Positions 1 to 64,000 of a DNA stretch of 64,000 bases are shown in pieces (the stretch's first letter is position 1; each line of letters begins with the position of its first letter). The position numbers and the translations under genes are program-made. The notes beneath the pieces were generated by a model. That model was not told the DNA's origin. It did not search any database and saw only the letters and a program-made list of their open reading frames with translations. Location of the stretch: NCBI GenBank assembly GCA_016840405.1, contig JAEOSK010000010.1, forward strand, positions 1 to 64,000, given 5' to 3'. The stretch is from Candidatus Hermodarchaeum yapensis. Lineage in GTDB: Archaea > Asgardarchaeota > Hermodarchaeia > Hermodarchaeales > Hermodarchaeaceae.

Positions 1-1047
1 AGAAACCGAAATTGTGCCTGAACCATAAGTTGGACTCACCCAAGAGGATGTGCTGTTGAGTCGTAATTGTAAGCCATTGGCGGTTGGGCTGGGTTTTCCT
101 CGGACGGTGAGTATAACATTGTCAAAGTCCATGGCGAAATAGTTACTGATGGTCCAATCAAAGTCCACGGTCATGCCCAGAGTAACATCAATGGTGTCAG
201 AAGCCCACGATGCGAGTTCATCAACAGAAAGTGAAAAGTTAATGTTATGGAATCCCCAGCCACCTCTATAGGCGTTAAGGCAATATCGGTGGCAGACAAA
301 GATGCGTTCGGCTCCTCCAACTTCTACATACACGGCCATTTCGTCGTCGTCGTCCCGACCGTGAATGTTATCATCGTAGAATTGGACATCAAAGGAGAGC
401 CAAGCGGAGCTGGGGTCAATCCGGTTGAGGTCGATAGTTTGTGTCCACCCGATATATTCCGTATAACTGGGTCCGGATTGCCAATTATATCCACTCGTAT
501 TGGCCCACACGTTGATGCCATCACCGGTTTCTCCCCAGTTTGGTCCATAATTCCACGAAAGACCATCGATACCTGTTCCTGACAATCCAACTTGACTTTC
601 CACCCAGTAGTCTGGTGTCGTCGTTCCGGATTCGAAATTCCCATTTCGAGTGTTACCTATTATGTGAGAAATGTTGTCAAACAAGTTGTACACTGAAGCG
701 GTGAGTTGGTAGCCAGTCCATCCTTGAGGAATCTCAATTTGTCCGGTTGCACTTTCTCCAAAATCAAGATCAGTAACACCTAACGCGGCAGTTTGACCAT
801 GCGAGTATTCCTGGACAGTGAGGACCTGTCCCAGTCCTTGGTAAAGATATTCTGAACCATCCCAACTTGGTCCCTCTGGCAGGGGTGGCATAGAGGGCGA
901 GAGAGATGTTTCTGTTTCGAGGCTAGTTCCATTCTCAGCGAATTCTTGAGCCGCTGGGGTCAAGTCAGTTAAGGGTGTAATTAGGATAAAACTGGATAAC
1001 AAAAACAAAGTCAAGATAGTTAAGGGAATAAAATTTCGTCGCTTCAT
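1..1047 (-). CDS. Giant secreted/surface protein, N-terminal part (cut by window edge)
   Basis: The reading frame runs from an ATG at 1047 to base 1 without a stop, so 349 N-terminal residues are visible and the gene continues outside the window. Residues 1-25 form a signal peptide (MKRR, then a hydrophobic stretch). The mature part aligns by eye with the N-terminus of the giant gene at 1295-13495: both share LPEGP, a Y-G-L/M-G motif, and a WTGYQL..VYNL block, followed by a jelly-roll-like region with many Trp, Asp and Gly residues. The two are therefore paralogues in head-to-tail order on the same strand. It is probably secreted and may be a surface or S-layer-like protein; whether it carries the same Ig-like repeats cannot be seen. 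Function is otherwise unknown. Confidence 0.85.
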   Translation of the reverse strand, partial: MKRRNFIPLTILTLFLLSSFILITPLTDLTPAAQEFAENGTSLETETSLSPSMPPLPEGPSWDGSEYLYQGLGQVLTVQEYSHGQTAALGVTDLDFGESATGQIEIPQGWTGYQLTASVYNLFDNISHIIGNTRNGNFESGTTTPDYWVESQVGLSGTGIDGLSWNYGPNWGETGDGINVWANTSGYNWQSGPSYTEYIGWTQTIDLNRIDPSSAWLSFDVQFYDDNIHGRDDDDEMAVYVEVGGAERIFVCHRYCLNAYRGGWGFHNINFSLSVDELASWASDTIDVTLGMTVDFDWTISNYFAMDFDNVILTVRGKPSPTANGLQLRLNSTSSWVSPTYGSGTISVS

Positions 1048-1213
1048 GTTTTTTTACCCCGGGGTGGTCAGCGGGGCATTGGAGCGTTGTTGCGTGATTC
1101 CAGGTCGCAATGCAGTGTGAGGGTCAGATGACGCGTTCATCGGTGACCCTTTAGTGTTACCGCTCCAATTACCGCCAAACCGTTACTTTACGACCGGTGA
1201 GGCGCTTTAAAAA
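1048..1213 (-). promoter_or_regulatory. Promoter and structured 5' leader of the partial giant gene
   Basis: On the minus strand a TATA-like box (TTTTTAAAG, 1205-1213) lies about 27 bp before GGTTTGG (1175-1181), the predicted transcript start. The leader of about 134 nt holds a 9-bp perfect inverted repeat (1078-1086 with 1161-1169) that encloses two hairpins. One is 1121-1149, with stems of 6 and 5 bp and a 5-nt loop; the other is 1090-1110, with a 5-bp stem. Between this element and the ATG is a 10-nt palindrome, ACCCCGGGGT (1056-1065), whose GGGGT half could serve as a ribosome-binding site. The same plan recurs before the neighbouring giant gene. The pairing is seen; a regulatory role is inferred. 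Confidence 0.55.
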
Positions 1214-1294
1214 CATTTACCTGCATCGTTGTCTAAACAAAAAAGAAAAGATTGAGTGCTCAAGAGCATCCTGTGCGTCGAGCACTCAGGAAAT

Positions 1295-4200
1295 CTACTC
1301 ATCCATGTTTGCGTTTTGTCGCAACGAATTATACGTAGCTTGGCGCTCTTCCTTACTCAGATACTTCAGGTGATCGACTAAGGCTTCCTTCTCTACATCG
1401 CTAAGATCCGGAATCTTCGCAAGCTCCCGGCGAATCTCAGCAATCACCGCAACGGGGGCGGCAGGGGCCTCTTGGAGTTCGGGAGGTAACACAGTAGGCG
1501 CGGTTCGGTCTTCCCTTTTTACCTTGGGTTCCGGTGGTTCTTCAGGCGGTACTTCTTCCAGTGGGGGCTTTTCAGGCTTAATAGAAGGTGTTTCAGGTGG
1601 AGTGGGTTTTGGTGGTGCTTTTACAGGCGCTACTTCTGGAGGTGGTGTTATCGGTTCTTCACGTTGGGTGAGGAAGTCCATCCGACGTTGACCCATCTGG
1701 CGCTTCAAGTCGTCGAGGAACCAGATCCGGTCTTTGCGAGGAATCTTTCGCATCTCGTTCGCAAGGACGGTTTTCTCTTCCGGACCTAATCCTGGAATCT
1801 TGTCCAATTCAGTCATGATGTCTTCTTCAGTGGCCGTGATTTCTTCCACTTCTTCTGTTTTTGGAATCATAGCTGATGTTGCAGCCACGCCAATCGTACC
1901 CATCGCTGTGTCTACTTTGGACTGCATGGTAACTGCACGGGCTTGGAAGCGTTTCAAGTCCTTCCGACCAAGTTTATAGCCTTCATCCTTTTCAACCGTC
2001 TTTGCGAGTTTCCGCAAACGACGTACTTCCCACGGAATTGAGTAAACACGGGCCCAGAGAATCCAGCCAATCAGCGCAATGACCACTATTACGGCACTGA
2101 TAGATCCATAGAAAATTAAGTAATTCGTGAGTTCTGTGAATTCGATATTGACAAAACTTTCAATTTGGTTGACAGGATTATAATTGAATTTCTCAGCAAT
2201 GAGAGTCAATGTAGTTGAACTGACAAAGGATGTACTAATTGTTATGTTATAAAAACCAGGATGGATTGGATCAGGATTTACCGAGATTGTTCCTCCTATA
2301 GGACCTTCATGTTCATAATTAACTTCAGCCCCAGACACTGGTGCATTGTGATATGTGTCATTTAGATAGAGTCCAAAGGAGTAGGTTGTTCCGATATAAA
2401 GTGTATTAGGAATAGGCTGGGTTAAACTGAGTTCCATTGGAATAGGACCGACTTCAAGGCTCTTGCTAGTCATTTGGTTTTCATAAAAATCTGAACGAAA
2501 TTCAATTATGAGTTCGCGGGTGGCTGATGTATTAAATTGGAAATACACAGTCCAATAGCCGAAGTCGGAATCAAAGGTGAAATCTACAGCAGTAATAAAG
2601 CTGATGGTTCTTGCTAACACCTCTTCTTCAAGGAGACTGCTATTACTCATATCCTTATAATCAAAGGTTAGGATAAGTGTATCTCCAATGGGAATGAACC
2701 AACTGGGGTTCGAATAGGGAACGGAGACATTATAGTCAATCCCATCAATTGTGACGATTGTATATGCACTTATGAGTTCTAATGTTGTTTTTGCCTTGCT
2801 GATTGTTAGAGGAACTGAAGTTGACGAGTCACTGTATTTTGAAAATATTGGATGATAGATACTAATTATCCGGGCTTGACTACTTGGAGTTTCATTGGCA
2901 GGGAACGAGCAATTATACCATCCGTCAGTACCATTTTCGATGAAATTGTATGGGATCCCTTGCCAAAGGAGATACAGCGTGTGGCCATTGATTGGATTCC
3001 ACAGACCAAAACCTCGTGTGTCATTAAGAAAGACGTTAATTATGACATTCTGCTTGTAATCCGCTGAATAAGCCGTTTCTTCGACGATAATCTCACAAGG
3101 CTTATACCTCACAGTGATTGTGAAAGTGATTTGCTGAGGGATTGTATTTGCAGCGCCAGCTGTAACGGTGATGGTTTGAGGTTGAATCCGCCAGTCAGAT
3201 GTATCGAATTCACAATAGTAGGTTCCGTCTGCTATGAAGGTGAAATTCTTCAGCACTAAGGAGGTTGAAGCATTTAGTGCGCGAATTGCGGCATTATTCA
3301 AAAAGTTCCAGAAGGTCTCATTTTCATGAACTGACCAAAAAGTCACAAAAAGAGTGATTTTGTCATCTATGTAGACTTGTATTGCAGTACTATTTCCTGT
3401 TGGAATATCGAGTCTTGTGTTTACTGCTTGAATGCTTACTGTAAAGATGAAAAATTCAGTTTCGTAGTCGGTCATGTTCGTTTGGATGATGAGTTGGGTT
3501 CCTGTTGCTTCTGCTAATCCTGTATCGAGTGTTGGAATAATAGTATAGAAGCCAGGAGTTCCCGTGTATGTCATTAATTCCCAGTCTGAAGTATACCATT
3601 TGTAGATGATTTCGGTGCCGTTGGCTGAGGTCATTGGAGTTCCGGTTAAAACATCTTCAAGGTAAACTGTGACAGGAATGAGTTCTCCCCAGTAAACAAT
3701 TATATTCTCGCCAATTGGGTCGATTTTTACCAGTGAAAGAGGTGCTTTATGGATTGTAATGTCAACATCTCTGATTTGTTCTTCATAATTTGATTTAGAA
3801 GCGGTGAGGTAGAAGGAGAACGCTCCTGCAGCGAGACCTGTTGTGTCAATCATAATTACCCAGGTTCCATCCATTCTCTGAGTATAATTGAATGTCAATC
3901 CAATATCAATAAACCAAATTACATCGGTGATATTTTCGAATCCGTGGTCTCGATCTTGGTATAACGCCTCAATAACCAGCCATTGAGAGTAGTATAGTGT
4001 AGAGGGTTGCGACCAATCGAGCGTTGTGCGAATTTCACGGACACGTGCTGAAACGAAGGTTTCTGCAGATGCATAGTATGGGAAATATTGTGGGTCAAAT
4101 CCTGTGGGCCACGTTAGTGTGATGCGGAATGAATAAGTTCCTATATCAAGATTCATACTTCCGCGAATAATTAGTGTGTAGTTACCGTCAGTTCCTGGCC

Positions 4201-7200
4201 AGGAGGAGGCGGGAACGTACCAGTATGAATCATTCCATCCTGTTATATCGTCACATTCAACAAGAATGCCAACATATTCACTGCCATTAGTGATTAATCC
4301 TCCACCAGTCGTCTCGTAATGCAAATTGATGATGATATCATCACCAGTTGGCTCGGTTTGGATGGTTTCGGAGTAAAGAATGGTTTCAGTTCCTACTGTG
4401 CGGACTGAAAATGCTTTTGTTGCTATAGTATAGAAAGGCGCATTTCCACCAATCCAACTAGCCTCTATTTTCAGGTTGAAGATTATGTTAACCGCTCCTA
4501 GTTCACTAGCATTGATTAAAACGCGATAGTAAAGGGTTGGTTCGCTCCAACCTGCACCAAATGTTATGTCTTCAATATAATAGGTAGCAGAGATTTCACT
4601 ATCGTTTGCAGCATGTAGGATACGGATTCGTACATAAGTACCAGTTGTTAAATTATCGATACCCCAGTCATCAAGGACGTCAGTATAATTTAGGTAGACG
4701 ATAACATTATCCGCATAGTTGGTGTCGGGTGGATTCGTATTGATAATGCGGGTTTCTCGGGTTTCGGATGTTAACCAAACGCCCACCCACTGTTCTTCGT
4801 AGTCTGATGGATCTGCTATCCACCCAAGGGTGATGTTAATCCAGTAACTTCCTGGTGATGGAGTTTGATTAGAGTTGATAGTGATAAGGTATTGGCCATT
4901 TCCTAAGTCTGACAATGAAAAGCTTGGATTACTCCAACTACCATTAGTGAAGATGGTATTTTGATCAGAACCAGTAATGCCGTCTCCATCTTGGGAGCTT
5001 GCATCATCGCGAACGCGATAGATTATTGTGATGTAGAAATCTTCACCATAGGGCGCGGCGTCAACTGGCTCTTTTTCAATCTCAGTGTATACGGTACGGA
5101 TGTTAAATGACATTGGGGGATTGGCGATTCGGGCAGATCGATATGGATCCGTTGGGTGATATGCATCAACTTCGATTTCATAACTCTCAATACCAAGTGC
5201 CTTTGTAATGGTGATGCGGTAGTATCCGGGGTATGGTGTGACGGAATAGTCACTTGGAAGAAGGACTAAACCCCCGATGCCCGTGACGGTAATAGTGGCT
5301 CCGGAAATAAATGCCCCGTTGTTGGAGCTTTGTCCATCCAGGATGAAGTATTGCACATCGACAGTAACATTATCGCCATAAGGTGTTGTTGGGACTCGTG
5401 AGTAAGCAAGTGTTGTGAAGAGAGCACGCACGGTAATTGGGACATTGCTGAGTTCTCTATTAGTAAATTGGGCTGGGCTAGATATTAAAATGTCAAAGAA
5501 ATAGGTCTGATTAGTCGGGAGTTCTGTAGCAAAGATGGTGATGGTATAGGTGCCATCTGCATTGTCCAGGAAGGTAAAGTTCACACCCAGAGTTAAAGTC
5601 GCTATGCTTATTGTAGCTCCTGTGATTGGATCTCCATTTTGGAATGCAATCGTGTCAGAAACGGTGTAGTTCACTTCAAGAATCCCATCTTCTCCCCAAG
5701 CGACGACCGGTGGGCTTTGATAAGTAAAGCTAGTGGCAAGCGCACGAATAGTGGCTGCTGTGTACACCGTGTCATTCTCATAGCTTGCTGAAGTGTACAC
5801 GTATATATCTAGTGCATGAGTTCCTAACGCCCAACCTGTCGTATCTATGGTAACCGTGAAGATACCATCGTCAGGTAAGCCATTTTCTACCCATTGTGTC
5901 CAGTTTCCACTATCAATAAAGAGGGTTGTTGGACCTAGAATCCGTATGGCGATAAGGTCTGCATCAGGAAATGATGTACCTGGCTCATCATCATCGTCAA
6001 CGCGTAAAACCATGGATCCATTATTTTGCCAGGGTATAGTGGTTATGGGATCGATATCACTAGCAATGTAGTGGTTGCGAATCCGAAAACCGATGGTTTG
6101 GTCGGCATTTTGATGGTATGCATCGGGGGCGATAACATGCAAGGCAAGGGAATAGATTTTCACTATGGAGATTTTTCCACTTGAATAAAGGATGGTTAAT
6201 GTGTACTGACCGCCACCGTTATCAACGAGAGTATAATCACCTGGATCGAGTACACTGCCATCGAGCAAAGTTCCTGCGATACTTGTTACTCCGGTAATCC
6301 CATTACCGTCTTCACCACTTGCTGAATCATCCACAATATAATTGAAAACGATAATGACATCTAAACCCCAGGCTGTGCTACCTACTGGATCGTATATGAT
6401 TGCGGTACGAATTGTTCGAATTTCAAACCCAATATTGATGCTTGCATCATCATGTTGGGTATCCGGTGAGTTCACATAGAGATCCAATGAATAGGTCTGA
6501 ATGCTACTAATTCTACCACTTGAGAAGAGAATTGTAAGAGTATATTGTCCCCCGCCATTATCGACTAGTGTATAATCACCGGGATTCAAAGCACCACCCT
6601 CAAGCAAGGATCCCGCAAGTGAGGTGATACCCGTGATTCCTATGCCATGCTGAGAACTGGCAGGATCATTCACTTGATAATTGAAGATAATGACCACATT
6701 TGTACCTCGGGGAACAGGAGGCGTGGGAGTATAATTTATGAGGGTGACAATAGACCGTACGTCGAATTGCACGGATCGGTCTGCGTCGTCATAATTTGCA
6801 GCTGGTTTATTCACATAGAGGTAGAGGGTATATGATTGAATGTTGTTGATTCTAGCGCTGGAATTAAGAATTGTAAGAGTATATTGACCAGCTCCTTCAT
6901 CAACTAATGTGTAATCGGTACCAACTAATCCAACGGCATTTAGTGTTGACCCTGAAATGTCTGTTAAACCAGTAATACCATTACCGTGTTGGATACTCGC
7001 TAAATCACTTACCCGATAATAGAATGTAATAACAACATCATCACCCCAAGGTGTTGGTGAGGGTGGGTCAATCGTCACATGAGTTGTTAAGGCACGAATA
7101 TCGAAGGTAATGGTTTGGTCAGCGTCATCATATTGAGCGGCAGGGGCATCAAAATGTAATTCCAATGTATAGGTCCTAATACTGGACAATTTCCCACTGG

Positions 7201-10200
7201 AATAAAGAAGAGTGAGGGTGTACTGACCGCCACCGTTATCGACCAGACTGTAGTCACCTGATACTAGGGCTATAGCATCTAAGGTAGATCCACTAATGCT
7301 CGTTACTCCGATAATCCCATTCCCGTGCTGGGCGCTGGATGTATCTTCAACCAAATAGAATACAGTGATAACCACATCCTGACCCCAAGGCGTCGGAAGG
7401 GGCGGCGTATAGGTAATCTTTGTACCCAACAAGCGAACAGTAAATGATGTTGTTCGGTCTGCAGTATCGTACTCAGCGCTGGGCGCAACAACATGCAGAG
7501 CCATTGAATAGGACTTGATACTCGAAATAACTCCACTGCTAAATAGGATAGTAAGAGTGTACTGGCCCCCACCATCATCAACCAGAGTATATTCACCGGG
7601 GTTCAGAGCTACTGCGTCAAGAGTGGAGCCGGTAATTGAAGTGACCGCGATTATGCCTGTTCCGTCATTAGAACTGTCTAAGTCGTTGATGATGTAATAG
7701 AAAGTGATGACGACGTCTTCACCCCACGGGGTCTGGGGAATCGGATCAAAGGAAATCGAAGTCCGCAACGTCCGGACACTGAAACTAATTGTTTGTGATG
7801 CATTCTCATGTTGAGCATCAGGAGAAACGACAAAGACAATCAGAGAATACAACTTGACGCTAGATAGTTTCCCACTACTAAATAGAATAGTTAGAGTATA
7901 TTGACCTCCACCATTATCAACGAGTGTATAGTCGCCGGGGTCGAGTGCGACAGCATCAAGGGTTGATCCTGTGATACTAGTAACGCTTGTAATGCCTGAG
8001 CCATCTTGGGAGCTGGTGGGGTCATTTACAGTATAGTAGAAGATGATTTCGACATCTTCACCATACGGTGTGGGACTGACTGCATCATACGTGATGAAGG
8101 TTCGAATGGTCCGAATTTCGAATGTGATGGTTTGGTCAGCATCATCATGTTGGCTATCAGGAGCGACGACATGCAGGTCAAGAGTATATGTTTTGATGTT
8201 GTTGATGATTCCACTGGTAAAAAGTAGTGTTAGGGTGTATTGACCACCGCCATTATCTTCAAATGTATAATCTGTGACGAGGAGTGGTGCTCCATCCAAT
8301 TGGGACCCAGCAATTGACGTTACACCAGAAATCCCGTTTCCATGGTGACTACTGGACGGGTCATTGACCTTATAGTAGAAAATGATGACGACATCCTCAC
8401 TCCAAGGTACTGGAATGACAGGGTCATACGTAATTTCAGTTGCGAGAGTTCTCACATCAAAAGTGATTATTTGATTCGCATCATCATGTTGAGCATCTGG
8501 GGAGTTCACATAAAGGTACAAGCTGTAAGATTGGACGGTATTGATCTTTCCACTCGAGTAGAGGATGGTGAGTGTATATTGACCTCCGCCATTATCTACG
8601 AAGGTAAAGTCGCCAGGATCAAGAAGAACCGCGTCAAGGGTGGATCCTGCTATATTGGTGACGCCAGTGATGCCGTTGCCGTGTTGGGTGCTAGCGAGGT
8701 CACTAACCCGATAATAAAAGGTGATTATAACATCGTCACTCCACGGAGTTTGTGTCGGTGGATCAATCGTTACTTGGGTTGTCAGGGTGCGAATATCGAA
8801 GGTAATGGTTTGATCAGCAGCATCATATTGGACAGCTGGAGCATCAAAATGCAACTCTAGCGTATAGGTCTTAATGCTGGACAGTCTCCCACTGGAATAA
8901 AGGATTGTGAGGGTGTATTGTCCAACCCCATTATCAACTAACGTGAAATCACCTGCAATAAGAGGTGCGCCATCAAGTGTTGAACCCGTGATGCTGGTGA
9001 CGCCAGTGATGCCGTTGCCATGTTGTGCACTGGACGTGTCTTCGACCAAATAGAACACAATGATAACCACATCCTGCCCCCACGGTGTAGGAAGAGGTGG
9101 CGTATACGAAATTTTCGTTCCAAGTACTCGGACTGTGAAAGTGGTGGTTCGATCTGCGGAATCATATTCAGTGCTTGGGGAATCGACGTGCAAGGCTAGC
9201 GAGTAGGATTGGATGTTCGAAATTACTCCACTACTGTACAGAATAGTGAGGGTGTATTGGCCCCCACCATTATCAACGAGGGTATATTCTCCAGGGTTCA
9301 AGGCGACGGCTTCGAGTGTGGAGCCGGTAATGGAAGTGACCCCAGTGATGCCGGTGCCGTCATTGGAGCTGTCTAGGTCGTTGATGACATAGTAGAAAGT
9401 GATGATGACATCTTCGCCCCAGGGGGTCTGGGGAATCGGGTCAAAGGAAATTGAGGTTCGTAGTGAACGAATTGTGAATGAGAGCGTTTGTGTCGCATCT
9501 TCGTGTTGAGCATCGGGTGAGTTCACATAAATGTACAGGGAGTAAGTTTTGATACTGTTTACCAGCCCACTTGAATAGAGAATAGTTAGAGTATATTGAC
9601 CTCCACCATTATCAACGAGTGTATAATCACCGGGGTCGAGAGCGATAGCATCGAGGGTCGATCCTGTGATATCGGTGACGCCAGGGATACCAGTCCCATC
9701 TTGGGAGCTGGTGGGGTCATTTACAGTATAGTAGAAGATGATTTCGCCATCTTCACCATACGGTGTAGGGCTAACCGCATCATAGGTAACAAAGGTTTGG
9801 ATTGCTCGTATAGAAAATCCAATTGTTTGGTTAGCGTCGTCATGTTGGCTATCAGGCGAGTTCACATAAATGTACAGGGAGTAGGTTTTGATGCTGGTTA
9901 TTAGACCACTTGAGTAGAGTATGGTGAGGGTGTATTGGCCGCCCCCATTATCTACAAGTGTGTAATCTCCTCCTGTGAGTGGTGTTCCATCTAGTGTGGA
10001 GCCAGAAATATCGGTTACGCCTGTGATACCATTACCATGTTGACTGCTTGCAGGATCATTGACACTATAGTAAAAGGTGATTATCACGTTCTCGCTCCAG
10101 GGCACAGGAATCACTGGATTGTAAGTAATCTGTGTAGCCAATGTTCGAACGGTAAAGCTCGTGGTTTGAGCAGCGTTTTCATGTTGGGTATCTGGTGTGT

Positions 10201-13200
10201 TTACAAAAACGTAGAGTGAATATGTTGTAATACTATTGATCATTCCGCTGGAGTACAGGATGGTGAGGGTGTATTGGCCCCCACCATTATCGATTAGTGT
10301 ATAATCGCCACCGAGTAGGGGGGCACCATCGAGAGTGGAACCAGTGATGTTGGTGACACCAGGAATTCCTGTACCATGTTGACTACTAGCTGTATCACTG
10401 ACACGATAATAGAACGTGATAACAATATCTTCACTCCAAGGTGTTGAAGCAATGGGTTCGAAGGTAACTTGGGTGATTAATGCCCGAATCACGAAGGTAA
10501 TTTGCCTGTTATTGCCGATGTATTCAGATGAAGGCGAGATAACATACAATTGCAATGTGTAGGATTTGACGGTATTTATTCTCCCACTGGAGTACAGGAT
10601 GGTGAGGGTGTACTGACCGCCACCATTATCCACAAGGGTATATTCGCCGCCAAGGAGGGCACTTCCATCAAGCGTCGTTCCAGTCAGGCTTGTGACACCG
10701 GTGATTCCTTCTCCATCATGTGAACTATCGGGATCATCAACAGTATAATAAAACGTGATTACCTGGTCTTCACCTCGCGGTGTTGGTTGTGGTGGATCAT
10801 AGGTGATAGATGTTTCCAAAGCTCTTACATTAAAGTTGATGGATCTGGTGGCATCACTATACTTCGAATCTGCTGGTGTTACTTGAAGAAGGAGGGAGTA
10901 GGATTTTACAGAATCAATTACTCCACTTGAAGAAAGGATTGTTAGGGTATATTGACCACCTCCAAGATCTGAGAGGGAGTAATTAGTCCCTTCAGTAAGT
11001 GGAGTTCCATCAAGTTGAACAATAATCGATGCTCCGCTCAACCCAGTTCCATCATGTTGGCTGTCTGGATCATTAACGGTGTAATTAAAGGAAATCACTA
11101 CGTCTTCGTCCCAAGATACGGATCCAGGCGGTGTGTAAGTGATGGTCGTTGAGATTTCACGAATTACAATTGTAAGAACTAAAGTCTGGTTTTGATAATA
11201 ATTGAGGTCTGCTTGGATTGCAAGGGAATAGGTACCGGGTGTAGGTTTATCTGTGGTGTCTACGGTTATATTATACCATCCTGCAGTTCCGGTGGGTGTA
11301 ACAACAGTACTTGGCCATCCGGTAGTGGTAATTGTGGCTCCAGTGACCCCGGTATTGTTGTAGACATCCCAGTATTTGACTTGAACAGTGAAAACTTCAT
11401 CATAAGGGACCGTTAATCCAGGTGACTCAGGAGATGTAAGAGAGGTTCCACCTCTGATAAAGAGGTTAATTGATGTGCTCTTTGAATCGAAGTCCGTTTT
11501 ATTAGCATCAATGCTAAGTACATAATCCCCTGGCCCTAGTATATTCTTGGCAATTTGTGCCTCATAATATCCACCAGAAGCATAGAAACTGATAGGATTA
11601 CCAGAAACATTTCCGTTTACAGTTGCTCCTGTAATGGGTAGATTAGTGTCAGTATCTAAGAATTGGACACGTGGATAGAAGTAACCGGTATCTGCATAGG
11701 TGACCCACATATCTGATTCATCGGGAGTTAATGTGGTGGCATGTTCTATACTGATAATTTTTGATTGAAAGCCTGCGGAGGTGATGGAATAAGTGTCACC
11801 GTTGTCATAGCTGATGCAGAGTGTGTAATCTCCGGCTGGGTATATGGTTCCATCAGTGAATTGGATGTTCGGAAACGTGACAGTGGTACTCGTGACGGTT
11901 TGGGATGATTCATTGATAGGATATCCTGTTGGGTCGTAGAGCGTTAAGTTGGCCTGTCCAGAAGAAACCGAGATCGTAGCCTCTACTGTCAATGTTGAGG
12001 GGCTGCCTGGACTAATCCGAAAAGTGTCAAAATTCGTTGTTATAGATGATACACGGTTTGTGGAAGCAAGAGTGAAGTTCCACCAACCATATACATCATT
12101 CACAGCCGCGGTAGAAAGTTCAAAATGCGTGGCTGTAGTCGTGACTACGCTTGTGCGGTCATTGAAGAGCGCGTCTGTCACTTCATACAGAGTCCAAGTT
12201 TCCGTGGTTGGACGAATGATTGAAAGATTGTAATTTTCAAAGAAATATGGTTGATACGAATACACCCAAGTAGTCAAATAAACGGGTGTATTATTTCTTG
12301 CAACAAACTGCGTTCCATCTGGACCCACCTGTTGTTCTGTGGTTGCTTCTTTTGTTATGTATAATGTTAGATCATAATCAAAGCTTACTAATCGTGCATC
12401 ATTATCGGTTGCTTCCCAATGAGCAAGAACCTCTTCATGGACTGTAGTAGGATTCGCCCAAGTTCCAGGTACAGAATAGGTTCCAACACCATAATCTGCG
12501 GTTTGAGCAATTGTGGTGTTCATCATCAAGTCAAGCCAGATATGGTTTGGATTGACTTTTCCTCGGACTTCTAAGGTCACATCATCAAAATCGAGTGCCC
12601 AGTATTCATAATCCCATGCGGCTTGTGCACCAGTCCAAGAGAGACCTAGTCGGACATTAATGTTTCCAGGAACTGACCATGTGAGTAAATCATCATAAGG
12701 AATAGAGATATTCAAATTATACCATTGTCCGTTATTTGGACAGCGTTCATCAAGGAGCTGTCGATAGACAATTCCAGCAACTTCTGCAAAAATTACCATT
12801 CGACCGCGACCTCCACTAGAACCTGCTAAGAGGTTAACCCGTACCCTAAAGGTTAATTTTGCATATTCAGGATCATCTCGTTGAATGTTAATGGCATTTC
12901 GCCAGACAATATATTGTGTGGCATCCCAATTGAATCCGCTCCACCATTCTATCCATGTTCTTACTCCGTTTCCTGAATAACCGTACCCTGATCCCCATAG
13001 GGTTCCGTAGAATGGGTTCGTGGTATTATCTGGTGGTATGATATTGTATTGACTACTCCATGCAGTACCAATATTTTCGAAATTCCCGTTTTCTCGGCTC
13101 CCTTGCATGAAATAGGGTTGATCATAAAGGTTGTAGACGTTCGCATCAAGCTGATAACCCGTCCAGCCAGCAGGTAAGCGAATTTCACCATATTCGTCTT

Positions 13201-13495
13201 CACCATAATAAAAATCGGAAACTTGTAGCGAAAGATTGGAACCTTGGGCGTATTCGGTGGTTGATAGTGTTGTTCCCATACCTTCATACTGATATTGTCC
13301 ATCTGAATAGACGGGACCTTCAGGGAGTGGGATTGGTGAACTTTGTACTCTTGTTGCAGAGTTGGAATCAATAGGTAATGGAGGGGTTTCTTTCGCTTCA
13401 CTCAAATTAGATGAAGGAGTGATCCCTTGTGGGAAGGCGATGGAGAAAAGAAAGAGGGCTAGTAAGAAGCCTAATATGATGGGTTTTCGGTTCAT
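1295..13495 (-). CDS. Giant Ig-like-repeat surface protein with C-terminal membrane anchor and cytoplasmic tail
   Basis: This frame encodes 4066 residues from an ATG at 13495. A TTG nine bases upstream is also open, but the ATG position matches that of the paralogous gene. Residues 1-25 are a signal peptide. About 30-320 is a beta-rich region shared with the gene at 1-1047, with WTGYQL and a concanavalin-like look. Diverged Ig-like domains follow, then 15 copies of a 113-residue repeat with a GGGQYTLTILYSSG core, then more diverged Ig-like domains. One transmembrane helix lies near 3790-3815 (DNA about 2050-2130). The tail of about 250 residues is basic, then proline-rich, with two similar helical modules (KIPGLGPEEK and KIPDLSDVEK). 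An extracellular stalk or adhesin anchored in the membrane is the best reading. No enzymatic motif is seen. Confidence 0.9.
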   Translation of the reverse strand: MNRKPIILGFLLALFLFSIAFPQGITPSSNLSEAKETPPLPIDSNSATRVQSSPIPLPEGPVYSDGQYQYEGMGTTLSTTEYAQGSNLSLQVSDFYYGEDEYGEIRLPAGWTGYQLDANVYNLYDQPYFMQGSRENGNFENIGTAWSSQYNIIPPDNTTNPFYGTLWGSGYGYSGNGVRTWIEWWSGFNWDATQYIVWRNAINIQRDDPEYAKLTFRVRVNLLAGSSGGRGRMVIFAEVAGIVYRQLLDERCPNNGQWYNLNISIPYDDLLTWSVPGNINVRLGLSWTGAQAAWDYEYWALDFDDVTLEVRGKVNPNHIWLDLMMNTTIAQTADYGVGTYSVPGTWANPTTVHEEVLAHWEATDNDARLVSFDYDLTLYITKEATTEQQVGPDGTQFVARNNTPVYLTTWVYSYQPYFFENYNLSIIRPTTETWTLYEVTDALFNDRTSVVTTTATHFELSTAAVNDVYGWWNFTLASTNRVSSITTNFDTFRISPGSPSTLTVEATISVSSGQANLTLYDPTGYPINESSQTVTSTTVTFPNIQFTDGTIYPAGDYTLCISYDNGDTYSITSAGFQSKIISIEHATTLTPDESDMWVTYADTGYFYPRVQFLDTDTNLPITGATVNGNVSGNPISFYASGGYYEAQIAKNILGPGDYVLSIDANKTDFDSKSTSINLFIRGGTSLTSPESPGLTVPYDEVFTVQVKYWDVYNNTGVTGATITTTGWPSTVVTPTGTAGWYNITVDTTDKPTPGTYSLAIQADLNYYQNQTLVLTIVIREISTTITYTPPGSVSWDEDVVISFNYTVNDPDSQHDGTGLSGASIIVQLDGTPLTEGTNYSLSDLGGGQYTLTILSSSGVIDSVKSYSLLLQVTPADSKYSDATRSINFNVRALETSITYDPPQPTPRGEDQVITFYYTVDDPDSSHDGEGITGVTSLTGTTLDGSALLGGEYTLVDNGGGQYTLTILYSSGRINTVKSYTLQLYVISPSSEYIGNNRQITFVIRALITQVTFEPIASTPWSEDIVITFYYRVSDTASSQHGTGIPGVTNITGSTLDGAPLLGGDYTLIDNGGGQYTLTILYSSGMINSITTYSLYVFVNTPDTQHENAAQTTSFTVRTLATQITYNPVIPVPWSENVIITFYYSVNDPASSQHGNGITGVTDISGSTLDGTPLTGGDYTLVDNGGGQYTLTILYSSGLITSIKTYSLYIYVNSPDSQHDDANQTIGFSIRAIQTFVTYDAVSPTPYGEDGEIIFYYTVNDPTSSQDGTGIPGVTDITGSTLDAIALDPGDYTLVDNGGGQYTLTILYSSGLVNSIKTYSLYIYVNSPDAQHEDATQTLSFTIRSLRTSISFDPIPQTPWGEDVIITFYYVINDLDSSNDGTGITGVTSITGSTLEAVALNPGEYTLVDNGGGQYTLTILYSSGVISNIQSYSLALHVDSPSTEYDSADRTTTFTVRVLGTKISYTPPLPTPWGQDVVIIVFYLVEDTSSAQHGNGITGVTSITGSTLDGAPLIAGDFTLVDNGVGQYTLTILYSSGRLSSIKTYTLELHFDAPAVQYDAADQTITFDIRTLTTQVTIDPPTQTPWSDDVIITFYYRVSDLASTQHGNGITGVTNIAGSTLDAVLLDPGDFTFVDNGGGQYTLTILYSSGKINTVQSYSLYLYVNSPDAQHDDANQIITFDVRTLATEITYDPVIPVPWSEDVVIIFYYKVNDPSSSHHGNGISGVTSIAGSQLDGAPLLVTDYTFEDNGGGQYTLTLLFTSGIINNIKTYTLDLHVVAPDSQHDDADQTITFEIRTIRTFITYDAVSPTPYGEDVEIIFYYTVNDPTSSQDGSGITSVTSITGSTLDAVALDPGDYTLVDNGGGQYTLTILFSSGKLSSVKLYSLIVFVVSPDAQHENASQTISFSVRTLRTSISFDPIPQTPWGEDVVITFYYIINDLDSSNDGTGIIAVTSITGSTLDAVALNPGEYTLVDDGGGQYTLTILFSSGVISSIKSYSMALHVVAPSAEYDTADRTTSFTVRLLGTKITYTPPLPTPWGQDVVITVFYLVEDTSSAQHGNGIIGVTSISGSTLDAIALVSGDYSLVDNGGGQYTLTLLYSSGKLSSIRTYTLELHFDAPAAQYDDADQTITFDIRALTTHVTIDPPSPTPWGDDVVITFYYRVSDLASIQHGNGITGLTDISGSTLNAVGLVGTDYTLVDEGAGQYTLTILNSSARINNIQSYTLYLYVNKPAANYDDADRSVQFDVRSIVTLINYTPTPPVPRGTNVVIIFNYQVNDPASSQHGIGITGITSLAGSLLEGGALNPGDYTLVDNGGGQYTLTILFSSGRISSIQTYSLDLYVNSPDTQHDDASINIGFEIRTIRTAIIYDPVGSTAWGLDVIIVFNYIVDDSASGEDGNGITGVTSIAGTLLDGSVLDPGDYTLVDNGGGQYTLTILYSSGKISIVKIYSLALHVIAPDAYHQNADQTIGFRIRNHYIASDIDPITTIPWQNNGSMVLRVDDDDEPGTSFPDADLIAIRILGPTTLFIDSGNWTQWVENGLPDDGIFTVTIDTTGWALGTHALDIYVYTSASYENDTVYTAATIRALATSFTYQSPPVVAWGEDGILEVNYTVSDTIAFQNGDPITGATISIATLTLGVNFTFLDNADGTYTITIFATELPTNQTYFFDILISSPAQFTNRELSNVPITVRALFTTLAYSRVPTTPYGDNVTVDVQYFILDGQSSNNGAFISGATITVTGIGGLVLLPSDYSVTPYPGYYRITITKALGIESYEIEVDAYHPTDPYRSARIANPPMSFNIRTVYTEIEKEPVDAAPYGEDFYITIIYRVRDDASSQDGDGITGSDQNTIFTNGSWSNPSFSLSDLGNGQYLITINSNQTPSPGSYWINITLGWIADPSDYEEQWVGVWLTSETRETRIINTNPPDTNYADNVIVYLNYTDVLDDWGIDNLTTGTYVRIRILHAANDSEISATYYIEDITFGAGWSEPTLYYRVLINASELGAVNIIFNLKIEASWIGGNAPFYTIATKAFSVRTVGTETILYSETIQTEPTGDDIIINLHYETTGGGLITNGSEYVGILVECDDITGWNDSYWYVPASSWPGTDGNYTLIIRGSMNLDIGTYSFRITLTWPTGFDPQYFPYYASAETFVSARVREIRTTLDWSQPSTLYYSQWLVIEALYQDRDHGFENITDVIWFIDIGLTFNYTQRMDGTWVIMIDTTGLAAGAFSFYLTASKSNYEEQIRDVDITIHKAPLSLVKIDPIGENIIVYWGELIPVTVYLEDVLTGTPMTSANGTEIIYKWYTSDWELMTYTGTPGFYTIIPTLDTGLAEATGTQLIIQTNMTDYETEFFIFTVSIQAVNTRLDIPTGNSTAIQVYIDDKITLFVTFWSVHENETFWNFLNNAAIRALNASTSLVLKNFTFIADGTYYCEFDTSDWRIQPQTITVTAGAANTIPQQITFTITVRYKPCEIIVEETAYSADYKQNVIINVFLNDTRGFGLWNPINGHTLYLLWQGIPYNFIENGTDGWYNCSFPANETPSSQARIISIYHPIFSKYSDSSTSVPLTISKAKTTLELISAYTIVTIDGIDYNVSVPYSNPSWFIPIGDTLILTFDYKDMSNSSLLEEEVLARTISFITAVDFTFDSDFGYWTVYFQFNTSATRELIIEFRSDFYENQMTSKSLEVGPIPMELSLTQPIPNTLYIGTTYSFGLYLNDTYHNAPVSGAEVNYEHEGPIGGTISVNPDPIHPGFYNITISTSFVSSTTLTLIAEKFNYNPVNQIESFVNIEFTELTNYLIFYGSISAVIVVIALIGWILWARVYSIPWEVRRLRKLAKTVEKDEGYKLGRKDLKRFQARAVTMQSKVDTAMGTIGVAATSAMIPKTEEVEEITATEEDIMTELDKIPGLGPEEKTVLANEMRKIPRKDRIWFLDDLKRQMGQRRMDFLTQREEPITPPPEVAPVKAPPKPTPPETPSIKPEKPPLEEVPPEEPPEPKVKREDRTAPTVLPPELQEAPAAPVAVIAEIRRELAKIPDLSDVEKEALVDHLKYLSKEERQATYNSLRQNANMDE
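6078..11160 (-). repeat. Tandem array of 15 x 339-bp Ig-like-domain repeats inside the giant gene
   Basis: Fifteen in-frame units of 113 codons repeat with a 339-bp period; the codons for the GGGQYTLTI core recur near 6210, 6550, 6890, 7225, 7564, 7903, 8242, 8581, 8920, 9259, 9598, 9937, 10276, 10615 and 10954. Each unit carries a T-P-W-G/S-E/D-D start, an F-Y-Y strand, a G-N-G-I-T-G-V turn, an L-V-D-N-GGGQYTLT core and an ending of F-x-I/V-R. The unit reads as a two-sheet Ig-like sandwich. Several copies are close at the DNA level, which suggests recent expansion or gene conversion and makes the region prone to assembly collapse. Confidence 0.95.
6756..10145 (-). repeat. Higher-order duplication: a five-unit block repeated twice in tandem
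   Basis: Units 4-8 (8451-10145) and units 9-13 (6756-8450) carry the same series of unit-specific signatures in the same order: PVIPVPWSE, DAVSPTPYGED, DPIPQTPWGED, TPPLPTPWGQD, then an IDPP..TPW.DD unit. Corresponding units five apart resemble each other more than their neighbours do. For example, both copies of the third type carry NDLDSSNDGTGI. A block of about 1695 bp was therefore duplicated as a whole, after the single-unit expansion. Confidence 0.9.
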
Positions 13496-13660
13496 GTTTG
13501 TCAATCCCGGGGGTGCACGGTATCATGTTAAAGCGGAACCTTCGAAGCTCAACCGGTTGATGTGAGTCTGTTGTGAACTCTGCTCCCTGTTTTGGATTAT
13601 GAAGTTGTCCGCTTTCTGTAACCAAACCACAAAGAACCGAATATGTGACGTTTTAAATAC
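13496..13660 (-). promoter_or_regulatory. Promoter and structured 5' leader of the giant gene
   Basis: A minus-strand TATA box (GTATTTAAAAC, 13650-13660) sits about 27 bp before GGTTTGG (13622-13628), the predicted start of a leader of about 133 nt. The leader holds an 8-bp perfect inverted repeat (13530-13537 with 13608-13615). With one bulge and one mismatch this extends into 13538-13543 paired with 13601-13606. Inside are a 12-nt palindrome (13549-13560) and a hairpin (13564-13580). CCCGGG and flanking G residues (13506-13514) precede the ATG. Spacing and order match the leader of the paralogue at 1048-1213 although the paired sequences differ. Confidence 0.55.
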
Positions 13661-13920
13661 GTTTAGCTGGTTTGATGGTTATTTGATTAGACGCTGTTTG
13701 CTATAAAGGGTTAAAAGCACAGACTCTCCAAACCAGTCTAATTCGAAGGCTTTTTCTCATTTTTTGCGTTCATTTCCTCCTTGTGACCACGAATCTGGTC
13801 AGATTTTCACAGATATTATATGTACGCTGACCACACCCAATGAATAATGGGGATGAACTTCCCCGATTAATCGCCATAACCGGTCGAGGAACGACTTGTG
13901 AATTCAACGAATGAGAGTAG
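13661..13920 (+). other. Rest of the divergent intergenic region, with promoter for the GNAT-fusion gene
   Basis: No gene fits here. A plus-strand TATA-like box (ATATTATATG, about 13813-13822) could drive the gene at 13921 with a leader near 70 nt. A second A/T-rich box (CTATAAAGG, about 13700-13708) is another candidate. A 6-bp inverted repeat (TTAGAC at 13687-13692 with GTCTAA at 13736-13741) contains another copy of CCAAACC (13728-13734), the motif found at both giant-gene transcript starts. Its meaning is unclear. Confidence 0.4.
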
Positions 13921-16900
13921 ATGAACATGACTGATGAACTGGATCTTGAAATTGTAGAAGGCTATCGGAAAGACCTAGCGAAACCGATGGCTGCGATGTT
14001 CAATTCCTGGGATGAATTGTGGCCTGGTGGGTTTACGCAAGGTGTGCCGATGACACCTGAAAGGGTGGACAAGGATTTTGGGTCGCAACGAACGGTTATG
14101 CAGCTGATTGCTCTGGATAAAACGACGAATGAAACGGTGGGCTATTGTTCCTTATTGCAGCATTGGCGGGATAAGGAAGCGGCCTATATTGGGCTTCTGG
14201 GGGTTTCGCCACAAGCCTTGGGGAAAAAGGTGGGCAAACAGCTGCTCTTACGAAGCATGGAGATAGCTACACAGAACGGTTTTGAACGTGTTGACCTGCA
14301 CACTTGGGCAGGGAACCTTCGGGCCGTACCCTTGTATAAGAAAATGGGCTTAATGTGGGATCCTGAAGGCGAAGGAGTACATCTACGAGGATACATTCCT
14401 GGAATCCTGCAACATCCGTTATGTGCTCTTTTCTTTAACGTCCATGATGCTCCTCTTGGGTGGTATGTTTTCCAGCAACGGGACCTCGCCCAAGCACCGG
14501 ACGATATGCAGCAGAATGGCATGAAAGTCTTTTCGTATTCTTTTCAGGCTGATTCGGATGTATTACATGTGGTGGTTGATCGATATGCTAGTGCTATCTC
14601 AGGGGTTGAGTATACCGTTGCTGACCAGCGGTTGAAGGTGAATGCCAGGGTTAAAGATCATTTGGTGTTCTGTGGGATTCCATCTGAGTATATCCTTGAA
14701 GTGGAAAATGGCCTAGCTGAAACCTGTTCAGTGTATGTTCAACTGGAAGGCTTTTCGGGATTGCATTTTCAGAGCAGTACTGAGCATTCTTTGGTGATTC
14801 CTCCAAACGAATCCACTGTGATTGTAGCCCCCTTTTCGCTTGATGCGACGACGCCCATATTTCGTAAGGATTTCAAAAGTCCGGTAATAACAGCGAACCT
14901 AGAAATTAATGGCAAAAAGGCTCAGCTGCAGACTGGGTTGAAGATTCAATCCGCGGCAGAAATTCAACTAAAATTTGGACATTGTCGTATTGTGCCAGGG
15001 GGCAAAGTTGAGTTTCCCGTCACAATCCAGAACAATACTGTGCTTCCCTTGGAGGGGACAATTCAGTTTCATCTTCCCGATGCACCAATCAGTGTCTCAC
15101 CAGTGGAAACCGGTGTGAAACTAAAATCAGAAGGTGTCGCAGGTCTAGCTATCGACGTATTGGCAGCTCCGGAGCTCAATCCTGGAACATATGATATCTG
15201 GGCATCGCTTCAACTACAGTCAAGCAAGGATACGAACGTCTCAGTGACAACTCGGCAATTTCGAATTCCGATCTTCAACATAGCCGAAGGGAATGTGGCG
15301 ATTGGCGAAGATGACTGGCAACGGCGAATTATTGTTGCAGGCAGGGACTATTTTGTTGAAATGGCCCGGGAGGGTGGAACGGTCACAATCCCTTTCCTCT
15401 TTGGGATTGGGGGCTCTCTCTTCCTTCGAAGGGAAATTGGTCCACCATTTGGACTCAGCCCCTTTCGATATGCTGAACAGGATATTCAAGTGGACCAACA
15501 AGCGACATCAACACAAATCACTCTGAGTGCGGAGCATTTTGAACGCCCCCTCCTTGTTGAAACACGTGTTATTCTCGAAAAGAATAGTCCAGTAATTCAG
15601 CAGGAGACTTGGGTTACTAATAATGGATCGGAAAGTCACACATTTCAACTACGCCTTATCGGACCAGGGGGCATCATAGTTGGCGGTGGAAAGTCAATCC
15701 TTCCCTTAACCTCGGGTATAGTCGAAGATAGGTTATCGAGTCTCCTAGTGAGTTACCCGGCAATCTCCAGTAATCCAGACAGCTTCATGGAATCGTGGGT
15801 CGCTGCATCCACGCCCACCTTTACGCGTGGTCAAGTATGGAACCCTGAGAACGTGGAAGAAGTCCGCATTGGCCTTGGTCGTATTGGACGCCTTAGTTAT
15901 CGTCCCGTCACATTAAGTTCTGCAGAAAAACGACGAATTAGCCAAGTATTTTATGTTGCACGAGCGATTGACTGGAATGAAGTGCGTCGTGTTTGGCAGG
16001 AAAGGGTGGAAAAGCGGATTTCACTTCAAAACGAAGAACAAATTCTTATGGAAACGTCGTCGCCCATGAGGATTGCTCCACCACCAATTATCATTCCTCA
16101 TCGAGATACAATTAAACGGAATTTTTCTTTCCAATATGTATCTACAAGTCCTCAAACGGGTGAATTTACAATTGAACCTCCACCTGGTTGGATCGCATCA
16201 TTAAGGCTTCAGAATGAAATGGCTGCAGGGACATCAGTATTGGTTGAGAATGTCACAGGTAAGAATCTTCCACAACTGCATTTGGTTCTCAGACCGAGTA
16301 AGACTATCCCTGATCAATTTGCGATTTTCACTGGACAAGCGAGTTGGCAAATCCCTGTTGGAGAACGCCAATCTTTTCCCATCGTACAGTTGGGTTCATC
16401 AAAAGACGTTGTTGAAATCACTGAAGAAGAAGACCAGGGACTGACAAGCTTTCGCATTTCGAACGGGGTACTTGAATTCAAGGTGTCAGCAGAGTATGGT
16501 GGCTGTCTTTATTCACTCAAGAACTCATTGGGAACTGAACTCCTTAGGACGGCATTTCCAACTCCGACACCTAACGTGTTTCAACAGAACTACCATGGTG
16601 GATGGCAACCCTTTGTTTCAGGAATTGATGAAGAAATCTTTCAGGCAACCACCAATCAAGAGAAAATGCGAGTAAAAACCTGTAAGATAGGCGATATTTG
16701 GAAGGGTGTAGAAATTCGATGGAAAGGGAAGTTACAACCCTGTTGTCGTGGAGTGGACTTTACTCTCCAATACTTAACGGCTCCGGGTAGCCCTCTTATT
16801 TTGTCTAACTGGGAAATCCGAAATTCAACCACTGCAGCGCTTCGACTATTGGCGTTTCAGGGCCTGGATCCCGCATTTAATGGAGATCTCTCGGGTGCCA

Positions 16901-17223
16901 TTCTCCGAACGCAATGGGGAGATACTCTAACAGATTTACGAGGAAGCCCAATACCTGCGGCGTTTATGCCTGATTCGAATTTTACATGGCTCCAGCGCAA
17001 TCCAACGAAGAATGATGTTGTTGAGAGTACAGCATTTCTTAATTCGGGAACCCAGCCTAGCTTACTTGTGCTTTTAACCCATGAATTTAGTTGGATCTTC
17101 TCCTATTCGGATCTCTTCCTTCGTGCAAAAGAGAAACGCACGCTTCGGTCAGCGATTTTCATCAATCCGCTTGATGGGAAACATATCAAAGAAATCCAGC
17201 ACCTGCTTGATGTTCTTTTCTAA
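13921..17223 (+). CDS. GNAT-family acetyltransferase fused to large beta-sandwich region
   Basis: The protein has 1100 residues. Residues 10-165 read as a GNAT N-acetyltransferase. A beta4-alpha3 acetyl-CoA loop is visible (V-S-P-Q-A-L-G-K-K-V-G-K near 100), and N-L-R-A-V-P-L-Y-K-K-M-G near 140 is the usual C-terminal GNAT signature. The following 900 or more residues are beta-rich. They include stretches like NEW3/CARDB-type domains (350-450) and a C-terminal part (about 850-1090) with the feel of a galactose-mutarotase-like or glycosidase-associated sandwich. No signal peptide is present, so it is probably cytosolic. The substrate is unknown; sugar binding is only a guess. It is transcribed away from the giant gene. 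The GNAT call is firm, the rest is not. Confidence 0.75.
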   Translation: MNMTDELDLEIVEGYRKDLAKPMAAMFNSWDELWPGGFTQGVPMTPERVDKDFGSQRTVMQLIALDKTTNETVGYCSLLQHWRDKEAAYIGLLGVSPQALGKKVGKQLLLRSMEIATQNGFERVDLHTWAGNLRAVPLYKKMGLMWDPEGEGVHLRGYIPGILQHPLCALFFNVHDAPLGWYVFQQRDLAQAPDDMQQNGMKVFSYSFQADSDVLHVVVDRYASAISGVEYTVADQRLKVNARVKDHLVFCGIPSEYILEVENGLAETCSVYVQLEGFSGLHFQSSTEHSLVIPPNESTVIVAPFSLDATTPIFRKDFKSPVITANLEINGKKAQLQTGLKIQSAAEIQLKFGHCRIVPGGKVEFPVTIQNNTVLPLEGTIQFHLPDAPISVSPVETGVKLKSEGVAGLAIDVLAAPELNPGTYDIWASLQLQSSKDTNVSVTTRQFRIPIFNIAEGNVAIGEDDWQRRIIVAGRDYFVEMAREGGTVTIPFLFGIGGSLFLRREIGPPFGLSPFRYAEQDIQVDQQATSTQITLSAEHFERPLLVETRVILEKNSPVIQQETWVTNNGSESHTFQLRLIGPGGIIVGGGKSILPLTSGIVEDRLSSLLVSYPAISSNPDSFMESWVAASTPTFTRGQVWNPENVEEVRIGLGRIGRLSYRPVTLSSAEKRRISQVFYVARAIDWNEVRRVWQERVEKRISLQNEEQILMETSSPMRIAPPPIIIPHRDTIKRNFSFQYVSTSPQTGEFTIEPPPGWIASLRLQNEMAAGTSVLVENVTGKNLPQLHLVLRPSKTIPDQFAIFTGQASWQIPVGERQSFPIVQLGSSKDVVEITEEEDQGLTSFRISNGVLEFKVSAEYGGCLYSLKNSLGTELLRTAFPTPTPNVFQQNYHGGWQPFVSGIDEEIFQATTNQEKMRVKTCKIGDIWKGVEIRWKGKLQPCCRGVDFTLQYLTAPGSPLILSNWEIRNSTTAALRLLAFQGLDPAFNGDLSGAILRTQWGDTLTDLRGSPIPAAFMPDSNFTWLQRNPTKNDVVESTAFLNSGTQPSLLVLLTHEFSWIFSYSDLFLRAKEKRTLRSAIFINPLDGKHIKEIQHLLDVLF

Positions 17224-17351
17224 TGCTTTCATTGAATTCAGGTAAGAAAACGCTCTACTATCGAATGACTTATTTCTTCTAAGAAGAGAAGGTTATTTAG
17301 GCTAGGACCTGCCTTTGAGGTAGTTGGCTTGCTTCAGCGAGGAATCGGACA

Positions 17352-18035
17352 GTGAAGCTGATAGTATCGTGTCCCACATGTGGTGAAAAAGGTGAACTAG
17401 AGGTTCCTGAGACTACGTGGGAACGGATGGAATCGAATATAATTATCGGGCGAGTTCCACCTGGTAAAGTCTGTGAGCATGGCTTCAAAGTGGAATTTTC
17501 CCGCTCAGGGTTGGTTTTGGGATATCATGACCTCAACGCTGAAGCGAAGGATTTTCAGATTCGCCCTGTGAGTTTTACTGTTCAGAGTGCTATCCGAAAT
17601 TTGAGCATTGATGTAGTGGCAGCATTATTGACTGCCGGAATTAGTGAGGAAACAATTGTCCTAATGGGTTCGTTAGCCGTGACTATGGGTATCCGTGAAT
17701 TCATGGAACGAGTGTTACCGGACAGTGTGGATGTAGGATCGGCTATCTATATGGTGACGAAGGAAGAGTATGCGGACTTACCCGAATCAACGAAAAAACA
17801 TATGACAGTTGACCTTTCGATGAAAACGATAATCAATCCTGCTTTTGATGATGAACAGTTGGAGTGGGTTCGGCGAGTACTCCAGCGTGCGAACATGGTG
17901 ACAGATCAACAAGTATCTGAGGACTTAATTTTGAAAGAGACCTCCAAGTTACGCACGACGGTGAGTTTACTCCGCCATTTGGCTACACGACGGGGCGCAG
18001 GAATCGAGGGGAAAAAGAAGGCGGGTCTCGAATAA
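17352..18035 (+). CDS. Zinc-ribbon protein of unknown function
   Basis: The frame gives 227 residues from a GTG at 17352. The N-terminus has CPTCGEKG (residues 7-14) and a C-E-H-G pair near 42, which could form a small zinc ribbon. The middle (about 75-125) is hydrophobic and helical but too polar to be clearly membrane-spanning. The C-terminal half is predicted helical and ends in basic residues. I do not recognise the family. It is 128 bp after the GNAT-fusion gene on the same strand and faces the longin-domain gene tail to tail, 20 bp away. Confidence 0.6.
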   Translation: MKLIVSCPTCGEKGELEVPETTWERMESNIIIGRVPPGKVCEHGFKVEFSRSGLVLGYHDLNAEAKDFQIRPVSFTVQSAIRNLSIDVVAALLTAGISEETIVLMGSLAVTMGIREFMERVLPDSVDVGSAIYMVTKEEYADLPESTKKHMTVDLSMKTIINPAFDDEQLEWVRRVLQRANMVTDQQVSEDLILKETSKLRTTVSLLRHLATRRGAGIEGKKKAGLE

Positions 18036-18055
18036 TCGTCTAGCGATTTCTGGGA

Positions 18056-20146
18056 TTATGCTTTTTCATTTGAGCTACGGTAAATGTCGATACAGGAGAG
18101 TTTGATTTGGGTGTGTATCCGTTCAGGGATGAGTTGGGATTGCCAAAGGGCATGTAATCCTGAATAAAGAAGGCTTTCAATTTGCGGGTCTTGGAGAAGA
18201 TTATGACGTGGAGAAAATCGGGTAATTTCTTTCGCAATTTTGGCATCATTTTCGAGAGCCGTTTCAAGAGGTTCTTTCAGATATTTCACGAGCTCAGGTG
18301 AGAGTGGTGCCACAGGTGCGGTTCGCTGTCCAATCGACAAGGCCGAGGTTTGTTTGGTGGGCGGGATAACAAGGGGTGGAATCACAATGAGTTTGATTGT
18401 ATCATCTGCACGTTTCAAACCGGCCAGATAGATTGGGACATAAATCGGTTTGTCCGAGTCAGCTGGTAACGAAGCACCTGGTTCAATGAGATACTGTTGA
18501 AACGTCGAGAGTTGATTTTGACTAAAGTTAATGTGATTGACTATGAGGTCGTCAACCTCTGTTTCATAGCTTTTGAGTTTATCTAACCTATCGCGAGTTT
18601 CCTGGAGACGGATTTCTCTTTCCTCTTCTAAAACGTCAACTCGCGCGATCTCTTTCTTTTCTTGGGCCTCATAGCCGTGGCGGACTTTGGCTTTTCGTTC
18701 ATCTGACTGGCGATCCAAATCATCAAGAGCTCGTTGTGTTTGTTGAATTTGCTTTCGCGTTTCTTTTGAATGATTCCGCAGATCTGTTGCAAAGGTGTTG
18801 AACTGATCAAGGGTCTGATTCAGTCGATTGAGATAGCTATCAGCGCCTAGATTGCCGCCAGTTTTCTTTGCCATAAATTCTTCGAGGGCTGCATGTTGTT
18901 GGGCGATTTCTTGGTTGATGGGTTCGAGGCTGGTTTTCAGTGGAATGAGTAGTTTCTTTTCTTGGTCTTGTCGCCAGCGGTCCACCTCAGTGATATCTCT
19001 GTTTTCTTGTTTTGCTAATTCTGTTAAGGCACCATCAATTTCACGTTTCAGTGTGGCTTTCCGCGTGTCGTAGTGCTCTTCAAGTGTAGTAATTTCTGTT
19101 TGAATACGTTCTTCCCATGACTGGATATCCTTTTGGAAATGTGAGCGGAATTGGGTCCATTGATTGGCGGCTTCTTTATGAGTCTCTATGGCTTCTGCAA
19201 AAAACTGTTCAGCCTCTTTTTTGGCCTGACCGTAATTCAATCGGCTGGGCAGTTCAACGCCAAATTGGTTATCCCCATTTGTAATTCGTGAGAGCTGCTG
19301 CATGAGATGAGCGAGTTCAGTGGGGACGGTGTGGATATCAAAGGGAGTAGACTGGGCAGCGGTTCGGACTTCGTCCTTGAGTTTATCCATTACCGCTAGG
19401 TATTCAGGTGATGCGTTCACCTTGAGAAGTGCTTCATAACGACTGGCTGGCGGGACAAATCCACGAGCCACTTGCGGTTGAAGGAGTTTGAGTCCGTCAA
19501 TAAGCAGAAGCTGATTTTCAGGACTAGGCACAACCCAGAAGGGCCAAAGAAGTTTGGCAATAAATTCGTAGCATCCTTCGTTGATTGGCTTGAAGCCGTT
19601 ATCGGCTCGACGAATGTCATCAAGGAGGAGGTGGATGGCTGCGAGTTCTAATCGTGAATCTAAAATCCAATCGCCATTGACTTCGGGATCATCTAGAGCT
19701 TTGCCTTGGAGCTTGGACCCATCTAAAGCAAAGGGGAGTGTGAAGAGGGTTTCATGTCCTTCAGAGGTGCGTTTGGTAGAAACGATGAGTTCGATGTCTT
19801 TCCCAAATTTCTTAAACGGTGTTGGGTTACCATCCCAGTCTGCCACGCGATCAGCGAACTTCTCGATGAATTGGCGTTTGACCTCAGTTAAAACGATCTT
19901 TACGTCTTTTGGGTTATGCCCCTTATCGGAGGCAATGGCGAACAGCAGATCCTCGGTGTGCTCATAATAGAAACTGACGTCTCCCATTTGAATGGTTTCA
20001 ATGCCGCCGTGGCCCAGCTCTTCAGCGAAAGCAGAGAGTGCGCTATAGAACCCACTGAAGATGACTTCATCGACGCCCCGCTTGCTGAACGCCTTGTGTA
20101 CTAGGACTTCACCAGTCCGTTTAAGTACATAAACATCCCGAATCAT
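18056..20146 (-). CDS. Longin-like domain protein with long coiled coil
   Basis: The protein has 696 residues from an ATG at 20146. Residues 1-105 read like a longin/adaptin-sigma type domain: a first strand I-R-D-V-Y-V-L, then G-E-V-L, F-S, S-G-F-Y-S-A-L-S-A-F-A-E-E-L, a strand pair, and a closing helix. Longin-type domains are a known Asgard eukaryotic-signature group linked to small GTPases and membrane traffic in eukaryotes. A second globular part (110-270) follows, then strong coiled coil from about 300 to 560 (E/K/Q-rich heptads), then a C-terminal globular part with conserved-looking L-I-V-I-P-P. No membrane segment is seen. A tethering or scaffolding role is inference. It is divergent from the GT-C gene, 73 bp apart. 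Confidence 0.65.
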   Translation of the reverse strand: MIRDVYVLKRTGEVLVHKAFSKRGVDEVIFSGFYSALSAFAEELGHGGIETIQMGDVSFYYEHTEDLLFAIASDKGHNPKDVKIVLTEVKRQFIEKFADRVADWDGNPTPFKKFGKDIELIVSTKRTSEGHETLFTLPFALDGSKLQGKALDDPEVNGDWILDSRLELAAIHLLLDDIRRADNGFKPINEGCYEFIAKLLWPFWVVPSPENQLLLIDGLKLLQPQVARGFVPPASRYEALLKVNASPEYLAVMDKLKDEVRTAAQSTPFDIHTVPTELAHLMQQLSRITNGDNQFGVELPSRLNYGQAKKEAEQFFAEAIETHKEAANQWTQFRSHFQKDIQSWEERIQTEITTLEEHYDTRKATLKREIDGALTELAKQENRDITEVDRWRQDQEKKLLIPLKTSLEPINQEIAQQHAALEEFMAKKTGGNLGADSYLNRLNQTLDQFNTFATDLRNHSKETRKQIQQTQRALDDLDRQSDERKAKVRHGYEAQEKKEIARVDVLEEEREIRLQETRDRLDKLKSYETEVDDLIVNHINFSQNQLSTFQQYLIEPGASLPADSDKPIYVPIYLAGLKRADDTIKLIVIPPLVIPPTKQTSALSIGQRTAPVAPLSPELVKYLKEPLETALENDAKIAKEITRFSPRHNLLQDPQIESLLYSGLHALWQSQLIPERIHTQIKLSCIDIYRSSNEKA

Positions 20147-20219
20147 ACGAGCGTCACTGCTTAGTGTGCAACTATGTAAAAAACGTGACGGAAATTATAA
20201 TAACCCGACTTAACTCTCG
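20147..20219. promoter_or_regulatory. Compact divergent promoter region
   Basis: Only 73 bp separate the ATG of the longin gene (minus, 20146) and the first possible start of the GT-C gene (plus, 20220). The A/T box AAATTATAATA (20191-20201) can be read as a TATA element in both directions. It would place minus transcription near 20169, with a 23-nt leader. Plus transcription would start near 20223, at or after the GTG at 20220. This favours a leaderless message or the later ATG at 20284. Confidence 0.45.
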
Positions 20220-21803
20220 GTGCGCTTTTTTCCGGTTCACTACGCCTTGAATCGGAAATACCCGAACTTGGTCGTGCGCTCTATGGCATCATCGGAACCC
20301 TGGTACATCACAAAGCTCCGTAAATTGGCGGATCCCCTCTTTTGGGTTCCTTTCATTGCCATTATGATTTTTAAACTCGCCATTTTTCATTACGCTTCAC
20401 TTAGTTATCTCCTCCTTGGACAACACCCCTCCTTCGGAATCCCTTTCGAACTAGGTGAATATTATTCCGATTTTACCTATTACTACATGGCTTTTGTCCG
20501 GTTGTTTGTCCAAGGAAACCTTCCCTACACGGAGGCGTTGTATACTATTAATAACGTTCAAGTCTACATCTATCCCCCTCTCTTTTTGTACATCCTCGGG
20601 GTTTTCTACTATATTCCCTCTGAACGGATGTTTCCCAACATTGTGTTTACTGCTGCATCACTTGGTCGAGACTTGGATTTTCTCCGGGTAGGATTTGCGT
20701 TTATCGTGTTCGATTTGGCTACCTGTGTGCTAATGTACATCACGGCTCGGAGATTAACCACCAAACGGGTGATTCCAGTGGTGGTGATGCTTTTGTATGC
20801 ATTGAATCCAGTGTCACTGTGGTGGGGGGACTATCTTTGGCTAAGTACACCAATTCACACCTTCTTTCTTGTGCTGGGATTTTACTTCATGATTCGCGGT
20901 GATCTCCGTTGGGCTGCCCTATGGATTGCGATTGGAACGATGGTGAAACAAACTGCGGCCTTACTGTTGCCTGTCATTCTGTTCTTGGAATACCGCCATG
21001 GTATGAAACGCGTGCTCACCTCTCTGGGAATCATGATAGGAGTAGCATTCGTTCTTTCAATGCCTTACCTTCTATTGTTCCCACTCGATTATCTTCAAGT
21101 AGCGATATCAGGAATGGGATCCTACTGGTTCTATGATGCTCCTCCTGCGGCCACTCATCCCGTACCAGTCTCCGCCTTTGCTGTTTTTTGGCCAGAACCA
21201 TTCAAATTTATTGTTATCGCCGCTGTGTTCAACGGAATTCCGTGGGCGGTATCTCTAGGTCTTCTTTGGTTATTGGCTTACCTTATCCCCGAACAGCCAA
21301 AACAACGGTATCGAGAGCAAGTCGTGTTTTTGGCATTGCTTCTTTCGTTGTCGTTACATATCTTCTGGGCTCGGGGAATCTACAAGTACTATCTCATTGC
21401 GATGTTACCATTCCTCATCTTGTTTGGAGCTGTCTTACAGGGACCGCTGATACCCTCTCGGTCACTAAGTTGTCCTTTTTCCTCCAGATTGCAGCAACGC
21501 TTCCCAGGTCTCCATGTATTGTTCAGTAAGTTGAGAATCCAATTTCAAAATCTTGGAGTGGCTATCGTAAATAATGTGGATACTTGGTGGTTTGTCATCG
21601 TCGGACTAGCGAGTATCGGAATCTTTGTGGTGCATCGGTACTATACTTCTCTCATTCTGCTCTTGTTGTTTTTGCCACTTATTGTATATGGTTTCTACCA
21701 TTATTATTGGCGGAAACGCCAGCACAAAAAGAACCTCCCCGATAAATCGCCGTCTCAACCAGTTCTTAACACAGATCGCCATCGCCCTTCTACTCGGGAA
21801 TAG
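20220..21803 (+). CDS. Polytopic GT-C-type glycosyltransferase (GT87/DUF2029-like)
   Basis: The frame gives 527 residues from a GTG at 20220; an ATG at 20284 (MASSEPWY) is an equally plausible start, since the first membrane helix begins after it. About ten to twelve hydrophobic segments are visible. The first long outer loop carries E-Y-Y-S-D-F-T-Y-Y-Y, and a Y-P-P-L-F-L-Y motif follows, a layout typical of GT-C transferases that use polyprenyl-phosphate-linked sugars with an acidic residue in the first outer loop. N-P-V-S-L-W-W-G-D appears near 200. The C-terminus is a basic cytoplasmic tail. Donor and acceptor are unknown. The duplicated protein at 41386-43938 looks to be of the same broad class. 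Confidence 0.7.
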   Translation: MRFFPVHYALNRKYPNLVVRSMASSEPWYITKLRKLADPLFWVPFIAIMIFKLAIFHYASLSYLLLGQHPSFGIPFELGEYYSDFTYYYMAFVRLFVQGNLPYTEALYTINNVQVYIYPPLFLYILGVFYYIPSERMFPNIVFTAASLGRDLDFLRVGFAFIVFDLATCVLMYITARRLTTKRVIPVVVMLLYALNPVSLWWGDYLWLSTPIHTFFLVLGFYFMIRGDLRWAALWIAIGTMVKQTAALLLPVILFLEYRHGMKRVLTSLGIMIGVAFVLSMPYLLLFPLDYLQVAISGMGSYWFYDAPPAATHPVPVSAFAVFWPEPFKFIVIAAVFNGIPWAVSLGLLWLLAYLIPEQPKQRYREQVVFLALLLSLSLHIFWARGIYKYYLIAMLPFLILFGAVLQGPLIPSRSLSCPFSSRLQQRFPGLHVLFSKLRIQFQNLGVAIVNNVDTWWFVIVGLASIGIFVVHRYYTSLILLLLFLPLIVYGFYHYYWRKRQHKKNLPDKSPSQPVLNTDRHRPSTRE

Positions 21804-21826
21804 AAAAGATTGGCGTGGTGCATGCG

Positions 21827-22096
21827 TTATTCAGTTGTTTTTGCTCCGCATCTTGGACAATAGGCTTCATACGGTTCGAGGAGTTGTTTCCCACACTGGG
21901 GACAATACTGCGGTTTTGAGTGTATAGGGTGCTCCATGGGTGGAGGTGGTTCTTCACGTCCCTGTAGGCCCCAGCAGAATAGCGGTGGAAAAAACAAGAA
22001 GATGAGCAAGGGAAAGCCAGGGATAATAAACCACAGAAAGATCATGAGAACTGAGAGGAGAATGCTGATGATACTTATCAGATGCCACCGATTCAC
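21827..22096 (-). CDS. Small membrane protein with C-terminal zinc ribbon
   Basis: The protein has 89 residues. Residues 7-45 are almost entirely hydrophobic and fit two closely spaced membrane helices. A short proline-rich linker is followed by a zinc ribbon, CPQCG (about 64-68) and CPRCG (about 80-84). It is the last gene of a likely operon with the coiled-coil gene (22130-22582) and the aminopeptidase gene (22595-24640), all on the minus strand with short gaps. Function is unknown. Confidence 0.6.
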   Translation of the reverse strand: MNRWHLISIISILLSVLMIFLWFIIPGFPLLIFLFFPPLFCWGLQGREEPPPPMEHPIHSKPQYCPQCGKQLLEPYEAYCPRCGAKTTE

Positions 22097-22129
22097 TGTT
22101 GTTGCCCCGTTTAATCCCTGTTCTAGATA

Positions 22130-22582
22130 TTAAAGCTGGTCGGGTAATTCTTCGGCATGTTCCCCAATTTTTTTGATAATATATTGTGATTTTCGAATTG
22201 CTTCTTTTGCACTAAACTCAGTATATTGAATTTCTTCGGGGGCAATTGGGGTTTTTCGTTTACTTTTGAGTTTCTCTTTTAATTCTTCAAGAAGGTGTTC
22301 TGTTTCACGAAGCGAGCTGATGGCTTCGGTCGAGGCGCCGATCACAAGTTGTGCCAGTTCTTTTGCTGGAGGAATTCCTTGCACCTTCGAGAGCTGGCTT
22401 CGGACTTCGATGAAATACTTCTTAATTTCAGATAACACGGTTCTAAGGTTGCCAACTGCATCAATCATTGATTTGAGTTGGTCTGCGCTTGTTAGGTTTT
22501 GAATTTCTGAAAATTCAGTTTCAAATTGATTGACCGTGGATTCGAGTCGGTCCTGCAATTGGAGCACATGGTCGTGACTCAT
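22130..22582 (-). CDS. Helical coiled-coil protein of unknown function
   Basis: The protein has 150 residues, almost wholly predicted alpha-helical with heptad-like spacing of Leu, Ile and Val, and highly charged. It has no Cys pairs, no membrane segment and no recognisable catalytic motif. The gene follows the aminopeptidase gene by 12 bp and precedes the small zinc-ribbon membrane protein by 33 bp on the same strand, so the three are probably co-transcribed. I do not recognise the family. Confidence 0.6.
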   Translation of the reverse strand: MSHDHVLQLQDRLESTVNQFETEFSEIQNLTSADQLKSMIDAVGNLRTVLSEIKKYFIEVRSQLSKVQGIPPAKELAQLVIGASTEAISSLRETEHLLEELKEKLKSKRKTPIAPEEIQYTEFSAKEAIRKSQYIIKKIGEHAEELPDQL

Positions 22583-22594
22583 GATATTATCTAC

Positions 22595-24640
22595 TCATTT
22601 GGCATTCTTAACTTTCTGTATTTCAATAAGGTCAAAGCTCTTGAGGATGTTAACGAGTCTGTCAACAGTGGTGATGTTTGCTGTGTCTCCGAATTCTGCT
22701 TCAAGAGCAGCTAATATTTCATAGAGTGTGCGGTGTCCATCCATGAAATTGGCTAATTCGGTAAGCACTTCTCCTATGCTGGGTTTATTGGGTGCCCAGG
22801 CTTCTTGGTGAGATCGAATCCATTCTGTATCTTCTGGTGTGGTGCGTCGCATGAGTTCGGTGAGATAAAGGGGTCCTTGGAATTTTCGGCGTGGAAGGAG
22901 TGTTTTTGCTTCGCGTTCCTTTTTGCGGAGGACAAGACGTTTCAACGGTGCATATCCAATGGATCGTGAGAGGAGGTCTTCGACTTGTCGGAGTTTTCGA
23001 ATTTCCTCTTGGCGTTCTTGGGCTAGGTCGTCGACCATGGTGTCGATGAATTGAGCGAGTTCCGAATCGTGGGGGCTAAGGACTCTGACACTTTGGAGGG
23101 CGGAGCTTTCTCTTCGGGTAATTTGGCGTATGCTTTCCATGGCTTTCCGGAGGGTGCGGGCAAGTTGGGCTCCACGATCGGCTTGCGAAATCGCTTCAAT
23201 GGCATAATGGACATAGCGTTGAGTGGTTTGGGTAATTCTGGTGTGTGCATTCGCATGGACTTGTGTGGCTATGAACATGGCGTCATCGGATTCTGCATAC
23301 GCTTGGGTTAGGAGTGTCACGAGGACAGCATATCCCACTCGTTTGAGTTGGGTTGCATCACATTTATCCACGGTATCTAGGCTGCTATGATAAAACGCGT
23401 CAGGCCAATGGTTGATCATGGGACATGGGACGCCAACTGTTGAATCGACAAACATGACGTGATCGCTGCCTCCTCCAAAACCTTTTGTTTCGTAATGGAA
23501 TGGCTGGGTGCCTCCATCGGGGGCTAGCAATCGGGGTTCGTTTCCAGCGGTGCTTAAATGGTAATCAAGGATATCATTGATGAAACTTGGTAAGGAATCG
23601 GGGGTACGGAGCAGGGTGAGGGTTCCACCACAAAGACTTGGGTTCTCTCCAACCATGTCACAATTGATTGCACTGAGTGTTCGATGGGCAAATTCGGGGT
23701 GAGCGTTAAGATAGGCGATGGTGCCATAGTATTCTGGCACCCAGAGGAAGCGAATCGTTCTGAGTGGTTGGGGGAGTTTTCCATCTTGGATAAGGGAGGT
23801 GATTGTTCGAGCCAATTCCATGAGTAATGCGCTGCCGCTCGCGTTGTCGTTGGCGCTTGGACGTGGATGGCAGAGATGAGCAATAAGTGCTACTTCTTCG
23901 GTGGGAAATTCTCTTCCTTCAATGACCGCGGTCAGCACGCGTTGCTCGCCTTTGAAGAGCTCTGCATCAACCTTTGCATGGACGAGAACTTCGTGTTCAG
24001 TCTCAATGAGTCGTCGAAGGCGAGTGCCAACCTTTCCGGACACAGAAAATGCGAAACCGACTTTATCTTTCTCTTTGGCATTGGGCCAAATCCCTTGGTA
24101 TGATACTAGCGTCGGATGTTTCGTGCGCCTTTCAAGGGGTGGATAATAAATGTGACCTAAGGCACCGTGTTTATACACGGCTTCTTTATGTACGAGTGAT
24201 GGGCGTCCTGTTGCTAGTACGATTTTTCCTTTCACATACACTTTGCGATAATCCTTCTCCCGGGTTCCGTCTTCGACGTAGACGAGGGGTGCAGTGACAT
24301 CGGCTTTTTGGCTGTGGGCAACGACACTTACTGGGGTTTCACTAAATCGGGCTAGGATTTCCGGTTTCGGGTTGACAAGCCGAAGCTCGCCGTCAGCAAT
24401 ACGCCATCCCATTGGGGCTGTCCATTCCCAGGTTCGGGTTTTTCCATCCGCAGGATAAGTTTCAACGTGTGTAGAAATACCGGGAAATTGATCGATGACC
24501 TGCTTGACATAATAGATGGCGTCATGAAATCCCGGTGATGCTTGGATTCGGTGAAATCGTGTGATTTCAGCCACAAAGTCTTTGGCAATTGCGCCAGATA
24601 ATTCTTCAATGATTACATCACGAAATTTGGTGTGGAACAT
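22595..24640 (-). CDS. M28-type zinc aminopeptidase (DUF4910-like) with C-terminal helical domain
   Basis: The protein has 681 residues. The metallopeptidase core shows the M28 ligand set: H-L-C-H-P near 255-258, N-D-N-A-S-G with Asp near 265, the E-Y-Y-G Glu near 303 (catalytic or metal-binding), C-D-M-V-G with Asp near 328, and G-G-S-D-H with His near 397. Residues about 100-245 form the inserted PA-like/lid region seen in DUF4910-type aminopeptidases. After about 450 come helices, and the last 90 residues look like a small winged-helix-like domain. No signal peptide is present, so it should act in the cytosol, removing N-terminal residues from peptides. It heads a three-gene operon; AGAGGATG before the ATG fits a ribosome-binding site. 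Confidence 0.8.
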   Translation of the reverse strand: MFHTKFRDVIIEELSGAIAKDFVAEITRFHRIQASPGFHDAIYYVKQVIDQFPGISTHVETYPADGKTRTWEWTAPMGWRIADGELRLVNPKPEILARFSETPVSVVAHSQKADVTAPLVYVEDGTREKDYRKVYVKGKIVLATGRPSLVHKEAVYKHGALGHIYYPPLERRTKHPTLVSYQGIWPNAKEKDKVGFAFSVSGKVGTRLRRLIETEHEVLVHAKVDAELFKGEQRVLTAVIEGREFPTEEVALIAHLCHPRPSANDNASGSALLMELARTITSLIQDGKLPQPLRTIRFLWVPEYYGTIAYLNAHPEFAHRTLSAINCDMVGENPSLCGGTLTLLRTPDSLPSFINDILDYHLSTAGNEPRLLAPDGGTQPFHYETKGFGGGSDHVMFVDSTVGVPCPMINHWPDAFYHSSLDTVDKCDATQLKRVGYAVLVTLLTQAYAESDDAMFIATQVHANAHTRITQTTQRYVHYAIEAISQADRGAQLARTLRKAMESIRQITRRESSALQSVRVLSPHDSELAQFIDTMVDDLAQERQEEIRKLRQVEDLLSRSIGYAPLKRLVLRKKEREAKTLLPRRKFQGPLYLTELMRRTTPEDTEWIRSHQEAWAPNKPSIGEVLTELANFMDGHRTLYEILAALEAEFGDTANITTVDRLVNILKSFDLIEIQKVKNAK

Positions 24641-24825
24641 CGCTCGTCATCATCCTCTGAGTGACGCTGTGTTCTCTAAACCTACAAAAACCTAGCCTTT
24701 GGCATTCCTTTAGAAAATCTTTCTATGTTATTAGAATGAATTTCATTAAATCGGCAATGGGGAAATCTTAATTTCATCTAAATAATCCGCAATTGGTGTT
24801 TTCAGCCTCTCTGAATCTGCACCAT

Positions 24826-24839
24826 CTTTAAAAGTTATA
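24826..24839 (+). promoter_or_regulatory. TATA box for the gelsolin-like gene
   Basis: TCTTTAAAAGTTA lies about 27-30 bp before the GTG at 24863, so transcription would begin at or within a few bases of the start codon. This indicates a leaderless message, common in archaea. Confidence 0.5.
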
Positions 24840-24862
24840 GTGGATATTGAGACTGTAAGAAG

Positions 24863-25816
24863 GTGAGGGTACTGTCCGTGCACCTCCAAATATATGATGT
24901 TGTTGAAACTGGAGAGCTTATGGAGCTATCAATTCCTAGGGAGCTCAAAACAGAGCTTGGTCCTGATCGAGTCCTCATCATTGTGAATGATGACGATCGG
25001 AAGATCTGGCTTTGGAAAGGAGCCGAAGCAGGTGTCCGCAAGAAGTTCATTGCAGCACGTCAAGGACAGGCAGTCCGTAGTCAACGTGGGCTTGTCTATA
25101 AAGTCATGTCGATTGATGGAGGAGAGGAACCAGACGATTTTCTCGCCTTGCTTGGTGAAAAACCGAAGGCGCCTGCACCCAAACGCGAAGTCGCAGTACA
25201 AGTCGATCTTCCGGACAAAACCATCGAGATAACGGCTGATGAACCTTCACCACCTCCAGCAAAGCCCAAACCTATGGCCAAGCCAAAGGTTACGGCACCC
25301 AAGCCTAAACCGGTAACAATGCCTGAGCCATCGAGTCAGCTTGGAATAGAATACAACGGTGCCGAACAACTATGGCCACAACGAGGAACCGTGTCCAGCA
25401 CTGTTCCTGCACCAGCCCAAGATGATATCGTTGGTCGCGTAGCCAACACATCACCACCTCCGGGGTACAGTCGCGAACTTGTTATCATCGGACAAGAAGT
25501 CTTTACATCCGTTGATCGAACAGTCACGTTTCTAGGAAAAACGCAGACCACTAGCCAACTTGAACGAACCCGAACTATCCCAGATGGCCCTTTCTTTGGC
25601 GGTGAATATACACCTCGAATCCTCGTGGAAGGTGGACGAGTACTAGCCACCGAATTTTTGAAGAAAAGCGATGAAAGCTCACATGGTCTACGGGAAGCTA
25701 CAGCAGAAGCTGATGTCGGAGAACTCATCGATATTTTCCGAATCACAACCGCGACCGCAGAGGTTGACGAAGCGAAAGAAAAACCCAAAAAGAAGAAGAA
25801 GAAAGCTTCCAAGTAA
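24863..25816 (+). CDS. Gelsolin-like domain protein with disordered linker
   Basis: The frame gives 317 residues from a GTG at 24863; a GTG 15 bases later is an alternative. Residues about 35-98 match the gelsolin-repeat plan by eye: V-L-I-I-V-N-D-D-D on the first strand, I-W-L-W-K-G-A-E-A (the W-x-G motif), a long helix, and V-x-x-I-D-G-G-E-E-P-D-D-F-L-A-L-L (the G-x-E-P-x-x-F ending). A single-repeat gelsolin-like fold is a recognised Asgard eukaryotic-signature type that can act on actin homologues. Residues 100-165 are Pro/Lys/Ala-rich and disordered. The C-terminal part (165-295) is unrecognised, and the protein ends in a lysine run. No actin homologue lies in this window. Similarity is by motif only, so actin binding is inference. 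Confidence 0.6.
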   Translation: MRVLSVHLQIYDVVETGELMELSIPRELKTELGPDRVLIIVNDDDRKIWLWKGAEAGVRKKFIAARQGQAVRSQRGLVYKVMSIDGGEEPDDFLALLGEKPKAPAPKREVAVQVDLPDKTIEITADEPSPPPAKPKPMAKPKVTAPKPKPVTMPEPSSQLGIEYNGAEQLWPQRGTVSSTVPAPAQDDIVGRVANTSPPPGYSRELVIIGQEVFTSVDRTVTFLGKTQTTSQLERTRTIPDGPFFGGEYTPRILVEGGRVLATEFLKKSDESSHGLREATAEADVGELIDIFRITTATAEVDEAKEKPKKKKKKASK

Positions 25817-25841
25817 CAACCGGCTTCGCTCTTCTTGCTTG

Positions 25842-25847
25842 TTTTTT
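25842..25847 (+). terminator. T-run after the gelsolin-like gene
   Basis: A run of six T residues preceded by pyrimidine-rich sequence lies 26 bp after the stop codon at 25816. Archaeal termination often uses such T-runs without a hairpin. The next gene has its own TATA box downstream. Confidence 0.3.
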
Positions 25848-25909
25848 CCTAGTTCATGAAGATTTTAAGGCTATTATTGGAACTCTCCCTTTGTGCAATA
25901 ATATTAAAG

Positions 25910-25952
25910 GGTGCATTTGTTAGCACTCACCAAACAAATAACAACTGGAGAG
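25910..25952 (+). promoter_or_regulatory. TATA box and ribosome-binding site of the zinc-ribbon gene
   Basis: AATATTAAAG (25910-25919) is a good TATA box. The start of transcription would fall near 25941. GGAGAG (25947-25952) is a Shine-Dalgarno sequence seven bases before the ATG at 25960, which settles that start. Confidence 0.55.
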
Positions 25953-25959
25953 AATTCCC

Positions 25960-27252
25960 ATGAGTCCGGCGTGTCGTAAATGTGGAGCAACCCTGAAGAA
26001 GGGTGCTCAATTCTGTAGAATGTGTGGAACCCCCGTATCACCTTCTCAAGTTCAGGCAAAGCAAGTTACTCCTTCTGGTCAAACTCAAAGGAAGTGTAGT
26101 AATTGTGGAAAAGACCTGAGGGGTTCTGAAAAATTCTGTACAGGTTGTGGAACAAGCATAGAAGAAGTGGCTCCCAGCCCAGTAGAGGGTATTGCTCCAG
26201 GAGCGTGTCCTAACTGTGGATACGCCAACAATCCTCCGGCTTCAAATTACTGTATTAATTGTGGACAAACACTTCCTGATGCATCACCTGCTCGCCCAAC
26301 ACCTGTGGAAGAAATCTCTGAAGCAGTTGAGCCAGTCGTTTGCTCATCTTGTGGAATAGAAGCAAAAAGCGGAGCCAAATTTTGTACATACTGTGGTGGT
26401 ACTCTCACTGTCGGTGAAACAGCAGCTGGTGAGCCTTCTGCAATGCCAGAAGAATCTCCGCCTGTCACTACTAAAATTCCTGATATTAAAACGGTTGATC
26501 CAATTCCTGTTTCTTCAGAGGCTTTAGCAAGCTTGATGGCTCGGGGTCGTCAACTAGTCTTGGAAGAAGAGTATGCGAAAAATGGGATAGAATCAGATAA
26601 ACTTCTTGACGAGCTAAGTAAAGCTGCGGCGGATAGTGATTTTGCCTTAGAAGACCTCATTGACTCTTACATCAATGAACGGGCTGAACTCGACCGACTT
26701 GAAGCCTTACATGAAAAAAGGGAAGTCAGTGAACGAGTTTATGAACGGCTATTGAAGGAATATGAAGAGAAGCTTGAAAAAATGGATAAAGAGATTCAGA
26801 AGGGAACTGACCAGCTTCAAGGATATCAAGTGCAAATTAAGCTTGACCACGCCAAAGTAAAAGAAGAACTAGAAACCATAAAGGCCCGAATGGTCATTGG
26901 GGATGACGTTGATGAAGGTGAGAAACAAACGGCGAAACTCGCCGAAAAGGCTGAACGGCTCAATTATGCTCTAATTGCCACCCAGCATATCCTCAAAAAA
27001 GAGTCGACCATGCGGAATGGTCCCCTAACCAGGTTCGAAGTAAAAGAAACAACCGTAGCGGATTCAAATGTAACAGCTGCTGAACCGGAACCCGAAGAAG
27101 AGGAAGACTCATCAGATCAGGAAACTGACACTTCTGAGCCACAACCCGAATCAAGGCAACCTGATGCCGAAGCTGGAAAAATCTGTACTCAGTGTGGTCG
27201 TGTTACTGCATCCGGAGCCCAATTTTGTATACATTGTGGAAGCCCACTGTAA
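25960..27252 (+). CDS. Protein with five zinc ribbons flanking a coiled coil
   Basis: The protein has 430 residues. Four double-CxxC zinc ribbons occur in the N-terminal 150 residues: CRKCG..CRMCG, CSNCG..CTGCG, CPNCG..CINCG and CSSCG..CTYCG. Residues about 190-350 are helical coiled coil (many Glu, Lys and Leu). An acidic, disordered stretch follows, then a fifth ribbon, CTQCG..CIHCG, ends the protein. No enzymatic motif or membrane segment is seen. Such ribbon arrays commonly serve protein or nucleic-acid binding, but the partner here is unknown. A strong ribosome-binding site precedes the ATG. Confidence 0.75.
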   Translation: MSPACRKCGATLKKGAQFCRMCGTPVSPSQVQAKQVTPSGQTQRKCSNCGKDLRGSEKFCTGCGTSIEEVAPSPVEGIAPGACPNCGYANNPPASNYCINCGQTLPDASPARPTPVEEISEAVEPVVCSSCGIEAKSGAKFCTYCGGTLTVGETAAGEPSAMPEESPPVTTKIPDIKTVDPIPVSSEALASLMARGRQLVLEEEYAKNGIESDKLLDELSKAAADSDFALEDLIDSYINERAELDRLEALHEKREVSERVYERLLKEYEEKLEKMDKEIQKGTDQLQGYQVQIKLDHAKVKEELETIKARMVIGDDVDEGEKQTAKLAEKAERLNYALIATQHILKKESTMRNGPLTRFEVKETTVADSNVTAAEPEPEEEEDSSDQETDTSEPQPESRQPDAEAGKICTQCGRVTASGAQFCIHCGSPL

Positions 27253-27267
27253 TTGGCACTCACGAAA

Positions 27268-27945
27268 TCATATTGTGATGCCTTGAGCATCGAGTTCTTC
27301 GAAGAAAGCATCCGTCATTTTCGCCCGATACTTAAATCCGCCCAATCCTGAAGCTAGCATAAGTGGGCGTATCTCTGTCAACAATTCTTCGCGACTTCGG
27401 AGCTGGACATCTGAAATCTCTCGGACATCCTTAGCACCTAATTGTCCTCCAACCACCCGGGCGAGGAACACATAAGAGACCCAGGGAATTGGGGGGCGGT
27501 CTCCACAAGAGAGTAACACGTGGGATTCTAAAACGAATCGATCGATTTCCACATCAAATCCGGTTTCTTCTCGAGCTTCCCGTTTTGCAGCGAGGATGAG
27601 GCTTTCTGACGGGTTAGCACCACCGGAGGGTGCTCGGACAATGCCGGTTTTTGAATAAGCGTGTTTTTCAATCACTACGATTTTTCCCTGGTGCTGAATG
27701 AAAATGGTGACATCGTGGTAGCGTCCACGTTTGGCGGAATCTTCAACTAAAACAAATTCTTCGGGGAGCATTTCCACGGCGAATTCCACACGCCGCGGCA
27801 CACCATAATCTTGGTGTAAGGCAGTTAGTTCTGTGTGGAACTCCTCATGCGCCAGTCTCAATAACCTCAAATGGCAAAAGAAGGCTCTCCCTAAAAGGCT
27901 GATGGAATGCCCACGTAACCGATGGAGTAAATCCAGAGGATACAA
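27268..27945 (-). CDS. Nudix hydrolase
   Basis: The frame gives 225 residues. A full Nudix box is visible near 108-130: G, five residues, E, seven residues, then REAREETG, which binds the metal and hydrolyses a nucleoside-diphosphate-linked substrate. The surrounding strands (V-T-I-F-I near 78, then V-V-I-E-K, V-L-E-S-H, P-W-V-S-Y-V-F-L-A) fit the Nudix fold. About 60 extra N-terminal residues precede the domain. The only open start in the best place is a TTG at 27945, so the N-terminus is uncertain. The substrate cannot be told. It lies tail to tail with the zinc-ribbon gene. Confidence 0.8.
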   Translation of the reverse strand: MYPLDLLHRLRGHSISLLGRAFFCHLRLLRLAHEEFHTELTALHQDYGVPRRVEFAVEMLPEEFVLVEDSAKRGRYHDVTIFIQHQGKIVVIEKHAYSKTGIVRAPSGGANPSESLILAAKREAREETGFDVEIDRFVLESHVLLSCGDRPPIPWVSYVFLARVVGGQLGAKDVREISDVQLRSREELLTEIRPLMLASGLGGFKYRAKMTDAFFEELDAQGITI

Positions 27946-28070
27946 AGAAAAATCTGAATTAGATAAATCTTAGCGAAAAAATAGTATTTCCAAGCCTTAA
28001 TGCCTCTACATTAGCATTAAAATAATGAGCACCTTTATCTTAGCGGGGTTACCTCAAAGAGGTTGATGGA

Positions 28071-28499
28071 GTGCCCCGGTCAACTCGCGTTATCCTATGG
28101 GTAGTCATCCACCTAGCCTATGGAACATTAATCCTAGTGTATACTTATACTGAGAATTTAGCAAATATTGCTAGGATACTAGCTGGAATCCCCAGTTGGT
28201 CAAAACTCCCTGTATGGGTTGGGGTACCAGTTGAAATAATTGCCCTCCTACTTGCTGGCTGGACACTCAACCGACAATCATCTAAGGAATGGTACGCATG
28301 GATAACCATCTGCATCAGTCGTATCCTCGTGGGAATCATCTGGATACTAACACCTTACACCACAGGCTGGACCGGACCACCGCTTCCCGGACCACCTCCT
28401 TTCCTTAACTTAATAGAAATAGCCATGATTGGGTTGAACATCATCTTTCTCTTATGGATTTTAACGCAAAAAATCCACTACAACAATTCAGCCTGTTAA
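28071..28499 (+). CDS. Small four-helix membrane protein, unknown
   Basis: The frame gives 142 residues from a GTG at 28071, preceded by GATGGA as a weak ribosome-binding site. Four hydrophobic segments are visible, near 8-28, 46-66, 74-94 and 112-134. No conserved motif is recognised. It stands alone, divergent from the Nudix gene; CATTAAAATAAT near 28013-28024 may be its TATA box. Confidence 0.55.
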   Translation: MPRSTRVILWVVIHLAYGTLILVYTYTENLANIARILAGIPSWSKLPVWVGVPVEIIALLLAGWTLNRQSSKEWYAWITICISRILVGIIWILTPYTTGWTGPPLPGPPPFLNLIEIAMIGLNIIFLLWILTQKIHYNNSAC

Positions 28500-28616
28500 A
28501 AGTCTAGCGCTTCAAAAATTATTTTGATTCAGAATTTTCATTGTATTCCGTAGAAATAGTGGGGAAGGGACGGGCTCTGGCAACCCGTCCATTCGACCTT
28601 ACGCTGTCGGTTTGGT

Positions 28617-29243
28617 CTATTCCCCGGAGGCTTGTTTGGGCTCTTCCTCTGGCTTCTTGGATTGTAGTTGAAGTTCCAAAATTCCATTGCGGAAGTGGGA
28701 TGAAGTAAGTTCAACAGGAGTTGGAAGTTCCAGTTCACGAAAGAGGTTCCCTTGAACCCATAGTTTTAGAAAATGTCCATCCACATGAATTTTGACATCA
28801 TCGGTATGAGTGGCAGGAGTATCAAAGATAGCAGTATAGCCATCATCGGTGTCGATAATGTCAATCAGGTAGTCTCTCTCTTTGAGTTGAACTTCAGGCT
28901 GTGGACCTGGAAATGGACGATCTGGGGATAACGGATCGGGAATGGGAGAAGGACGACGATCCTGGGGTGGGGGTGGAATCATAAACGTGAAAGGTGAGTC
29001 TTCCATCTGCTTTTCCAATTTCTTCCGAGCTTCAGGAGGAAGGTTACTCCACTCTTGAGTTCGAACGCGACCATCTGGACCAACTGTTGTAGTTCGACCA
29101 TATACAATGGGTCCAATACGCTTGGTGCGAATGTTGTTACGCTCTTCAATGTGGGGTCGGAGTGTAGCATCAGGGATTTGACCAGTTTCTATCATGCGGC
29201 GGAAGAGTTTGATAATTTCGTTAAATTCGTCAGAGTTGATCAT
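28617..29243 (-). CDS. Hsp20/alpha-crystallin-like small heat shock protein
   Basis: The protein has 208 residues. The last 90 residues fit an alpha-crystallin-type sandwich: I-D-I-I-D-T-D-D-G-Y-T-A-I-F-D-T-P, H-T-D-D-V-K-I-H-V-D-G-H-F-L-K-L-W-V, then P-T-P-V, and N-G-I-L-E-L-Q-L near the end. The N-terminal 120 residues are charged, with a Pro-rich linker (P-F-T-F-M-I-P-P-P-P). It lacks a clear C-terminal I-x-I anchor. Its role would be holding unfolded proteins. GGAGG stands 10 bases before the ATG. It is divergent from a winged-helix regulator gene, with one palindrome just after each predicted transcript start, suggesting autoregulated heat or stress control. Confidence 0.65.
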   Translation of the reverse strand: MINSDEFNEIIKLFRRMIETGQIPDATLRPHIEERNNIRTKRIGPIVYGRTTTVGPDGRVRTQEWSNLPPEARKKLEKQMEDSPFTFMIPPPPQDRRPSPIPDPLSPDRPFPGPQPEVQLKERDYLIDIIDTDDGYTAIFDTPATHTDDVKIHVDGHFLKLWVQGNLFRELELPTPVELTSSHFRNGILELQLQSKKPEEEPKQASGE

Positions 29244-29265
29244 TCGTGTTTTGCCTCCTATATAC

Positions 29266-29278
29266 TCACATTATGTGA
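29266..29278. promoter_or_regulatory. Palindromic operator at the small-heat-shock-protein promoter
   Basis: TCACATTATGTGA is a perfect palindrome (6-1-6). It lies just downstream of the predicted minus-strand transcript start (near 29280), which is set by the TATA box CTTTAAAAAG (about 29302-29311 on the minus strand). Repressor binding here would block transcription. It resembles the second palindrome at 29351-29367. Confidence 0.5.
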
Positions 29279-29350
29279 CTAACTTGATGTGTGTAATACT
29301 CCTTTTTAAAGTTTTCCAAAAAGACCGTAACACTAAATATACTCAATATG

Positions 29351-29367
29351 TCACTAACATATAGTGA
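29351..29367. promoter_or_regulatory. Palindromic operator at the regulator promoter
   Basis: TCACTAACATATAGTGA has arms TCACTA and TAGTGA around five bases. It overlaps the predicted plus-strand transcript start (near 29363), given a TATA-like AAATATACT at about 29334-29342. In reverse complement it shares CTCAC.TATGT with the other palindrome. The adjacent winged-helix protein is the obvious candidate to bind both. Confidence 0.5.
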
Positions 29368-29494
29368 GTGAAAAAACAAATGGAAGTGCACTACCCTGTC
29401 ACATGATAACCAACTTGACGATAACATCCGCCTTTTTTGGCTTTTAGGCAATCCCACACGCTTTGAAATTCTTCGCCGGTTAGCACGTGAACCC

Positions 29495-29932
29495 ATGTTC
29501 CTTGGTCAACTTAGTCGAGAATTATCAGCTCATCAACAGGCCCTCCTTCGACACCTCGATGAGCTCATCGAAAAAGGATTTCTTGAAACCTATGAGGATG
29601 AAAGCATTCGTGGGCCCCCACGGAAATATTATCGACTAACCAAAACCATCCGATTATCAGTGCACATTACTCCCACGGGCGTGCGGGTGGTTCGAATTGT
29701 GCCAGGAGGTCGACGACCACGGACAATTCAAGAAGTGATTAAACGGAATTATCCTGAACTTGCCCAAATTATTACACGCGCCCAACGACTCCGGGCAATC
29801 CCTGATCCCTTAAATCGCAAACGTGCCGCTATTGATATTATCCAGCAACTGGAAGCAAAGACGAAGGAAATACAGGATGTGAATAAGTTTCTGGATTCTG
29901 TGATTTCCGCACTCCAAAAGGATTATCTCTAA
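29495..29932 (+). CDS. ArsR-like winged-helix regulator (true start probably upstream)
   Basis: From the ATG at 29495 the protein has 145 residues. The visible part holds a recognition helix and wing: F-L-G-Q-L-S-R-E-L-S-A-H-Q-Q-A-L-L-R-H-L-D-E-L, then G-P-P-R-K-Y-Y-R-L. The same frame is open back to 29372 and encodes L-L-G-N-P-T-R-F-E-I-L-R-R-L-A-R-E-P, the first helices of an ArsR-type domain, so the ATG at 29495 is inside the domain. No ATG, GTG or TTG exists in that extension. Either CTG at 29396 starts the protein, or one base too many in CCC (29394-29396) separates it from the ATG at 29380. The C-terminus is helical and probably dimerises. It likely controls itself and the heat shock gene. 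Confidence 0.7.
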   Translation: MFLGQLSRELSAHQQALLRHLDELIEKGFLETYEDESIRGPPRKYYRLTKTIRLSVHITPTGVRVVRIVPGGRRPRTIQEVIKRNYPELAQIITRAQRLRAIPDPLNRKRAAIDIIQQLEAKTKEIQDVNKFLDSVISALQKDYL

Positions 29933-30141
29933 GCCTTCCACAAACACTTTTTAAGTAGGCTACGAAGGGGTCAAGTACACAGGGAAATCGAGGAACCGAT
30001 GCAATTGCATTCAGTACCAACCAGATTGCTTTCCGATCTAACTAGAGGGGGTTGACCACCTCACAAAAGGTCATACTTAGACTCGATTTTCTTCACCTAT
30101 ACACTGGTAAGGTAAATTCAAACAAAGTATGGATGTGTGTG

Positions 30142-30552
30142 ATGTTGGGAATCTTTGACCGAATAAAGAGCTGGTTTACACGCAAAACTAAACCCTCCTC
30201 TCCCTCTCCTACGACCGCACCCTCTCCTCCCGCCTTTGATCGCCCTATGTCTACGCCTGACGTGAATTCGGAATCTGTACCGGTGGGGGCGCTGGTGACA
30301 GAGGCTGATGTGTTGATGCAAGAACATGTACAATTGGAAGGTGAGAGAACGCGGTTGCGTCAGGAGATTACGGTGGTGGATTCACAGTATGCAGCGGGTG
30401 AGATAGGCGCAGCTGATCGGGATCGGGCGTATCGTACTCGGTTAGCCCGTGCGGGCAGTATTCGTGTGCGGCAAATGGAGATTCGGAGTCGGCTAGCTGA
30501 GATGGGTCAGGAAGTACCCCAGGAATGGGGTACGATCCGAATTATGCGGTAA
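30142..30552 (+). CDS. Small coiled-coil protein with amphipathic N-terminal helix (paralogue 1)
   Basis: I place the start at the ATG at 30142, giving 136 residues. A longer frame from a TTG at 30052 is open, but its extra residues have no counterpart in the paralogue. The N-terminus M-L-G-I-F-D-R-I-K-S-W-F is an amphipathic helix that could lie on a membrane. A Ser/Pro/Thr-rich linker follows, then a helical hairpin (E-H-V-Q-L-E-G-E-R-T-R-L-R through Q-M-E-I-R-S-R-L-A-E-M-G). The gene at 30704 encodes the same plan. I do not recognise the family. Confidence 0.6.
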   Translation: MLGIFDRIKSWFTRKTKPSSPSPTTAPSPPAFDRPMSTPDVNSESVPVGALVTEADVLMQEHVQLEGERTRLRQEITVVDSQYAAGEIGAADRDRAYRTRLARAGSIRVRQMEIRSRLAEMGQEVPQEWGTIRIMR

Positions 30553-30703
30553 CGAGTTCAAGCGTAACTGGATGAAATACGGAAAATTACCGAAACGCTT
30601 TTTATCCGACACTCGAAGGTCTATAAAACCTCCTTAAGGCAGGACACGGGGTATGCAACCAGCCTAACTAAGTAGAGTGGGTTCTTACGAAGGAGAACTA
30701 ACC

Positions 30704-31033
30704 ATGGGTTTTTTTGATAAGATTAAAGACTGGTTTCGTAAGCTGATAAGCAGGGAACCTAAAGTATCGGAAGTCAAAGGAGACCAGTCAATCCAGACTG
30801 AAGTTGATCAACTCTTCAATGAACAGGCTTCTCTAAGTAGTGAATTTGAACAAATCCGAAAAGAACTTGCTGAAATTGATGACAAATTGGGTATGGGCGA
30901 GCTTGAAGCTTCTGAGCATGACCGTGAATACCGTGAAAGACTGGTTCGGACCAGTCAAATTCGGTTACTTCAAATGGAGATTCGTGAACGGTTAGCTAAT
31001 CTAGGCAGCCCATTACCGGAAGAATCCATGTAA
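30704..31033 (+). CDS. Small coiled-coil protein with amphipathic N-terminal helix (paralogue 2)
   Basis: The protein has 109 residues from the ATG at 30704, chosen because GAAGGAGA stands just before it; the frame is also open from a GTG at 30677. The N-terminus M-G-F-F-D-K-I-K-D-W-F-R-K matches that of the gene at 30142, and the C-terminus Q-M-E-I-R-E-R-L-A-N-L-G matches Q-M-E-I-R-S-R-L-A-E-M-G. Here the Pro-rich linker is missing. CTATAAAACC near 30621-30630 is a TATA box, so the two paralogues probably have separate promoters. A membrane-surface role is inference from the N-terminal helix. Confidence 0.6.
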   Translation: MGFFDKIKDWFRKLISREPKVSEVKGDQSIQTEVDQLFNEQASLSSEFEQIRKELAEIDDKLGMGELEASEHDREYRERLVRTSQIRLLQMEIRERLANLGSPLPEESM

Positions 31034-31039
31034 TGAGAG

Positions 31040-32194
31040 TTATTTGTTAATTGAGAGAAGTGGAAACACCGTCTCTTTAACTCGAGTTACGCTTTCAGTG
31101 ACTAATCGTCCTACTTGATTGTGATCCACTTGTGACAGGCTAGGTGTTTCTGTGTCATGGAGATGGGTGGGGGCTTTCAAACCTGTCACTTCGGTGAAGA
31201 ATTTTTGCCAATCTTCTGGGATTTCGTTGTCGACTTCATATCCCGCGATTTTAGCGAGAAAGATAGTCCAACATCGGGGAACAGAGAGGAAGGAATATCC
31301 TCCACCACCGATTGCGACCAGCTTACCATCGGCATGCAAGTGAGCGAGTTGATGGATGCGTTCACCAAGAGCGCTAAAGCTGCGTGTGGTCAGAATCAAA
31401 TGACCAAGTTGATCTTGAAAATGTGTGTCAACACCAGTCTGCATGACAATAACTTCAGGTTTGTAGGCTTCAATGATGGGGGGGACAATCGCCTCAAAGG
31501 CCTCCAAATATTGATGATCTTGGGTGTAGGGAGGTAGAGGAAGGTTGACGGAGTAACCTACTCCTTCTCCTACACCTGTTTCTTGAGTAAATCCTGAGCC
31601 TGGAAACAGTATTCGTCCCGTTTCATGAATAGAAAGGGTGAGCACACCTGGGTCATCATAGAAGATCTCTTGAACCCCATCACCGTGATGCACATCAATA
31701 TCCAAGTACAAAATTCTCTTCAGTTTGTACTTGTGTTGCAAGTATTTGCACGCGATTGCTAAATCATTAAAGATGCAGAATCCTGATGCGCGATCGGCAT
31801 GGGCATGGTGAAGCCCACCGCCAGGATTCCACGAATGGTCTGCTTCTCCTTTCATCACTGCATCTACTGCTGATAATGTGGCCCCTACTTTGACACGAGT
31901 AATATCGTATGCATTTGGAAACGCGACCGTATCTCCTCCGTCTAATGCAGAATAGTCATCCCGGGTGCTTAGCATTCGAACTCGTTCAATATATTCGGTT
32001 GTATGAACCAACTTCAATTGATCTTCTGTGGCAAGTTTCACTGGAGGTTCGCTCATTCCTGGCTTTGCTAGGAGACCTAATTGTTTACTTAATTCATAGT
32101 GCAGTAGTATCCGTTCTTGATGAAGGGGATGATGAGCACCTAAATCGTACTCCATGAAACGTTCATCATAGAAGACTGCCACTGAATCAGTCAC
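31040..32194 (-). CDS. Histone-deacetylase-family (AcuC/class II-like) amidohydrolase
   Basis: The protein has 384 residues, the usual family length plus a C-terminal extension. The zinc-dependent deacetylase signature is complete: G-G-G-L-H-H-A near 125-131 (catalytic His pair), D-I-D-V-H-H-G-D-G at 165-173 (zinc ligands Asp and His), Q-T-G-V-D-T-H near 250 (third ligand Asp), and G-G-G-G-Y near 300 (catalytic Tyr). It removes acetyl groups from lysine side chains or from small amides such as polyamines. No target is visible in the window; the GNAT proteins here are possible opposites but not linked. The start is a GTG. It stands tail to tail with the small coiled-coil gene, six bases apart. 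Confidence 0.85.
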   Translation of the reverse strand: MTDSVAVFYDERFMEYDLGAHHPLHQERILLHYELSKQLGLLAKPGMSEPPVKLATEDQLKLVHTTEYIERVRMLSTRDDYSALDGGDTVAFPNAYDITRVKVGATLSAVDAVMKGEADHSWNPGGGLHHAHADRASGFCIFNDLAIACKYLQHKYKLKRILYLDIDVHHGDGVQEIFYDDPGVLTLSIHETGRILFPGSGFTQETGVGEGVGYSVNLPLPPYTQDHQYLEAFEAIVPPIIEAYKPEVIVMQTGVDTHFQDQLGHLILTTRSFSALGERIHQLAHLHADGKLVAIGGGGYSFLSVPRCWTIFLAKIAGYEVDNEIPEDWQKFFTEVTGLKAPTHLHDTETPSLSQVDHNQVGRLVTESVTRVKETVFPLLSINK

Positions 32195-32276
32195 AATCGC
32201 TCACTTCAAAGACAATAGGTTACTAACCCGATGAACTAGTTTCTTTATGATATGAAAAATGTATCCTCGATATGGA

Positions 32277-33161
32277 TTAACCACCGTGTCGATGAATCTC
32301 ATCTTCTAATCCTTTAATCGACGCTGTAAGTCGTAATCTTTCTTTCACATACTCATCGCCGTTAATTTGCCCTTTCTGAATCCTCTTGTCAAGAGTGGCT
32401 AATTCGCGGTTTAATTTTGAAATTCGTTCTCGAAGCTGATCGACATAATTCACTTGGCCAGCATTGGCTCCCATTTGAGCCGGAGTATAGGTTCCGATAA
32501 TCGTTCCATCTTCGATACGAAGGATTCGACGAGTCGCAGCAGCGACAATGGGGTTGTGGGTGACCATAATGATGGTTTTGTTATATTCACGGTTAATGCG
32601 GAGCAGATAATCCATAATGATTCTACTTGTTTCTGAATCTAATTCTCCGGTTGGTTCATCTGCTAAAAGAATGGGAGGATCATTAGCTAGCGCTGCAGCA
32701 ATTGCCACGCGCTGTTGTTGTCCTCCACTCAACTCATCAGGCTTGTGTTGCAAACGATTTGATAAATCAACAATCCCTAACAGTTCTTTAGCTCGCTCGG
32801 TCCGAGCACCACGATTTTCTTCATTGAAAATCATGGGTAATTCAACGTTTTCCAAAGCTGTAAGGGTGGGAATGAGATTCAGGTTCTGAAAAATATGTCC
32901 AACAACTCTACGCCGATAGTTCACAAGTTCAGAGACAGGGGTGAACCCAAGGGATACATCATCAACCATGATGGTACCAGCATTTGCACGGTCTAGCCCT
33001 CCAAGGATGTTGAGGAGAGTAGTTTTACCAGATCCTGAGGGTCCCATTATTGAGATCATCTCACCCCGGTCAACATCCAGTGAGAGACCTCGTAGGGCTT
33101 GAATTTCGACATTACCAATTCGATAGACTTTCACAACATCAGTACAAGAAATGAATGTCAT
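32277..33161 (-). CDS. ABC transporter ATPase (MacB/LolD type)
   Basis: The protein has 294 residues. Walker A is GPSGSGKTT (40-48), the signature is LSGGQ (144-148), and Walker B I-L-L-A-D-E-P-T-G-E-L-D is near 164-175 with the catalytic Glu. Residues up to about 230 form the standard domain. About 60 extra residues form a coiled coil (L-R-E-R-I-S-K-L-N-R-E-L-A-T-L-D-K-R-I). The gene starts three bases after the FtsX-like permease gene ends, so the pair makes a MacB/LolCDE-type exporter or extracytoplasmic mechanotransmission complex. The cargo is unknown. Confidence 0.9.
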   Translation of the reverse strand: MTFISCTDVVKVYRIGNVEIQALRGLSLDVDRGEMISIMGPSGSGKTTLLNILGGLDRANAGTIMVDDVSLGFTPVSELVNYRRRVVGHIFQNLNLIPTLTALENVELPMIFNEENRGARTERAKELLGIVDLSNRLQHKPDELSGGQQQRVAIAAALANDPPILLADEPTGELDSETSRIIMDYLLRINREYNKTIIMVTHNPIVAAATRRILRIEDGTIIGTYTPAQMGANAGQVNYVDQLRERISKLNRELATLDKRIQKGQINGDEYVKERLRLTASIKGLEDEIHRHGG

Positions 33162-33164
33162 TGC

Positions 33165-35933
33165 TTATCCCGACCTGAGCACCTCTGCTCCTTTTTGTGC
33201 GCGACGTGTAGCCTGAATGATAGGTATTATTGCAAAGACCATTAGAAGCAGAATCAAACCAAGGATCTGCAAGAATAGTGTTGGAGAAAAAATGATAGTC
33301 ATACTCCGTGGAATAAATGCGTCCAATGCAGTCAAATCAGCCAACTGTGCATATGACACAACAAATCCTGCAAATCCTCCGATTATCAAGGAAAAAAGAA
33401 TCCACAGGGTTGTTTCACCAAGGAGAACTATCCGAGTCTGTTTTTTCGATGACCCCCGCGCTGCCATCAAAGCCAAATCTCGTTCTTTCTCCCTTAATGA
33501 GGCAGTGATAATAATCGCCGTTCCTGCAGAGGCCAACAAGAATGAGAAAAATACTTGGATTCGCAGAATATTCCCTGGGGCACTTAGTATTGGATTATAG
33601 GAATATTCCACTAATTTGTTGTGAAATGAATCAACGGTTGAAATCACAGGATAGGTTTCAATTTCCATCATGATATCATCTCTATCAGCTTGACCATTAC
33701 ATTCAATCAACAACCGACATGTTGAGCCTTCGATGAGTTCCAAGTATTCAAGCAGTTCAATGTTTACAATAGAATAATCGCCATGTCGTGGAGCCGTTTC
33801 TATCGTTGGGAAATCCGCTGGACCAAAGAATCCGACAACCGTAAGCGAAAGTCTATGTTCTCCTCTCCAAACAGAAATTTCTTCGCCAATACTTATATTC
33901 CTGGTTTGGGCGATTCCTCTTTGGAGAATAATCGTTAGATTGTTTGCTTTTAATGCATTGAAGGCTAGATTTGATGAGACGCCAGAAAACCAGTATTCTT
34001 CATAGTAAGCAGTGTTTGACCATTGGCTAGCATTAATTGCTCGGAGGCTTATGTCCCAAACAGATCCGATTGATACATATGTCCAAAATTCCACCGTGGC
34101 AGATTCTACTCCTGAAATATTTTCAACAGAGGGAATTAATACAGGACCACTCAAAGGTGGGACAACTGAAGCTGTAATATCTGCTCCAACCTCTGCATGA
34201 AGTGAACGGTATATGTAATCCTGTTCACTGCCTAGTATAGTTAACGTGTGAAACCCGTATGATATTACAAGGGCTAAAAGGAAAACAATCGCTGCCGTTC
34301 GACTAGGGCTCCGTTTAATGCTTCGAGTTGCTAACTCACCAATGCCCCCCATAATAGGACGCATAATCCTTTCTGAAACTTTGGAGATGATTGAACTGCC
34401 TTGAATGAGCAGTTTGCTTAGTCCATAAATAAATAATAAGATTGCAACAGGTGTTACTGCAAAATCGAATACTAGCCATGTTGAAAGGAAGATTATCATA
34501 GGAAGAGCTGGGGTACCTATCTCCATGATAGTGGTGAGCGGATTTAGGCCTGTCAACCACATCACGATTTTATAGGTTCCACATAATAATGCAATCCATA
34601 CAACCTTTTTGTTATACTCACTTGGATGGGTTGATGGACTATATTCTCTTAATGCCTCAACTGTTGGAATTCTCGCAGAATGTTGAGCTGAAGAATACGT
34701 TGACAGAAATGCAATCAGAATTGCAAAAAGAATGATCAGAACCATCAATGGGAGTGAAAAATCAGAAAGTGGTTGAAAAATCAATATTGGGCCAAGGATT
34801 ATTGGTAAGATGAGTATTGAGATTCCAATACTGAGAAGTCCAGCAATGATTCCGATTAGAAGTGATTCAAATAGAAAAATTCGTAGAATTGTCGGGCGTC
34901 TCGCTCCCTTTGTGACTAATAGACCGATTTCTCGACGTCTAAGGTTAAACGTGACATCACTCATGGTGATTCCCAAATAAAGTGCAATGAAGAAAATTGG
35001 TACTGAAGAAATTAGGAACATTATCAGCAAATCTAGCGATTCTTCAGTGCTTGCGTCAATATTCTCTTTCAAATAATTTAAGACATAAGCATCCGGATGA
35101 CTTACAATTTCTTGCACTTGGGCTTCGATAGCTATCAGTCGTGTGAAAGAACCCTGAAGATCTATGGGGTTAATCACTGCGGATCGGTCTAGCATTACCA
35201 TGATGCTATGCTCAAATGCTGGAGGAAAGGGGTAGCCGAGAACTAAGTTGTGAGTTATGTCCATCTCGTTTTGAAATGTCAGTTCCCAACTAGTAATGTA
35301 AAGATCTCTTTCGGGGGTCTGTTTCCAGGCTTCATAGTCACCCACTAGGATTTCAAGGGCCTGGTCTGTGACTGTAACGAACCCTGCAACCTCTAATGTG
35401 AAGTTTCGAGGATAATCATATGCTATATCCTCATCGGGATGCATTACAATGACTGTGAAGGTTAGATTGAATTGGTCTAGAAGATTGAAATTCGGACGTC
35501 TAACTGATGAATTCACGACCCAGACTTGATTGGGACCCAAGGTGCTATTTCCTGAAAGAACGTTGATACCATCATATACCTTGGAATGGTTTTCAATCCC
35601 GACGTATGCTTCCCATCGTGAAGTTTCGATATCTGGACCCCAAAACTCGCGAGTTTGGACTCTTGTAACGATTTCCGCGTGTTGCACTAAGCTAATTTCA
35701 TTGATTTCGTTTCGTAGATTAACGAGTGCTGAAGACCACTTTTTGTACAAGAACTGAGACGCTTCAATATCAACTGGGTACTCTTCGAATGATTGGTCAA
35801 CCATTCCCATGAAAAGTGCATTTGTACCTAACGAGATGGTTGCAAACGTTGTAGACGAAATGAGGACGCCAGCTAGTAAGACAATGAATAGCTGTTTACT
35901 GCGCATGATACGTTTGAATGCATATCCGATCAT
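33165..35933 (-). CDS. FtsX/MacB-like ABC permease
   Basis: The protein has 922 residues. A first membrane helix at about 12-35 is followed by a large outer domain (40-290), a block of three to four helices (about 300-440), a second helix pair (about 460-510), another helix near 545 starting a second outer domain (570-790), and three C-terminal helices. Two FtsX-type modules in one chain is the usual layout for single-gene permeases that pair with a LolD-type ATPase. It is translated just before that ATPase. A TATA-like CCTAAAATTG lies about 25 bp before the ATG, so the operon message is probably leaderless. Confidence 0.85.
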   Translation of the reverse strand: MIGYAFKRIMRSKQLFIVLLAGVLISSTTFATISLGTNALFMGMVDQSFEEYPVDIEASQFLYKKWSSALVNLRNEINEISLVQHAEIVTRVQTREFWGPDIETSRWEAYVGIENHSKVYDGINVLSGNSTLGPNQVWVVNSSVRRPNFNLLDQFNLTFTVIVMHPDEDIAYDYPRNFTLEVAGFVTVTDQALEILVGDYEAWKQTPERDLYITSWELTFQNEMDITHNLVLGYPFPPAFEHSIMVMLDRSAVINPIDLQGSFTRLIAIEAQVQEIVSHPDAYVLNYLKENIDASTEESLDLLIMFLISSVPIFFIALYLGITMSDVTFNLRRREIGLLVTKGARRPTILRIFLFESLLIGIIAGLLSIGISILILPIILGPILIFQPLSDFSLPLMVLIILFAILIAFLSTYSSAQHSARIPTVEALREYSPSTHPSEYNKKVVWIALLCGTYKIVMWLTGLNPLTTIMEIGTPALPMIIFLSTWLVFDFAVTPVAILLFIYGLSKLLIQGSSIISKVSERIMRPIMGGIGELATRSIKRSPSRTAAIVFLLALVISYGFHTLTILGSEQDYIYRSLHAEVGADITASVVPPLSGPVLIPSVENISGVESATVEFWTYVSIGSVWDISLRAINASQWSNTAYYEEYWFSGVSSNLAFNALKANNLTIILQRGIAQTRNISIGEEISVWRGEHRLSLTVVGFFGPADFPTIETAPRHGDYSIVNIELLEYLELIEGSTCRLLIECNGQADRDDIMMEIETYPVISTVDSFHNKLVEYSYNPILSAPGNILRIQVFFSFLLASAGTAIIITASLREKERDLALMAARGSSKKQTRIVLLGETTLWILFSLIIGGFAGFVVSYAQLADLTALDAFIPRSMTIIFSPTLFLQILGLILLLMVFAIIPIIQATRRAQKGAEVLRSG

Positions 35934-36048
35934 TCTAAGACACTGTTAGGCAATTTTAGGTGTGGCTAAGAGGGTCAATGTTCCTCGATGATAAATTATA
36001 TAACTTTTGATATCGGTGCATAATCTCCAATGCTCCAAGGTGCCAATT
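35934..36048. promoter_or_regulatory. Divergent promoters between permease and small membrane protein
   Basis: A minus-strand TATA-like box (35951-35960) would start the ABC operon message at or next to the ATG at 35933. A plus-strand box, AATTATATAA (35994-36003), would start the other message near 36025, leaving a leader of about 24 nt before the ATG at 36049. Confidence 0.5.
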
Positions 36049-36483
36049 ATGTCACCCGACGAATCTGATGTTGAACCTGTAAGTGAAATGATTAAGGACA
36101 AACCTAAACGCTCCTTAAGAGATCCTTTATTATTGACCTTAGCTGGTTTCCTTATAATCGGTGGTAGTATCTGGCAACTATTTCGCTTGACTGATATTGT
36201 GCCTTTTCTTCCAGAAAATCAAGCTCTCATTTTTGTTACACAAACAGTTGAGGGTTTCTACTTGGCAATTATTTTGGGTTCGTTGCTTTTTGTGAGTAGT
36301 GCGGTTATGTTACTTGTGAATCGGCAAATAGGTGCTGTAATTGGGCTTATTTGTTCGGTGATTGGTTTCTTCATTCCGGGCTCTGGCTTTTTCATTGGAC
36401 CTATCTTAGGGTTAATTGGTGGGTTCGATGTATTGATGGTAAGTAAGCCACCTTCGGTTGGAGATCCAAATGAGGTTCTTTAA
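36049..36483 (+). CDS. Small membrane protein, unknown
   Basis: I place the start at the ATG at 36049 (144 residues). The frame is open from 36007, but the TATA box at 35994-36003 leaves too little room for that start. The first 30 residues are charged. Three hydrophobic segments follow near 35-55, 75-95 and 100-135, the last being Gly-rich (I-G-L-I-C-S-V-I-G-F-F-I-P-G-S-G). No family is recognised. It is divergent from the ABC exporter operon. Confidence 0.55.
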   Translation: MSPDESDVEPVSEMIKDKPKRSLRDPLLLTLAGFLIIGGSIWQLFRLTDIVPFLPENQALIFVTQTVEGFYLAIILGSLLFVSSAVMLLVNRQIGAVIGLICSVIGFFIPGSGFFIGPILGLIGGFDVLMVSKPPSVGDPNEVL

Positions 36484-36560
36484 GTTTAGCAGAAAACCTC
36501 CTAACAAAATCTGGCTTAAAAGTTCTTGAGTTAGATTTTAGTTTGTCCAACTTAGTCACA

Positions 36561-36606
36561 GTTTCTTGTTTTTTTGAGGTTTTCGTCGGTTTCTTTTGTT
36601 TTTGTT
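36561..36606 (+). terminator. T-rich stretch, probable terminator
   Basis: About 46 bases with several T runs (up to seven T) lie 80 bp after the small membrane protein gene and before the GTPase promoter. This is typical of archaeal T-run termination. Confidence 0.4.
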
Positions 36607-36662
36607 GCGGAAAATCCAAGGAAAATTGAATAAAATCGTGGTTTCCTCGAAAAACTCGAAGA

Positions 36663-36671
36663 GTATAAAAA
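36663..36671 (+). promoter_or_regulatory. TATA box of the small GTPase gene
   Basis: GTATAAAAA at 36663-36671 is a strong TATA box. The transcript would start near 36692, giving a leader of about 50 nt before the GTG at 36744. Confidence 0.5.
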
Positions 36672-36743
36672 TCTCGGTCTGCGATAATGGACTGTAAGGT
36701 GTGGCTTGCTAGGTAGTAGTGTGCTAGCTTACATGCTATCGGT

Positions 36744-37364
36744 GTGGTGTATACTCTGGAAACTCATGAACATTCCAATGGAAAGACACAGGTTGCAATC
36801 GTACCCACGACGGTGACCACCAAAACGCCGATTTACAAAGTGATTGTTGCTGGCGAAGGAGGAGTGGGGAAGACCAGTATCATCCAACGGTATATCACCG
36901 GTTTCAGTTCAACACCGATTATGACTGTTGGATCCGAATTTGCCTATCAAGAACTTGATGTCAATGCACAACGCGTGGGCTTATCTATTTGGGACTTTGG
37001 TGGCGAAGAACGTTTCCGCGAACTCATGCCCATTTTCTGTTTAGGAGCCCACGGGGCATTCGTTGTGTTTGATCTGAATCGTTTTTCCACATTCCTACAA
37101 CTTGCTTACTGGGTAGAAATCATCCGAGACGCCGCAGGAGCAATTCCGATAATTCTTGTGGGAGCCAAAGCCGATTTGGAGGGAGGACCCTCCGATGAAG
37201 ACCTTCATGATTTCTGTCTTCGTCATGAAGTCTCAGCCTATTTCCCCGTCTCTGCAAGAACAGGTGAAAATATCAGCCACCTCTTTTCATATCTCGCTGA
37301 TAAAATGATCCAAGCAACAGATGAAGGTCGGATTACTCCCGCATATTCCTTGAAAGAGAAATAG
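36744..37364 (+). CDS. Ras-superfamily small GTPase (Rab/Arf-like)
   Basis: The protein has 206 residues. The P-loop is GEGGVGKTS (37-45), the switch I Thr is in T-V-G-S (near 61), switch II is WDFGGEE (83-89, where canonical Rabs have WDTAGQE), the base-specificity motif is G-A-K-A-D (140-144, replacing NKxD), and G5 is S-A-R-T-G (170-174). A 30-residue N-terminal extension precedes the domain. There is no C-terminal Cys, so prenylation is not expected. The changed Gln-61 position and G4 motif suggest altered hydrolysis or base contact. Rab-like GTPases are abundant in Asgard archaea. The gene stands alone with its own TATA box; effectors are unknown. Confidence 0.85.
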   Translation: MVYTLETHEHSNGKTQVAIVPTTVTTKTPIYKVIVAGEGGVGKTSIIQRYITGFSSTPIMTVGSEFAYQELDVNAQRVGLSIWDFGGEERFRELMPIFCLGAHGAFVVFDLNRFSTFLQLAYWVEIIRDAAGAIPIILVGAKADLEGGPSDEDLHDFCLRHEVSAYFPVSARTGENISHLFSYLADKMIQATDEGRITPAYSLKEK

Positions 37365-37477
37365 CTCCTGCCTAAGAAAACTTATTTTCATTTTTTCTGT
37401 TCTCAGGCTTCCAAACTTTTATAGGAAAACCTACTGCAAGAACCCCTTGACCAGATTACAATGACGATGATGGGATT

Positions 37478-38185
37478 GTGCCAGTAATGTACAAGGGTAA
37501 GCGCGTCTGCGTGGTAATTCCTGCCTGGAATGAAGAGGAGCCTATTGGACACACGGTGAAAAATTTTCTTACTCAAGAAGTGGACGAGCTTATTGTGGTT
37601 GACAACAATTCAACAGATAACACAGCCAAGGTCGCAAGGAGGGCGGGAGCGACTGTTGTTCCTGAGCCCATTCAAGGATACGGAGCAGCGATTCGAAGAG
37701 GATTACGCGAAGCCCTTAATCGTGGGTATGACTTGATTATCATTACTGAAGCAGACCAAACCTTCCTTGGCACTGACATCCCCAACCTCTTGGAACACAT
37801 TGATAAGCATCATTTTGTGGTTGGCACTCGTACAGCCACACCCTACTTGGAAGAAGGGGCTAACATGGGGCTCTTTCTTGTTGTCGGTAATATTGCGGTT
37901 GCAAAATTACTGGGATTACTGCATGGGTATCCCCCACTCACTGACGTCGGTTGCACCCTCCGTCTCATTCGACGTGAAATGTTAGAAGCCATCCTTCCAG
38001 AATTAGATGCTGAAGGTGCTGCGTTCTCTCCCCAAATGATTGTCAAAGTCCTGCAACATAGTGGAAAGATGAAAGAGATTCCTGTTCACTATTTGGTTCG
38101 AGTGGGAGAAGCAAAGATTACTACTTCAAAAAGGAAAGCCTTCGGCACCGGACTCAAAATGATTAGGGTTATTTTGGGATTATAG
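37478..38185 (+). CDS. Family-2 glycosyltransferase (dolichol-phosphate sugar synthase-like)
   Basis: The frame gives 235 residues from a GTG at 37478; an ATG at 37487 is in frame three codons later. The GT-A fold of family 2 is clear: V-V-I-P-A-W-N-E-E at the N-terminus, V-V-D-N-N-S-T-D-N-T near 47-56, and the E-A-D metal/nucleotide motif near 90. T-D-V-G-C-T-L-R-L-I-R follows near 150. No membrane helices follow, so it is a soluble or peripheral enzyme moving sugar from a nucleotide donor, likely to a polyprenyl phosphate. It overlaps the nucleotidyltransferase gene tail to tail by six bases. Donor and acceptor are inferred. Confidence 0.8.
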   Translation: MPVMYKGKRVCVVIPAWNEEEPIGHTVKNFLTQEVDELIVVDNNSTDNTAKVARRAGATVVPEPIQGYGAAIRRGLREALNRGYDLIIITEADQTFLGTDIPNLLEHIDKHHFVVGTRTATPYLEEGANMGLFLVVGNIAVAKLLGLLHGYPPLTDVGCTLRLIRREMLEAILPELDAEGAAFSPQMIVKVLQHSGKMKEIPVHYLVRVGEAKITTSKRKAFGTGLKMIRVILGL

Positions 38186-38929
38186 AATCGAGTCTTTATC
38201 TTTGCTAAGAAGTTTTTCAGCCTCAATGATGTCTTCGGGATAAGTGACGTTGAGATATTGTCCTCCGAGGAAATATCCATAGACATCTTTCCCTAATTCG
38301 CGAATAGTATTGAGGGTGTCGGTGATTTCAATTTCATTCTTCTTTGACGGAGGTGTTCGTCGTACTGCTTCGAATACAGTTTCGTCGAAGATGTAAGACC
38401 CGCAACCAAGGATGTTGTTGGTAAGCTCTGTGGGTTTTTCGATGAGATGTTGGATGATCTGAGTTTCGGGGTCGATTTCAACGGAGTAGTTTTTCTTGAT
38501 GAGGTTTTCATCCTCAACACGCATTATGCCAATTGAAGCCGCACATCCCGTTTTATCAAAGGAGTGAATGAAGCCATTATGGTCCGAGTCTAGGTAAAGC
38601 TCATCACCAAGATATACAACAAAGGGTGTATCCACAACACCTTCTGTTAAACTCACGGCATGTCCGATACCTTCCGGTTTAGGTTGTCCGACGTATTCAA
38701 TAGAAACACCGAGTTCACTGCCATCTTGAAAGTAGTTCTTGACTGCATCCGATTTTGGATTCACCACAATGATGATTTTAGAAATTCCTGCGTTTTTACA
38801 GCGGTTGATTACATGGGCTAGTATTGGACGGTTAAACACCTGAATCATGGGTTTTGGAACTTTTTCCGAGTAGGGTAAGATGCGTCTTCCTTCACCAGCT
38901 GCGGGAATTACAGCGTATTCGGGTGGCAT
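38180..38929 (-). CDS. Sugar-1-phosphate nucleotidyltransferase
   Basis: The protein has 249 residues. The N-terminal signature V-I-P-A-A-G-E-G-R-R-I-L-P and P-K-P-M-I match nucleotidyltransferases such as glucose-1-phosphate thymidylyl/uridylyltransferases. Y-L-G-D-E-L-Y-L near 97 holds the metal-binding Asp, and I-E-K-P and G-C-G-S-Y-I-F follow. It would make an NDP-sugar, possibly for the facing family-2 glycosyltransferase. The sugar and base specificity cannot be read. It lacks the left-handed helix repeats seen in bifunctional acetyltransferase fusions. Confidence 0.8.
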   Translation of the reverse strand: MPPEYAVIPAAGEGRRILPYSEKVPKPMIQVFNRPILAHVINRCKNAGISKIIIVVNPKSDAVKNYFQDGSELGVSIEYVGQPKPEGIGHAVSLTEGVVDTPFVVYLGDELYLDSDHNGFIHSFDKTGCAASIGIMRVEDENLIKKNYSVEIDPETQIIQHLIEKPTELTNNILGCGSYIFDETVFEAVRRTPPSKKNEIEITDTLNTIRELGKDVYGYFLGGQYLNVTYPEDIIEAEKLLSKDKDSIL

Positions 38930-39085
38930 ACGAATTCGTCAACCTGTTTCTTCTCTACAAAAGATTATCTGTCTCCTTCAAAAGCCTTTCAGGTTAATAG
39001 CCATGGAAATTCTTTCATGTGGTAGTATTTTTAGGCTAGTGTTATGCAGAAGGGATTCACGTTTGCCTATTTTGAGCTGTGCGTT

Positions 39086-40150
39086 ATGCGTTCTCGATAT
39101 TATTACCTCATTGCCATTGTGAGTCTAATCCTGATCATTGTCTGGTTACAAATTGCCTTAGTTACCGCTGGATTTGGGGGAATTGGGGCAATCTTCGTTG
39201 TTTTATCAACAGCAAATCTCTTTTGGTTACTTCCTGCTATTGCACTGTTTGCAATTGCTTATGTTCTTCGAGCGATAAGATGGTGGGTCTTACTTCGACC
39301 CTTTAAAACTCCAGGAAATCCTGCTAACCTCTTCCCAATGCTTGTAGGAGGCATCTTCCTCACCTATGTCGCGCCTCTTCGAGCTGGTGACCTTGCTACT
39401 CCCTATTGGTTAAGAGAGAAAAAAGGGACACGCTTTTCTGCGGGCCTCGCCTCTATCGTGTTGGCCCGGTTTCTCGATTTCTCAGCGCTTATCATAATAA
39501 TAGTTGTTTCAGTCTTTCTTATTTATGGTACATTAACCGGTGCAGCTTTAGAAGCGATTTTAGTTCCTATCCTATTGGGAGTAATCTTCATTGTGTTCTT
39601 CATTCTCATTCGTAATGACCGGTTTGTGAAATTCCTATCACGAATTCTTGGACGTTTATTCAAACCCTCTGAGCGATTAAAGGCTGAGGTCCCAAATTTC
39701 GTTGAGAATTTTGCGGCTGATCTCGGGACAGATGTGGGCAGTTGGAATACAGGTTGGGCGTTCTTACTGAGTGTTCCACTGTGGATGATGGAAACCATGA
39801 AACTTACATTTCTAGGTCTAGCCTTTGGAGTCAATATTCCAATTGTAGTTTCAATGTTTGTTGCGGCTATTAGTTACACCGGCGGCCATGCCCTTGGACT
39901 ACTCTTACCTGCAGGAATTGCTATTTTCATAATCCAAGTCTTCGCATTAATCGCTCTACTTGGTGGCTTTGGGATTCCAGAAGTAATTGCGATAAGCATA
40001 GCGCTCTTAGATGGTTTGATTTACATCATTGGATTCACTATAATGGGTGTACCATCCATTGCCACCATGGGTCGTGGTTATCGGGAACTCCAAGAAGAAG
40101 AATCACTCCAGGAAATTGAAGAAAAGACTTCCTCAACGGGTGATGGATAG
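39086..40150 (+). CDS. Flippase-like integral membrane protein (LPG synthase TM / UPF0104 type)
   Basis: I place the start at the ATG at 39086 (354 residues). The frame is open from 39044, but a TATA-like box near 39023-39032 leaves no leader for that start. Eight or so membrane helices are visible. R-A-I-R-W-W-V-L-L-R-P and Y-V-A-P-L-R-A-G-D-L-A-T-P-Y-W-L near 75-115 are the conserved core of the UPF0104 family. Related proteins are proposed to flip or modify polyprenol- or lipid-linked sugars. Its place among sugar genes fits a role in a lipid-carrier step, but this is inference. Confidence 0.75.
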   Translation: MRSRYYYLIAIVSLILIIVWLQIALVTAGFGGIGAIFVVLSTANLFWLLPAIALFAIAYVLRAIRWWVLLRPFKTPGNPANLFPMLVGGIFLTYVAPLRAGDLATPYWLREKKGTRFSAGLASIVLARFLDFSALIIIIVVSVFLIYGTLTGAALEAILVPILLGVIFIVFFILIRNDRFVKFLSRILGRLFKPSERLKAEVPNFVENFAADLGTDVGSWNTGWAFLLSVPLWMMETMKLTFLGLAFGVNIPIVVSMFVAAISYTGGHALGLLLPAGIAIFIIQVFALIALLGGFGIPEVIAISIALLDGLIYIIGFTIMGVPSIATMGRGYRELQEEESLQEIEEKTSSTGDG

Positions 40151-40221
40151 ACCGAAAAGTTAAAGCTTATTCACCTCCCCCAGTGCATCACTGGGCAGTT
40201 CTCCAATCGGATGTGAAATGA

Positions 40222-41274
40222 ATGAAATCTAAGGACCTCCCTCTTGCTGTTGTGAAAACCACTCCAGAAACTTATTTCGATGATGTTGCTCGCCTGTTCA
40301 GGTTATCTAAATTTGATCAGTTTATGGACCCCAAAGTTCGGACCGTTATGAAGCTAAACATTTCTTGGCAGGAATACTTCCCCTCGTGTTCAACGCAACC
40401 GTATCAGCTCGATGCTACGCTCCGAGAATTATCCAAGCGGAATTTTTCTGATGTCATCGCCCTGGAGAACATGACGGTGGTTACCGATGCTTACACGGGG
40501 ATGTACAAGAATCGCTATGTGCCCCTTTTAGAAAAACATGATATCCCTTGGACGATTCTTGTTGACGAAGAATGGCAGGAGGTCAATCCTTCAAAGCCCA
40601 TGGTCTTTGGGCAAGAAGATATGCTCATGCCAAAGACGATAATCGATGCTCAAGTCATTCATCTTCCCACCTTCAAATGTCACGGGCACAGCACGATTAC
40701 TTGTTCGATGAAGAATGCCTTTGGTTTTCTTCGAACCGTCCGTCACCACTATCATCTAAAAATTCACGAAATCTTAGTCGACTTGCTCCGCATCCAACAA
40801 GAATTCTGTGGCCCTCTCTTTGCCTTTGCTGATAGTACGATTGCAATGGATGGTGCTGGTCCACGAACAGGACGACCATATGTGCAGAACTACATCGCTG
40901 CGAGTGGTGACCTTGTCGCCCTGGATGCCCTGTGTGCTCAGATGATTGGTTATGACCCCATGAGCATTGGGCACGTCCGTATGGCCCACGAACAAGGCTT
41001 AGGCAATGGCGACCTTTGCACTAAGAAAATGGTGGGAGATGATGTGGAAGGTGTCTGCTTCGATTACGAAACTAAGCTGGATCCGGTTATTCGGTTTGAC
41101 CGATTCTTCCGTAGCAGTTTCCTTGAACCCTTCATGATGCGATCCGCCTTCTTCAATGTCAATGTGAAAATTAGCCATTACTTGCGCGACATCTGGCTTA
41201 AGACACGGGGCAAAAAGCACATCGACCGGATCATGAAAACTTCCTGGGGTAAGCTCTTCCGTCGCTATCTCTAA
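40222..41274 (+). CDS. DUF362-family protein
   Basis: The protein has 350 residues. The DUF362 features are present: V-M-K-L-N-I-S-W near the N-terminus, L-P-T-F-K-C-H-G near 155, S-M-K-N-A-F-G near 168, F-A-D-S-T-I-A-M-D-G-A-G-P near 207, and S-G-D-L-V-A-L-D-A near 230. Unlike some relatives it has no ferredoxin-type CxxCxxC cluster at its C-terminus; the last 80 residues are basic and aromatic. The biochemical role of this family is poorly known. It lies between the flippase-like and GT-C genes and may be transcribed on its own. Confidence 0.75.
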   Translation: MKSKDLPLAVVKTTPETYFDDVARLFRLSKFDQFMDPKVRTVMKLNISWQEYFPSCSTQPYQLDATLRELSKRNFSDVIALENMTVVTDAYTGMYKNRYVPLLEKHDIPWTILVDEEWQEVNPSKPMVFGQEDMLMPKTIIDAQVIHLPTFKCHGHSTITCSMKNAFGFLRTVRHHYHLKIHEILVDLLRIQQEFCGPLFAFADSTIAMDGAGPRTGRPYVQNYIAASGDLVALDALCAQMIGYDPMSIGHVRMAHEQGLGNGDLCTKKMVGDDVEGVCFDYETKLDPVIRFDRFFRSSFLEPFMMRSAFFNVNVKISHYLRDIWLKTRGKKHIDRIMKTSWGKLFRRYL

Positions 41275-41385
41275 CCCCGGTTGGGTTGTTATCCTTCTAA
41301 CTTTTCTGATACTCAATTGGCATAAGGCTTTTGAGTCCAAAAGTGGCACAAGCCCTTACTGAATTCACTTTTCACCACATATTGA

Positions 41386-43938
41386 GTGAATGAGTGTGTA
41401 CCTACCTTGACGGATGAGCAATCTGATCCGAAACCACAAGGGTTCACTTGGGAAAGAATTCGAGATGCTCTGAATCTCAAGGATATACCTCAACTCTTAC
41501 ATGATGATGGCTTCTGGGCTGGCCTCATCGTTCGACTCGTGACGTTAATCGGTTTTCTCCTTTTCATCAACGTGGCTGGCGACCTCAATGATATGAATGA
41601 ATTAGTCTTCAAAGGGATGGCGAACACCCTTCAATTCATTAATCCCTATAGTCAAACCTACATCTTGCAAACCTTCGGTGGCCCATACACGCAAAACTAC
41701 TTCAACTATCCTCCTTTTGCGATTCTTTTCCACCTCCCCTGTATGCTCTGGCCAGGACCGCAAAGCATTGGAACTATTGATTTTATGCCGGCATTTTTTT
41801 TGCTTCACACCTTTTTTGATTCTGTCACTTATTACCGGCTCTGGCAAAGAGACCATCGCATCATCTCGAAGATCATTTGGATTAATCCCTTCTTTGTCTT
41901 CGTTGGCGTCATCACTTTCATGTCTCTTCCACTCATGCTACTCACGCTAGCTCTGTTGAATATTGATAAGCCCATACAGAGTGGTTTGTACTCCACTCTT
42001 CTTGCAGCGACTTACCAAATGGGTGCCCTTTTCGTTCCCTTTCTCATGATTTACCATTGGCGTCGAGGGCAGTTACGTCAAAATATTCTGGGCATGATAC
42101 CCGTCCTCTTAGTTGTCTTAGTGTTTTTTGTCTGGAACCCATTCTTCTTTGTCCGTGATCTGTTTGTCATGCAAGTCGGTCGCCCTCACGTGAACTGGCA
42201 AGACAATAATCCCCTAAGTCCCTATTACAACCGGTATTATCAGACGGCCTTCATCTTTATGGGTTCCATCCCTTCGATTGTGTTTAACATCGCGATTTTC
42301 ATGGGGGTACCACCATCCATTGCTCCACAAATCGCTCCAGTCATGATGGCATTTGTTGGGGTCCTCGGTGTCCTTGCCGTAATTTACTTCTTTAAAAATT
42401 CCAGGAAAGCCCTCGCAATCTTTTTGCCAGGTGTCCTCCTTGCTTTGTTTATCGCCAGCACAGCAGAGGGACTCACGCATTATTGGGTATTATGCCTTAC
42501 TCTGCCTTTTCTGTTCTGGGCGCAGCGTGATTCGTTCAGAGTTCCACCTGATAAAGAAATTTCAGAAGAAATATCGGAGCCTCCCCCGCGAATATCAGAA
42601 AGGGATACTGATGAGGAGGAAATACTGGAGAGCCCACCACCAAAAGAGATTGAACCGATAGTGACGAGAGTTTCGGATGCGCCAACATCACTTTTTATGA
42701 GAATTCGAGTAGCTATTATTAATAGTCTCAAGCTCTATCGTCTATGGTGGAGGGAGATTGGTCTTGGCATCGTTCTCCGAGTGTTAGCACTAGCTCTCGT
42801 TTTATATGTCGCTAGTGTGAATCCCTTCTTTCCTGATATCAATGACATGAATGAGCTGCTCACCAGTGGGCTCACATATATGTTTCAAGGGCTCAATCCC
42901 TATGGGCGTGACTATTGGCTAACTGCCCTCGCCCAAGGTCCGTGTGACATTTATTATCAAGGATTCATTAATTATGGTCCCGGAAGCCTGTTGATTCATC
43001 TCCCCTGCATGATCTACCCTTACTCGCTCAACTTCGCTGGCTGTATGGATTTCCAGCCCAGCTTTATGATCTTGCATGGCATCTTTGACTTTCTCTTATT
43101 TGACCGATTGATGCGTCGCGGTCATCGCATTGTCGCTCTTTTTGTGTTGTACAATCCCATAATGGTTACACTAAACTTCGTGACTCACATGAGTGTCGTC
43201 ATCTTCATACTGTATATGGGCTATGAAAAATGGAAGGATCCTTTCTGGTCAGCTTTCTGGCTTGGACTCGGTGCAGTCACTTACCAATATCTTGCCTTGC
43301 TCCTCCTCTTTGCTATTGCTTATCACATCCGTAGCTATCGAAAATGGCTTATCGGTATTCTACCTGCGGTGGCTATCTTTGGTGTGTTTCAAATATGGGC
43401 TTCAGTAGAAGCAATCCTTTACAATGATCCGTCTCGCCATTTAGCATTGTTAAATGACTTGGTGTTTGTACAATTTGGACGATCCTATGAGGCGTGGCCT
43501 TTACATTGGCACTCTTGGTGGAGTTGGACTGGATCGGTTCCTGCCGTACTTTTTAATTGCATTTGGATTGTCGATAGTTGGATACGAACAAGTTTCGGAT
43601 TAATACCAGTTTCACCTACGATTTGGGTGGAAATTGGTGATCCGCTTCAAGTAGTGACCCGTGGTCCTCTCATGCAACTTTCGGGAGGATTAATTCTTGA
43701 CGGGATTCGGATTGCCACTCTGTTTACCGTCTTGGCTGTACTAGTGACAATGCTGTTCTTGATAAAACTAGTACGCATATCTAGTTTCAAACATAGTATC
43801 ACGTACAGTGCGATGGCTATGGGCCTCTTCTTGGTTGGGGCTCCGGCAGGAATCTGGCATCACAACTTCATCATTGTAATTCCAGTGTTTTTCCTTTGGG
43901 TCTACAGGTCCGTTTTTCCTGATAAAGAAAAATCTTGA
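41386..43938 (+). CDS. Duplicated GT-C-type membrane protein (two modules fused)
   Basis: The protein has 850 residues from a GTG at 41386. It consists of two similar polytopic modules, about 45-385 and about 455-840, joined by an acidic, proline-rich linker of about 55 residues. Each has a hydrophobic helix, then D-L/I-N-D-M-N-E-L, a long outer loop with N-P-Y, N-Y-x-P-x-x-x-L-I/F-H-L-P-C-M, D-F-M/Q-P, then alternating helices, an R-G-H/D-H-R-I motif, and W-x-x-S-x-P-x-V-x-F-N. GT-C enzymes use an acidic residue in the first outer loop, so both modules could be active. It is likely a membrane glycosyl- or mannosyltransferase using lipid-linked sugar. Substrates are unknown. Confidence 0.75.
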   Translation: MNECVPTLTDEQSDPKPQGFTWERIRDALNLKDIPQLLHDDGFWAGLIVRLVTLIGFLLFINVAGDLNDMNELVFKGMANTLQFINPYSQTYILQTFGGPYTQNYFNYPPFAILFHLPCMLWPGPQSIGTIDFMPAFFLLHTFFDSVTYYRLWQRDHRIISKIIWINPFFVFVGVITFMSLPLMLLTLALLNIDKPIQSGLYSTLLAATYQMGALFVPFLMIYHWRRGQLRQNILGMIPVLLVVLVFFVWNPFFFVRDLFVMQVGRPHVNWQDNNPLSPYYNRYYQTAFIFMGSIPSIVFNIAIFMGVPPSIAPQIAPVMMAFVGVLGVLAVIYFFKNSRKALAIFLPGVLLALFIASTAEGLTHYWVLCLTLPFLFWAQRDSFRVPPDKEISEEISEPPPRISERDTDEEEILESPPPKEIEPIVTRVSDAPTSLFMRIRVAIINSLKLYRLWWREIGLGIVLRVLALALVLYVASVNPFFPDINDMNELLTSGLTYMFQGLNPYGRDYWLTALAQGPCDIYYQGFINYGPGSLLIHLPCMIYPYSLNFAGCMDFQPSFMILHGIFDFLLFDRLMRRGHRIVALFVLYNPIMVTLNFVTHMSVVIFILYMGYEKWKDPFWSAFWLGLGAVTYQYLALLLLFAIAYHIRSYRKWLIGILPAVAIFGVFQIWASVEAILYNDPSRHLALLNDLVFVQFGRSYEAWPLHWHSWWSWTGSVPAVLFNCIWIVDSWIRTSFGLIPVSPTIWVEIGDPLQVVTRGPLMQLSGGLILDGIRIATLFTVLAVLVTMLFLIKLVRISSFKHSITYSAMAMGLFLVGAPAGIWHHNFIIVIPVFFLWVYRSVFPDKEKS

Positions 43939-43983
43939 TTTCAGTTCAGTCAATCCCAAATTTCTGCGACCGATAATACCCAA

Positions 43984-43994
43984 GTATTTAAATC
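43984..43994 (+). promoter_or_regulatory. TATA box of the cysteine-containing protein gene
   Basis: GTATTTAAATC at 43984-43994 is a strong TATA box. The transcript would start near 44016, 40 bases before the ATG at 44056. Confidence 0.5.
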
Positions 43995-44055
43995 CGCGGG
44001 TTTCCTGTATTCACACAGGCTTGCATGTTTGCAATCGAGGGTAGGATGTACACCC

Positions 44056-44598
44056 ATGGCTACTAGGCTAAAGAGAATTGAAGCGGCACGAGAACTGCTC
44101 AAGCTCTTCCACACAAGGAAGCGTATCGAGACCATTATGGAGAAGCACACCTCTCCTCCAGGTGAGTGTCCGTTTTACGATAAGAAAATACTCAGCCATT
44201 GCAGTCTAGATCCTCACGCTGCCCACCTCCAAGATTGCCGGGGTCGCACCTTCGAGGAAGGAATGCTCTGTGAAACTATTGCTGACCTACCCTTAGATCG
44301 GCGAGCTAGAATCACCTTTTCGAATGCCCTCGAAGCCTTACGCGAAGCCCAACAACAGGACCCCCGAACTCTCAGTGCCTTTCTCAGTGCCTTTACTGAC
44401 GGCTATTGGGAACTCCTCGCTGAGGGTGGTCTCACCGATCACGAGATTTTAACCAAGAGTATTCTCGAATTGGAAGCCCTTTTAGCAGAATATTTTGCTG
44501 ATCGCCGATTTGATTTACGCGGAGAAATTAAAGATGTCGTGAATGATTTAACAGAAGAATTTCGTCGACATCTTGAACCTGCTATTAAATGCACATGA
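44056..44598 (+). CDS. Uncharacterised helical protein with conserved-looking cysteines
   Basis: I place the start at the ATG at 44056 (180 residues), preceded by AGGATG; the frame is open from a TTG at 44029. Residues about 30-75 hold Cys and His residues (E-C-P-F-Y-D, S-H-C-S-L-D-P-H-A-A-H, D-C-R-G-R and M-L-C-E-T) that could bind a metal. The rest is helical and acidic. I do not recognise the family. It faces the pterin gene cluster tail to tail, 36 bases apart. Confidence 0.5.
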   Translation: MATRLKRIEAARELLKLFHTRKRIETIMEKHTSPPGECPFYDKKILSHCSLDPHAAHLQDCRGRTFEEGMLCETIADLPLDRRARITFSNALEALREAQQQDPRTLSAFLSAFTDGYWELLAEGGLTDHEILTKSILELEALLAEYFADRRFDLRGEIKDVVNDLTEEFRRHLEPAIKCT

Positions 44599-44634
44599 TA
44601 CGTTCTTTGCACCTTGCTAAATGGACGACGGTGT

Positions 44635-46242
44635 CTACTTATTCCATCCAACAAATAGAGGTGCTTCTTGGATGTAAGGACGTCCAGTGACTAATGCAAG
44701 TTCAGCTTTTGCTAATTCGCGACCAATATAGGCAGCATGGTCTAATTGAGATACGAGTTCTCGGGTAAGGATGGCATCGATTAGCTGTTGAGCGCTGGTT
44801 CCTTTCAGTTCAATTGTGGGAACCTCGGTGCTTCTCGAAGCGTAATGGCGAGCTACAATTTGACCTTGCTTTCGGTCAATATGAAAGGTGAAATAACCAG
44901 TCGCATCTAGTCGATGGATTAAGGCTTCGTGGCTCACATCCACTTTCGGGTAATCAGCATCTGGAATAGGTTCGTAGGGTAGTTCAGGGAAACGTTTGGT
45001 TTTGAATAAGAATAAATCAATACCGAGATCTTTGGGGGGTGCCCGTCGGCGGCGAGCGAGATACATCATCTGGGTTGATTGATGGAGTTCCCGCACTGAA
45101 CCCTTTGTTTTGGGACTGACTTCTGTAGTTAACAATAATGAGACACCAAGTTCTTGGGCTATACCTGCAAGTAATGCATTAGCCCCTGGACTGTCTGCGT
45201 CTAGCAGTTCAGTGATGTTGCCAACACCCATCAACAAAGGAACTTTGGGGTGGCGGTCATGAAATTCGATATAGGCACGGAGTGCTTTTGTGAGTCCGGG
45301 AGCGATTAAGGGGTCAAAGAGAGGATCTGCAACGAGTTGCTTAAAACCAAGGCTCCGTGCATTGGATAAGTTATCAGCAAGAAGTTCAATTCGTGTGTCG
45401 AGCGTTTTGGGAATTTCGGCTCCCCCTTGGCTTGCAGGAATAACCGCATAGGTTACACCTTTTCGATAGCGTTTAGGGATATCCATCATGTTGTCTTGAT
45501 CAAGACTCAGAACGAAATGTGCACCACCTTGAAGACCTGCTCTGATTTCTTGGGCGTTCATTGAATCAATGCTAATAGGAACTTGAATCTGTTGACGGAG
45601 GAACTTGACAATCGTTTTCGCTGCATCAGGATCAGGTGATCCTGCCACCATTCCCACATCGATAATGCTAGCACCACTTTTCACAAAATACTGGGCAAGA
45701 CGAAGGAGCTCCTCTTGAGATCTAAGGGGTGCATCGGTGATTTCAGCAATTACACGCATAGGCATTCGTGGACCAATAAGTACCGTTGAGCTCCCTTTTC
45801 CAATTTCCAAATACTCAGCTGATAGAGGGCGCTTAGGGCCTTTTTCCCCCTTCGCGATATCTTGTCTCGCTTTTTTCGCAAGCTGCTCCGCAATAACCAA
45901 ATCTGCTGGCTGAGTTGTTGAAAGGCGGGCTTCAACATCAAAGAGGTTTTCAAGGAGAATTGGAAGGTCAGCAGCATGTTGCGTCCCTTTATACGTGGGA
46001 ATGCCCACGCTTTTCGTGACAATATTAGTGTCACCCGAAACCATTCCAGGCAGGAGAATGAGATTGTATTTTTCTAGAGGACCACGTAGATGTATTTGTG
46101 AAGCCACATATTTTGGATGAAGAAATGCTGCTACAGCTAACGGCAATACAAGTATATCAAACGTGTGTTGAGTTTGTGTTTCATTGAGGATTTGACGAAT
46201 TAAGGGTTCGGCTAATTTTCCTGTCACTAATAGCACTTTCAA
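44635..46242 (-). CDS. Archaeal dihydropteroate-synthase-related protein
   Basis: I place the start at the TTG at 46242 (535 residues), because GGAGGAGGT stands ten bases before it; the frame is open ten codons further. The middle of the protein is a TIM barrel like dihydropteroate synthase: G-A-S-I-I-D-V-G-M near 195, V-P-I-S-I-D-S-M-N near 230, and L-L-M-G-V-G-N-I-T-E near 355. An N-terminal Rossmann-like region and a C-terminal extension resemble the methanogen dihydropteroate synthase-related family. In tetrahydromethanopterin synthesis a synthase joins the pterin diphosphate to the beta-RFAP aglycone. It is 33 bases after MptE on the same strand. Confidence 0.8.
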   Translation of the reverse strand: MKVLLVTGKLAEPLIRQILNETQTQHTFDILVLPLAVAAFLHPKYVASQIHLRGPLEKYNLILLPGMVSGDTNIVTKSVGIPTYKGTQHAADLPILLENLFDVEARLSTTQPADLVIAEQLAKKARQDIAKGEKGPKRPLSAEYLEIGKGSSTVLIGPRMPMRVIAEITDAPLRSQEELLRLAQYFVKSGASIIDVGMVAGSPDPDAAKTIVKFLRQQIQVPISIDSMNAQEIRAGLQGGAHFVLSLDQDNMMDIPKRYRKGVTYAVIPASQGGAEIPKTLDTRIELLADNLSNARSLGFKQLVADPLFDPLIAPGLTKALRAYIEFHDRHPKVPLLMGVGNITELLDADSPGANALLAGIAQELGVSLLLTTEVSPKTKGSVRELHQSTQMMYLARRRRAPPKDLGIDLFLFKTKRFPELPYEPIPDADYPKVDVSHEALIHRLDATGYFTFHIDRKQGQIVARHYASRSTEVPTIELKGTSAQQLIDAILTRELVSQLDHAAYIGRELAKAELALVTGRPYIQEAPLFVGWNK

Positions 46243-46275
46243 GTGGGGTATACCTCCTCCGTCACTACACAACCG

Positions 46276-47073
46276 TTAATCTTCGTCCCATTCAAACTCA
46301 GCAATATTGCGGTTCGGAATGCCGGGAATGCTAGTATAGATACCCGTCAAGTTGATGATGGGACTTTCGCTCCAGGTTACCAACCAGGATAATAGTTTTT
46401 TTGCGACCAATAGCTTTTGCTGTTTGATAGGACTTGCTCGAATATCCTGATCTAACTCAGGCTTCGAATATTTCCCAATTATATTTCCCAAATCCATGCC
46501 GACCAAGGCAATTCGTTTGGCTCCAAGTCCTTCTGCCCAGAAGGCACATCGATCACCATCGGTGAATCCTCCCAGATTGTGAACTTCGGGTTGTGGTCTA
46601 GCTTGCGTGGAACCCATGGTCTGACTCTGTCTCATTCTTGGAACCCAGAGTTGAAGTGCTGGGATGTTATCGCCATGGGCATGTATGACGACAATAGCAC
46701 CCTGCTGCTGAGCTGCGACAATATCCTCCATATTGCCATCTAGATCTGTCAAGATAAAGTCAGGCACAACTTCATATTCTAAACAAGCCGTTGTTGCGCC
46801 ATCAGCTGCGAATACAATGGTCTCTTCAAATGCAATATTCGTGACTATATGCTCCAAGTTTTGACAAATTGATGGTCCTGCACCACAGACAACGACATTC
46901 TTTCCTTGAACCTTCTTTCGGGCATCTATTAACGAGTAGGCTACATGTTTGATGTATTCACTCAGTAAATCTGCTGCTTCTTGATCGGTTGTGATATTGT
47001 ATCCAAACTGATCAATGATTGCTTGGTATCGGGGCCACCATGTTTTCAGGTCAATTGGACTCACATGTAACAC
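46276..47073 (-). CDS. mptE: 6-hydroxymethyl-7,8-dihydropterin pyrophosphokinase (MptE/DUF115)
   Basis: The frame gives 265 residues from a GTG at 47073. A second GTG at 47064 (MSPIDLKTW) has AGGTG six bases upstream and may be the real start. DUF115 features are V-V-V-C-G-A-G-P-S near 80, F-A-A-D-G-A-T-T near 105, V-L-T-D-L-D-G-N near 125, and V-I-H-A-H-G-D-N near 145. MptE transfers diphosphate from ATP to hydroxymethyl-dihydropterin, replacing FolK in archaea. It is followed by the dihydropteroate-synthase relative and preceded, 47 bases away, by mptA, so the three form a pathway operon. Confidence 0.85.
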   Translation of the reverse strand: MLHVSPIDLKTWWPRYQAIIDQFGYNITTDQEAADLLSEYIKHVAYSLIDARKKVQGKNVVVCGAGPSICQNLEHIVTNIAFEETIVFAADGATTACLEYEVVPDFILTDLDGNMEDIVAAQQQGAIVVIHAHGDNIPALQLWVPRMRQSQTMGSTQARPQPEVHNLGGFTDGDRCAFWAEGLGAKRIALVGMDLGNIIGKYSKPELDQDIRASPIKQQKLLVAKKLLSWLVTWSESPIINLTGIYTSIPGIPNRNIAEFEWDED

Positions 47074-47120
47074 CTACTGTGGGGCTTTCTAGAAAATGAA
47101 CTGATTGAATTCAAATGGTT

Positions 47121-48074
47121 TTAGGGTGAATGATTTTCATTAATCTGCCGTCGTGCTTCTCCCATTGTGATAGTCTCTTCTGCTACCAGATCATGACGGT
47201 GAATGCATTCTTCGTTGCGTTGAATAAAATGTAATTCCATACTATCAGGAAGATCAGGATACGCTTCAACGACGTTTTTCACCATTTGCCGTATGGCATC
47301 CTCAACAAATTTGGGGTTATTAAGAGCTGTTTGAACTACAGTCGCTTCATCAGGGCGTTTTAGCAGCTCGTAGGAACTCGCACTCATCGCCTGCTCCACT
47401 AATCCAACTAACTGAATGGCATCGAGGTAGAAGTCCTCTGGTGTTTCTACCATGACCGATCCGTAACTTCGTTGCATGTGACTTCCAATAGGCAAAGTAT
47501 CAACGAGGTGTTGAATGCGACTTTCATCTAATTGCAGTTCGGTTTTCAACTTTTTTTCAACTTGATCCCGTAACATTTCTTGTGCACATGGGCAGGCTGT
47601 GATTCCACCAACAGTGACACCTATCCATTGGCGAAAACTAATCTTTCCTTTTTTCCCTCGACTTGCAATAGCTCGGGCCTTCATGGTACACGATTCATAG
47701 GTTCGCATGTCACTTTCTGGGGTTTTCCGTGCATAAACCACATCAGCTGCGGCAACCACTTCAGCTTCAGTTGCATAATCGTGTCGTTCTAATTGCTCCC
47801 TGGCAATATCAGCACACAAATCCTCTAAGCGATTTAACTTCTCAGCGTGTTGGCTCACAATCTCAACCGTTGCTTCATAGCTTCGTGAGGGGTGAATCCC
47901 CTTTTGATATGCTGGTAAATTGACATAAACATCGAAGGTGGGAACAACGATGGCCGGTTGTTCTTCAAAGAAGATGAACTGAATGGGAACGCGGATGCTT
48001 GTTACTCCGACACGACGAACGGAAATTTGAACCTCGGGTTTGTCAACGTGTACGTCTCGAGGGGACAACTGCAT
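47121..48074 (-). CDS. mptA: GTP cyclohydrolase MptA (type IB, COG1469)
   Basis: The protein has 317 residues. It matches the archaeal GTP cyclohydrolase family by G-V-T-S-I-R-V-P-I near the N-terminus, R-S-Y-E-A-T near 63, V-T-V-G-G-I-T-A-C-P-C-A-Q-E near 155 with the conserved Cys, and H-M-Q-R-S-Y-G near 208. MptA opens GTP to 7,8-dihydroneopterin cyclic phosphate using a metal ion, the first pterin step for methanopterin. GGAGGT lies only two bases before the ATG at 48074, too close for normal use. A TTG two codons later would have an eight-base spacing and may be the true start. Confidence 0.9.
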   Translation of the reverse strand: MQLSPRDVHVDKPEVQISVRRVGVTSIRVPIQFIFFEEQPAIVVPTFDVYVNLPAYQKGIHPSRSYEATVEIVSQHAEKLNRLEDLCADIAREQLERHDYATEAEVVAAADVVYARKTPESDMRTYESCTMKARAIASRGKKGKISFRQWIGVTVGGITACPCAQEMLRDQVEKKLKTELQLDESRIQHLVDTLPIGSHMQRSYGSVMVETPEDFYLDAIQLVGLVEQAMSASSYELLKRPDEATVVQTALNNPKFVEDAIRQMVKNVVEAYPDLPDSMELHFIQRNEECIHRHDLVAEETITMGEARRQINENHSP

Positions 48075-48365
48075 TTACCTCCGCAATGTGTGTGAGTGGT
48101 CAGCCTAAAGCTTTTACTGAATTATGGATTTCAGGAAATCTATAAGTAAAAATAAATTCCTGAAGTTGTTTATAAAAACCGTTAGTGTGTTTGAAAGAAA
48201 TAAGCCCAACTTGACTCGTTTTTTGTTTATTGGAAAGAAGAATTCGTTGCTTTCGTCACCATAACTGAATTATAGGAGAACGATTGCATACTATAATTCC
48301 TGTTCGGACGATCGATAGGGTCTGCCACATATTTCCCCAACTGATGCGATGGTGGAGGACGATCA
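48075..48365. other. Divergent intergenic region between mptA and a small gene
   Basis: About 290 bases without a convincing gene. A minus-strand TATA candidate (GTTTTTATAAACAAC, near 48160-48175) and a closer one (near 48104-48112) could drive mptA. On the plus side, GGAGG at 48354-48358 stands before the ATG at 48366. I see no tRNA or repeat here. Confidence 0.4.
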
Positions 48366-48752
48366 ATGGATTACTCAATGCTGCGTTTCAGACGATCACT
48401 TCAAGCACTGGCGGCTCCCGCAGACGTCCAACTCCAACTTGTTCCCGATTACTTATGGGGAGTAGATGAATTAGCCATCGAGTTTGATCAATGGTTTCAA
48501 GTGATGAAACGTCGGCGAACCATTTTCTCCAAAAAGCAACGCAGTATTCTGGAAGATCTAAACAAGAAACTCGATGAGATAAGTGGACCAGAAAATCTTC
48601 GATATTGGATGGAAGATACCGTCCGGACCGATATTGCCTGGGAGGACATCCGCAATTTAGCCCGAAACGCGCTGGATGCCATGGGTTGGCCCCGTCAGGA
48701 AACGCTGAAGAAATCTAGCGAAATTCCTGTAAAAGCCTCTTATGGGGAATAG
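48366..48752 (+). CDS. Small conserved-looking protein, unknown
   Basis: The protein has 128 residues. It is mostly helical and Trp-rich, with a basic patch (K-R-R-R) near 50 and no Cys or membrane segment. GGAGG seven bases before the ATG supports the start. It is divergent from mptA and lies 39 bases before the DUF447 gene on the same strand, so it may belong to the same transcript as the pterin-linked genes. I do not recognise a family. Confidence 0.55.
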   Translation: MDYSMLRFRRSLQALAAPADVQLQLVPDYLWGVDELAIEFDQWFQVMKRRRTIFSKKQRSILEDLNKKLDEISGPENLRYWMEDTVRTDIAWEDIRNLARNALDAMGWPRQETLKKSSEIPVKASYGE

Positions 48753-48791
48753 GTGCACCACTTTTTTGTTTAGAAAAGACATTAAGACTAG

Positions 48792-49487
48792 ATGCATTGC
48801 CCTAGTGTATGGATATGCGGGCTAGCTGGTGGTTGCATCATAGTGAATTCTGAACAGCTTGAAAGGATGGGGTTTGTTGAAGGAGATGTAGTTGAATCCA
48901 TCATCACTACCCTCTCTTCAGATCAAGAATTCAATGCAGCCCCAATGGGCGTATGGGTTCACCCAGATCACCAACTCATTATTCGACCTTATGAAGGAAC
49001 ACAAACCGCCAGTAACATTCAAGACGTTGGAGAAGCGGTCATCAACATCACACATGATCCTCATGTTTTCCTCGTCACCGCGTTCAAAGAAGAACTCTCT
49101 TCATCTCCACAGTTTGAGTTTGAATCTGCAATCACGGTTAAGGCTCCGAGACTAGCTGGTATGTCGGGGTATCTTGAAGTAACTGTTGAACCTAAGCTCG
49201 TTGAGGAAGATACACCACGATACCGGGAACTATTATGCACTCTCCAACATATTGAGATTGCATCACCTTTTCCGGTGGTCCTTTCCCGAGCTCGTTGTGC
49301 CGCGATTGAATGTGTTATTCACGCCACTCGAGTTCGTGCATTTCACACTATTGACGAAGCAACCACCCAAAGGCTAGTCCATCGCATCGATGATCTTAGG
49401 ACACTTGTCAATCGTATTGCTGCCAAATCTCCGGCCGCAGAGGTCATTCAAAAAGTAATAGAAATGCTTCCACGTTGGACAAAGTGA
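48792..49487 (+). CDS. DUF447-family protein (flavin-reductase-like fold)
   Basis: The protein has 231 residues. The family core starts near residue 28: V-E-S-I-I-T-T-L, N-A-A-P-M-G-V-W, then R-P-Y-E-G-T-Q-T, A-V-I-N-I-T-H-D-P, and a later half rich in acidic and aromatic residues. DUF447 proteins are archaeal, of a split-barrel flavin-binding type, and are linked by gene neighbourhood to methanopterin synthesis. Starts later than 48792 are possible. It overlaps the beta-RFAP synthase frame or nearly touches it, so the two are surely co-translated. Confidence 0.75.
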   Translation: MHCPSVWICGLAGGCIIVNSEQLERMGFVEGDVVESIITTLSSDQEFNAAPMGVWVHPDHQLIIRPYEGTQTASNIQDVGEAVINITHDPHVFLVTAFKEELSSSPQFEFESAITVKAPRLAGMSGYLEVTVEPKLVEEDTPRYRELLCTLQHIEIASPFPVVLSRARCAAIECVIHATRVRAFHTIDEATTQRLVHRIDDLRTLVNRIAAKSPAAEVIQKVIEMLPRWTK

Positions 49488-49492
49488 GCGGA

Positions 49493-50482
49493 ATGTCACA
49501 GCCAGAATTCGACTCGGTCACAATTCGTGCAACCGCCCGTCTTCATCTAGGCTTTATTGACTTACATGGCGGATTGGGTCGCATCTTCGGATCATTAGGA
49601 TTATCAATTAACAAACCCACATGCGTCGTTGAACTCCAACGCAAAAAAGAAGGCCTGGTCGTTACTGGCGAGGAAAAAGAGAGAGTAAAAAATCTAGTTG
49701 AACGGCTGGCTAACCAGTTTGGAACTGACAAAGGTTTTCAACTCACAGTGTGGGAATCGATTCCAAAGCACGTGGGATTAGGTTCTGGTACTCAGTTGTC
49801 TCTAGCGGTGGGAACTGCTATCGCCATGTTATATGGGAAATCGTTTACTACGCATGAATTGTCACAGATCATGGGTCGAGGTGTGGTCTCAGGTGTTGGT
49901 ACAGCGACATTTGCTGGAGGTGGATTTGTGATTGATGGTGGAAAGCCAACGACAATCCCTGAAGGCAAAGGTACGGAAGATGTTCCACCCCTCCTTATAC
50001 AACAACCTGTACCTGAGGATTGGAATTTCATCATTGCTATTCCCGATGTTTCAAAGGGTCTTAGTGGAGGGCACGAGAAACATGCGTTTCAAGAATTACC
50101 AAAAGGGAAGGCAAGTCATGCCAAGGAAACGAGTCGACTAGTACTAATGCAACTGCTTCCAGCCCTAATTAGAGATGATATCGATCAATTCGGTGAAGCA
50201 TTAACACGGATTCAAGTATTAGTCGGAGATGCGTTTTCTAAAGCTCAGGGAGGTCGATTTGCCAGCCCTGAAATAACAAAATGCGTGGACACTATGCTCA
50301 AGGCTGGAGCTGTCGGAGCAGGACAGAGCTCTTGGGGACCAACCTGTTATGGACTTGTCCGTGACATGAAAACTGCAATAAAGGTAAAGACTGCAGTGAG
50401 TAAAGCTATAGGCACTCCTTCTGGCGGCACAACCTTCATTGCAACAGCGAATAATCAAGGAGCTCAGATTATTACCAGTTAA
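49493..50482 (+). CDS. mptG: Beta-ribofuranosylaminobenzene 5'-phosphate synthase (GHMP superfamily)
   Basis: I place the start at the ATG at 49493 (329 residues); the frame is open from a TTG at 49475, inside the DUF447 gene. The GHMP fold is shown by A-R-L-H-L-G-F-I-D near 13, then P-K-H-V-G-L-G-S-G-T-Q near 87, and the later G-Q-S-S-W-G-P-T-C-Y-G motif. The enzyme joins a hydroxy- or aminobenzoate to phosphoribosyl diphosphate with loss of CO2 and diphosphate, giving the arylamine side of methanopterin. Its stop overlaps the end of the facing DUF1464 gene by four bases. Confidence 0.85.
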   Translation: MSQPEFDSVTIRATARLHLGFIDLHGGLGRIFGSLGLSINKPTCVVELQRKKEGLVVTGEEKERVKNLVERLANQFGTDKGFQLTVWESIPKHVGLGSGTQLSLAVGTAIAMLYGKSFTTHELSQIMGRGVVSGVGTATFAGGGFVIDGGKPTTIPEGKGTEDVPPLLIQQPVPEDWNFIIAIPDVSKGLSGGHEKHAFQELPKGKASHAKETSRLVLMQLLPALIRDDIDQFGEALTRIQVLVGDAFSKAQGGRFASPEITKCVDTMLKAGAVGAGQSSWGPTCYGLVRDMKTAIKVKTAVSKAIGTPSGGTTFIATANNQGAQIITS

Positions 50483-51576
50483 GCTTCACGGTACATTTCA
50501 CGGATTTGTTTAGCTTGGGGCAGACTAATCCAGTCTAATACTGTTCCATTACATTCACGGAGTCGCATGGTTTCAAATAGCTCAGAGGTGGGACCACTGG
50601 CTAGCCCGTCCGCAAATAATGCAGCTCCCTGCGCTGCTTCCTTGGATTTATCGCCAATTCGCTGAACCCGTGTAACCGGAAGCCCAAAACACTGCATCCG
50701 CTTTTCGAGATCTTTAACCAATCCGGTGACACGTGTTAGTCTCCCTGATAGAAGAATTTCTTTTGGCTCGGGAACGGCTACTCCCAAAGCAGCAACTGAT
50801 TTGACAAGCCCTTCAGCAACAGCGTTCCACGCTTCCTGGGCTTGTTGATCATCATGTGCAAGTTGATCGGCAAAAGCCTCCGGGCTAAGGTTAGGATCAT
50901 CTAGTAATGACAACACTCCACCTTGAAAGAGGGTACCTTTCGAAAACCCTCGGAGAAGATATGCAAGCTCACCATCCATGCCACCTAAGGTTAAGAATCC
51001 CGGTCCGCCAATTGTTCCTCCAATTCCGTCAACCACAAGTCCATTGTCCACGGCGACAGCAGCAGGATAACCGTAACCTAGCTCAATCAGAATGAAGGAT
51101 GTGTCTTTATACGCTATCTTGAGGCGGCGAGCCTGATCATACACTCCGAGAATCGCACAACATAACTTGTCAGCTGTTCCTAGATCAATCCGATTATGCT
51201 TTCGCCAAGCTGGAACTGAATGAAGATGAATAACACCAGGGATGAACATCATATTGATGTCCGTTTTTTGGACCAGTCGCACCATATCTTTGATGGCTTC
51301 AAGAACTGGAATCTTGTCATCATCATGACGGACTAACACAAGTTGAAAGAATTCCTTCTCAGTTACTTCTGACGCATGGAGCAGAGGAAGCCCATATCCC
51401 GACGGACCTGCAACCAAGTCAACTTTACCCGCCTCCGTAATGACATCAAGGATACTTTGGGGATTCTCAGCAACCTCAACACTTGTAATCGAGGTCTGCA
51501 AAAACACTTCACCATCTTCTAAACCACAGAAATCGAACGAGCGAGTTCCAGGATCAATGCCAATAACACGAACCAT
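50479..51576 (-). CDS. DUF1464-family ASKHA-fold protein
   Basis: The protein has 365 residues. V-I-G-I-D-P-G-T-R-S at the N-terminus is an actin/hexokinase-type phosphate 1 motif. L-I-E-L-G-Y-G-Y near 170 and I-L-L-S-G-R-L near 285 fit phosphate 2 and adenosine motifs of the fold. DUF1464 is described as a predicted archaeal butyrate-kinase-like family with no settled substrate. It is followed 14 bases away, on the same strand, by the ATP-grasp gene upstream (51591-52826), so they form a pair. The neighbours suggest a cofactor-pathway role, but this is only context. Confidence 0.75.
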   Translation of the reverse strand: MVRVIGIDPGTRSFDFCGLEDGEVFLQTSITSVEVAENPQSILDVITEAGKVDLVAGPSGYGLPLLHASEVTEKEFFQLVLVRHDDDKIPVLEAIKDMVRLVQKTDINMMFIPGVIHLHSVPAWRKHNRIDLGTADKLCCAILGVYDQARRLKIAYKDTSFILIELGYGYPAAVAVDNGLVVDGIGGTIGGPGFLTLGGMDGELAYLLRGFSKGTLFQGGVLSLLDDPNLSPEAFADQLAHDDQQAQEAWNAVAEGLVKSVAALGVAVPEPKEILLSGRLTRVTGLVKDLEKRMQCFGLPVTRVQRIGDKSKEAAQGAALFADGLASGPTSELFETMRLRECNGTVLDWISLPQAKQIREMYREA

Positions 51577-51590
51577 CGGTCACAACCTCT

Positions 51591-52826
51591 TCACTTATTG
51601 TTACCTTCTACTTTTTGAATTCGATGAATAGGTCTAAGATTGTTGTAAATCGTTTTAACAATATCCCACGCCCTATCGAGCGCTGTTTTCCTGGTAGCTG
51701 CAATGTGATTGACCGTACATACAGGGTCTCCCCGACTAGCTACACTACCTGGCATTGGGATGTCAACAATCCCTGGAATATTGCTTAGATTGGGAATCTC
51801 ACAATCTGTTTGCGCATAGACAATCACACGGGCGCAGAATGCTCGGATTATTGGCTCATCTTTAGGAAGGTGGCCTTGACATGCTTGAAGATGAAGTGAG
51901 ACGACATTGACATTACTGACCAATTCAATGGCTTCGATGGTAGCCTGAATCCGAGGATTGATTTCCATGAAATACGGTGTTTCCGAGGCATCAACCACAA
52001 AATCAAAACCATTACTACCCTGCAATTCAAGATGGCAACTGATATCTTCAGAGATTGTCGCAAGGTGTGCTTTGATCTCAGGGCTAGTCTCGAGCGGAAT
52101 GATGTTTCCACAATAGGCTTTGGTTCTTCTCTTACCCAGTTCAGGAAGACCAATTAATTGTTCATTAACAGATACTGTGACTGCCTCCTGCCCGTTACCA
52201 AGAATAGACACACTGGCATCTATTCCAGCAATCAAGTTCTGGACAAGAATTGGATTGGGAATTGAGAAATGGTGCCGATCCGCATAGGAGTCGAGTTCTG
52301 CTTCTGATTCAAGGACACGAGTATGGAATCCCCCACTTCCAAATTTTGGTTTCACAATTATTGGTAATTCCAGCTTATTCACGGCTGCTTGAAAGGTCTT
52401 TTGACTATTCACCTCAAAGCTAGTTGGAAGAGCGGCTCCATACTTTTTAGCGATCTTATTAGTCAATTGACGATTTCGGGCATTAATCATGACTTCGGTT
52501 GTATTTCCGGCAAGAGGGGCTAGATTGCCTAAGCGTTTCCAGGCTTCTGGATGGTCGTCAAAACCCCCACTCGCAATGATATAGTCAACGGGTCCGGCTT
52601 TATCTAAGAGTTGTTGGACACCACTAACCAAGGCATCAGCGGTTGGAATTTGAGGTCGGTCGGGTCTTTGGTTTGGCTGTTGGTCGAGTACACTAAGCTG
52701 CTCGTCGGTCCATTGAATAAGATCCAAATCCCCCCAAAAATCGACAGCTAGCACTTTCATTCCTGCCTTCTTGGCAGACCGTGCAAGCGGACGAACATTG
52801 AAGCCTACTACGAGAACTGAAGACAT
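51591..52826 (-). CDS. ATP-grasp carboligase-like enzyme (COG2232 type)
   Basis: The protein has 411 residues. The N-terminal pre-ATP-grasp domain starts V-L-V-V-G-F-N-V-R-P-L-A. The ATP-grasp core shows P-I-I-V-K-P-K-F-G-S-G-G near 155 (ATP-binding Lys and Gly loop), V-Q-N-L-I-A-G near 195, then F-D-F-V-V-D and F-M-E-I-N-P-R near 280 with metal-binding Glu and Asn. Such enzymes make an acylphosphate and join it to an amine or thiol. COG2232 members cluster with methanopterin genes in other organisms, as here. The substrate is not known. It is the first gene of the pair with DUF1464. Confidence 0.75.
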   Translation of the reverse strand: MSSVLVVGFNVRPLARSAKKAGMKVLAVDFWGDLDLIQWTDEQLSVLDQQPNQRPDRPQIPTADALVSGVQQLLDKAGPVDYIIASGGFDDHPEAWKRLGNLAPLAGNTTEVMINARNRQLTNKIAKKYGAALPTSFEVNSQKTFQAAVNKLELPIIVKPKFGSGGFHTRVLESEAELDSYADRHHFSIPNPILVQNLIAGIDASVSILGNGQEAVTVSVNEQLIGLPELGKRRTKAYCGNIIPLETSPEIKAHLATISEDISCHLELQGSNGFDFVVDASETPYFMEINPRIQATIEAIELVSNVNVVSLHLQACQGHLPKDEPIIRAFCARVIVYAQTDCEIPNLSNIPGIVDIPMPGSVASRGDPVCTVNHIAATRKTALDRAWDIVKTIYNNLRPIHRIQKVEGNNK

Positions 52827-53023
52827 TATTTAAAACACAGTGGCAATTTGAGTTCTTCAAGGTTAATCTTTCATCTTTTAGAAACCTTTCCACACGGGAA
52901 CTTTGTTTGTTGAATTGGTTTATGGTGTTTGATTTTTGTTGAGGAGTTCGCATCAGTCCAGGGAATCATGGAAAGAACTGAAAATGTTTAATAACGTCCA
53001 CTGACGGAGACAATCTTAGAAAC

Positions 53024-53521
53024 ATGCAATACGACCAGCGGGGAATATGCATGACACAAGCAGAGGACACACCTGACAACGTAACAATACCGACCTTCTG
53101 TCACAAATGTCAACAAGAAATCTACATCAGCTTGCCAAAGATCCTCATTGACAATGCCAACTCCTATCCGGTCAGCCATGCCCACCTTCATGGTAACCCA
53201 CCCCATGTCTTGGTTATCTATGTTGACCGTCAATACTTTATTCGGGGTACCGAACTAAGTGAAACCGTTACCGTAGAACGTGCCCGAAAAACCACGCCAC
53301 TTAGTGCAATGGTGCTCCTCCGAATCCCGCCCCGGTTCAAACAAACTGCAATGGCCATGCTGAAACTCCGCCAAGCCAATTCTACTGAAATTGCGGCCAT
53401 TACAGGTAAAACTCAGAATGCAGAGTCTAAATACCTTGGAGCCATGTTTCGACTGGGCTATTTGGAAAGAATCCGTGTCAAACGCTTCTTTCAATATGCC
53501 ATCCCTGGAAAATCCCGCTGA
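53024..53521 (+). CDS. Zinc-site and winged-helix-like protein, first gene of MinD-TPR operon
   Basis: The frame gives 165 residues from an ATG at 53024; an ATG at 53051 is an alternative. A TATA-like GTTTAATAA near 52986-52994 fits a very short leader. F-C-H-K-C-Q near the N-terminus is one CxxC pair; a second pair is missing, but His residues in S-H-A-H-L-H-G may complete a site. Residues about 105-160 look like a helix-turn-helix with wing (L-R-Q-A-N-S-T-E-I-A-A-I-T-G through Y-L-E-R-I-R-V-K-R-F-F-Q-Y). It could be the regulator of the operon. MinD follows after 23 bases. Confidence 0.55.
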   Translation: MQYDQRGICMTQAEDTPDNVTIPTFCHKCQQEIYISLPKILIDNANSYPVSHAHLHGNPPHVLVIYVDRQYFIRGTELSETVTVERARKTTPLSAMVLLRIPPRFKQTAMAMLKLRQANSTEIAAITGKTQNAESKYLGAMFRLGYLERIRVKRFFQYAIPGKSR

Positions 53522-53544
53522 GTCAACTCAAAAGAGGTAAAAAG

Positions 53545-54375
53545 ATGACCTATGCTTCAATAAGCAGCTGGAATCCCCGATCGAAGATTAACAAATCGAT
53601 CACCGTTCATAGCTACAAAGGAGGCACTGGTAAATCTAACCTCTCAGCCAATGCAGCTCTAATCTTAGCAAAAAGAGGATACAATGTTGTCCTCTTTGAT
53701 TTTGATTTTCGCGCTCCAAGCCTAAATGCGCTCTTCCAAATGAATGGCACCCAATATTGGATTAACGATTGGCTCGCTCAACGCTGTGAACTCACTGAGG
53801 TTCTTGTTGATCTTAGTGCTCAGTTTCACACCAAAGGTCGATTCCAAGTAGGATTCACTAATCCCAGTGGGAAAGCCATTAACGAAATGACCATCCACAG
53901 CCTTGACGAAGAATGGCAAGCCCGGGTTCTTCAACTTGTTCTTGATGGGAAAGACCTCCTCTTTGAGAGACACAATGTCAACTTTCAAATCTTCGATACC
54001 AGTCCTGGCTTTGCGATGAGCTCCATCAACGCAATCTTGGCGGCTGATGAACTCATCTTGGTCATTAAAATGGATCAACTAGACATTGTCGGAACTCAAC
54101 ACCTCATTCGTGGGGTCTATAACCAAACTCTCGGTAAAAAACCTGAATTAATTGTGAATAAAGTTCCCTGCAGCATGTTGCAAACACCGGATGATTATAA
54201 ACGCCTTAAAATCGATTTGAGTAAGAAATTGGGTGTTGGAATCATTGAGATTATTCCCTGTTTTTGTGAAGTAATGGAAAACATGGGTCAGACCCTCTTT
54301 GTAGAGAAACAGCCTGACCATGAATTTTCCAAATCGATTGGTCAACTGGCATCGTATTTTGAATTAGGAAATTAA
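53545..54375 (+). CDS. MinD/ParA-type ATPase
   Basis: The protein has 276 residues. The deviant Walker A is Y-K-G-G-T-G-K-S near 24-31 with the signature first Lys. Walker A' follows as D-F-D-F-R-A-P-S-L near 52-60, and I-F-D-T-S-P-G near 150 is Walker B. N-K-V-P near 210 contacts the base. This marks a dimerising SIMIBI ATPase that positions a cargo on a surface or on DNA. No ParB gene or centromere-like repeat is close, and there is no clear C-terminal amphipathic helix. GAGGT stands six bases before the ATG. The TPR-like gene starts 13 bases after it, which suggests that protein as partner. Confidence 0.85.
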   Translation: MTYASISSWNPRSKINKSITVHSYKGGTGKSNLSANAALILAKRGYNVVLFDFDFRAPSLNALFQMNGTQYWINDWLAQRCELTEVLVDLSAQFHTKGRFQVGFTNPSGKAINEMTIHSLDEEWQARVLQLVLDGKDLLFERHNVNFQIFDTSPGFAMSSINAILAADELILVIKMDQLDIVGTQHLIRGVYNQTLGKKPELIVNKVPCSMLQTPDDYKRLKIDLSKKLGVGIIEIIPCFCEVMENMGQTLFVEKQPDHEFSKSIGQLASYFELGN

Positions 54376-54388
54376 ATGGTGATAGGAT

Positions 54389-56881
54389 GTGACTCGCGAC
54401 GATGAAACGATGGAACTTCGTCGAATCACAATCCTAGAACGCAACGCTGATTATTATGATGCTGCGAAACGATGCTTTACCATATATCAGCGAACCAAAA
54501 ATCCTGATTTTGCTTTTCGGGGATTTGACAATTTATATAACAGTGTCTGGAGCGCCAATTCTCTTCAGGAAATGAAAGCAACTCTCTCAGAGTTGGTTAC
54601 TCTTGTCAACAAAGCGCTCGAATCGAACATGCTCAAAGAAGACCAGATCAATCACATGCAGGCAATAGGCTTTGAAGCGGAGGGTTGGCTTGCTGATCCC
54701 CCACATCCTGAGCGACTTGAAAAAGCCATCAAACTTTTCGTACAAATTGGTGAAATTTCGCGGGCTTTGGATCTCATTCCAAGTCTAGTTGCCTTCGAGG
54801 AACCTGAATGGCAAGTCCATTGGACGAAATATGGAATTGAACTCGCTACTGATTTACCCTCTGAGAAAAGTTACGCCTACTACCTATTACTCATTGAACC
54901 GCTTTTATTCTATGCAGAAGGTGAAGAAAAGAAAACCCTCCTAACAGAAATTTTCCAAAAAACCGAAGCGTTAAGCCAAGTCCCAAATCGAACACACATT
55001 GGAAATATTGCGGTGTTGAATGGAATTGACTTGATTCACCCCTACCGAATTGAAGCTGAAAAAACCAAACAGATTCTTCATAATAATGTTCATGAACTGG
55101 TCCGCTCACTTTCTACAGTCACTAATAATCGTTTACGTGGAATGATACTGAGCCTCTTAGGAAGTTCTTTTTACAGAATGGCTGAAACAGAAAAAGACCC
55201 TGATATCCGACAAGAACTGTACAAAAAAGCCAAGGACTATTTTTTAGAATCGGTTGTTACTTTGGAGCGAACACCCACATACGGGGAGTTATTCCACGCC
55301 TATACTCTGGCTGGTACAGGATTTCTTTCCATCGCTGAACTCGAACAGAACTTCGAACAAAGGAACGAATTCTATCGGTTGGGCGAAGAACATCTACGAA
55401 AATCGCGTGAAATCGGGGAAAAGACACAGCTCTACCAACTTCGAGCACGAGCCGCTATTAACCTTGGAGTAGCTTTAGAACGAGTAACTTGGTTCGACAT
55501 GAATCCCGAAAGCCGTAAAGAGAGACTCAAGGAAATCTATAATCTGCAACTCGAAGGCCGGGATTTGGCTGAAAAAACAAAAGGACTTCGCGCTGCAGGC
55601 TATGCCACAATGAATGCCAGTGAGATGTGTGGTTTCCTCTCCGACTTGGAAACACGGAACGACAAGAAACAAGAATGGGCCATCCAACAACGAGACCTCA
55701 GCCAAACCGGTCTTGCGTTATTGGAACAAACTCAGGACCTACGAGGACAACTTGTCGCCCTAAGCTATGCGGCTTTTGCCTGCGCCAAGCTAGCTGATCT
55801 TTCACCAACGCTAGAGGAAAAGCAACCGCTCTATGAAGAAATGCTCAGCTATGGAGAACGAGCAATTGAGATTGTAGAAAAAGTTCCGGATCCTGTTGCT
55901 ACAGCTTATGCCTTTGATCAAGCCGGAGATGCCGCCCAACACTTGGGTATACTAACTGGAAATGCGGAACTTCTTGGAAAGGCTTCAAAATTATTTGAAA
56001 AAGCTATTGAAGATTGGGCTAAAACTGGTGAAAGTCACAAACGAGCTCAAACCATAACCAAACTAGCTGACAACCTGCTCTTCCTAAGCAGTCTAGATTT
56101 CACACCTGCTGAACCTGAACGCCAAGAGTTGCTCGAGCAAAGCACACAATATCATTTTCAAGCAGCTGAACTATTTACCAAACTCTTCTTTTTCCACGAT
56201 GTGGGTGAAAACTATTGGCGTATTGGTCAAATTCACCTTCTCAAAGAAGACTTCAATGGAGCTCAGGAATTTTTCGACAAGGTTCAGAAGTCATTTGATC
56301 AGGTATCAGAGATTGTCCCTGATCTAGCTGAAGTGTATTCGGTATTCCGAACCTATGGCGTCACATTAGTTGGACTGATAGATGGTCTCAATATCATCAA
56401 CCGTGGTGATCATGCCCATGCTGCGAAACTTTTCGACGATTTAGCAAAAAGCTTGAACCAAGAAACTGATCGAAGCTTGCGAAGCCTCCGTCAGCTCCTA
56501 GTTGCTCTAACATCAATCAGCAAATATGCCGCAACTAACGATGCAACCCATCGTGAGAACGCTGAAAAAGAGCTGAATCGCTTACGCTCTCAACTAAATC
56601 CAGACGCCTACGAACAAATGCTTCCGTTTAGTCTACAAAAAACTGTTCACCGATTACAGGTTTTCTTGATAGCACCTAAACTCTTCTTTCCTCCTCTTCT
56701 GTTGGATCTTCCACTCCAAGAAAAGATGCTAGCGATAACCCAAACCCGGCACATCGTCAGCACTGCACTCAGCTTGTATCAATCAACTGCTGGAAAACGA
56801 GACGTTACTGTTGATGAACCTTCAGAAGATGTGCTGCGAAACTATGTTGCTCGCATTAGCTCTATTCTTGAAGAACGTTAG
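54389..56881 (+). CDS. Large TPR-like alpha-solenoid protein
   Basis: The protein has 830 residues from a GTG at 54389, with GGTGA six bases before it. It is all-helical, with recurring A-Y, L-G and A-x-x-L-G positions every 34-40 residues, typical of diverged TPR units (for example Y-L-L-L-I-E-P-L-L-F-Y-A-E-G-E-E-K-K and Y-G-E-L-F-H-A-Y-T-L-A-G-T-G-F). No membrane segment, Cys cluster or catalytic motif is seen. Such a scaffold could bind the MinD/ParA-type ATPase encoded just before it. No described system of this composition is known to me. Confidence 0.65.
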   Translation: MTRDDETMELRRITILERNADYYDAAKRCFTIYQRTKNPDFAFRGFDNLYNSVWSANSLQEMKATLSELVTLVNKALESNMLKEDQINHMQAIGFEAEGWLADPPHPERLEKAIKLFVQIGEISRALDLIPSLVAFEEPEWQVHWTKYGIELATDLPSEKSYAYYLLLIEPLLFYAEGEEKKTLLTEIFQKTEALSQVPNRTHIGNIAVLNGIDLIHPYRIEAEKTKQILHNNVHELVRSLSTVTNNRLRGMILSLLGSSFYRMAETEKDPDIRQELYKKAKDYFLESVVTLERTPTYGELFHAYTLAGTGFLSIAELEQNFEQRNEFYRLGEEHLRKSREIGEKTQLYQLRARAAINLGVALERVTWFDMNPESRKERLKEIYNLQLEGRDLAEKTKGLRAAGYATMNASEMCGFLSDLETRNDKKQEWAIQQRDLSQTGLALLEQTQDLRGQLVALSYAAFACAKLADLSPTLEEKQPLYEEMLSYGERAIEIVEKVPDPVATAYAFDQAGDAAQHLGILTGNAELLGKASKLFEKAIEDWAKTGESHKRAQTITKLADNLLFLSSLDFTPAEPERQELLEQSTQYHFQAAELFTKLFFFHDVGENYWRIGQIHLLKEDFNGAQEFFDKVQKSFDQVSEIVPDLAEVYSVFRTYGVTLVGLIDGLNIINRGDHAHAAKLFDDLAKSLNQETDRSLRSLRQLLVALTSISKYAATNDATHRENAEKELNRLRSQLNPDAYEQMLPFSLQKTVHRLQVFLIAPKLFFPPLLLDLPLQEKMLAITQTRHIVSTALSLYQSTAGKRDVTVDEPSEDVLRNYVARISSILEER

Positions 56882-56929
56882 TAGGATTATTTGACAGTAT
56901 GGAGTAAAAACTAGGGCAAAGGGGCGAAG

Positions 56930-56939
56930 ATTTTTATTA
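56930..56939 (+). promoter_or_regulatory. TATA box of the pyrB operon
   Basis: ATTTTTATTA at 56930-56939 would start transcription near 56960, ten bases before the ATG of pyrB at 56970. GAGGAG lies between, close to the start codon. Confidence 0.5.
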
Positions 56940-56969
56940 CTTCTATTGCCTTTGCCGATAAGAGGAGTT

Positions 56970-57896
56970 ATGGTGTCATTATCAGTAAAGAACCTAATTA
57001 GTATCGCAGACCTAAGCACCGAAGAAATCATCGCCATTCTTGACCGGGCAGACAAAATGGAAACCATTGTCAAAAGTGGCAAGCCCTCGAAATTACTAGG
57101 GGGAAAAATACTTGCAGCTCTCTTCTATGAACCTTCCACGCGAACACGTCTTAGCTTTGAATCAGCAATGGCTCGACTTGGAGGATCAAGCATTACAGTA
57201 GCAGATATCGGAGCCTCCTCAGTGGCAAAAGGAGAATCCTTAGCTGATACTATTCGTACAATCGAGAATTACGCTGATGTTATAGTCCTGCGACATCCCC
57301 AAGAAGGCGCCGCTCAATGGTCTTCTGAAGTAGCTCGAATTCCAGTTATTAATGCCGGGGATGGGGCTGGTCGCCATCCCACGCAAACACTTCTAGACCT
57401 CTCGGTAATTCGACGAAGCCAGGGCAAGTTGGAAAACCTAAATATTGCAATGCTTGGAGACTTACGATTCGGACGGACGGTTCATTCTCTATCATATGCT
57501 ATTACGCGGTTCACTGACCGCTTATATTGTATTTCACCAGAAGGGCTCGAACTCCCCGCTGAAATCGCAATGGATCTCCGAGAAATGGGTAAAGAAGTGA
57601 TTGAAACAACGGACCTACAAAAAATCCTACCTGAACTGGATGTACTATACGTTACTCGAATCCAAAAAGAACGATTCCCCACTCCCGCTGATTATGAAAA
57701 AGTGAGTGGCATTTATCGGATCGATAATGAGCTCCTGAAGGATGTGAAACCCACTCTCGACATCCTTCATCCGCTACCACGGGTGGAAGAAATCGCCCCT
57801 GAGGTTGATAGCACTCCCTATGCTCGCTATTTCATCCAAATGTTCCATGGCGTTCTTGTTCGAATGGCGATTCTCACAATGTTATTGGAGGCATAA
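56970..57896 (+). CDS. pyrB: Aspartate carbamoyltransferase, catalytic subunit
   Basis: I place the start at the ATG at 56970 (308 residues, the family's usual length); the frame is open from 56946 but lies on the promoter. The carbamoyl-phosphate site is F-Y-E-P-S-T-R-T-R at 52-60. D-G-A-G-R-H-P-T-Q-T-L-L-D near 130 and H-P-L-P-R near 265 are the further signature motifs. It joins carbamoyl phosphate and aspartate, the first committed pyrimidine step. The regulatory subunit pyrI follows after four bases, so a PyrB-PyrI holoenzyme with allosteric control is expected. Confidence 0.95.
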   Translation: MVSLSVKNLISIADLSTEEIIAILDRADKMETIVKSGKPSKLLGGKILAALFYEPSTRTRLSFESAMARLGGSSITVADIGASSVAKGESLADTIRTIENYADVIVLRHPQEGAAQWSSEVARIPVINAGDGAGRHPTQTLLDLSVIRRSQGKLENLNIAMLGDLRFGRTVHSLSYAITRFTDRLYCISPEGLELPAEIAMDLREMGKEVIETTDLQKILPELDVLYVTRIQKERFPTPADYEKVSGIYRIDNELLKDVKPTLDILHPLPRVEEIAPEVDSTPYARYFIQMFHGVLVRMAILTMLLEA

Positions 57897-57900
57897 ACAG

Positions 57901-58419
57901 GTGGCTACCAAAAAAACAGAATCGAGTAAGACAACAACCGAGGAAAAAGTCAATGAATTGTTAGTTAAGAAAATCACTGCTGGTACTGTAATCGACCACA
58001 TCACAGCGGGCTATGCTCTAGCGGTCATGCAAATACTGGGAATCACTGGTCGCGAAGGTGACATTATTAGTATCGCTATGAACGTTCAAAGCAAACGGAT
58101 GAAGAAAAAAGACATCATCAAAGTTGAGGGTCGCGAATTAACCACTGATGAGATAAATCGAATTGCTCTTGTTTCACCCAACGCCACCATTAACATCATC
58201 CGGAAATATAAGATTCATAAAAAAACAAGAATTGCAGTTCCAGATGAAATTGTTGGAATTGTGAGATGTCAAAATCCTAGTTGCATTACAAACAATGAAA
58301 GGGGGATTACCAGTAACTTCAAGGTTGTAGGGAGAAAACCTGTCATTCTCCGCTGCAGTTACTGTAAACGTATCACTGGCCACGACCATATCATCGAACA
58401 ACTCCTTGGACTCTGTTAG
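57901..58419 (+). CDS. pyrI: Aspartate carbamoyltransferase, regulatory subunit
   Basis: I place the start at the GTG at 57901 (172 residues), nine bases after GGAGG; a frame open from 57805 runs through the pyrB end and is not used. After about 18 charged residues the regulatory fold begins (V-I-D-H-I-T-A-G-Y-A near 38). The C-terminal zinc domain has CQNPSC near 124-129 and CSYC near 149-152, the four Cys that hold the contact to PyrB. N-terminal nucleotide-binding residues would sense CTP and ATP. It is the middle gene of pyrB-pyrI-pyrFE. Confidence 0.95.
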   Translation: MATKKTESSKTTTEEKVNELLVKKITAGTVIDHITAGYALAVMQILGITGREGDIISIAMNVQSKRMKKKDIIKVEGRELTTDEINRIALVSPNATINIIRKYKIHKKTRIAVPDEIVGIVRCQNPSCITNNERGITSNFKVVGRKPVILRCSYCKRITGHDHIIEQLLGLC

Positions 58420-58451
58420 ACCCCTGCCTTCTAATACGAGGCGATCATGAA

Positions 58452-59846
58452 ATGACAAAATTGTTCGGGCAAGCATTTATCAAAGCACTTGAAGAACGCA
58501 CGAAGTCCACCCAATCACGAGTTATTCATGCTATGGATATTGCGGACACGTTGCCTCCAGGTGCTCCTGATTCAGCTCGTCGAAATTTAGTTGAACGAGC
58601 ATGTCATCATGCTGCTGCAGTAGAACCACACGTTGTTGCCCTCAAATTAAATTATCCCCTGGTGCTAGCGACGGGATTAGAAATCGCTCATCATATCAAA
58701 ATGGTGGCTCCTAATCTTCCTTTAATTGCTGATTTTAAAGTCGCAGATATTGACAACACCAATGCTTGGATTGCCCGTCACACTTATGCTGCAGGCATTG
58801 ACGCCATTATTGTCCAAGGCTTCATTGGTGATGATGCTATCCAAGCTGTTTTGGATGAAGCCCGGAATTATGGTGACCGAGGAGTAATTCTGGTTGTCGA
58901 CATGAGTCATCCAGGTTCGCTTCAATTCATCCATCCCCAAACTCCAAAGCTAGCGAAATTGGCTGTCAAGCTAAAAGTGACCGGTGTCATTTCTCCTGGA
59001 ACGCGACCCCCCCATGTCCGTGATATCCGAACATGGGTTGGACCTGACACCCTCGTTCTAGCCCCTGGCGTCGGTGCTCAAGGTGGAAAGCCTGGTTCTG
59101 CTATCGCTGCTGGAGCAGATTACGAAATTATTGGGCGATCGATTTATCAAGCTGAAGACCCAGCTCAAATAGCTAGGGAATTTGCCAAGCAAACCTTTCA
59201 GGCGGGTGAGAAACGGGATTCAGGACCTTCGCAAAGAGAGGTGTTTATCCACAATGTAGCCCTGCTCTTAGATGATGTTGGTGCCATCAAATTTGGAAGC
59301 TTCACTCTAGCCTCCGGTAAAAAAAGCCCTTACTATATTGATTTACGAATCGTTCCATCATTTCCTGACGCTTTCTCACGGTTAATCGACTTGTTTGTCG
59401 AATGGCTTGCTGAACACCCTAAGGTGTCCTTTGATCGTATTGCTGGTGTACCCACGGCTGGTATCTCCTTTGCCACAGCTCTCAGTCAACGTCTCAATAA
59501 ACCGATGCTCTATGTTCGCAGCCAACCTAAGAAATACGGACGTCAACAACGGGTTGAAGGCATCCTCAAAAAAGGCGATGAAGTGCTCGTTGTCGATGAC
59601 CTCATTACCGATGGTGGGAGTAAACTCGCTGCCGCACAATCTGTACGGGATGCTGGTGCTAAGGTGTCCGATGTCTTGGTTGTGGTTGATCGAGAACAAG
59701 GTGGGGCTGACCAACTTGCTAAAGAGAAACTAACACTCCATTCCCTAGCACCAATTACACAAATCGTACGGGCTTTGTTTGCTGAAAAACGATTATCCCA
59801 AGAGGAAACCAATGGTATTCTAGCTTACATCGCCGAGGACCAATAG
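58452..59846 (+). CDS. pyrFE: Fused orotidine-5'-phosphate decarboxylase and orotate phosphoribosyltransferase
   Basis: The protein has 464 residues. Residues 1-250 are the decarboxylase barrel: D-F-K-V-A-D-I-D-N-T (94-103, catalytic Asp-Lys-Asp), M-S-H-P-G near 151, A-P-G-V-G-A-Q-G-G near 204, and G-R-S-I-Y near 228. Residues 262-464 are the phosphoribosyltransferase: F-G-S-F-T-L-A-S-G near 281, and V-L-V-V-D-D-L-I-T-D-G-G (378-389, PRPP loop). The order PyrF-PyrE is the reverse of eukaryotic UMP synthase. It converts orotate through OMP to UMP. GAGGCGATC precedes the ATG and 32 bases separate it from pyrI. Confidence 0.92.
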   Translation: MTKLFGQAFIKALEERTKSTQSRVIHAMDIADTLPPGAPDSARRNLVERACHHAAAVEPHVVALKLNYPLVLATGLEIAHHIKMVAPNLPLIADFKVADIDNTNAWIARHTYAAGIDAIIVQGFIGDDAIQAVLDEARNYGDRGVILVVDMSHPGSLQFIHPQTPKLAKLAVKLKVTGVISPGTRPPHVRDIRTWVGPDTLVLAPGVGAQGGKPGSAIAAGADYEIIGRSIYQAEDPAQIAREFAKQTFQAGEKRDSGPSQREVFIHNVALLLDDVGAIKFGSFTLASGKKSPYYIDLRIVPSFPDAFSRLIDLFVEWLAEHPKVSFDRIAGVPTAGISFATALSQRLNKPMLYVRSQPKKYGRQQRVEGILKKGDEVLVVDDLITDGGSKLAAAQSVRDAGAKVSDVLVVVDREQGGADQLAKEKLTLHSLAPITQIVRALFAEKRLSQEETNGILAYIAEDQ

Positions 59847-59857
59847 TAGAGTCTTGA

Positions 59858-60556
59858 TTATTCAGATTTTTTGATAATAACGAGTTGATTTCCAACATAT
59901 ACAATGAATATTAGGCCAAATATTCCAAGAATGAAGGCCAGTGGGTAATGTACAACCTCAAATGGTACTACAATCGATGCTGGCGCCCATAGTTCAAATA
60001 AAATACGAAGAAAATTCCCTACTCCGATAACTAGCATCGTGGTTAGTCCGATATTGAATCGATCTGGACGGGGCTGGGGCGATTTGTCAGCTAATAAGAG
60101 CAAGAGGAGACTGGGAAATAAGACAATAAGTCCTGCACAGGCGTTATCAATCTCCCCTCCTACCAATCGACCAGTCCCCAATTCCTGAACTATGACGGAA
60201 ATCTGTGCTCCACCAAAATGTGGGTTGAATGAAAGCCAATATGGGACATTTAAGGAGAGAAGCGCAGTTGAAACCATTTGTGCAATGATGTGCTGGAGAG
60301 GCCAGAAATCTATGAAAATTATTGGCATTGCAGAAAGCGTAACTACAATTATCAATCTTCTAATTTGGGTGACTTGAAAGGCTCGGGAAGATTGTAAGAA
60401 AATCGTTGTCCCTATAATGATCGACAAGATGGAAAGAGGGCTAAGAAATGCAGGAAGGATTGCATAACCTATTCCTCCAAGGGTTATGAAGCTGAATCCT
60501 GCGAAGAGATGTATAATGGCTGGAGAGTACTCATAAGCCTGACTAACCCGCCTCAT
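59858..60556 (-). CDS. Archaeosortase/exosortase-family transpeptidase
   Basis: The protein has 232 residues and about seven membrane helices. The catalytic triad of the family is visible: Cys140 in D-N-A-C-A-G-L, Arg184 in G-N-F-L-R-I, and His203 in V-V-H-Y-P-L-A-F. These enzymes cut C-terminal sorting signals (motif, helix, basic tail) on secreted proteins and attach them to a lipid. It starts 26 bases after pyrK on the same strand, so it is probably read from the pyrDCK operon. No protein with an obvious PGF-type signal is fully visible here; the giant protein has a long cytoplasmic tail and does not fit. Confidence 0.75.
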   Translation of the reverse strand: MRRVSQAYEYSPAIIHLFAGFSFITLGGIGYAILPAFLSPLSILSIIIGTTIFLQSSRAFQVTQIRRLIIVVTLSAMPIIFIDFWPLQHIIAQMVSTALLSLNVPYWLSFNPHFGGAQISVIVQELGTGRLVGGEIDNACAGLIVLFPSLLLLLLADKSPQPRPDRFNIGLTTMLVIGVGNFLRILFELWAPASIVVPFEVVHYPLAFILGIFGLIFIVYVGNQLVIIKKSE

Positions 60557-60582
60557 TTATTCATCACAACTCTGATTCATCG

Positions 60583-61455
60583 CTAGCTTGGACATGTCGT
60601 ATCAGTAGGATTTACGGGGTGACGTTTTCCTGTGCTATCACGCGTCCATCGACCAAAGTCAGAATTTTTCAAGGTCTTAACATCGAAGACTGGTCCCTCA
60701 TGACATACTCGTCGACCTTTGGAATCAATAATACAATGCCCGCAAAGGCCAACCCCGCATTTCATGTAGCGTTCTAAGCTAACCTGTAATGGAATTGGAA
60801 ACTTCTGAAGGAGCAGGTTCAAGTTAACTAGCATCCCTTCTGGACCACAAGCTAGAGAAGCAGCATACTCGGAGTTGGCTTCAAGTAGAAAGGCTGCAGC
60901 ATCAACCGATGTGCCTTGAATGCCTTCTGACCCATCATCTGTTGCAACTACAAGGTTTCGCAACTTGAGCTCCTTGAATGGCTGTTGGAAGAGGAGCTCT
61001 TCACTTGTTGTTGCACCAAGTGCGACATCAACGGCGAATCCCGTCTCTAAAGCAGTCGTTGCTGCAAATAATATCGGAGGTGTGCCACACCCACCGGCCA
61101 CTAAAAGGAGGGCTTTACCCTTTGGTTTTTTGGGGAAGACAAAACCTTCTCCAAGGGGTCCACGAACGCCAAGAAGGTCACCTGGTTTTAGCTTATGAAG
61201 TGCTGTGGTTGCATCACCCACGCGGGCTACCGTAAATTCGACTTGATCTCCGCTTGCATTGGAGATGCTCATGGGTATCTCATCGGTTCCGGGAATCCAC
61301 ACCATCATAAACTGCCCAGGAGTTGCAATCCGAGCAATAGGTGCTGCAGAAAGTGTAAACCTCTTATTACGTGGAGTCTCTGTCTTTACATTGAGAATTG
61401 GAGTGACGATGGGGTGAAGGGCTGTTGAGGGTGTGAGCTTCTTGTTGGTTGTCAT
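60583..61455 (-). CDS. pyrK: Dihydroorotate dehydrogenase electron transfer subunit
   Basis: The protein has 290 residues. The FAD domain has I-P-M-S-I-S near 58, where most PyrK proteins have R-P-x-S. NAD-binding follows with V-A-G-G-C-G-T-P-P near 118. Near 235-260 the Cys ladder M-K-C-G-V-G-L-C-G-H-C and a later Cys hold a [2Fe-2S] cluster. It passes electrons from dihydroorotate oxidation to NAD. Its start overlaps the stop of pyrC as ATGA, so the two are translationally coupled. The C-terminus is about 25 residues longer than usual. Confidence 0.9.
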   Translation of the reverse strand: MTTNKKLTPSTALHPIVTPILNVKTETPRNKRFTLSAAPIARIATPGQFMMVWIPGTDEIPMSISNASGDQVEFTVARVGDATTALHKLKPGDLLGVRGPLGEGFVFPKKPKGKALLLVAGGCGTPPILFAATTALETGFAVDVALGATTSEELLFQQPFKELKLRNLVVATDDGSEGIQGTSVDAAAFLLEANSEYAASLACGPEGMLVNLNLLLQKFPIPLQVSLERYMKCGVGLCGHCIIDSKGRRVCHEGPVFDVKTLKNSDFGRWTRDSTGKRHPVNPTDTTCPS

Positions 61456-62780
61456 TCTTCTTCACGATTATAGATGGTTGTTCCCCCAAGGAGGGTTCGT
61501 TGAACTCGGCCTTTCACTTTCCAACCCTCGAATGGTGTGAGAGTCGATTTGTTGTGAAGTGTTTCACTTCGTATTGTCGAGGTGGCTTTGGGATCGAATA
61601 AGACGATATCAGCATCGGCTCCTACTACAAGTTGACCTTTCTCAATCCATTGGGCGTTTCGGATTCCAAATCGTTTTGCAGGATTATATCCCATCATTTG
61701 GATAAGCATTGGTAACGGCATTTCTGCTTTTTGGACCAACTTGGTATACAGGAGTGGTAATGTAGTTTCAACTCCGATAATTCCTCCGGGAGCAGTAGCG
61801 AAGTCAGCGTCAGATCCGGTTTTTTCAGCTGCTGTGTGTGGAGCATGGTCCGAGGCAATAATCGTGATTTGTCCTGCAAAACAAGCATTGAGTAAGGCTT
61901 CCGTATCTTTGGTCGAACGAAGCGGTGGATAACATTTTGCGATGGGACCAATTTTTGCCATGTCTTTTACTGTTAGAAGCAGATGGTGGGGTGTGACTTC
62001 AGTCGTTACAGGTATGCCTTTATGTTTTGCTGCAAGGATATGGCGAAAGCCTGCAGCTGTGGAGATATGACAGATATGAAGACTACATAGTGGAGGCTCA
62101 GCAAGAAGCGTTTCAATGCATTCTACTTCCGCTTCAGGCGGTCGGCTAGCAAGAAATGCATATGAAGAGCCATCTGTCGGCTCTGAAAGCTTCGCTGGAT
62201 CTTCCGCGTGAATCGTAAGTGGATTTCCCAGAGGTGCAAGATACGGAATTGCAGGGCCTTCTTGATGAGGCATATATATTTTGAATGATATGATACCTGC
62301 GTCGATAAGCTGATTTGCCATATCAACTAATGCAAGCTCTTGACTTTCCCAATTCGTTTCTTTGGTAAGAGCTGCTTCTTCAGCGAGATAGGGACCACCA
62401 TGAAAAGCATAATCAACTAAGCATTTCTTTTCTGCCCGTTGGATTTTTTCAAACAGCCGTTCTGTAGTCGTTGTGGGCGGCTTCGTATTCGGCATATCGA
62501 TAATTGTGGTGATACCACCAGCTGCCGCGGCTAATGAACCCGTTCCAAAGTCTTCCTTCTCGGGAAATCCAGGATCACGAAAATGAACATGAGCATCCAC
62601 CAATCCAGGAAACACTAAGTAACCAGAAGCATTAATGACTACATCGGCTTCCTCTTGAGCGCTCTTTCCAGGTTTAATGATCGCTGTTATGAGCCCATTG
62701 TCAACTAAGATATCTCCTTCTTCGATGCTTTCGGACAGGACTAGGCGTCCATTCATTATTTTCAGGTCATGGACCGCCAT
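61452..62780 (-). CDS. pyrC: Dihydroorotase
   Basis: The protein has 442 residues. D-A-H-V-H-F-R-D-P-G (62-71) gives the first zinc ligands. D-M-P-N-T near 105, K-I-Y-M near 150 (the Lys that is carboxylated in relatives), H-A-E-D near 180, H-I-C-H-I-S near 225, and A-S-D-H-A-P-H near 305 complete the amidohydrolase site. It closes carbamoyl-aspartate to dihydroorotate. It starts one base after pyrD stops and overlaps pyrK. Confidence 0.95.
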   Translation of the reverse strand: MAVHDLKIMNGRLVLSESIEEGDILVDNGLITAIIKPGKSAQEEADVVINASGYLVFPGLVDAHVHFRDPGFPEKEDFGTGSLAAAAGGITTIIDMPNTKPPTTTTERLFEKIQRAEKKCLVDYAFHGGPYLAEEAALTKETNWESQELALVDMANQLIDAGIISFKIYMPHQEGPAIPYLAPLGNPLTIHAEDPAKLSEPTDGSSYAFLASRPPEAEVECIETLLAEPPLCSLHICHISTAAGFRHILAAKHKGIPVTTEVTPHHLLLTVKDMAKIGPIAKCYPPLRSTKDTEALLNACFAGQITIIASDHAPHTAAEKTGSDADFATAPGGIIGVETTLPLLYTKLVQKAEMPLPMLIQMMGYNPAKRFGIRNAQWIEKGQLVVGADADIVLFDPKATSTIRSETLHNKSTLTPFEGWKVKGRVQRTLLGGTTIYNREEE

Positions 62781-62781
62781 T

Positions 62782-63747
62782 CTATGTTTTCACGTCCTGA
62801 GATTTCATCCGTCCTGTTAATTGGGTAATTCGTTTGATTCGATGGCGCTTCATATATTCTGTCAACTCATCGCAAATTTGAGTGAAAATTGTGGAGCCTC
62901 GGGTTAAGACTCCAGTACCAATTTCGACAGCACTTGCGCCAGCAAGGAAGTATTCGATGACATCTTGACCTGTTAGAATCCCTCCGACTCCAATAATCGG
63001 AATGGTGAGTCCTGACTGATATAATTCCCAGACAGCGCGTATTGCAATTGGCTTTATCGCTGGACCAGATAATCCACCAATCCCTGCCCCTAAAAGAGGT
63101 CTTCGAGATTCGACATCTAAGGCGAGTGCTGGAAGTGTGTTCAAGGCCACGACAGCAGAGGCACCGGCTTTTTCTGCGGCTTTTGCAACTTGTACAAGTC
63201 GCGGGTAATCTGTCGAGCCTGGAAGTTTCACCCAAACAGGGATCTCCTTTTCTGTTTGTTTAACGACTTGGGAAACAACGGCACTAGTACTTTGTGGATC
63301 CATACCGAGGAGATATAGTGAGCCAACATGGGGACAGGAGACATTTAGCTCAATTGCTGTCACACCTGCTTTACGTAAGGCAACAGCAACTTTAGCAAAC
63401 TCCTCTGGACTACTCCCCAACGCACTCCCAATCACCGGAATACTCTGGTTCACAGCTGCATTAATTTCAGGTAAATAATCTTCAATTCCTGGATTTGGAA
63501 TCCCCATGGCGTTCATTAAGCTATTACCATAGAGTCCCACAATTCGAGGACCTGGGTGCCCTGACCGGGGCTGTAAACCTACGGTTTTTGTAACAACCGC
63601 TGCGGCCCCATCTTTCCATGCTCGAATGAGCCCACCGGCTGCCACTCCCAAAACGCCTGATGCTAAAATTGTTGGATTCGGTAATTTGACAGAACCAATC
63701 TTCACTTTTAGACGGGAATTCTTTTTTTCACGGTCCTTAACTGCCAC
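62782..63747 (-). CDS. pyrD: Dihydroorotate dehydrogenase, class 1B catalytic subunit
   Basis: The frame gives 321 residues from a GTG at 63747. L-P-N-P-T-I-L-A-S-G near 22, N-S-L-M-N-A-M-G-I-P-N-P-G near 75 (substrate loop), E-L-N-V-S-C-P-H near 133 with the active-site Cys, and G-V-G-G-I near 243 (FMN phosphate) show the class. The presence of pyrK in the same operon supports type 1B, with NAD as the electron sink. It is the first gene of pyrD-pyrC-pyrK-archaeosortase. Confidence 0.95.
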   Translation of the reverse strand: MAVKDREKKNSRLKVKIGSVKLPNPTILASGVLGVAAGGLIRAWKDGAAAVVTKTVGLQPRSGHPGPRIVGLYGNSLMNAMGIPNPGIEDYLPEINAAVNQSIPVIGSALGSSPEEFAKVAVALRKAGVTAIELNVSCPHVGSLYLLGMDPQSTSAVVSQVVKQTEKEIPVWVKLPGSTDYPRLVQVAKAAEKAGASAVVALNTLPALALDVESRRPLLGAGIGGLSGPAIKPIAIRAVWELYQSGLTIPIIGVGGILTGQDVIEYFLAGASAVEIGTGVLTRGSTIFTQICDELTEYMKRHRIKRITQLTGRMKSQDVKT

Positions 63748-63776
63748 TGTTATCGAAACTCACATTGATATACCTA

Positions 63777-63786
63777 CATATTAATG
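63777..63786 (-). promoter_or_regulatory. TATA box of the pyrD operon
   Basis: CATTAATATG (minus strand, 63777-63786) would start transcription near 63754, seven bases before the GTG at 63747, so the message is nearly leaderless. Confidence 0.5.
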
Positions 63787-63836
63787 CCTTTTCACCACTG
63801 CTATTCACTGAATCTATACCCAGCCATACTATCTCT

Positions 63837-64000
63837 CTAGTAGCGAAATTGGAGGCCAAGGAAATGAAGAGGGGTTCGCTGGATTTTTTCATCTGGTCCT
63901 TCGGTGCGTAATTCTAGCGTATTGATGATATCATAACCTCGTCGAACAAAAAAGCGAATCGCGTCAATATTCCGTGGAACAACCGACAAATAGAGATTGG
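63837..64000 (-). CDS. GNAT acetyltransferase, C-terminal part (cut by window edge)
   Basis: The frame enters from the right edge and stops at 63837-63839 (TAG), giving 53 visible residues. Y-L-S-V-V-P-R-N-I-D-A-I-R-F-F-V-R-R-G-Y-D matches the last strand and helix of GNAT proteins (L-x-V-x-x-x-N-x-x-A-I-x-F-Y-x-x-x-G-F). The rest, including the acetyl-CoA loop, lies outside. It ends about 90 bases before the pyrD start and is read in the same direction, but pyrD has its own TATA box. Confidence 0.65.
   Translation of the reverse strand, partial: NLYLSVVPRNIDAIRFFVRRGYDIINTLELRTEGPDEKIQRTPLHFLGLQFRY

Follow-up and report, generated by a model that had tools for sequence, protein, structure and literature searches.

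Genes A and B, two neighbouring genes for giant surface proteins in an Asgard archaeon, are best explained, in our judgement, as sharing a family-specific promoter and start-site element ahead of a long 5′ UTR of freely drifting sequence, although we hold this only somewhat above even. Conservation of their shared layout from promoter to start codon is supported by sequence comparison with related genomes. A structured leader RNA is not recognisably conserved in these relatives, so that a new class of RNA element is suggested at best.

Genes A and B and their homologues

The window, i.e. the whole stretch of DNA analysed, comprises bases 1–64,000 of the 71,389-bp contig 28 in a 2.7-Mb Hermodarchaeota (Asgard archaeon) genome bin (G000). 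The bin was assigned to this group because a neighbouring gene has its nearest relatives there; Hermodarchaeota have been described previously (PMC8163825). The comparison set consisted of eight Hermodarchaeia genomes belonging to two genera, g1 and g2; four other Hermodarchaeota records matched G001–G004 in the places, sizes and scores obtained and yielded no additional leaders.

Both genes lie on the minus strand, as do all features of the window given below, in head-to-tail arrangement, and their proteins are 37–38% identical over the N-terminal 340 residues. Gene A (1–1047) is represented by the first 349 codons of a giant secreted surface protein with a signal-peptide-like start, MKRRNFIPLTILTLFLLSSFIL, and is open at the contig end. 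Since this part covers B residues 25–342, and a 2452-codon open frame at the end of another contig (G000:C12) can be aligned with B starting at residue 360, the alignments indicate that gene A very probably continues at G000:C12:30850, with a whole protein of about 2,820 aa. Gene B (1295–13495) codes for a 4066-aa surface protein that has a signal peptide, 15 or more repeats (each of about 113 aa), one transmembrane segment near residues 3791–3820 and a charged cytoplasmic tail; its sole Pfam match is a weak one, to a surface repeat. At the C terminus, the membrane and cytoplasmic region of B (1295–2146) is 71% identical to G000:C12:23493–24347, against 37% for the N-terminal parts of B and the probable A, and this likeness of the tails would reflect either strong constraint or gene conversion. 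This C-terminal tail is found again in each of the eight genomes, on giant genes that often stand in tandem.

Homologues of B with a readable leader are present in G003 (B′, 68% protein identity), G004 (33%), G005 (49%) and G007 (48%). The G003 orthologue of the A leader, A′, was found by its promoter pattern directly behind B′, at the end of contig G003:C35; its leader ends with the contig after 83 nt, which leaves its 3′ strand outside the comparison, and its 5′ helix strand has 3 of 9 bases in common with that of A. Six complete leaders were therefore compared: A, B, B′ and those of G004, G005 and G007.

A conserved promoter and predicted start-site element

The elements listed for the two leaders in the preliminary description were all found where it had placed them, and the resemblance between A and B exceeds that expected by chance. 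The TATA boxes, TTTTTAAA in gene A (1206–1213) and TATTTAAA in gene B (13652–13659), lie within a conserved BRE/TATA block and are followed by GGTTTGG, the predicted transcript start, at 1175–1181 and 13622–13628, respectively. The order is as described; the spacing between the two reads as 24 bp in A and 23 bp in B, and the predicted leaders are 134 nt and 133 nt long, respectively.

The same offset (24 or 23 bp) is seen in A, A′, B and B′, and G004 carries GGTTCGG in the corresponding place. In the promoter alignment, a near-invariant BRE/TATA block, TAAAnGTATTTAAA, is followed by a variable spacer and by GGTT(T/C)GG, located 23–24 bp past the end of TTTAAA. Nucleotide identity over −60 to −21 is 82% between A and A′, 79% between B and B′, and 90% between B′ and G004 (background about 44%); it is near background over −21 to −1 in the same three pairs, and reaches 100%, 80% and 80%, respectively, over +1 to +10 (GGTTTGGC). 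The genus g2 pair G005/G007 has kept GCGGTGGATTC near the same place; no clear TATA box was seen before A2_G005, the downstream neighbour in G005. Overall, a conserved BRE/TATA block stands at a fixed distance from a conserved motif before orthologous genes, as in an archaeal BRE/TATA promoter with a start-site element.

When the eight genomes were searched with a sequence model covering promoter and start, precisely the five g1 copies (A, B, A′, B′ and that of G004) were recovered, with E values of 1e-16 to 1e-17; the next best match had an E value of 0.04. The pattern TTTAAA-N20-32-GGTTTGG is rare, with 11 matches in the eight genomes and a similar number in a reversed control; those resembling the conserved promoter are the four at A, B, A′ and B′. 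As a genome-wide start motif, GGTTTGG was rejected: it occurs in 537 copies in the genome, and copies spaced from a TATA box are no commoner than in the reversed control.

The BRE/TATA block would set the polymerase so that the predicted transcript begins at or beside GGTTTGG, and the first ten or so bases may have been kept for a role in initiation, as an initiator or an early-transcribed element; alternatively, they may form part of a regulator site common to these giant-protein genes. GGTTTGG is also predicted to pair in closing stems (see below), and its conservation could therefore reflect the RNA instead. To our knowledge, hardly any promoter or leader signals have been mapped in Asgard archaea, and a start motif that is 80–100% kept beside a leader at background identity offers a concrete and testable case for a site of selection.

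Conserved motifs were also seen before other giant-protein genes. Start-site motifs specific to one family may be the rule for these surface genes, because AGTGGCTAC(T/G)CCAGC has been retained where transcription is predicted to begin in another orthologous pair, L096 (G004:C58) and L099 (G001:C14). Three orthologous giant MRK(N/R) genes, L107 (G000:C59), L105 (G002:C75) and L099 (G001:C14), share AAGGAG(C/T)GATTTGGG directly before the ATG. In yet another family, the loci L094 (G000:C54, about 1610–1697) and L097 (G001:C46), upstream of orthologous giant-protein genes, contain a short leader with conserved ACAGCGGGGAGTGAAA..CG..ACTCC directly after the predicted start, in which the GGAGT and ACTCC arms can form a hairpin; as a candidate RNA element, this segment may surpass the A and B leaders.

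The leader sequence and the putative ribosome-binding site

The predicted 5′ UTR occupies positions 1048–1181 in gene A (ATG at 1047) and 13496–13628 in gene B (ATG at 13495). Leader lengths are 134, 133, 128 and 119 nt in g1, and 185 and 172 nt in g2, so that a long 5′ UTR (119–185 nt) is supported as a kept feature in six genes of the family; in two more distant paralogues the leader is about 52 nt. From +11 to the ATG, the g1 orthologue pairs are at background identity (21–42%), and the g2 pair G005/G007 is 53% identical over +11 to +83, with a background of 33%. The leaders could not be assigned to any known Rfam family (riboswitch, thermometer, leader, k-turn or C/D RNA): there was no match at gathering score in the window or in eight homologous loci, and relaxed searches of both leaders yielded only SNORD10 at chance level, scoring 17 bits where the cut-off is 37. 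Leader A also contains an upstream open frame of 28 codons (1054–1140), the stop of which lies 6 nt before the gene A ATG and in the same frame; it was rejected as a conserved feature, being found in leader A alone when the leaders were compared by eye, with B′ having an in-frame upstream ATG instead.

The CCCGGG palindrome is represented by CCCCGGGG in leader A (1057–1064) and by CCCCCGGG in leader B (13506–13513). The GGGGT half of CCCCGGGG, located 8 nt before the gene A ATG, is a plausible weak ribosome-binding site. From its geometry, a loop-less palindrome could not make a strong hairpin; in the predicted fold of leader A it forms a hairpin of at most 3 bp, and it is therefore a poor candidate for the proposed hiding of this site. 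It is absent from the homologous leaders of G003, G004, G005 and G007, and its 7 copies in the window compare with 8.2 expected. As a conserved operator or mask it was likewise rejected, since it accompanies only A, B and one other paralogue (G000:C29), the orthologues being without it. Between the binding site and the ATG, the six leaders show about the accessibility of shuffled sequences, and extra pairing of the start region by a conserved complement, as in leaders that mask the ribosome-binding site, was not found among them.

Folding of leaders A and B

The claim of one architecture for both leaders fared differently in each of them. Leader A is strongly structured, with an MFE z of −2.8 to −2.9, and none of 600 random window segments folded as well, whereas leader B, with two weak inner hairpins, is no stabler than its shuffles (z of −0.44 to 0.09). 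Folding energy is also unremarkable in the two g2 leaders. The outer helices were confirmed by reading the sequence, and are perfect in both cases: in A, ATTGGAGCG (1161–1169) pairs with CGCTCCAAT (1078–1086) over 9 bp, with a predicted outward extension through GGTTTGGCGG, and in B, AAAGCGGA (13608–13615) pairs with TCCGCTTT (13530–13537) over 8 bp.

Compared with dinucleotide shuffles (Watson–Crick pairs, loop of at least 40 nt), helices of this length have p = 0.010 in A and p = 0.041 in B. In 4000 random 137-nt segments of the window, a helix of at least 9 bp occurs in 1.1% and one of at least 8 bp in 5.4%. A single helix is thus unremarkable; its matching placement in A and B is beyond chance, because the share of random segments with 8 bp or more paired at the A/B position is 0.15%, a rate which ignores the choice of features made in the preliminary description. 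RNAalifold on A and B finds 15 closing pairs formed by both leaders, 5 of them changed on both sides; the column-shuffle p is 0.037 for these two leaders and 0.003 when B′ is added. A common closing helix with both-sided changes, as compensatory change would produce, is supported for the paralogue pair, but conservation of the pairing in relatives is not.

A covariance model built from A and B, the check suggested in the preliminary description, was run against the eight Hermodarchaeia genomes and returned A and B alone; at the loci of the direct orthologue B′ and the three further homologues it gave nothing up to E = 10. Once the G004 leader joins the alignment, RNAalifold retains no common pair, in the four-way and the six-way alignments alike. 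Conserved compensatory pairing before homologues in other genomes, which would mark a new covarying class of leader RNA, was therefore not found, and what had been named as evidence against the element is largely what we observe, apart from a weak residue in favour of a closing helix that is re-made in each lineage. Of the idea of a cis-acting RNA, perhaps of a new class, there remain the conserved layout, the long 5′ UTR and the A/B helix, but not the pairing in relatives. It should be kept in mind that matching folds in two paralogous leaders are too little to claim an RNA element.

Possible fold-back of the 5′ end in six leaders

We sought partners of the leader 5′ end between nt 40 and 12 nt before the ATG. 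In 6 of 6 leaders, the first 20 nt pair best with the stretch before the ribosome-binding site, with the same best energies in wide and narrow searches. Permutation of cognate against swapped strands in the six leaders gave p values of 0.003–0.094, with 0.008 at 25 nt and 0.004 at 20 nt. When the first 20 nt were paired with −70 to −12, the shuffle p was 0.001 for A, 0.084 for B, 0.044 for B′, 0.034 for G004, 0.024 for G005 and 0.304 for G007; combined by Fisher's method over all six leaders, the first 20 nt yield 4e-5 in the narrow and 3e-4 in the wide search, and for the four leaders other than the discovery leaders A and B the combined value is 0.011–0.126, depending on the length used, and 0.033 in a separate test.

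With 57 nt of coding sequence added, 13–17 closing pairs are predicted in A, G005 and G007 (about 13 in the latter two), about 3.5 in B, 0.2 in B′ and 0.0 in G004, i.e. two of the four test leaders lose the helix, and a strong closing stem is predicted in A, G005 and G007 only. The weak statistics, with p of about 0.003–0.13 in the non-discovery leaders, leave room for a closing helix that joins the 5′ end to the stretch preceding the binding site, re-made with new sequence each time. This evidence is partly post hoc, as the pairing window was partly chosen after the folds had been seen, and comes from few sequences; we regard it as suggestive.

Weighing the explanations

The main rival to a start element followed by a drifting leader is a cis-acting leader RNA kept by architecture only, in which the 5′ end pairs about 16–37 nt before the ATG and closes a leader with several branches, which would stabilise the mRNA or set the timing of its translation, the stem sequence being repeatedly replaced and the pairing kept. 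The better pairing of cognate than of swapped strands, the Fisher value for six leaders, the column-shuffle results and the survival of about 13 closing pairs in G005 and G007 next to coding sequence all point in this direction; nevertheless, without A and B the combined p hangs on settings, B′ and G004 lose the helix, no pair is common to the four- or six-way alignments, the covariance model finds nothing before homologues, and the choice of pairing window was not wholly independent of the folds. We therefore consider it a possible but distinctly less probable account. A wider proposition, doubtful in our opinion, is that giant-surface-protein genes in Hermodarchaeia carry a class of leader RNA in which a conserved 5′ end invariably pairs with a stretch directly preceding the ribosome-binding site, with stem sequence turning over completely between species, and which ordinary covariance models would therefore miss. 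If true, the closing stem would provide a rare case of a leader conserved in structure only, on transcripts of roughly 8–12 kb.

At the other extreme, the promoter alone might be conserved, with the leader being neutral filler and the likeness of the A and B helices resulting from chance and reader selection. Background identity of the leaders, the ordinary folding energies of B and the two g2 leaders, and the presence of one 8-bp helix in 5% of random segments agree with this, but pure spacer is insufficient because the A/B helix placement is beyond chance, changes occur on both sides of the pairs and leader A is stabler than its shuffles (z −2.9); the leader length is, moreover, kept at 119–134 nt in g1, and such an explanation appears unlikely. 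Less likely still is a translational switch, riboswitch- or thermometer-like, in which CCCGGG or the leader fold hides the ribosome-binding site until a signal opens it. The GGGGT just before the ATG in A, similar GGGG motifs before the G005 and G007 starts, the stable fold of leader A and the masking of ribosome-binding sites predicted for long 5′ UTRs in Methanolobus (PMC5378194) would fit a switch; the palindrome, however, has no loop, pairs over at most 3 bp and is missing in homologues outside this genome, pairing between binding site and start does not exceed that of shuffles across the six leaders, and no Rfam family is matched at gathering score.

Under the preferred explanation, a start element followed by a drifting leader, the 119–185 nt leader would bear a weak GGGGT-type ribosome-binding site just before the ATG, and its 5′ end would tend to fold back on itself, strongly so in A. 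Such folding may shield a very long transcript (roughly 8–12 kb) at its 5′ end while the start codon stays unhidden, the predicted accessibility of the binding site remaining about the same as in shuffled leaders.

Comparison with known promoters and leaders

Structured long leaders precede the S-layer genes of certain bacteria, such as slpA of Lactobacillus and of Thermus, in which a 5′ stem has been proposed to stabilise the mRNA. With the leaders described here they share their length and their position ahead of a surface protein that is abundant or large, while the domain of life differs; a literature search for bacterial S-layer mRNA leaders returned none.

Among archaea, Methanolobus psychrophilus has 5′ UTRs of >100 nt, with 24% above 150 nt and with structure thought to affect mRNA stability or translation, and the long 5′ UTRs of mtaA and mtaC in a cold-adaptive methanogen have been proposed to act in stability or translation (PMC5378194). 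The leaders described here likewise exceed 100 nt but are predicted from sequence, whereas the function of the methanogen leaders is tied to measured transcripts and to temperature. Beside many archaea our leaders are unusually long, the median 5′ UTR of T. onnurineus being 12 nt (PMC5316973). In Thermococcus, the TATA box is located at −30 to −20, and 5′ UTRs are less conserved than promoters (PMC5316973). The promoters of A and B resemble this archaeal BRE/TATA core promoter of Thermococcus and Sulfolobus, with TATA about 24 bp before a predicted purine start and a 5′ UTR less conserved than the promoter. However, while the start bases are weakly conserved in Thermococcus and Sulfolobus, GGTTTGGC is almost invariant here, and is limited to the giant-protein family.
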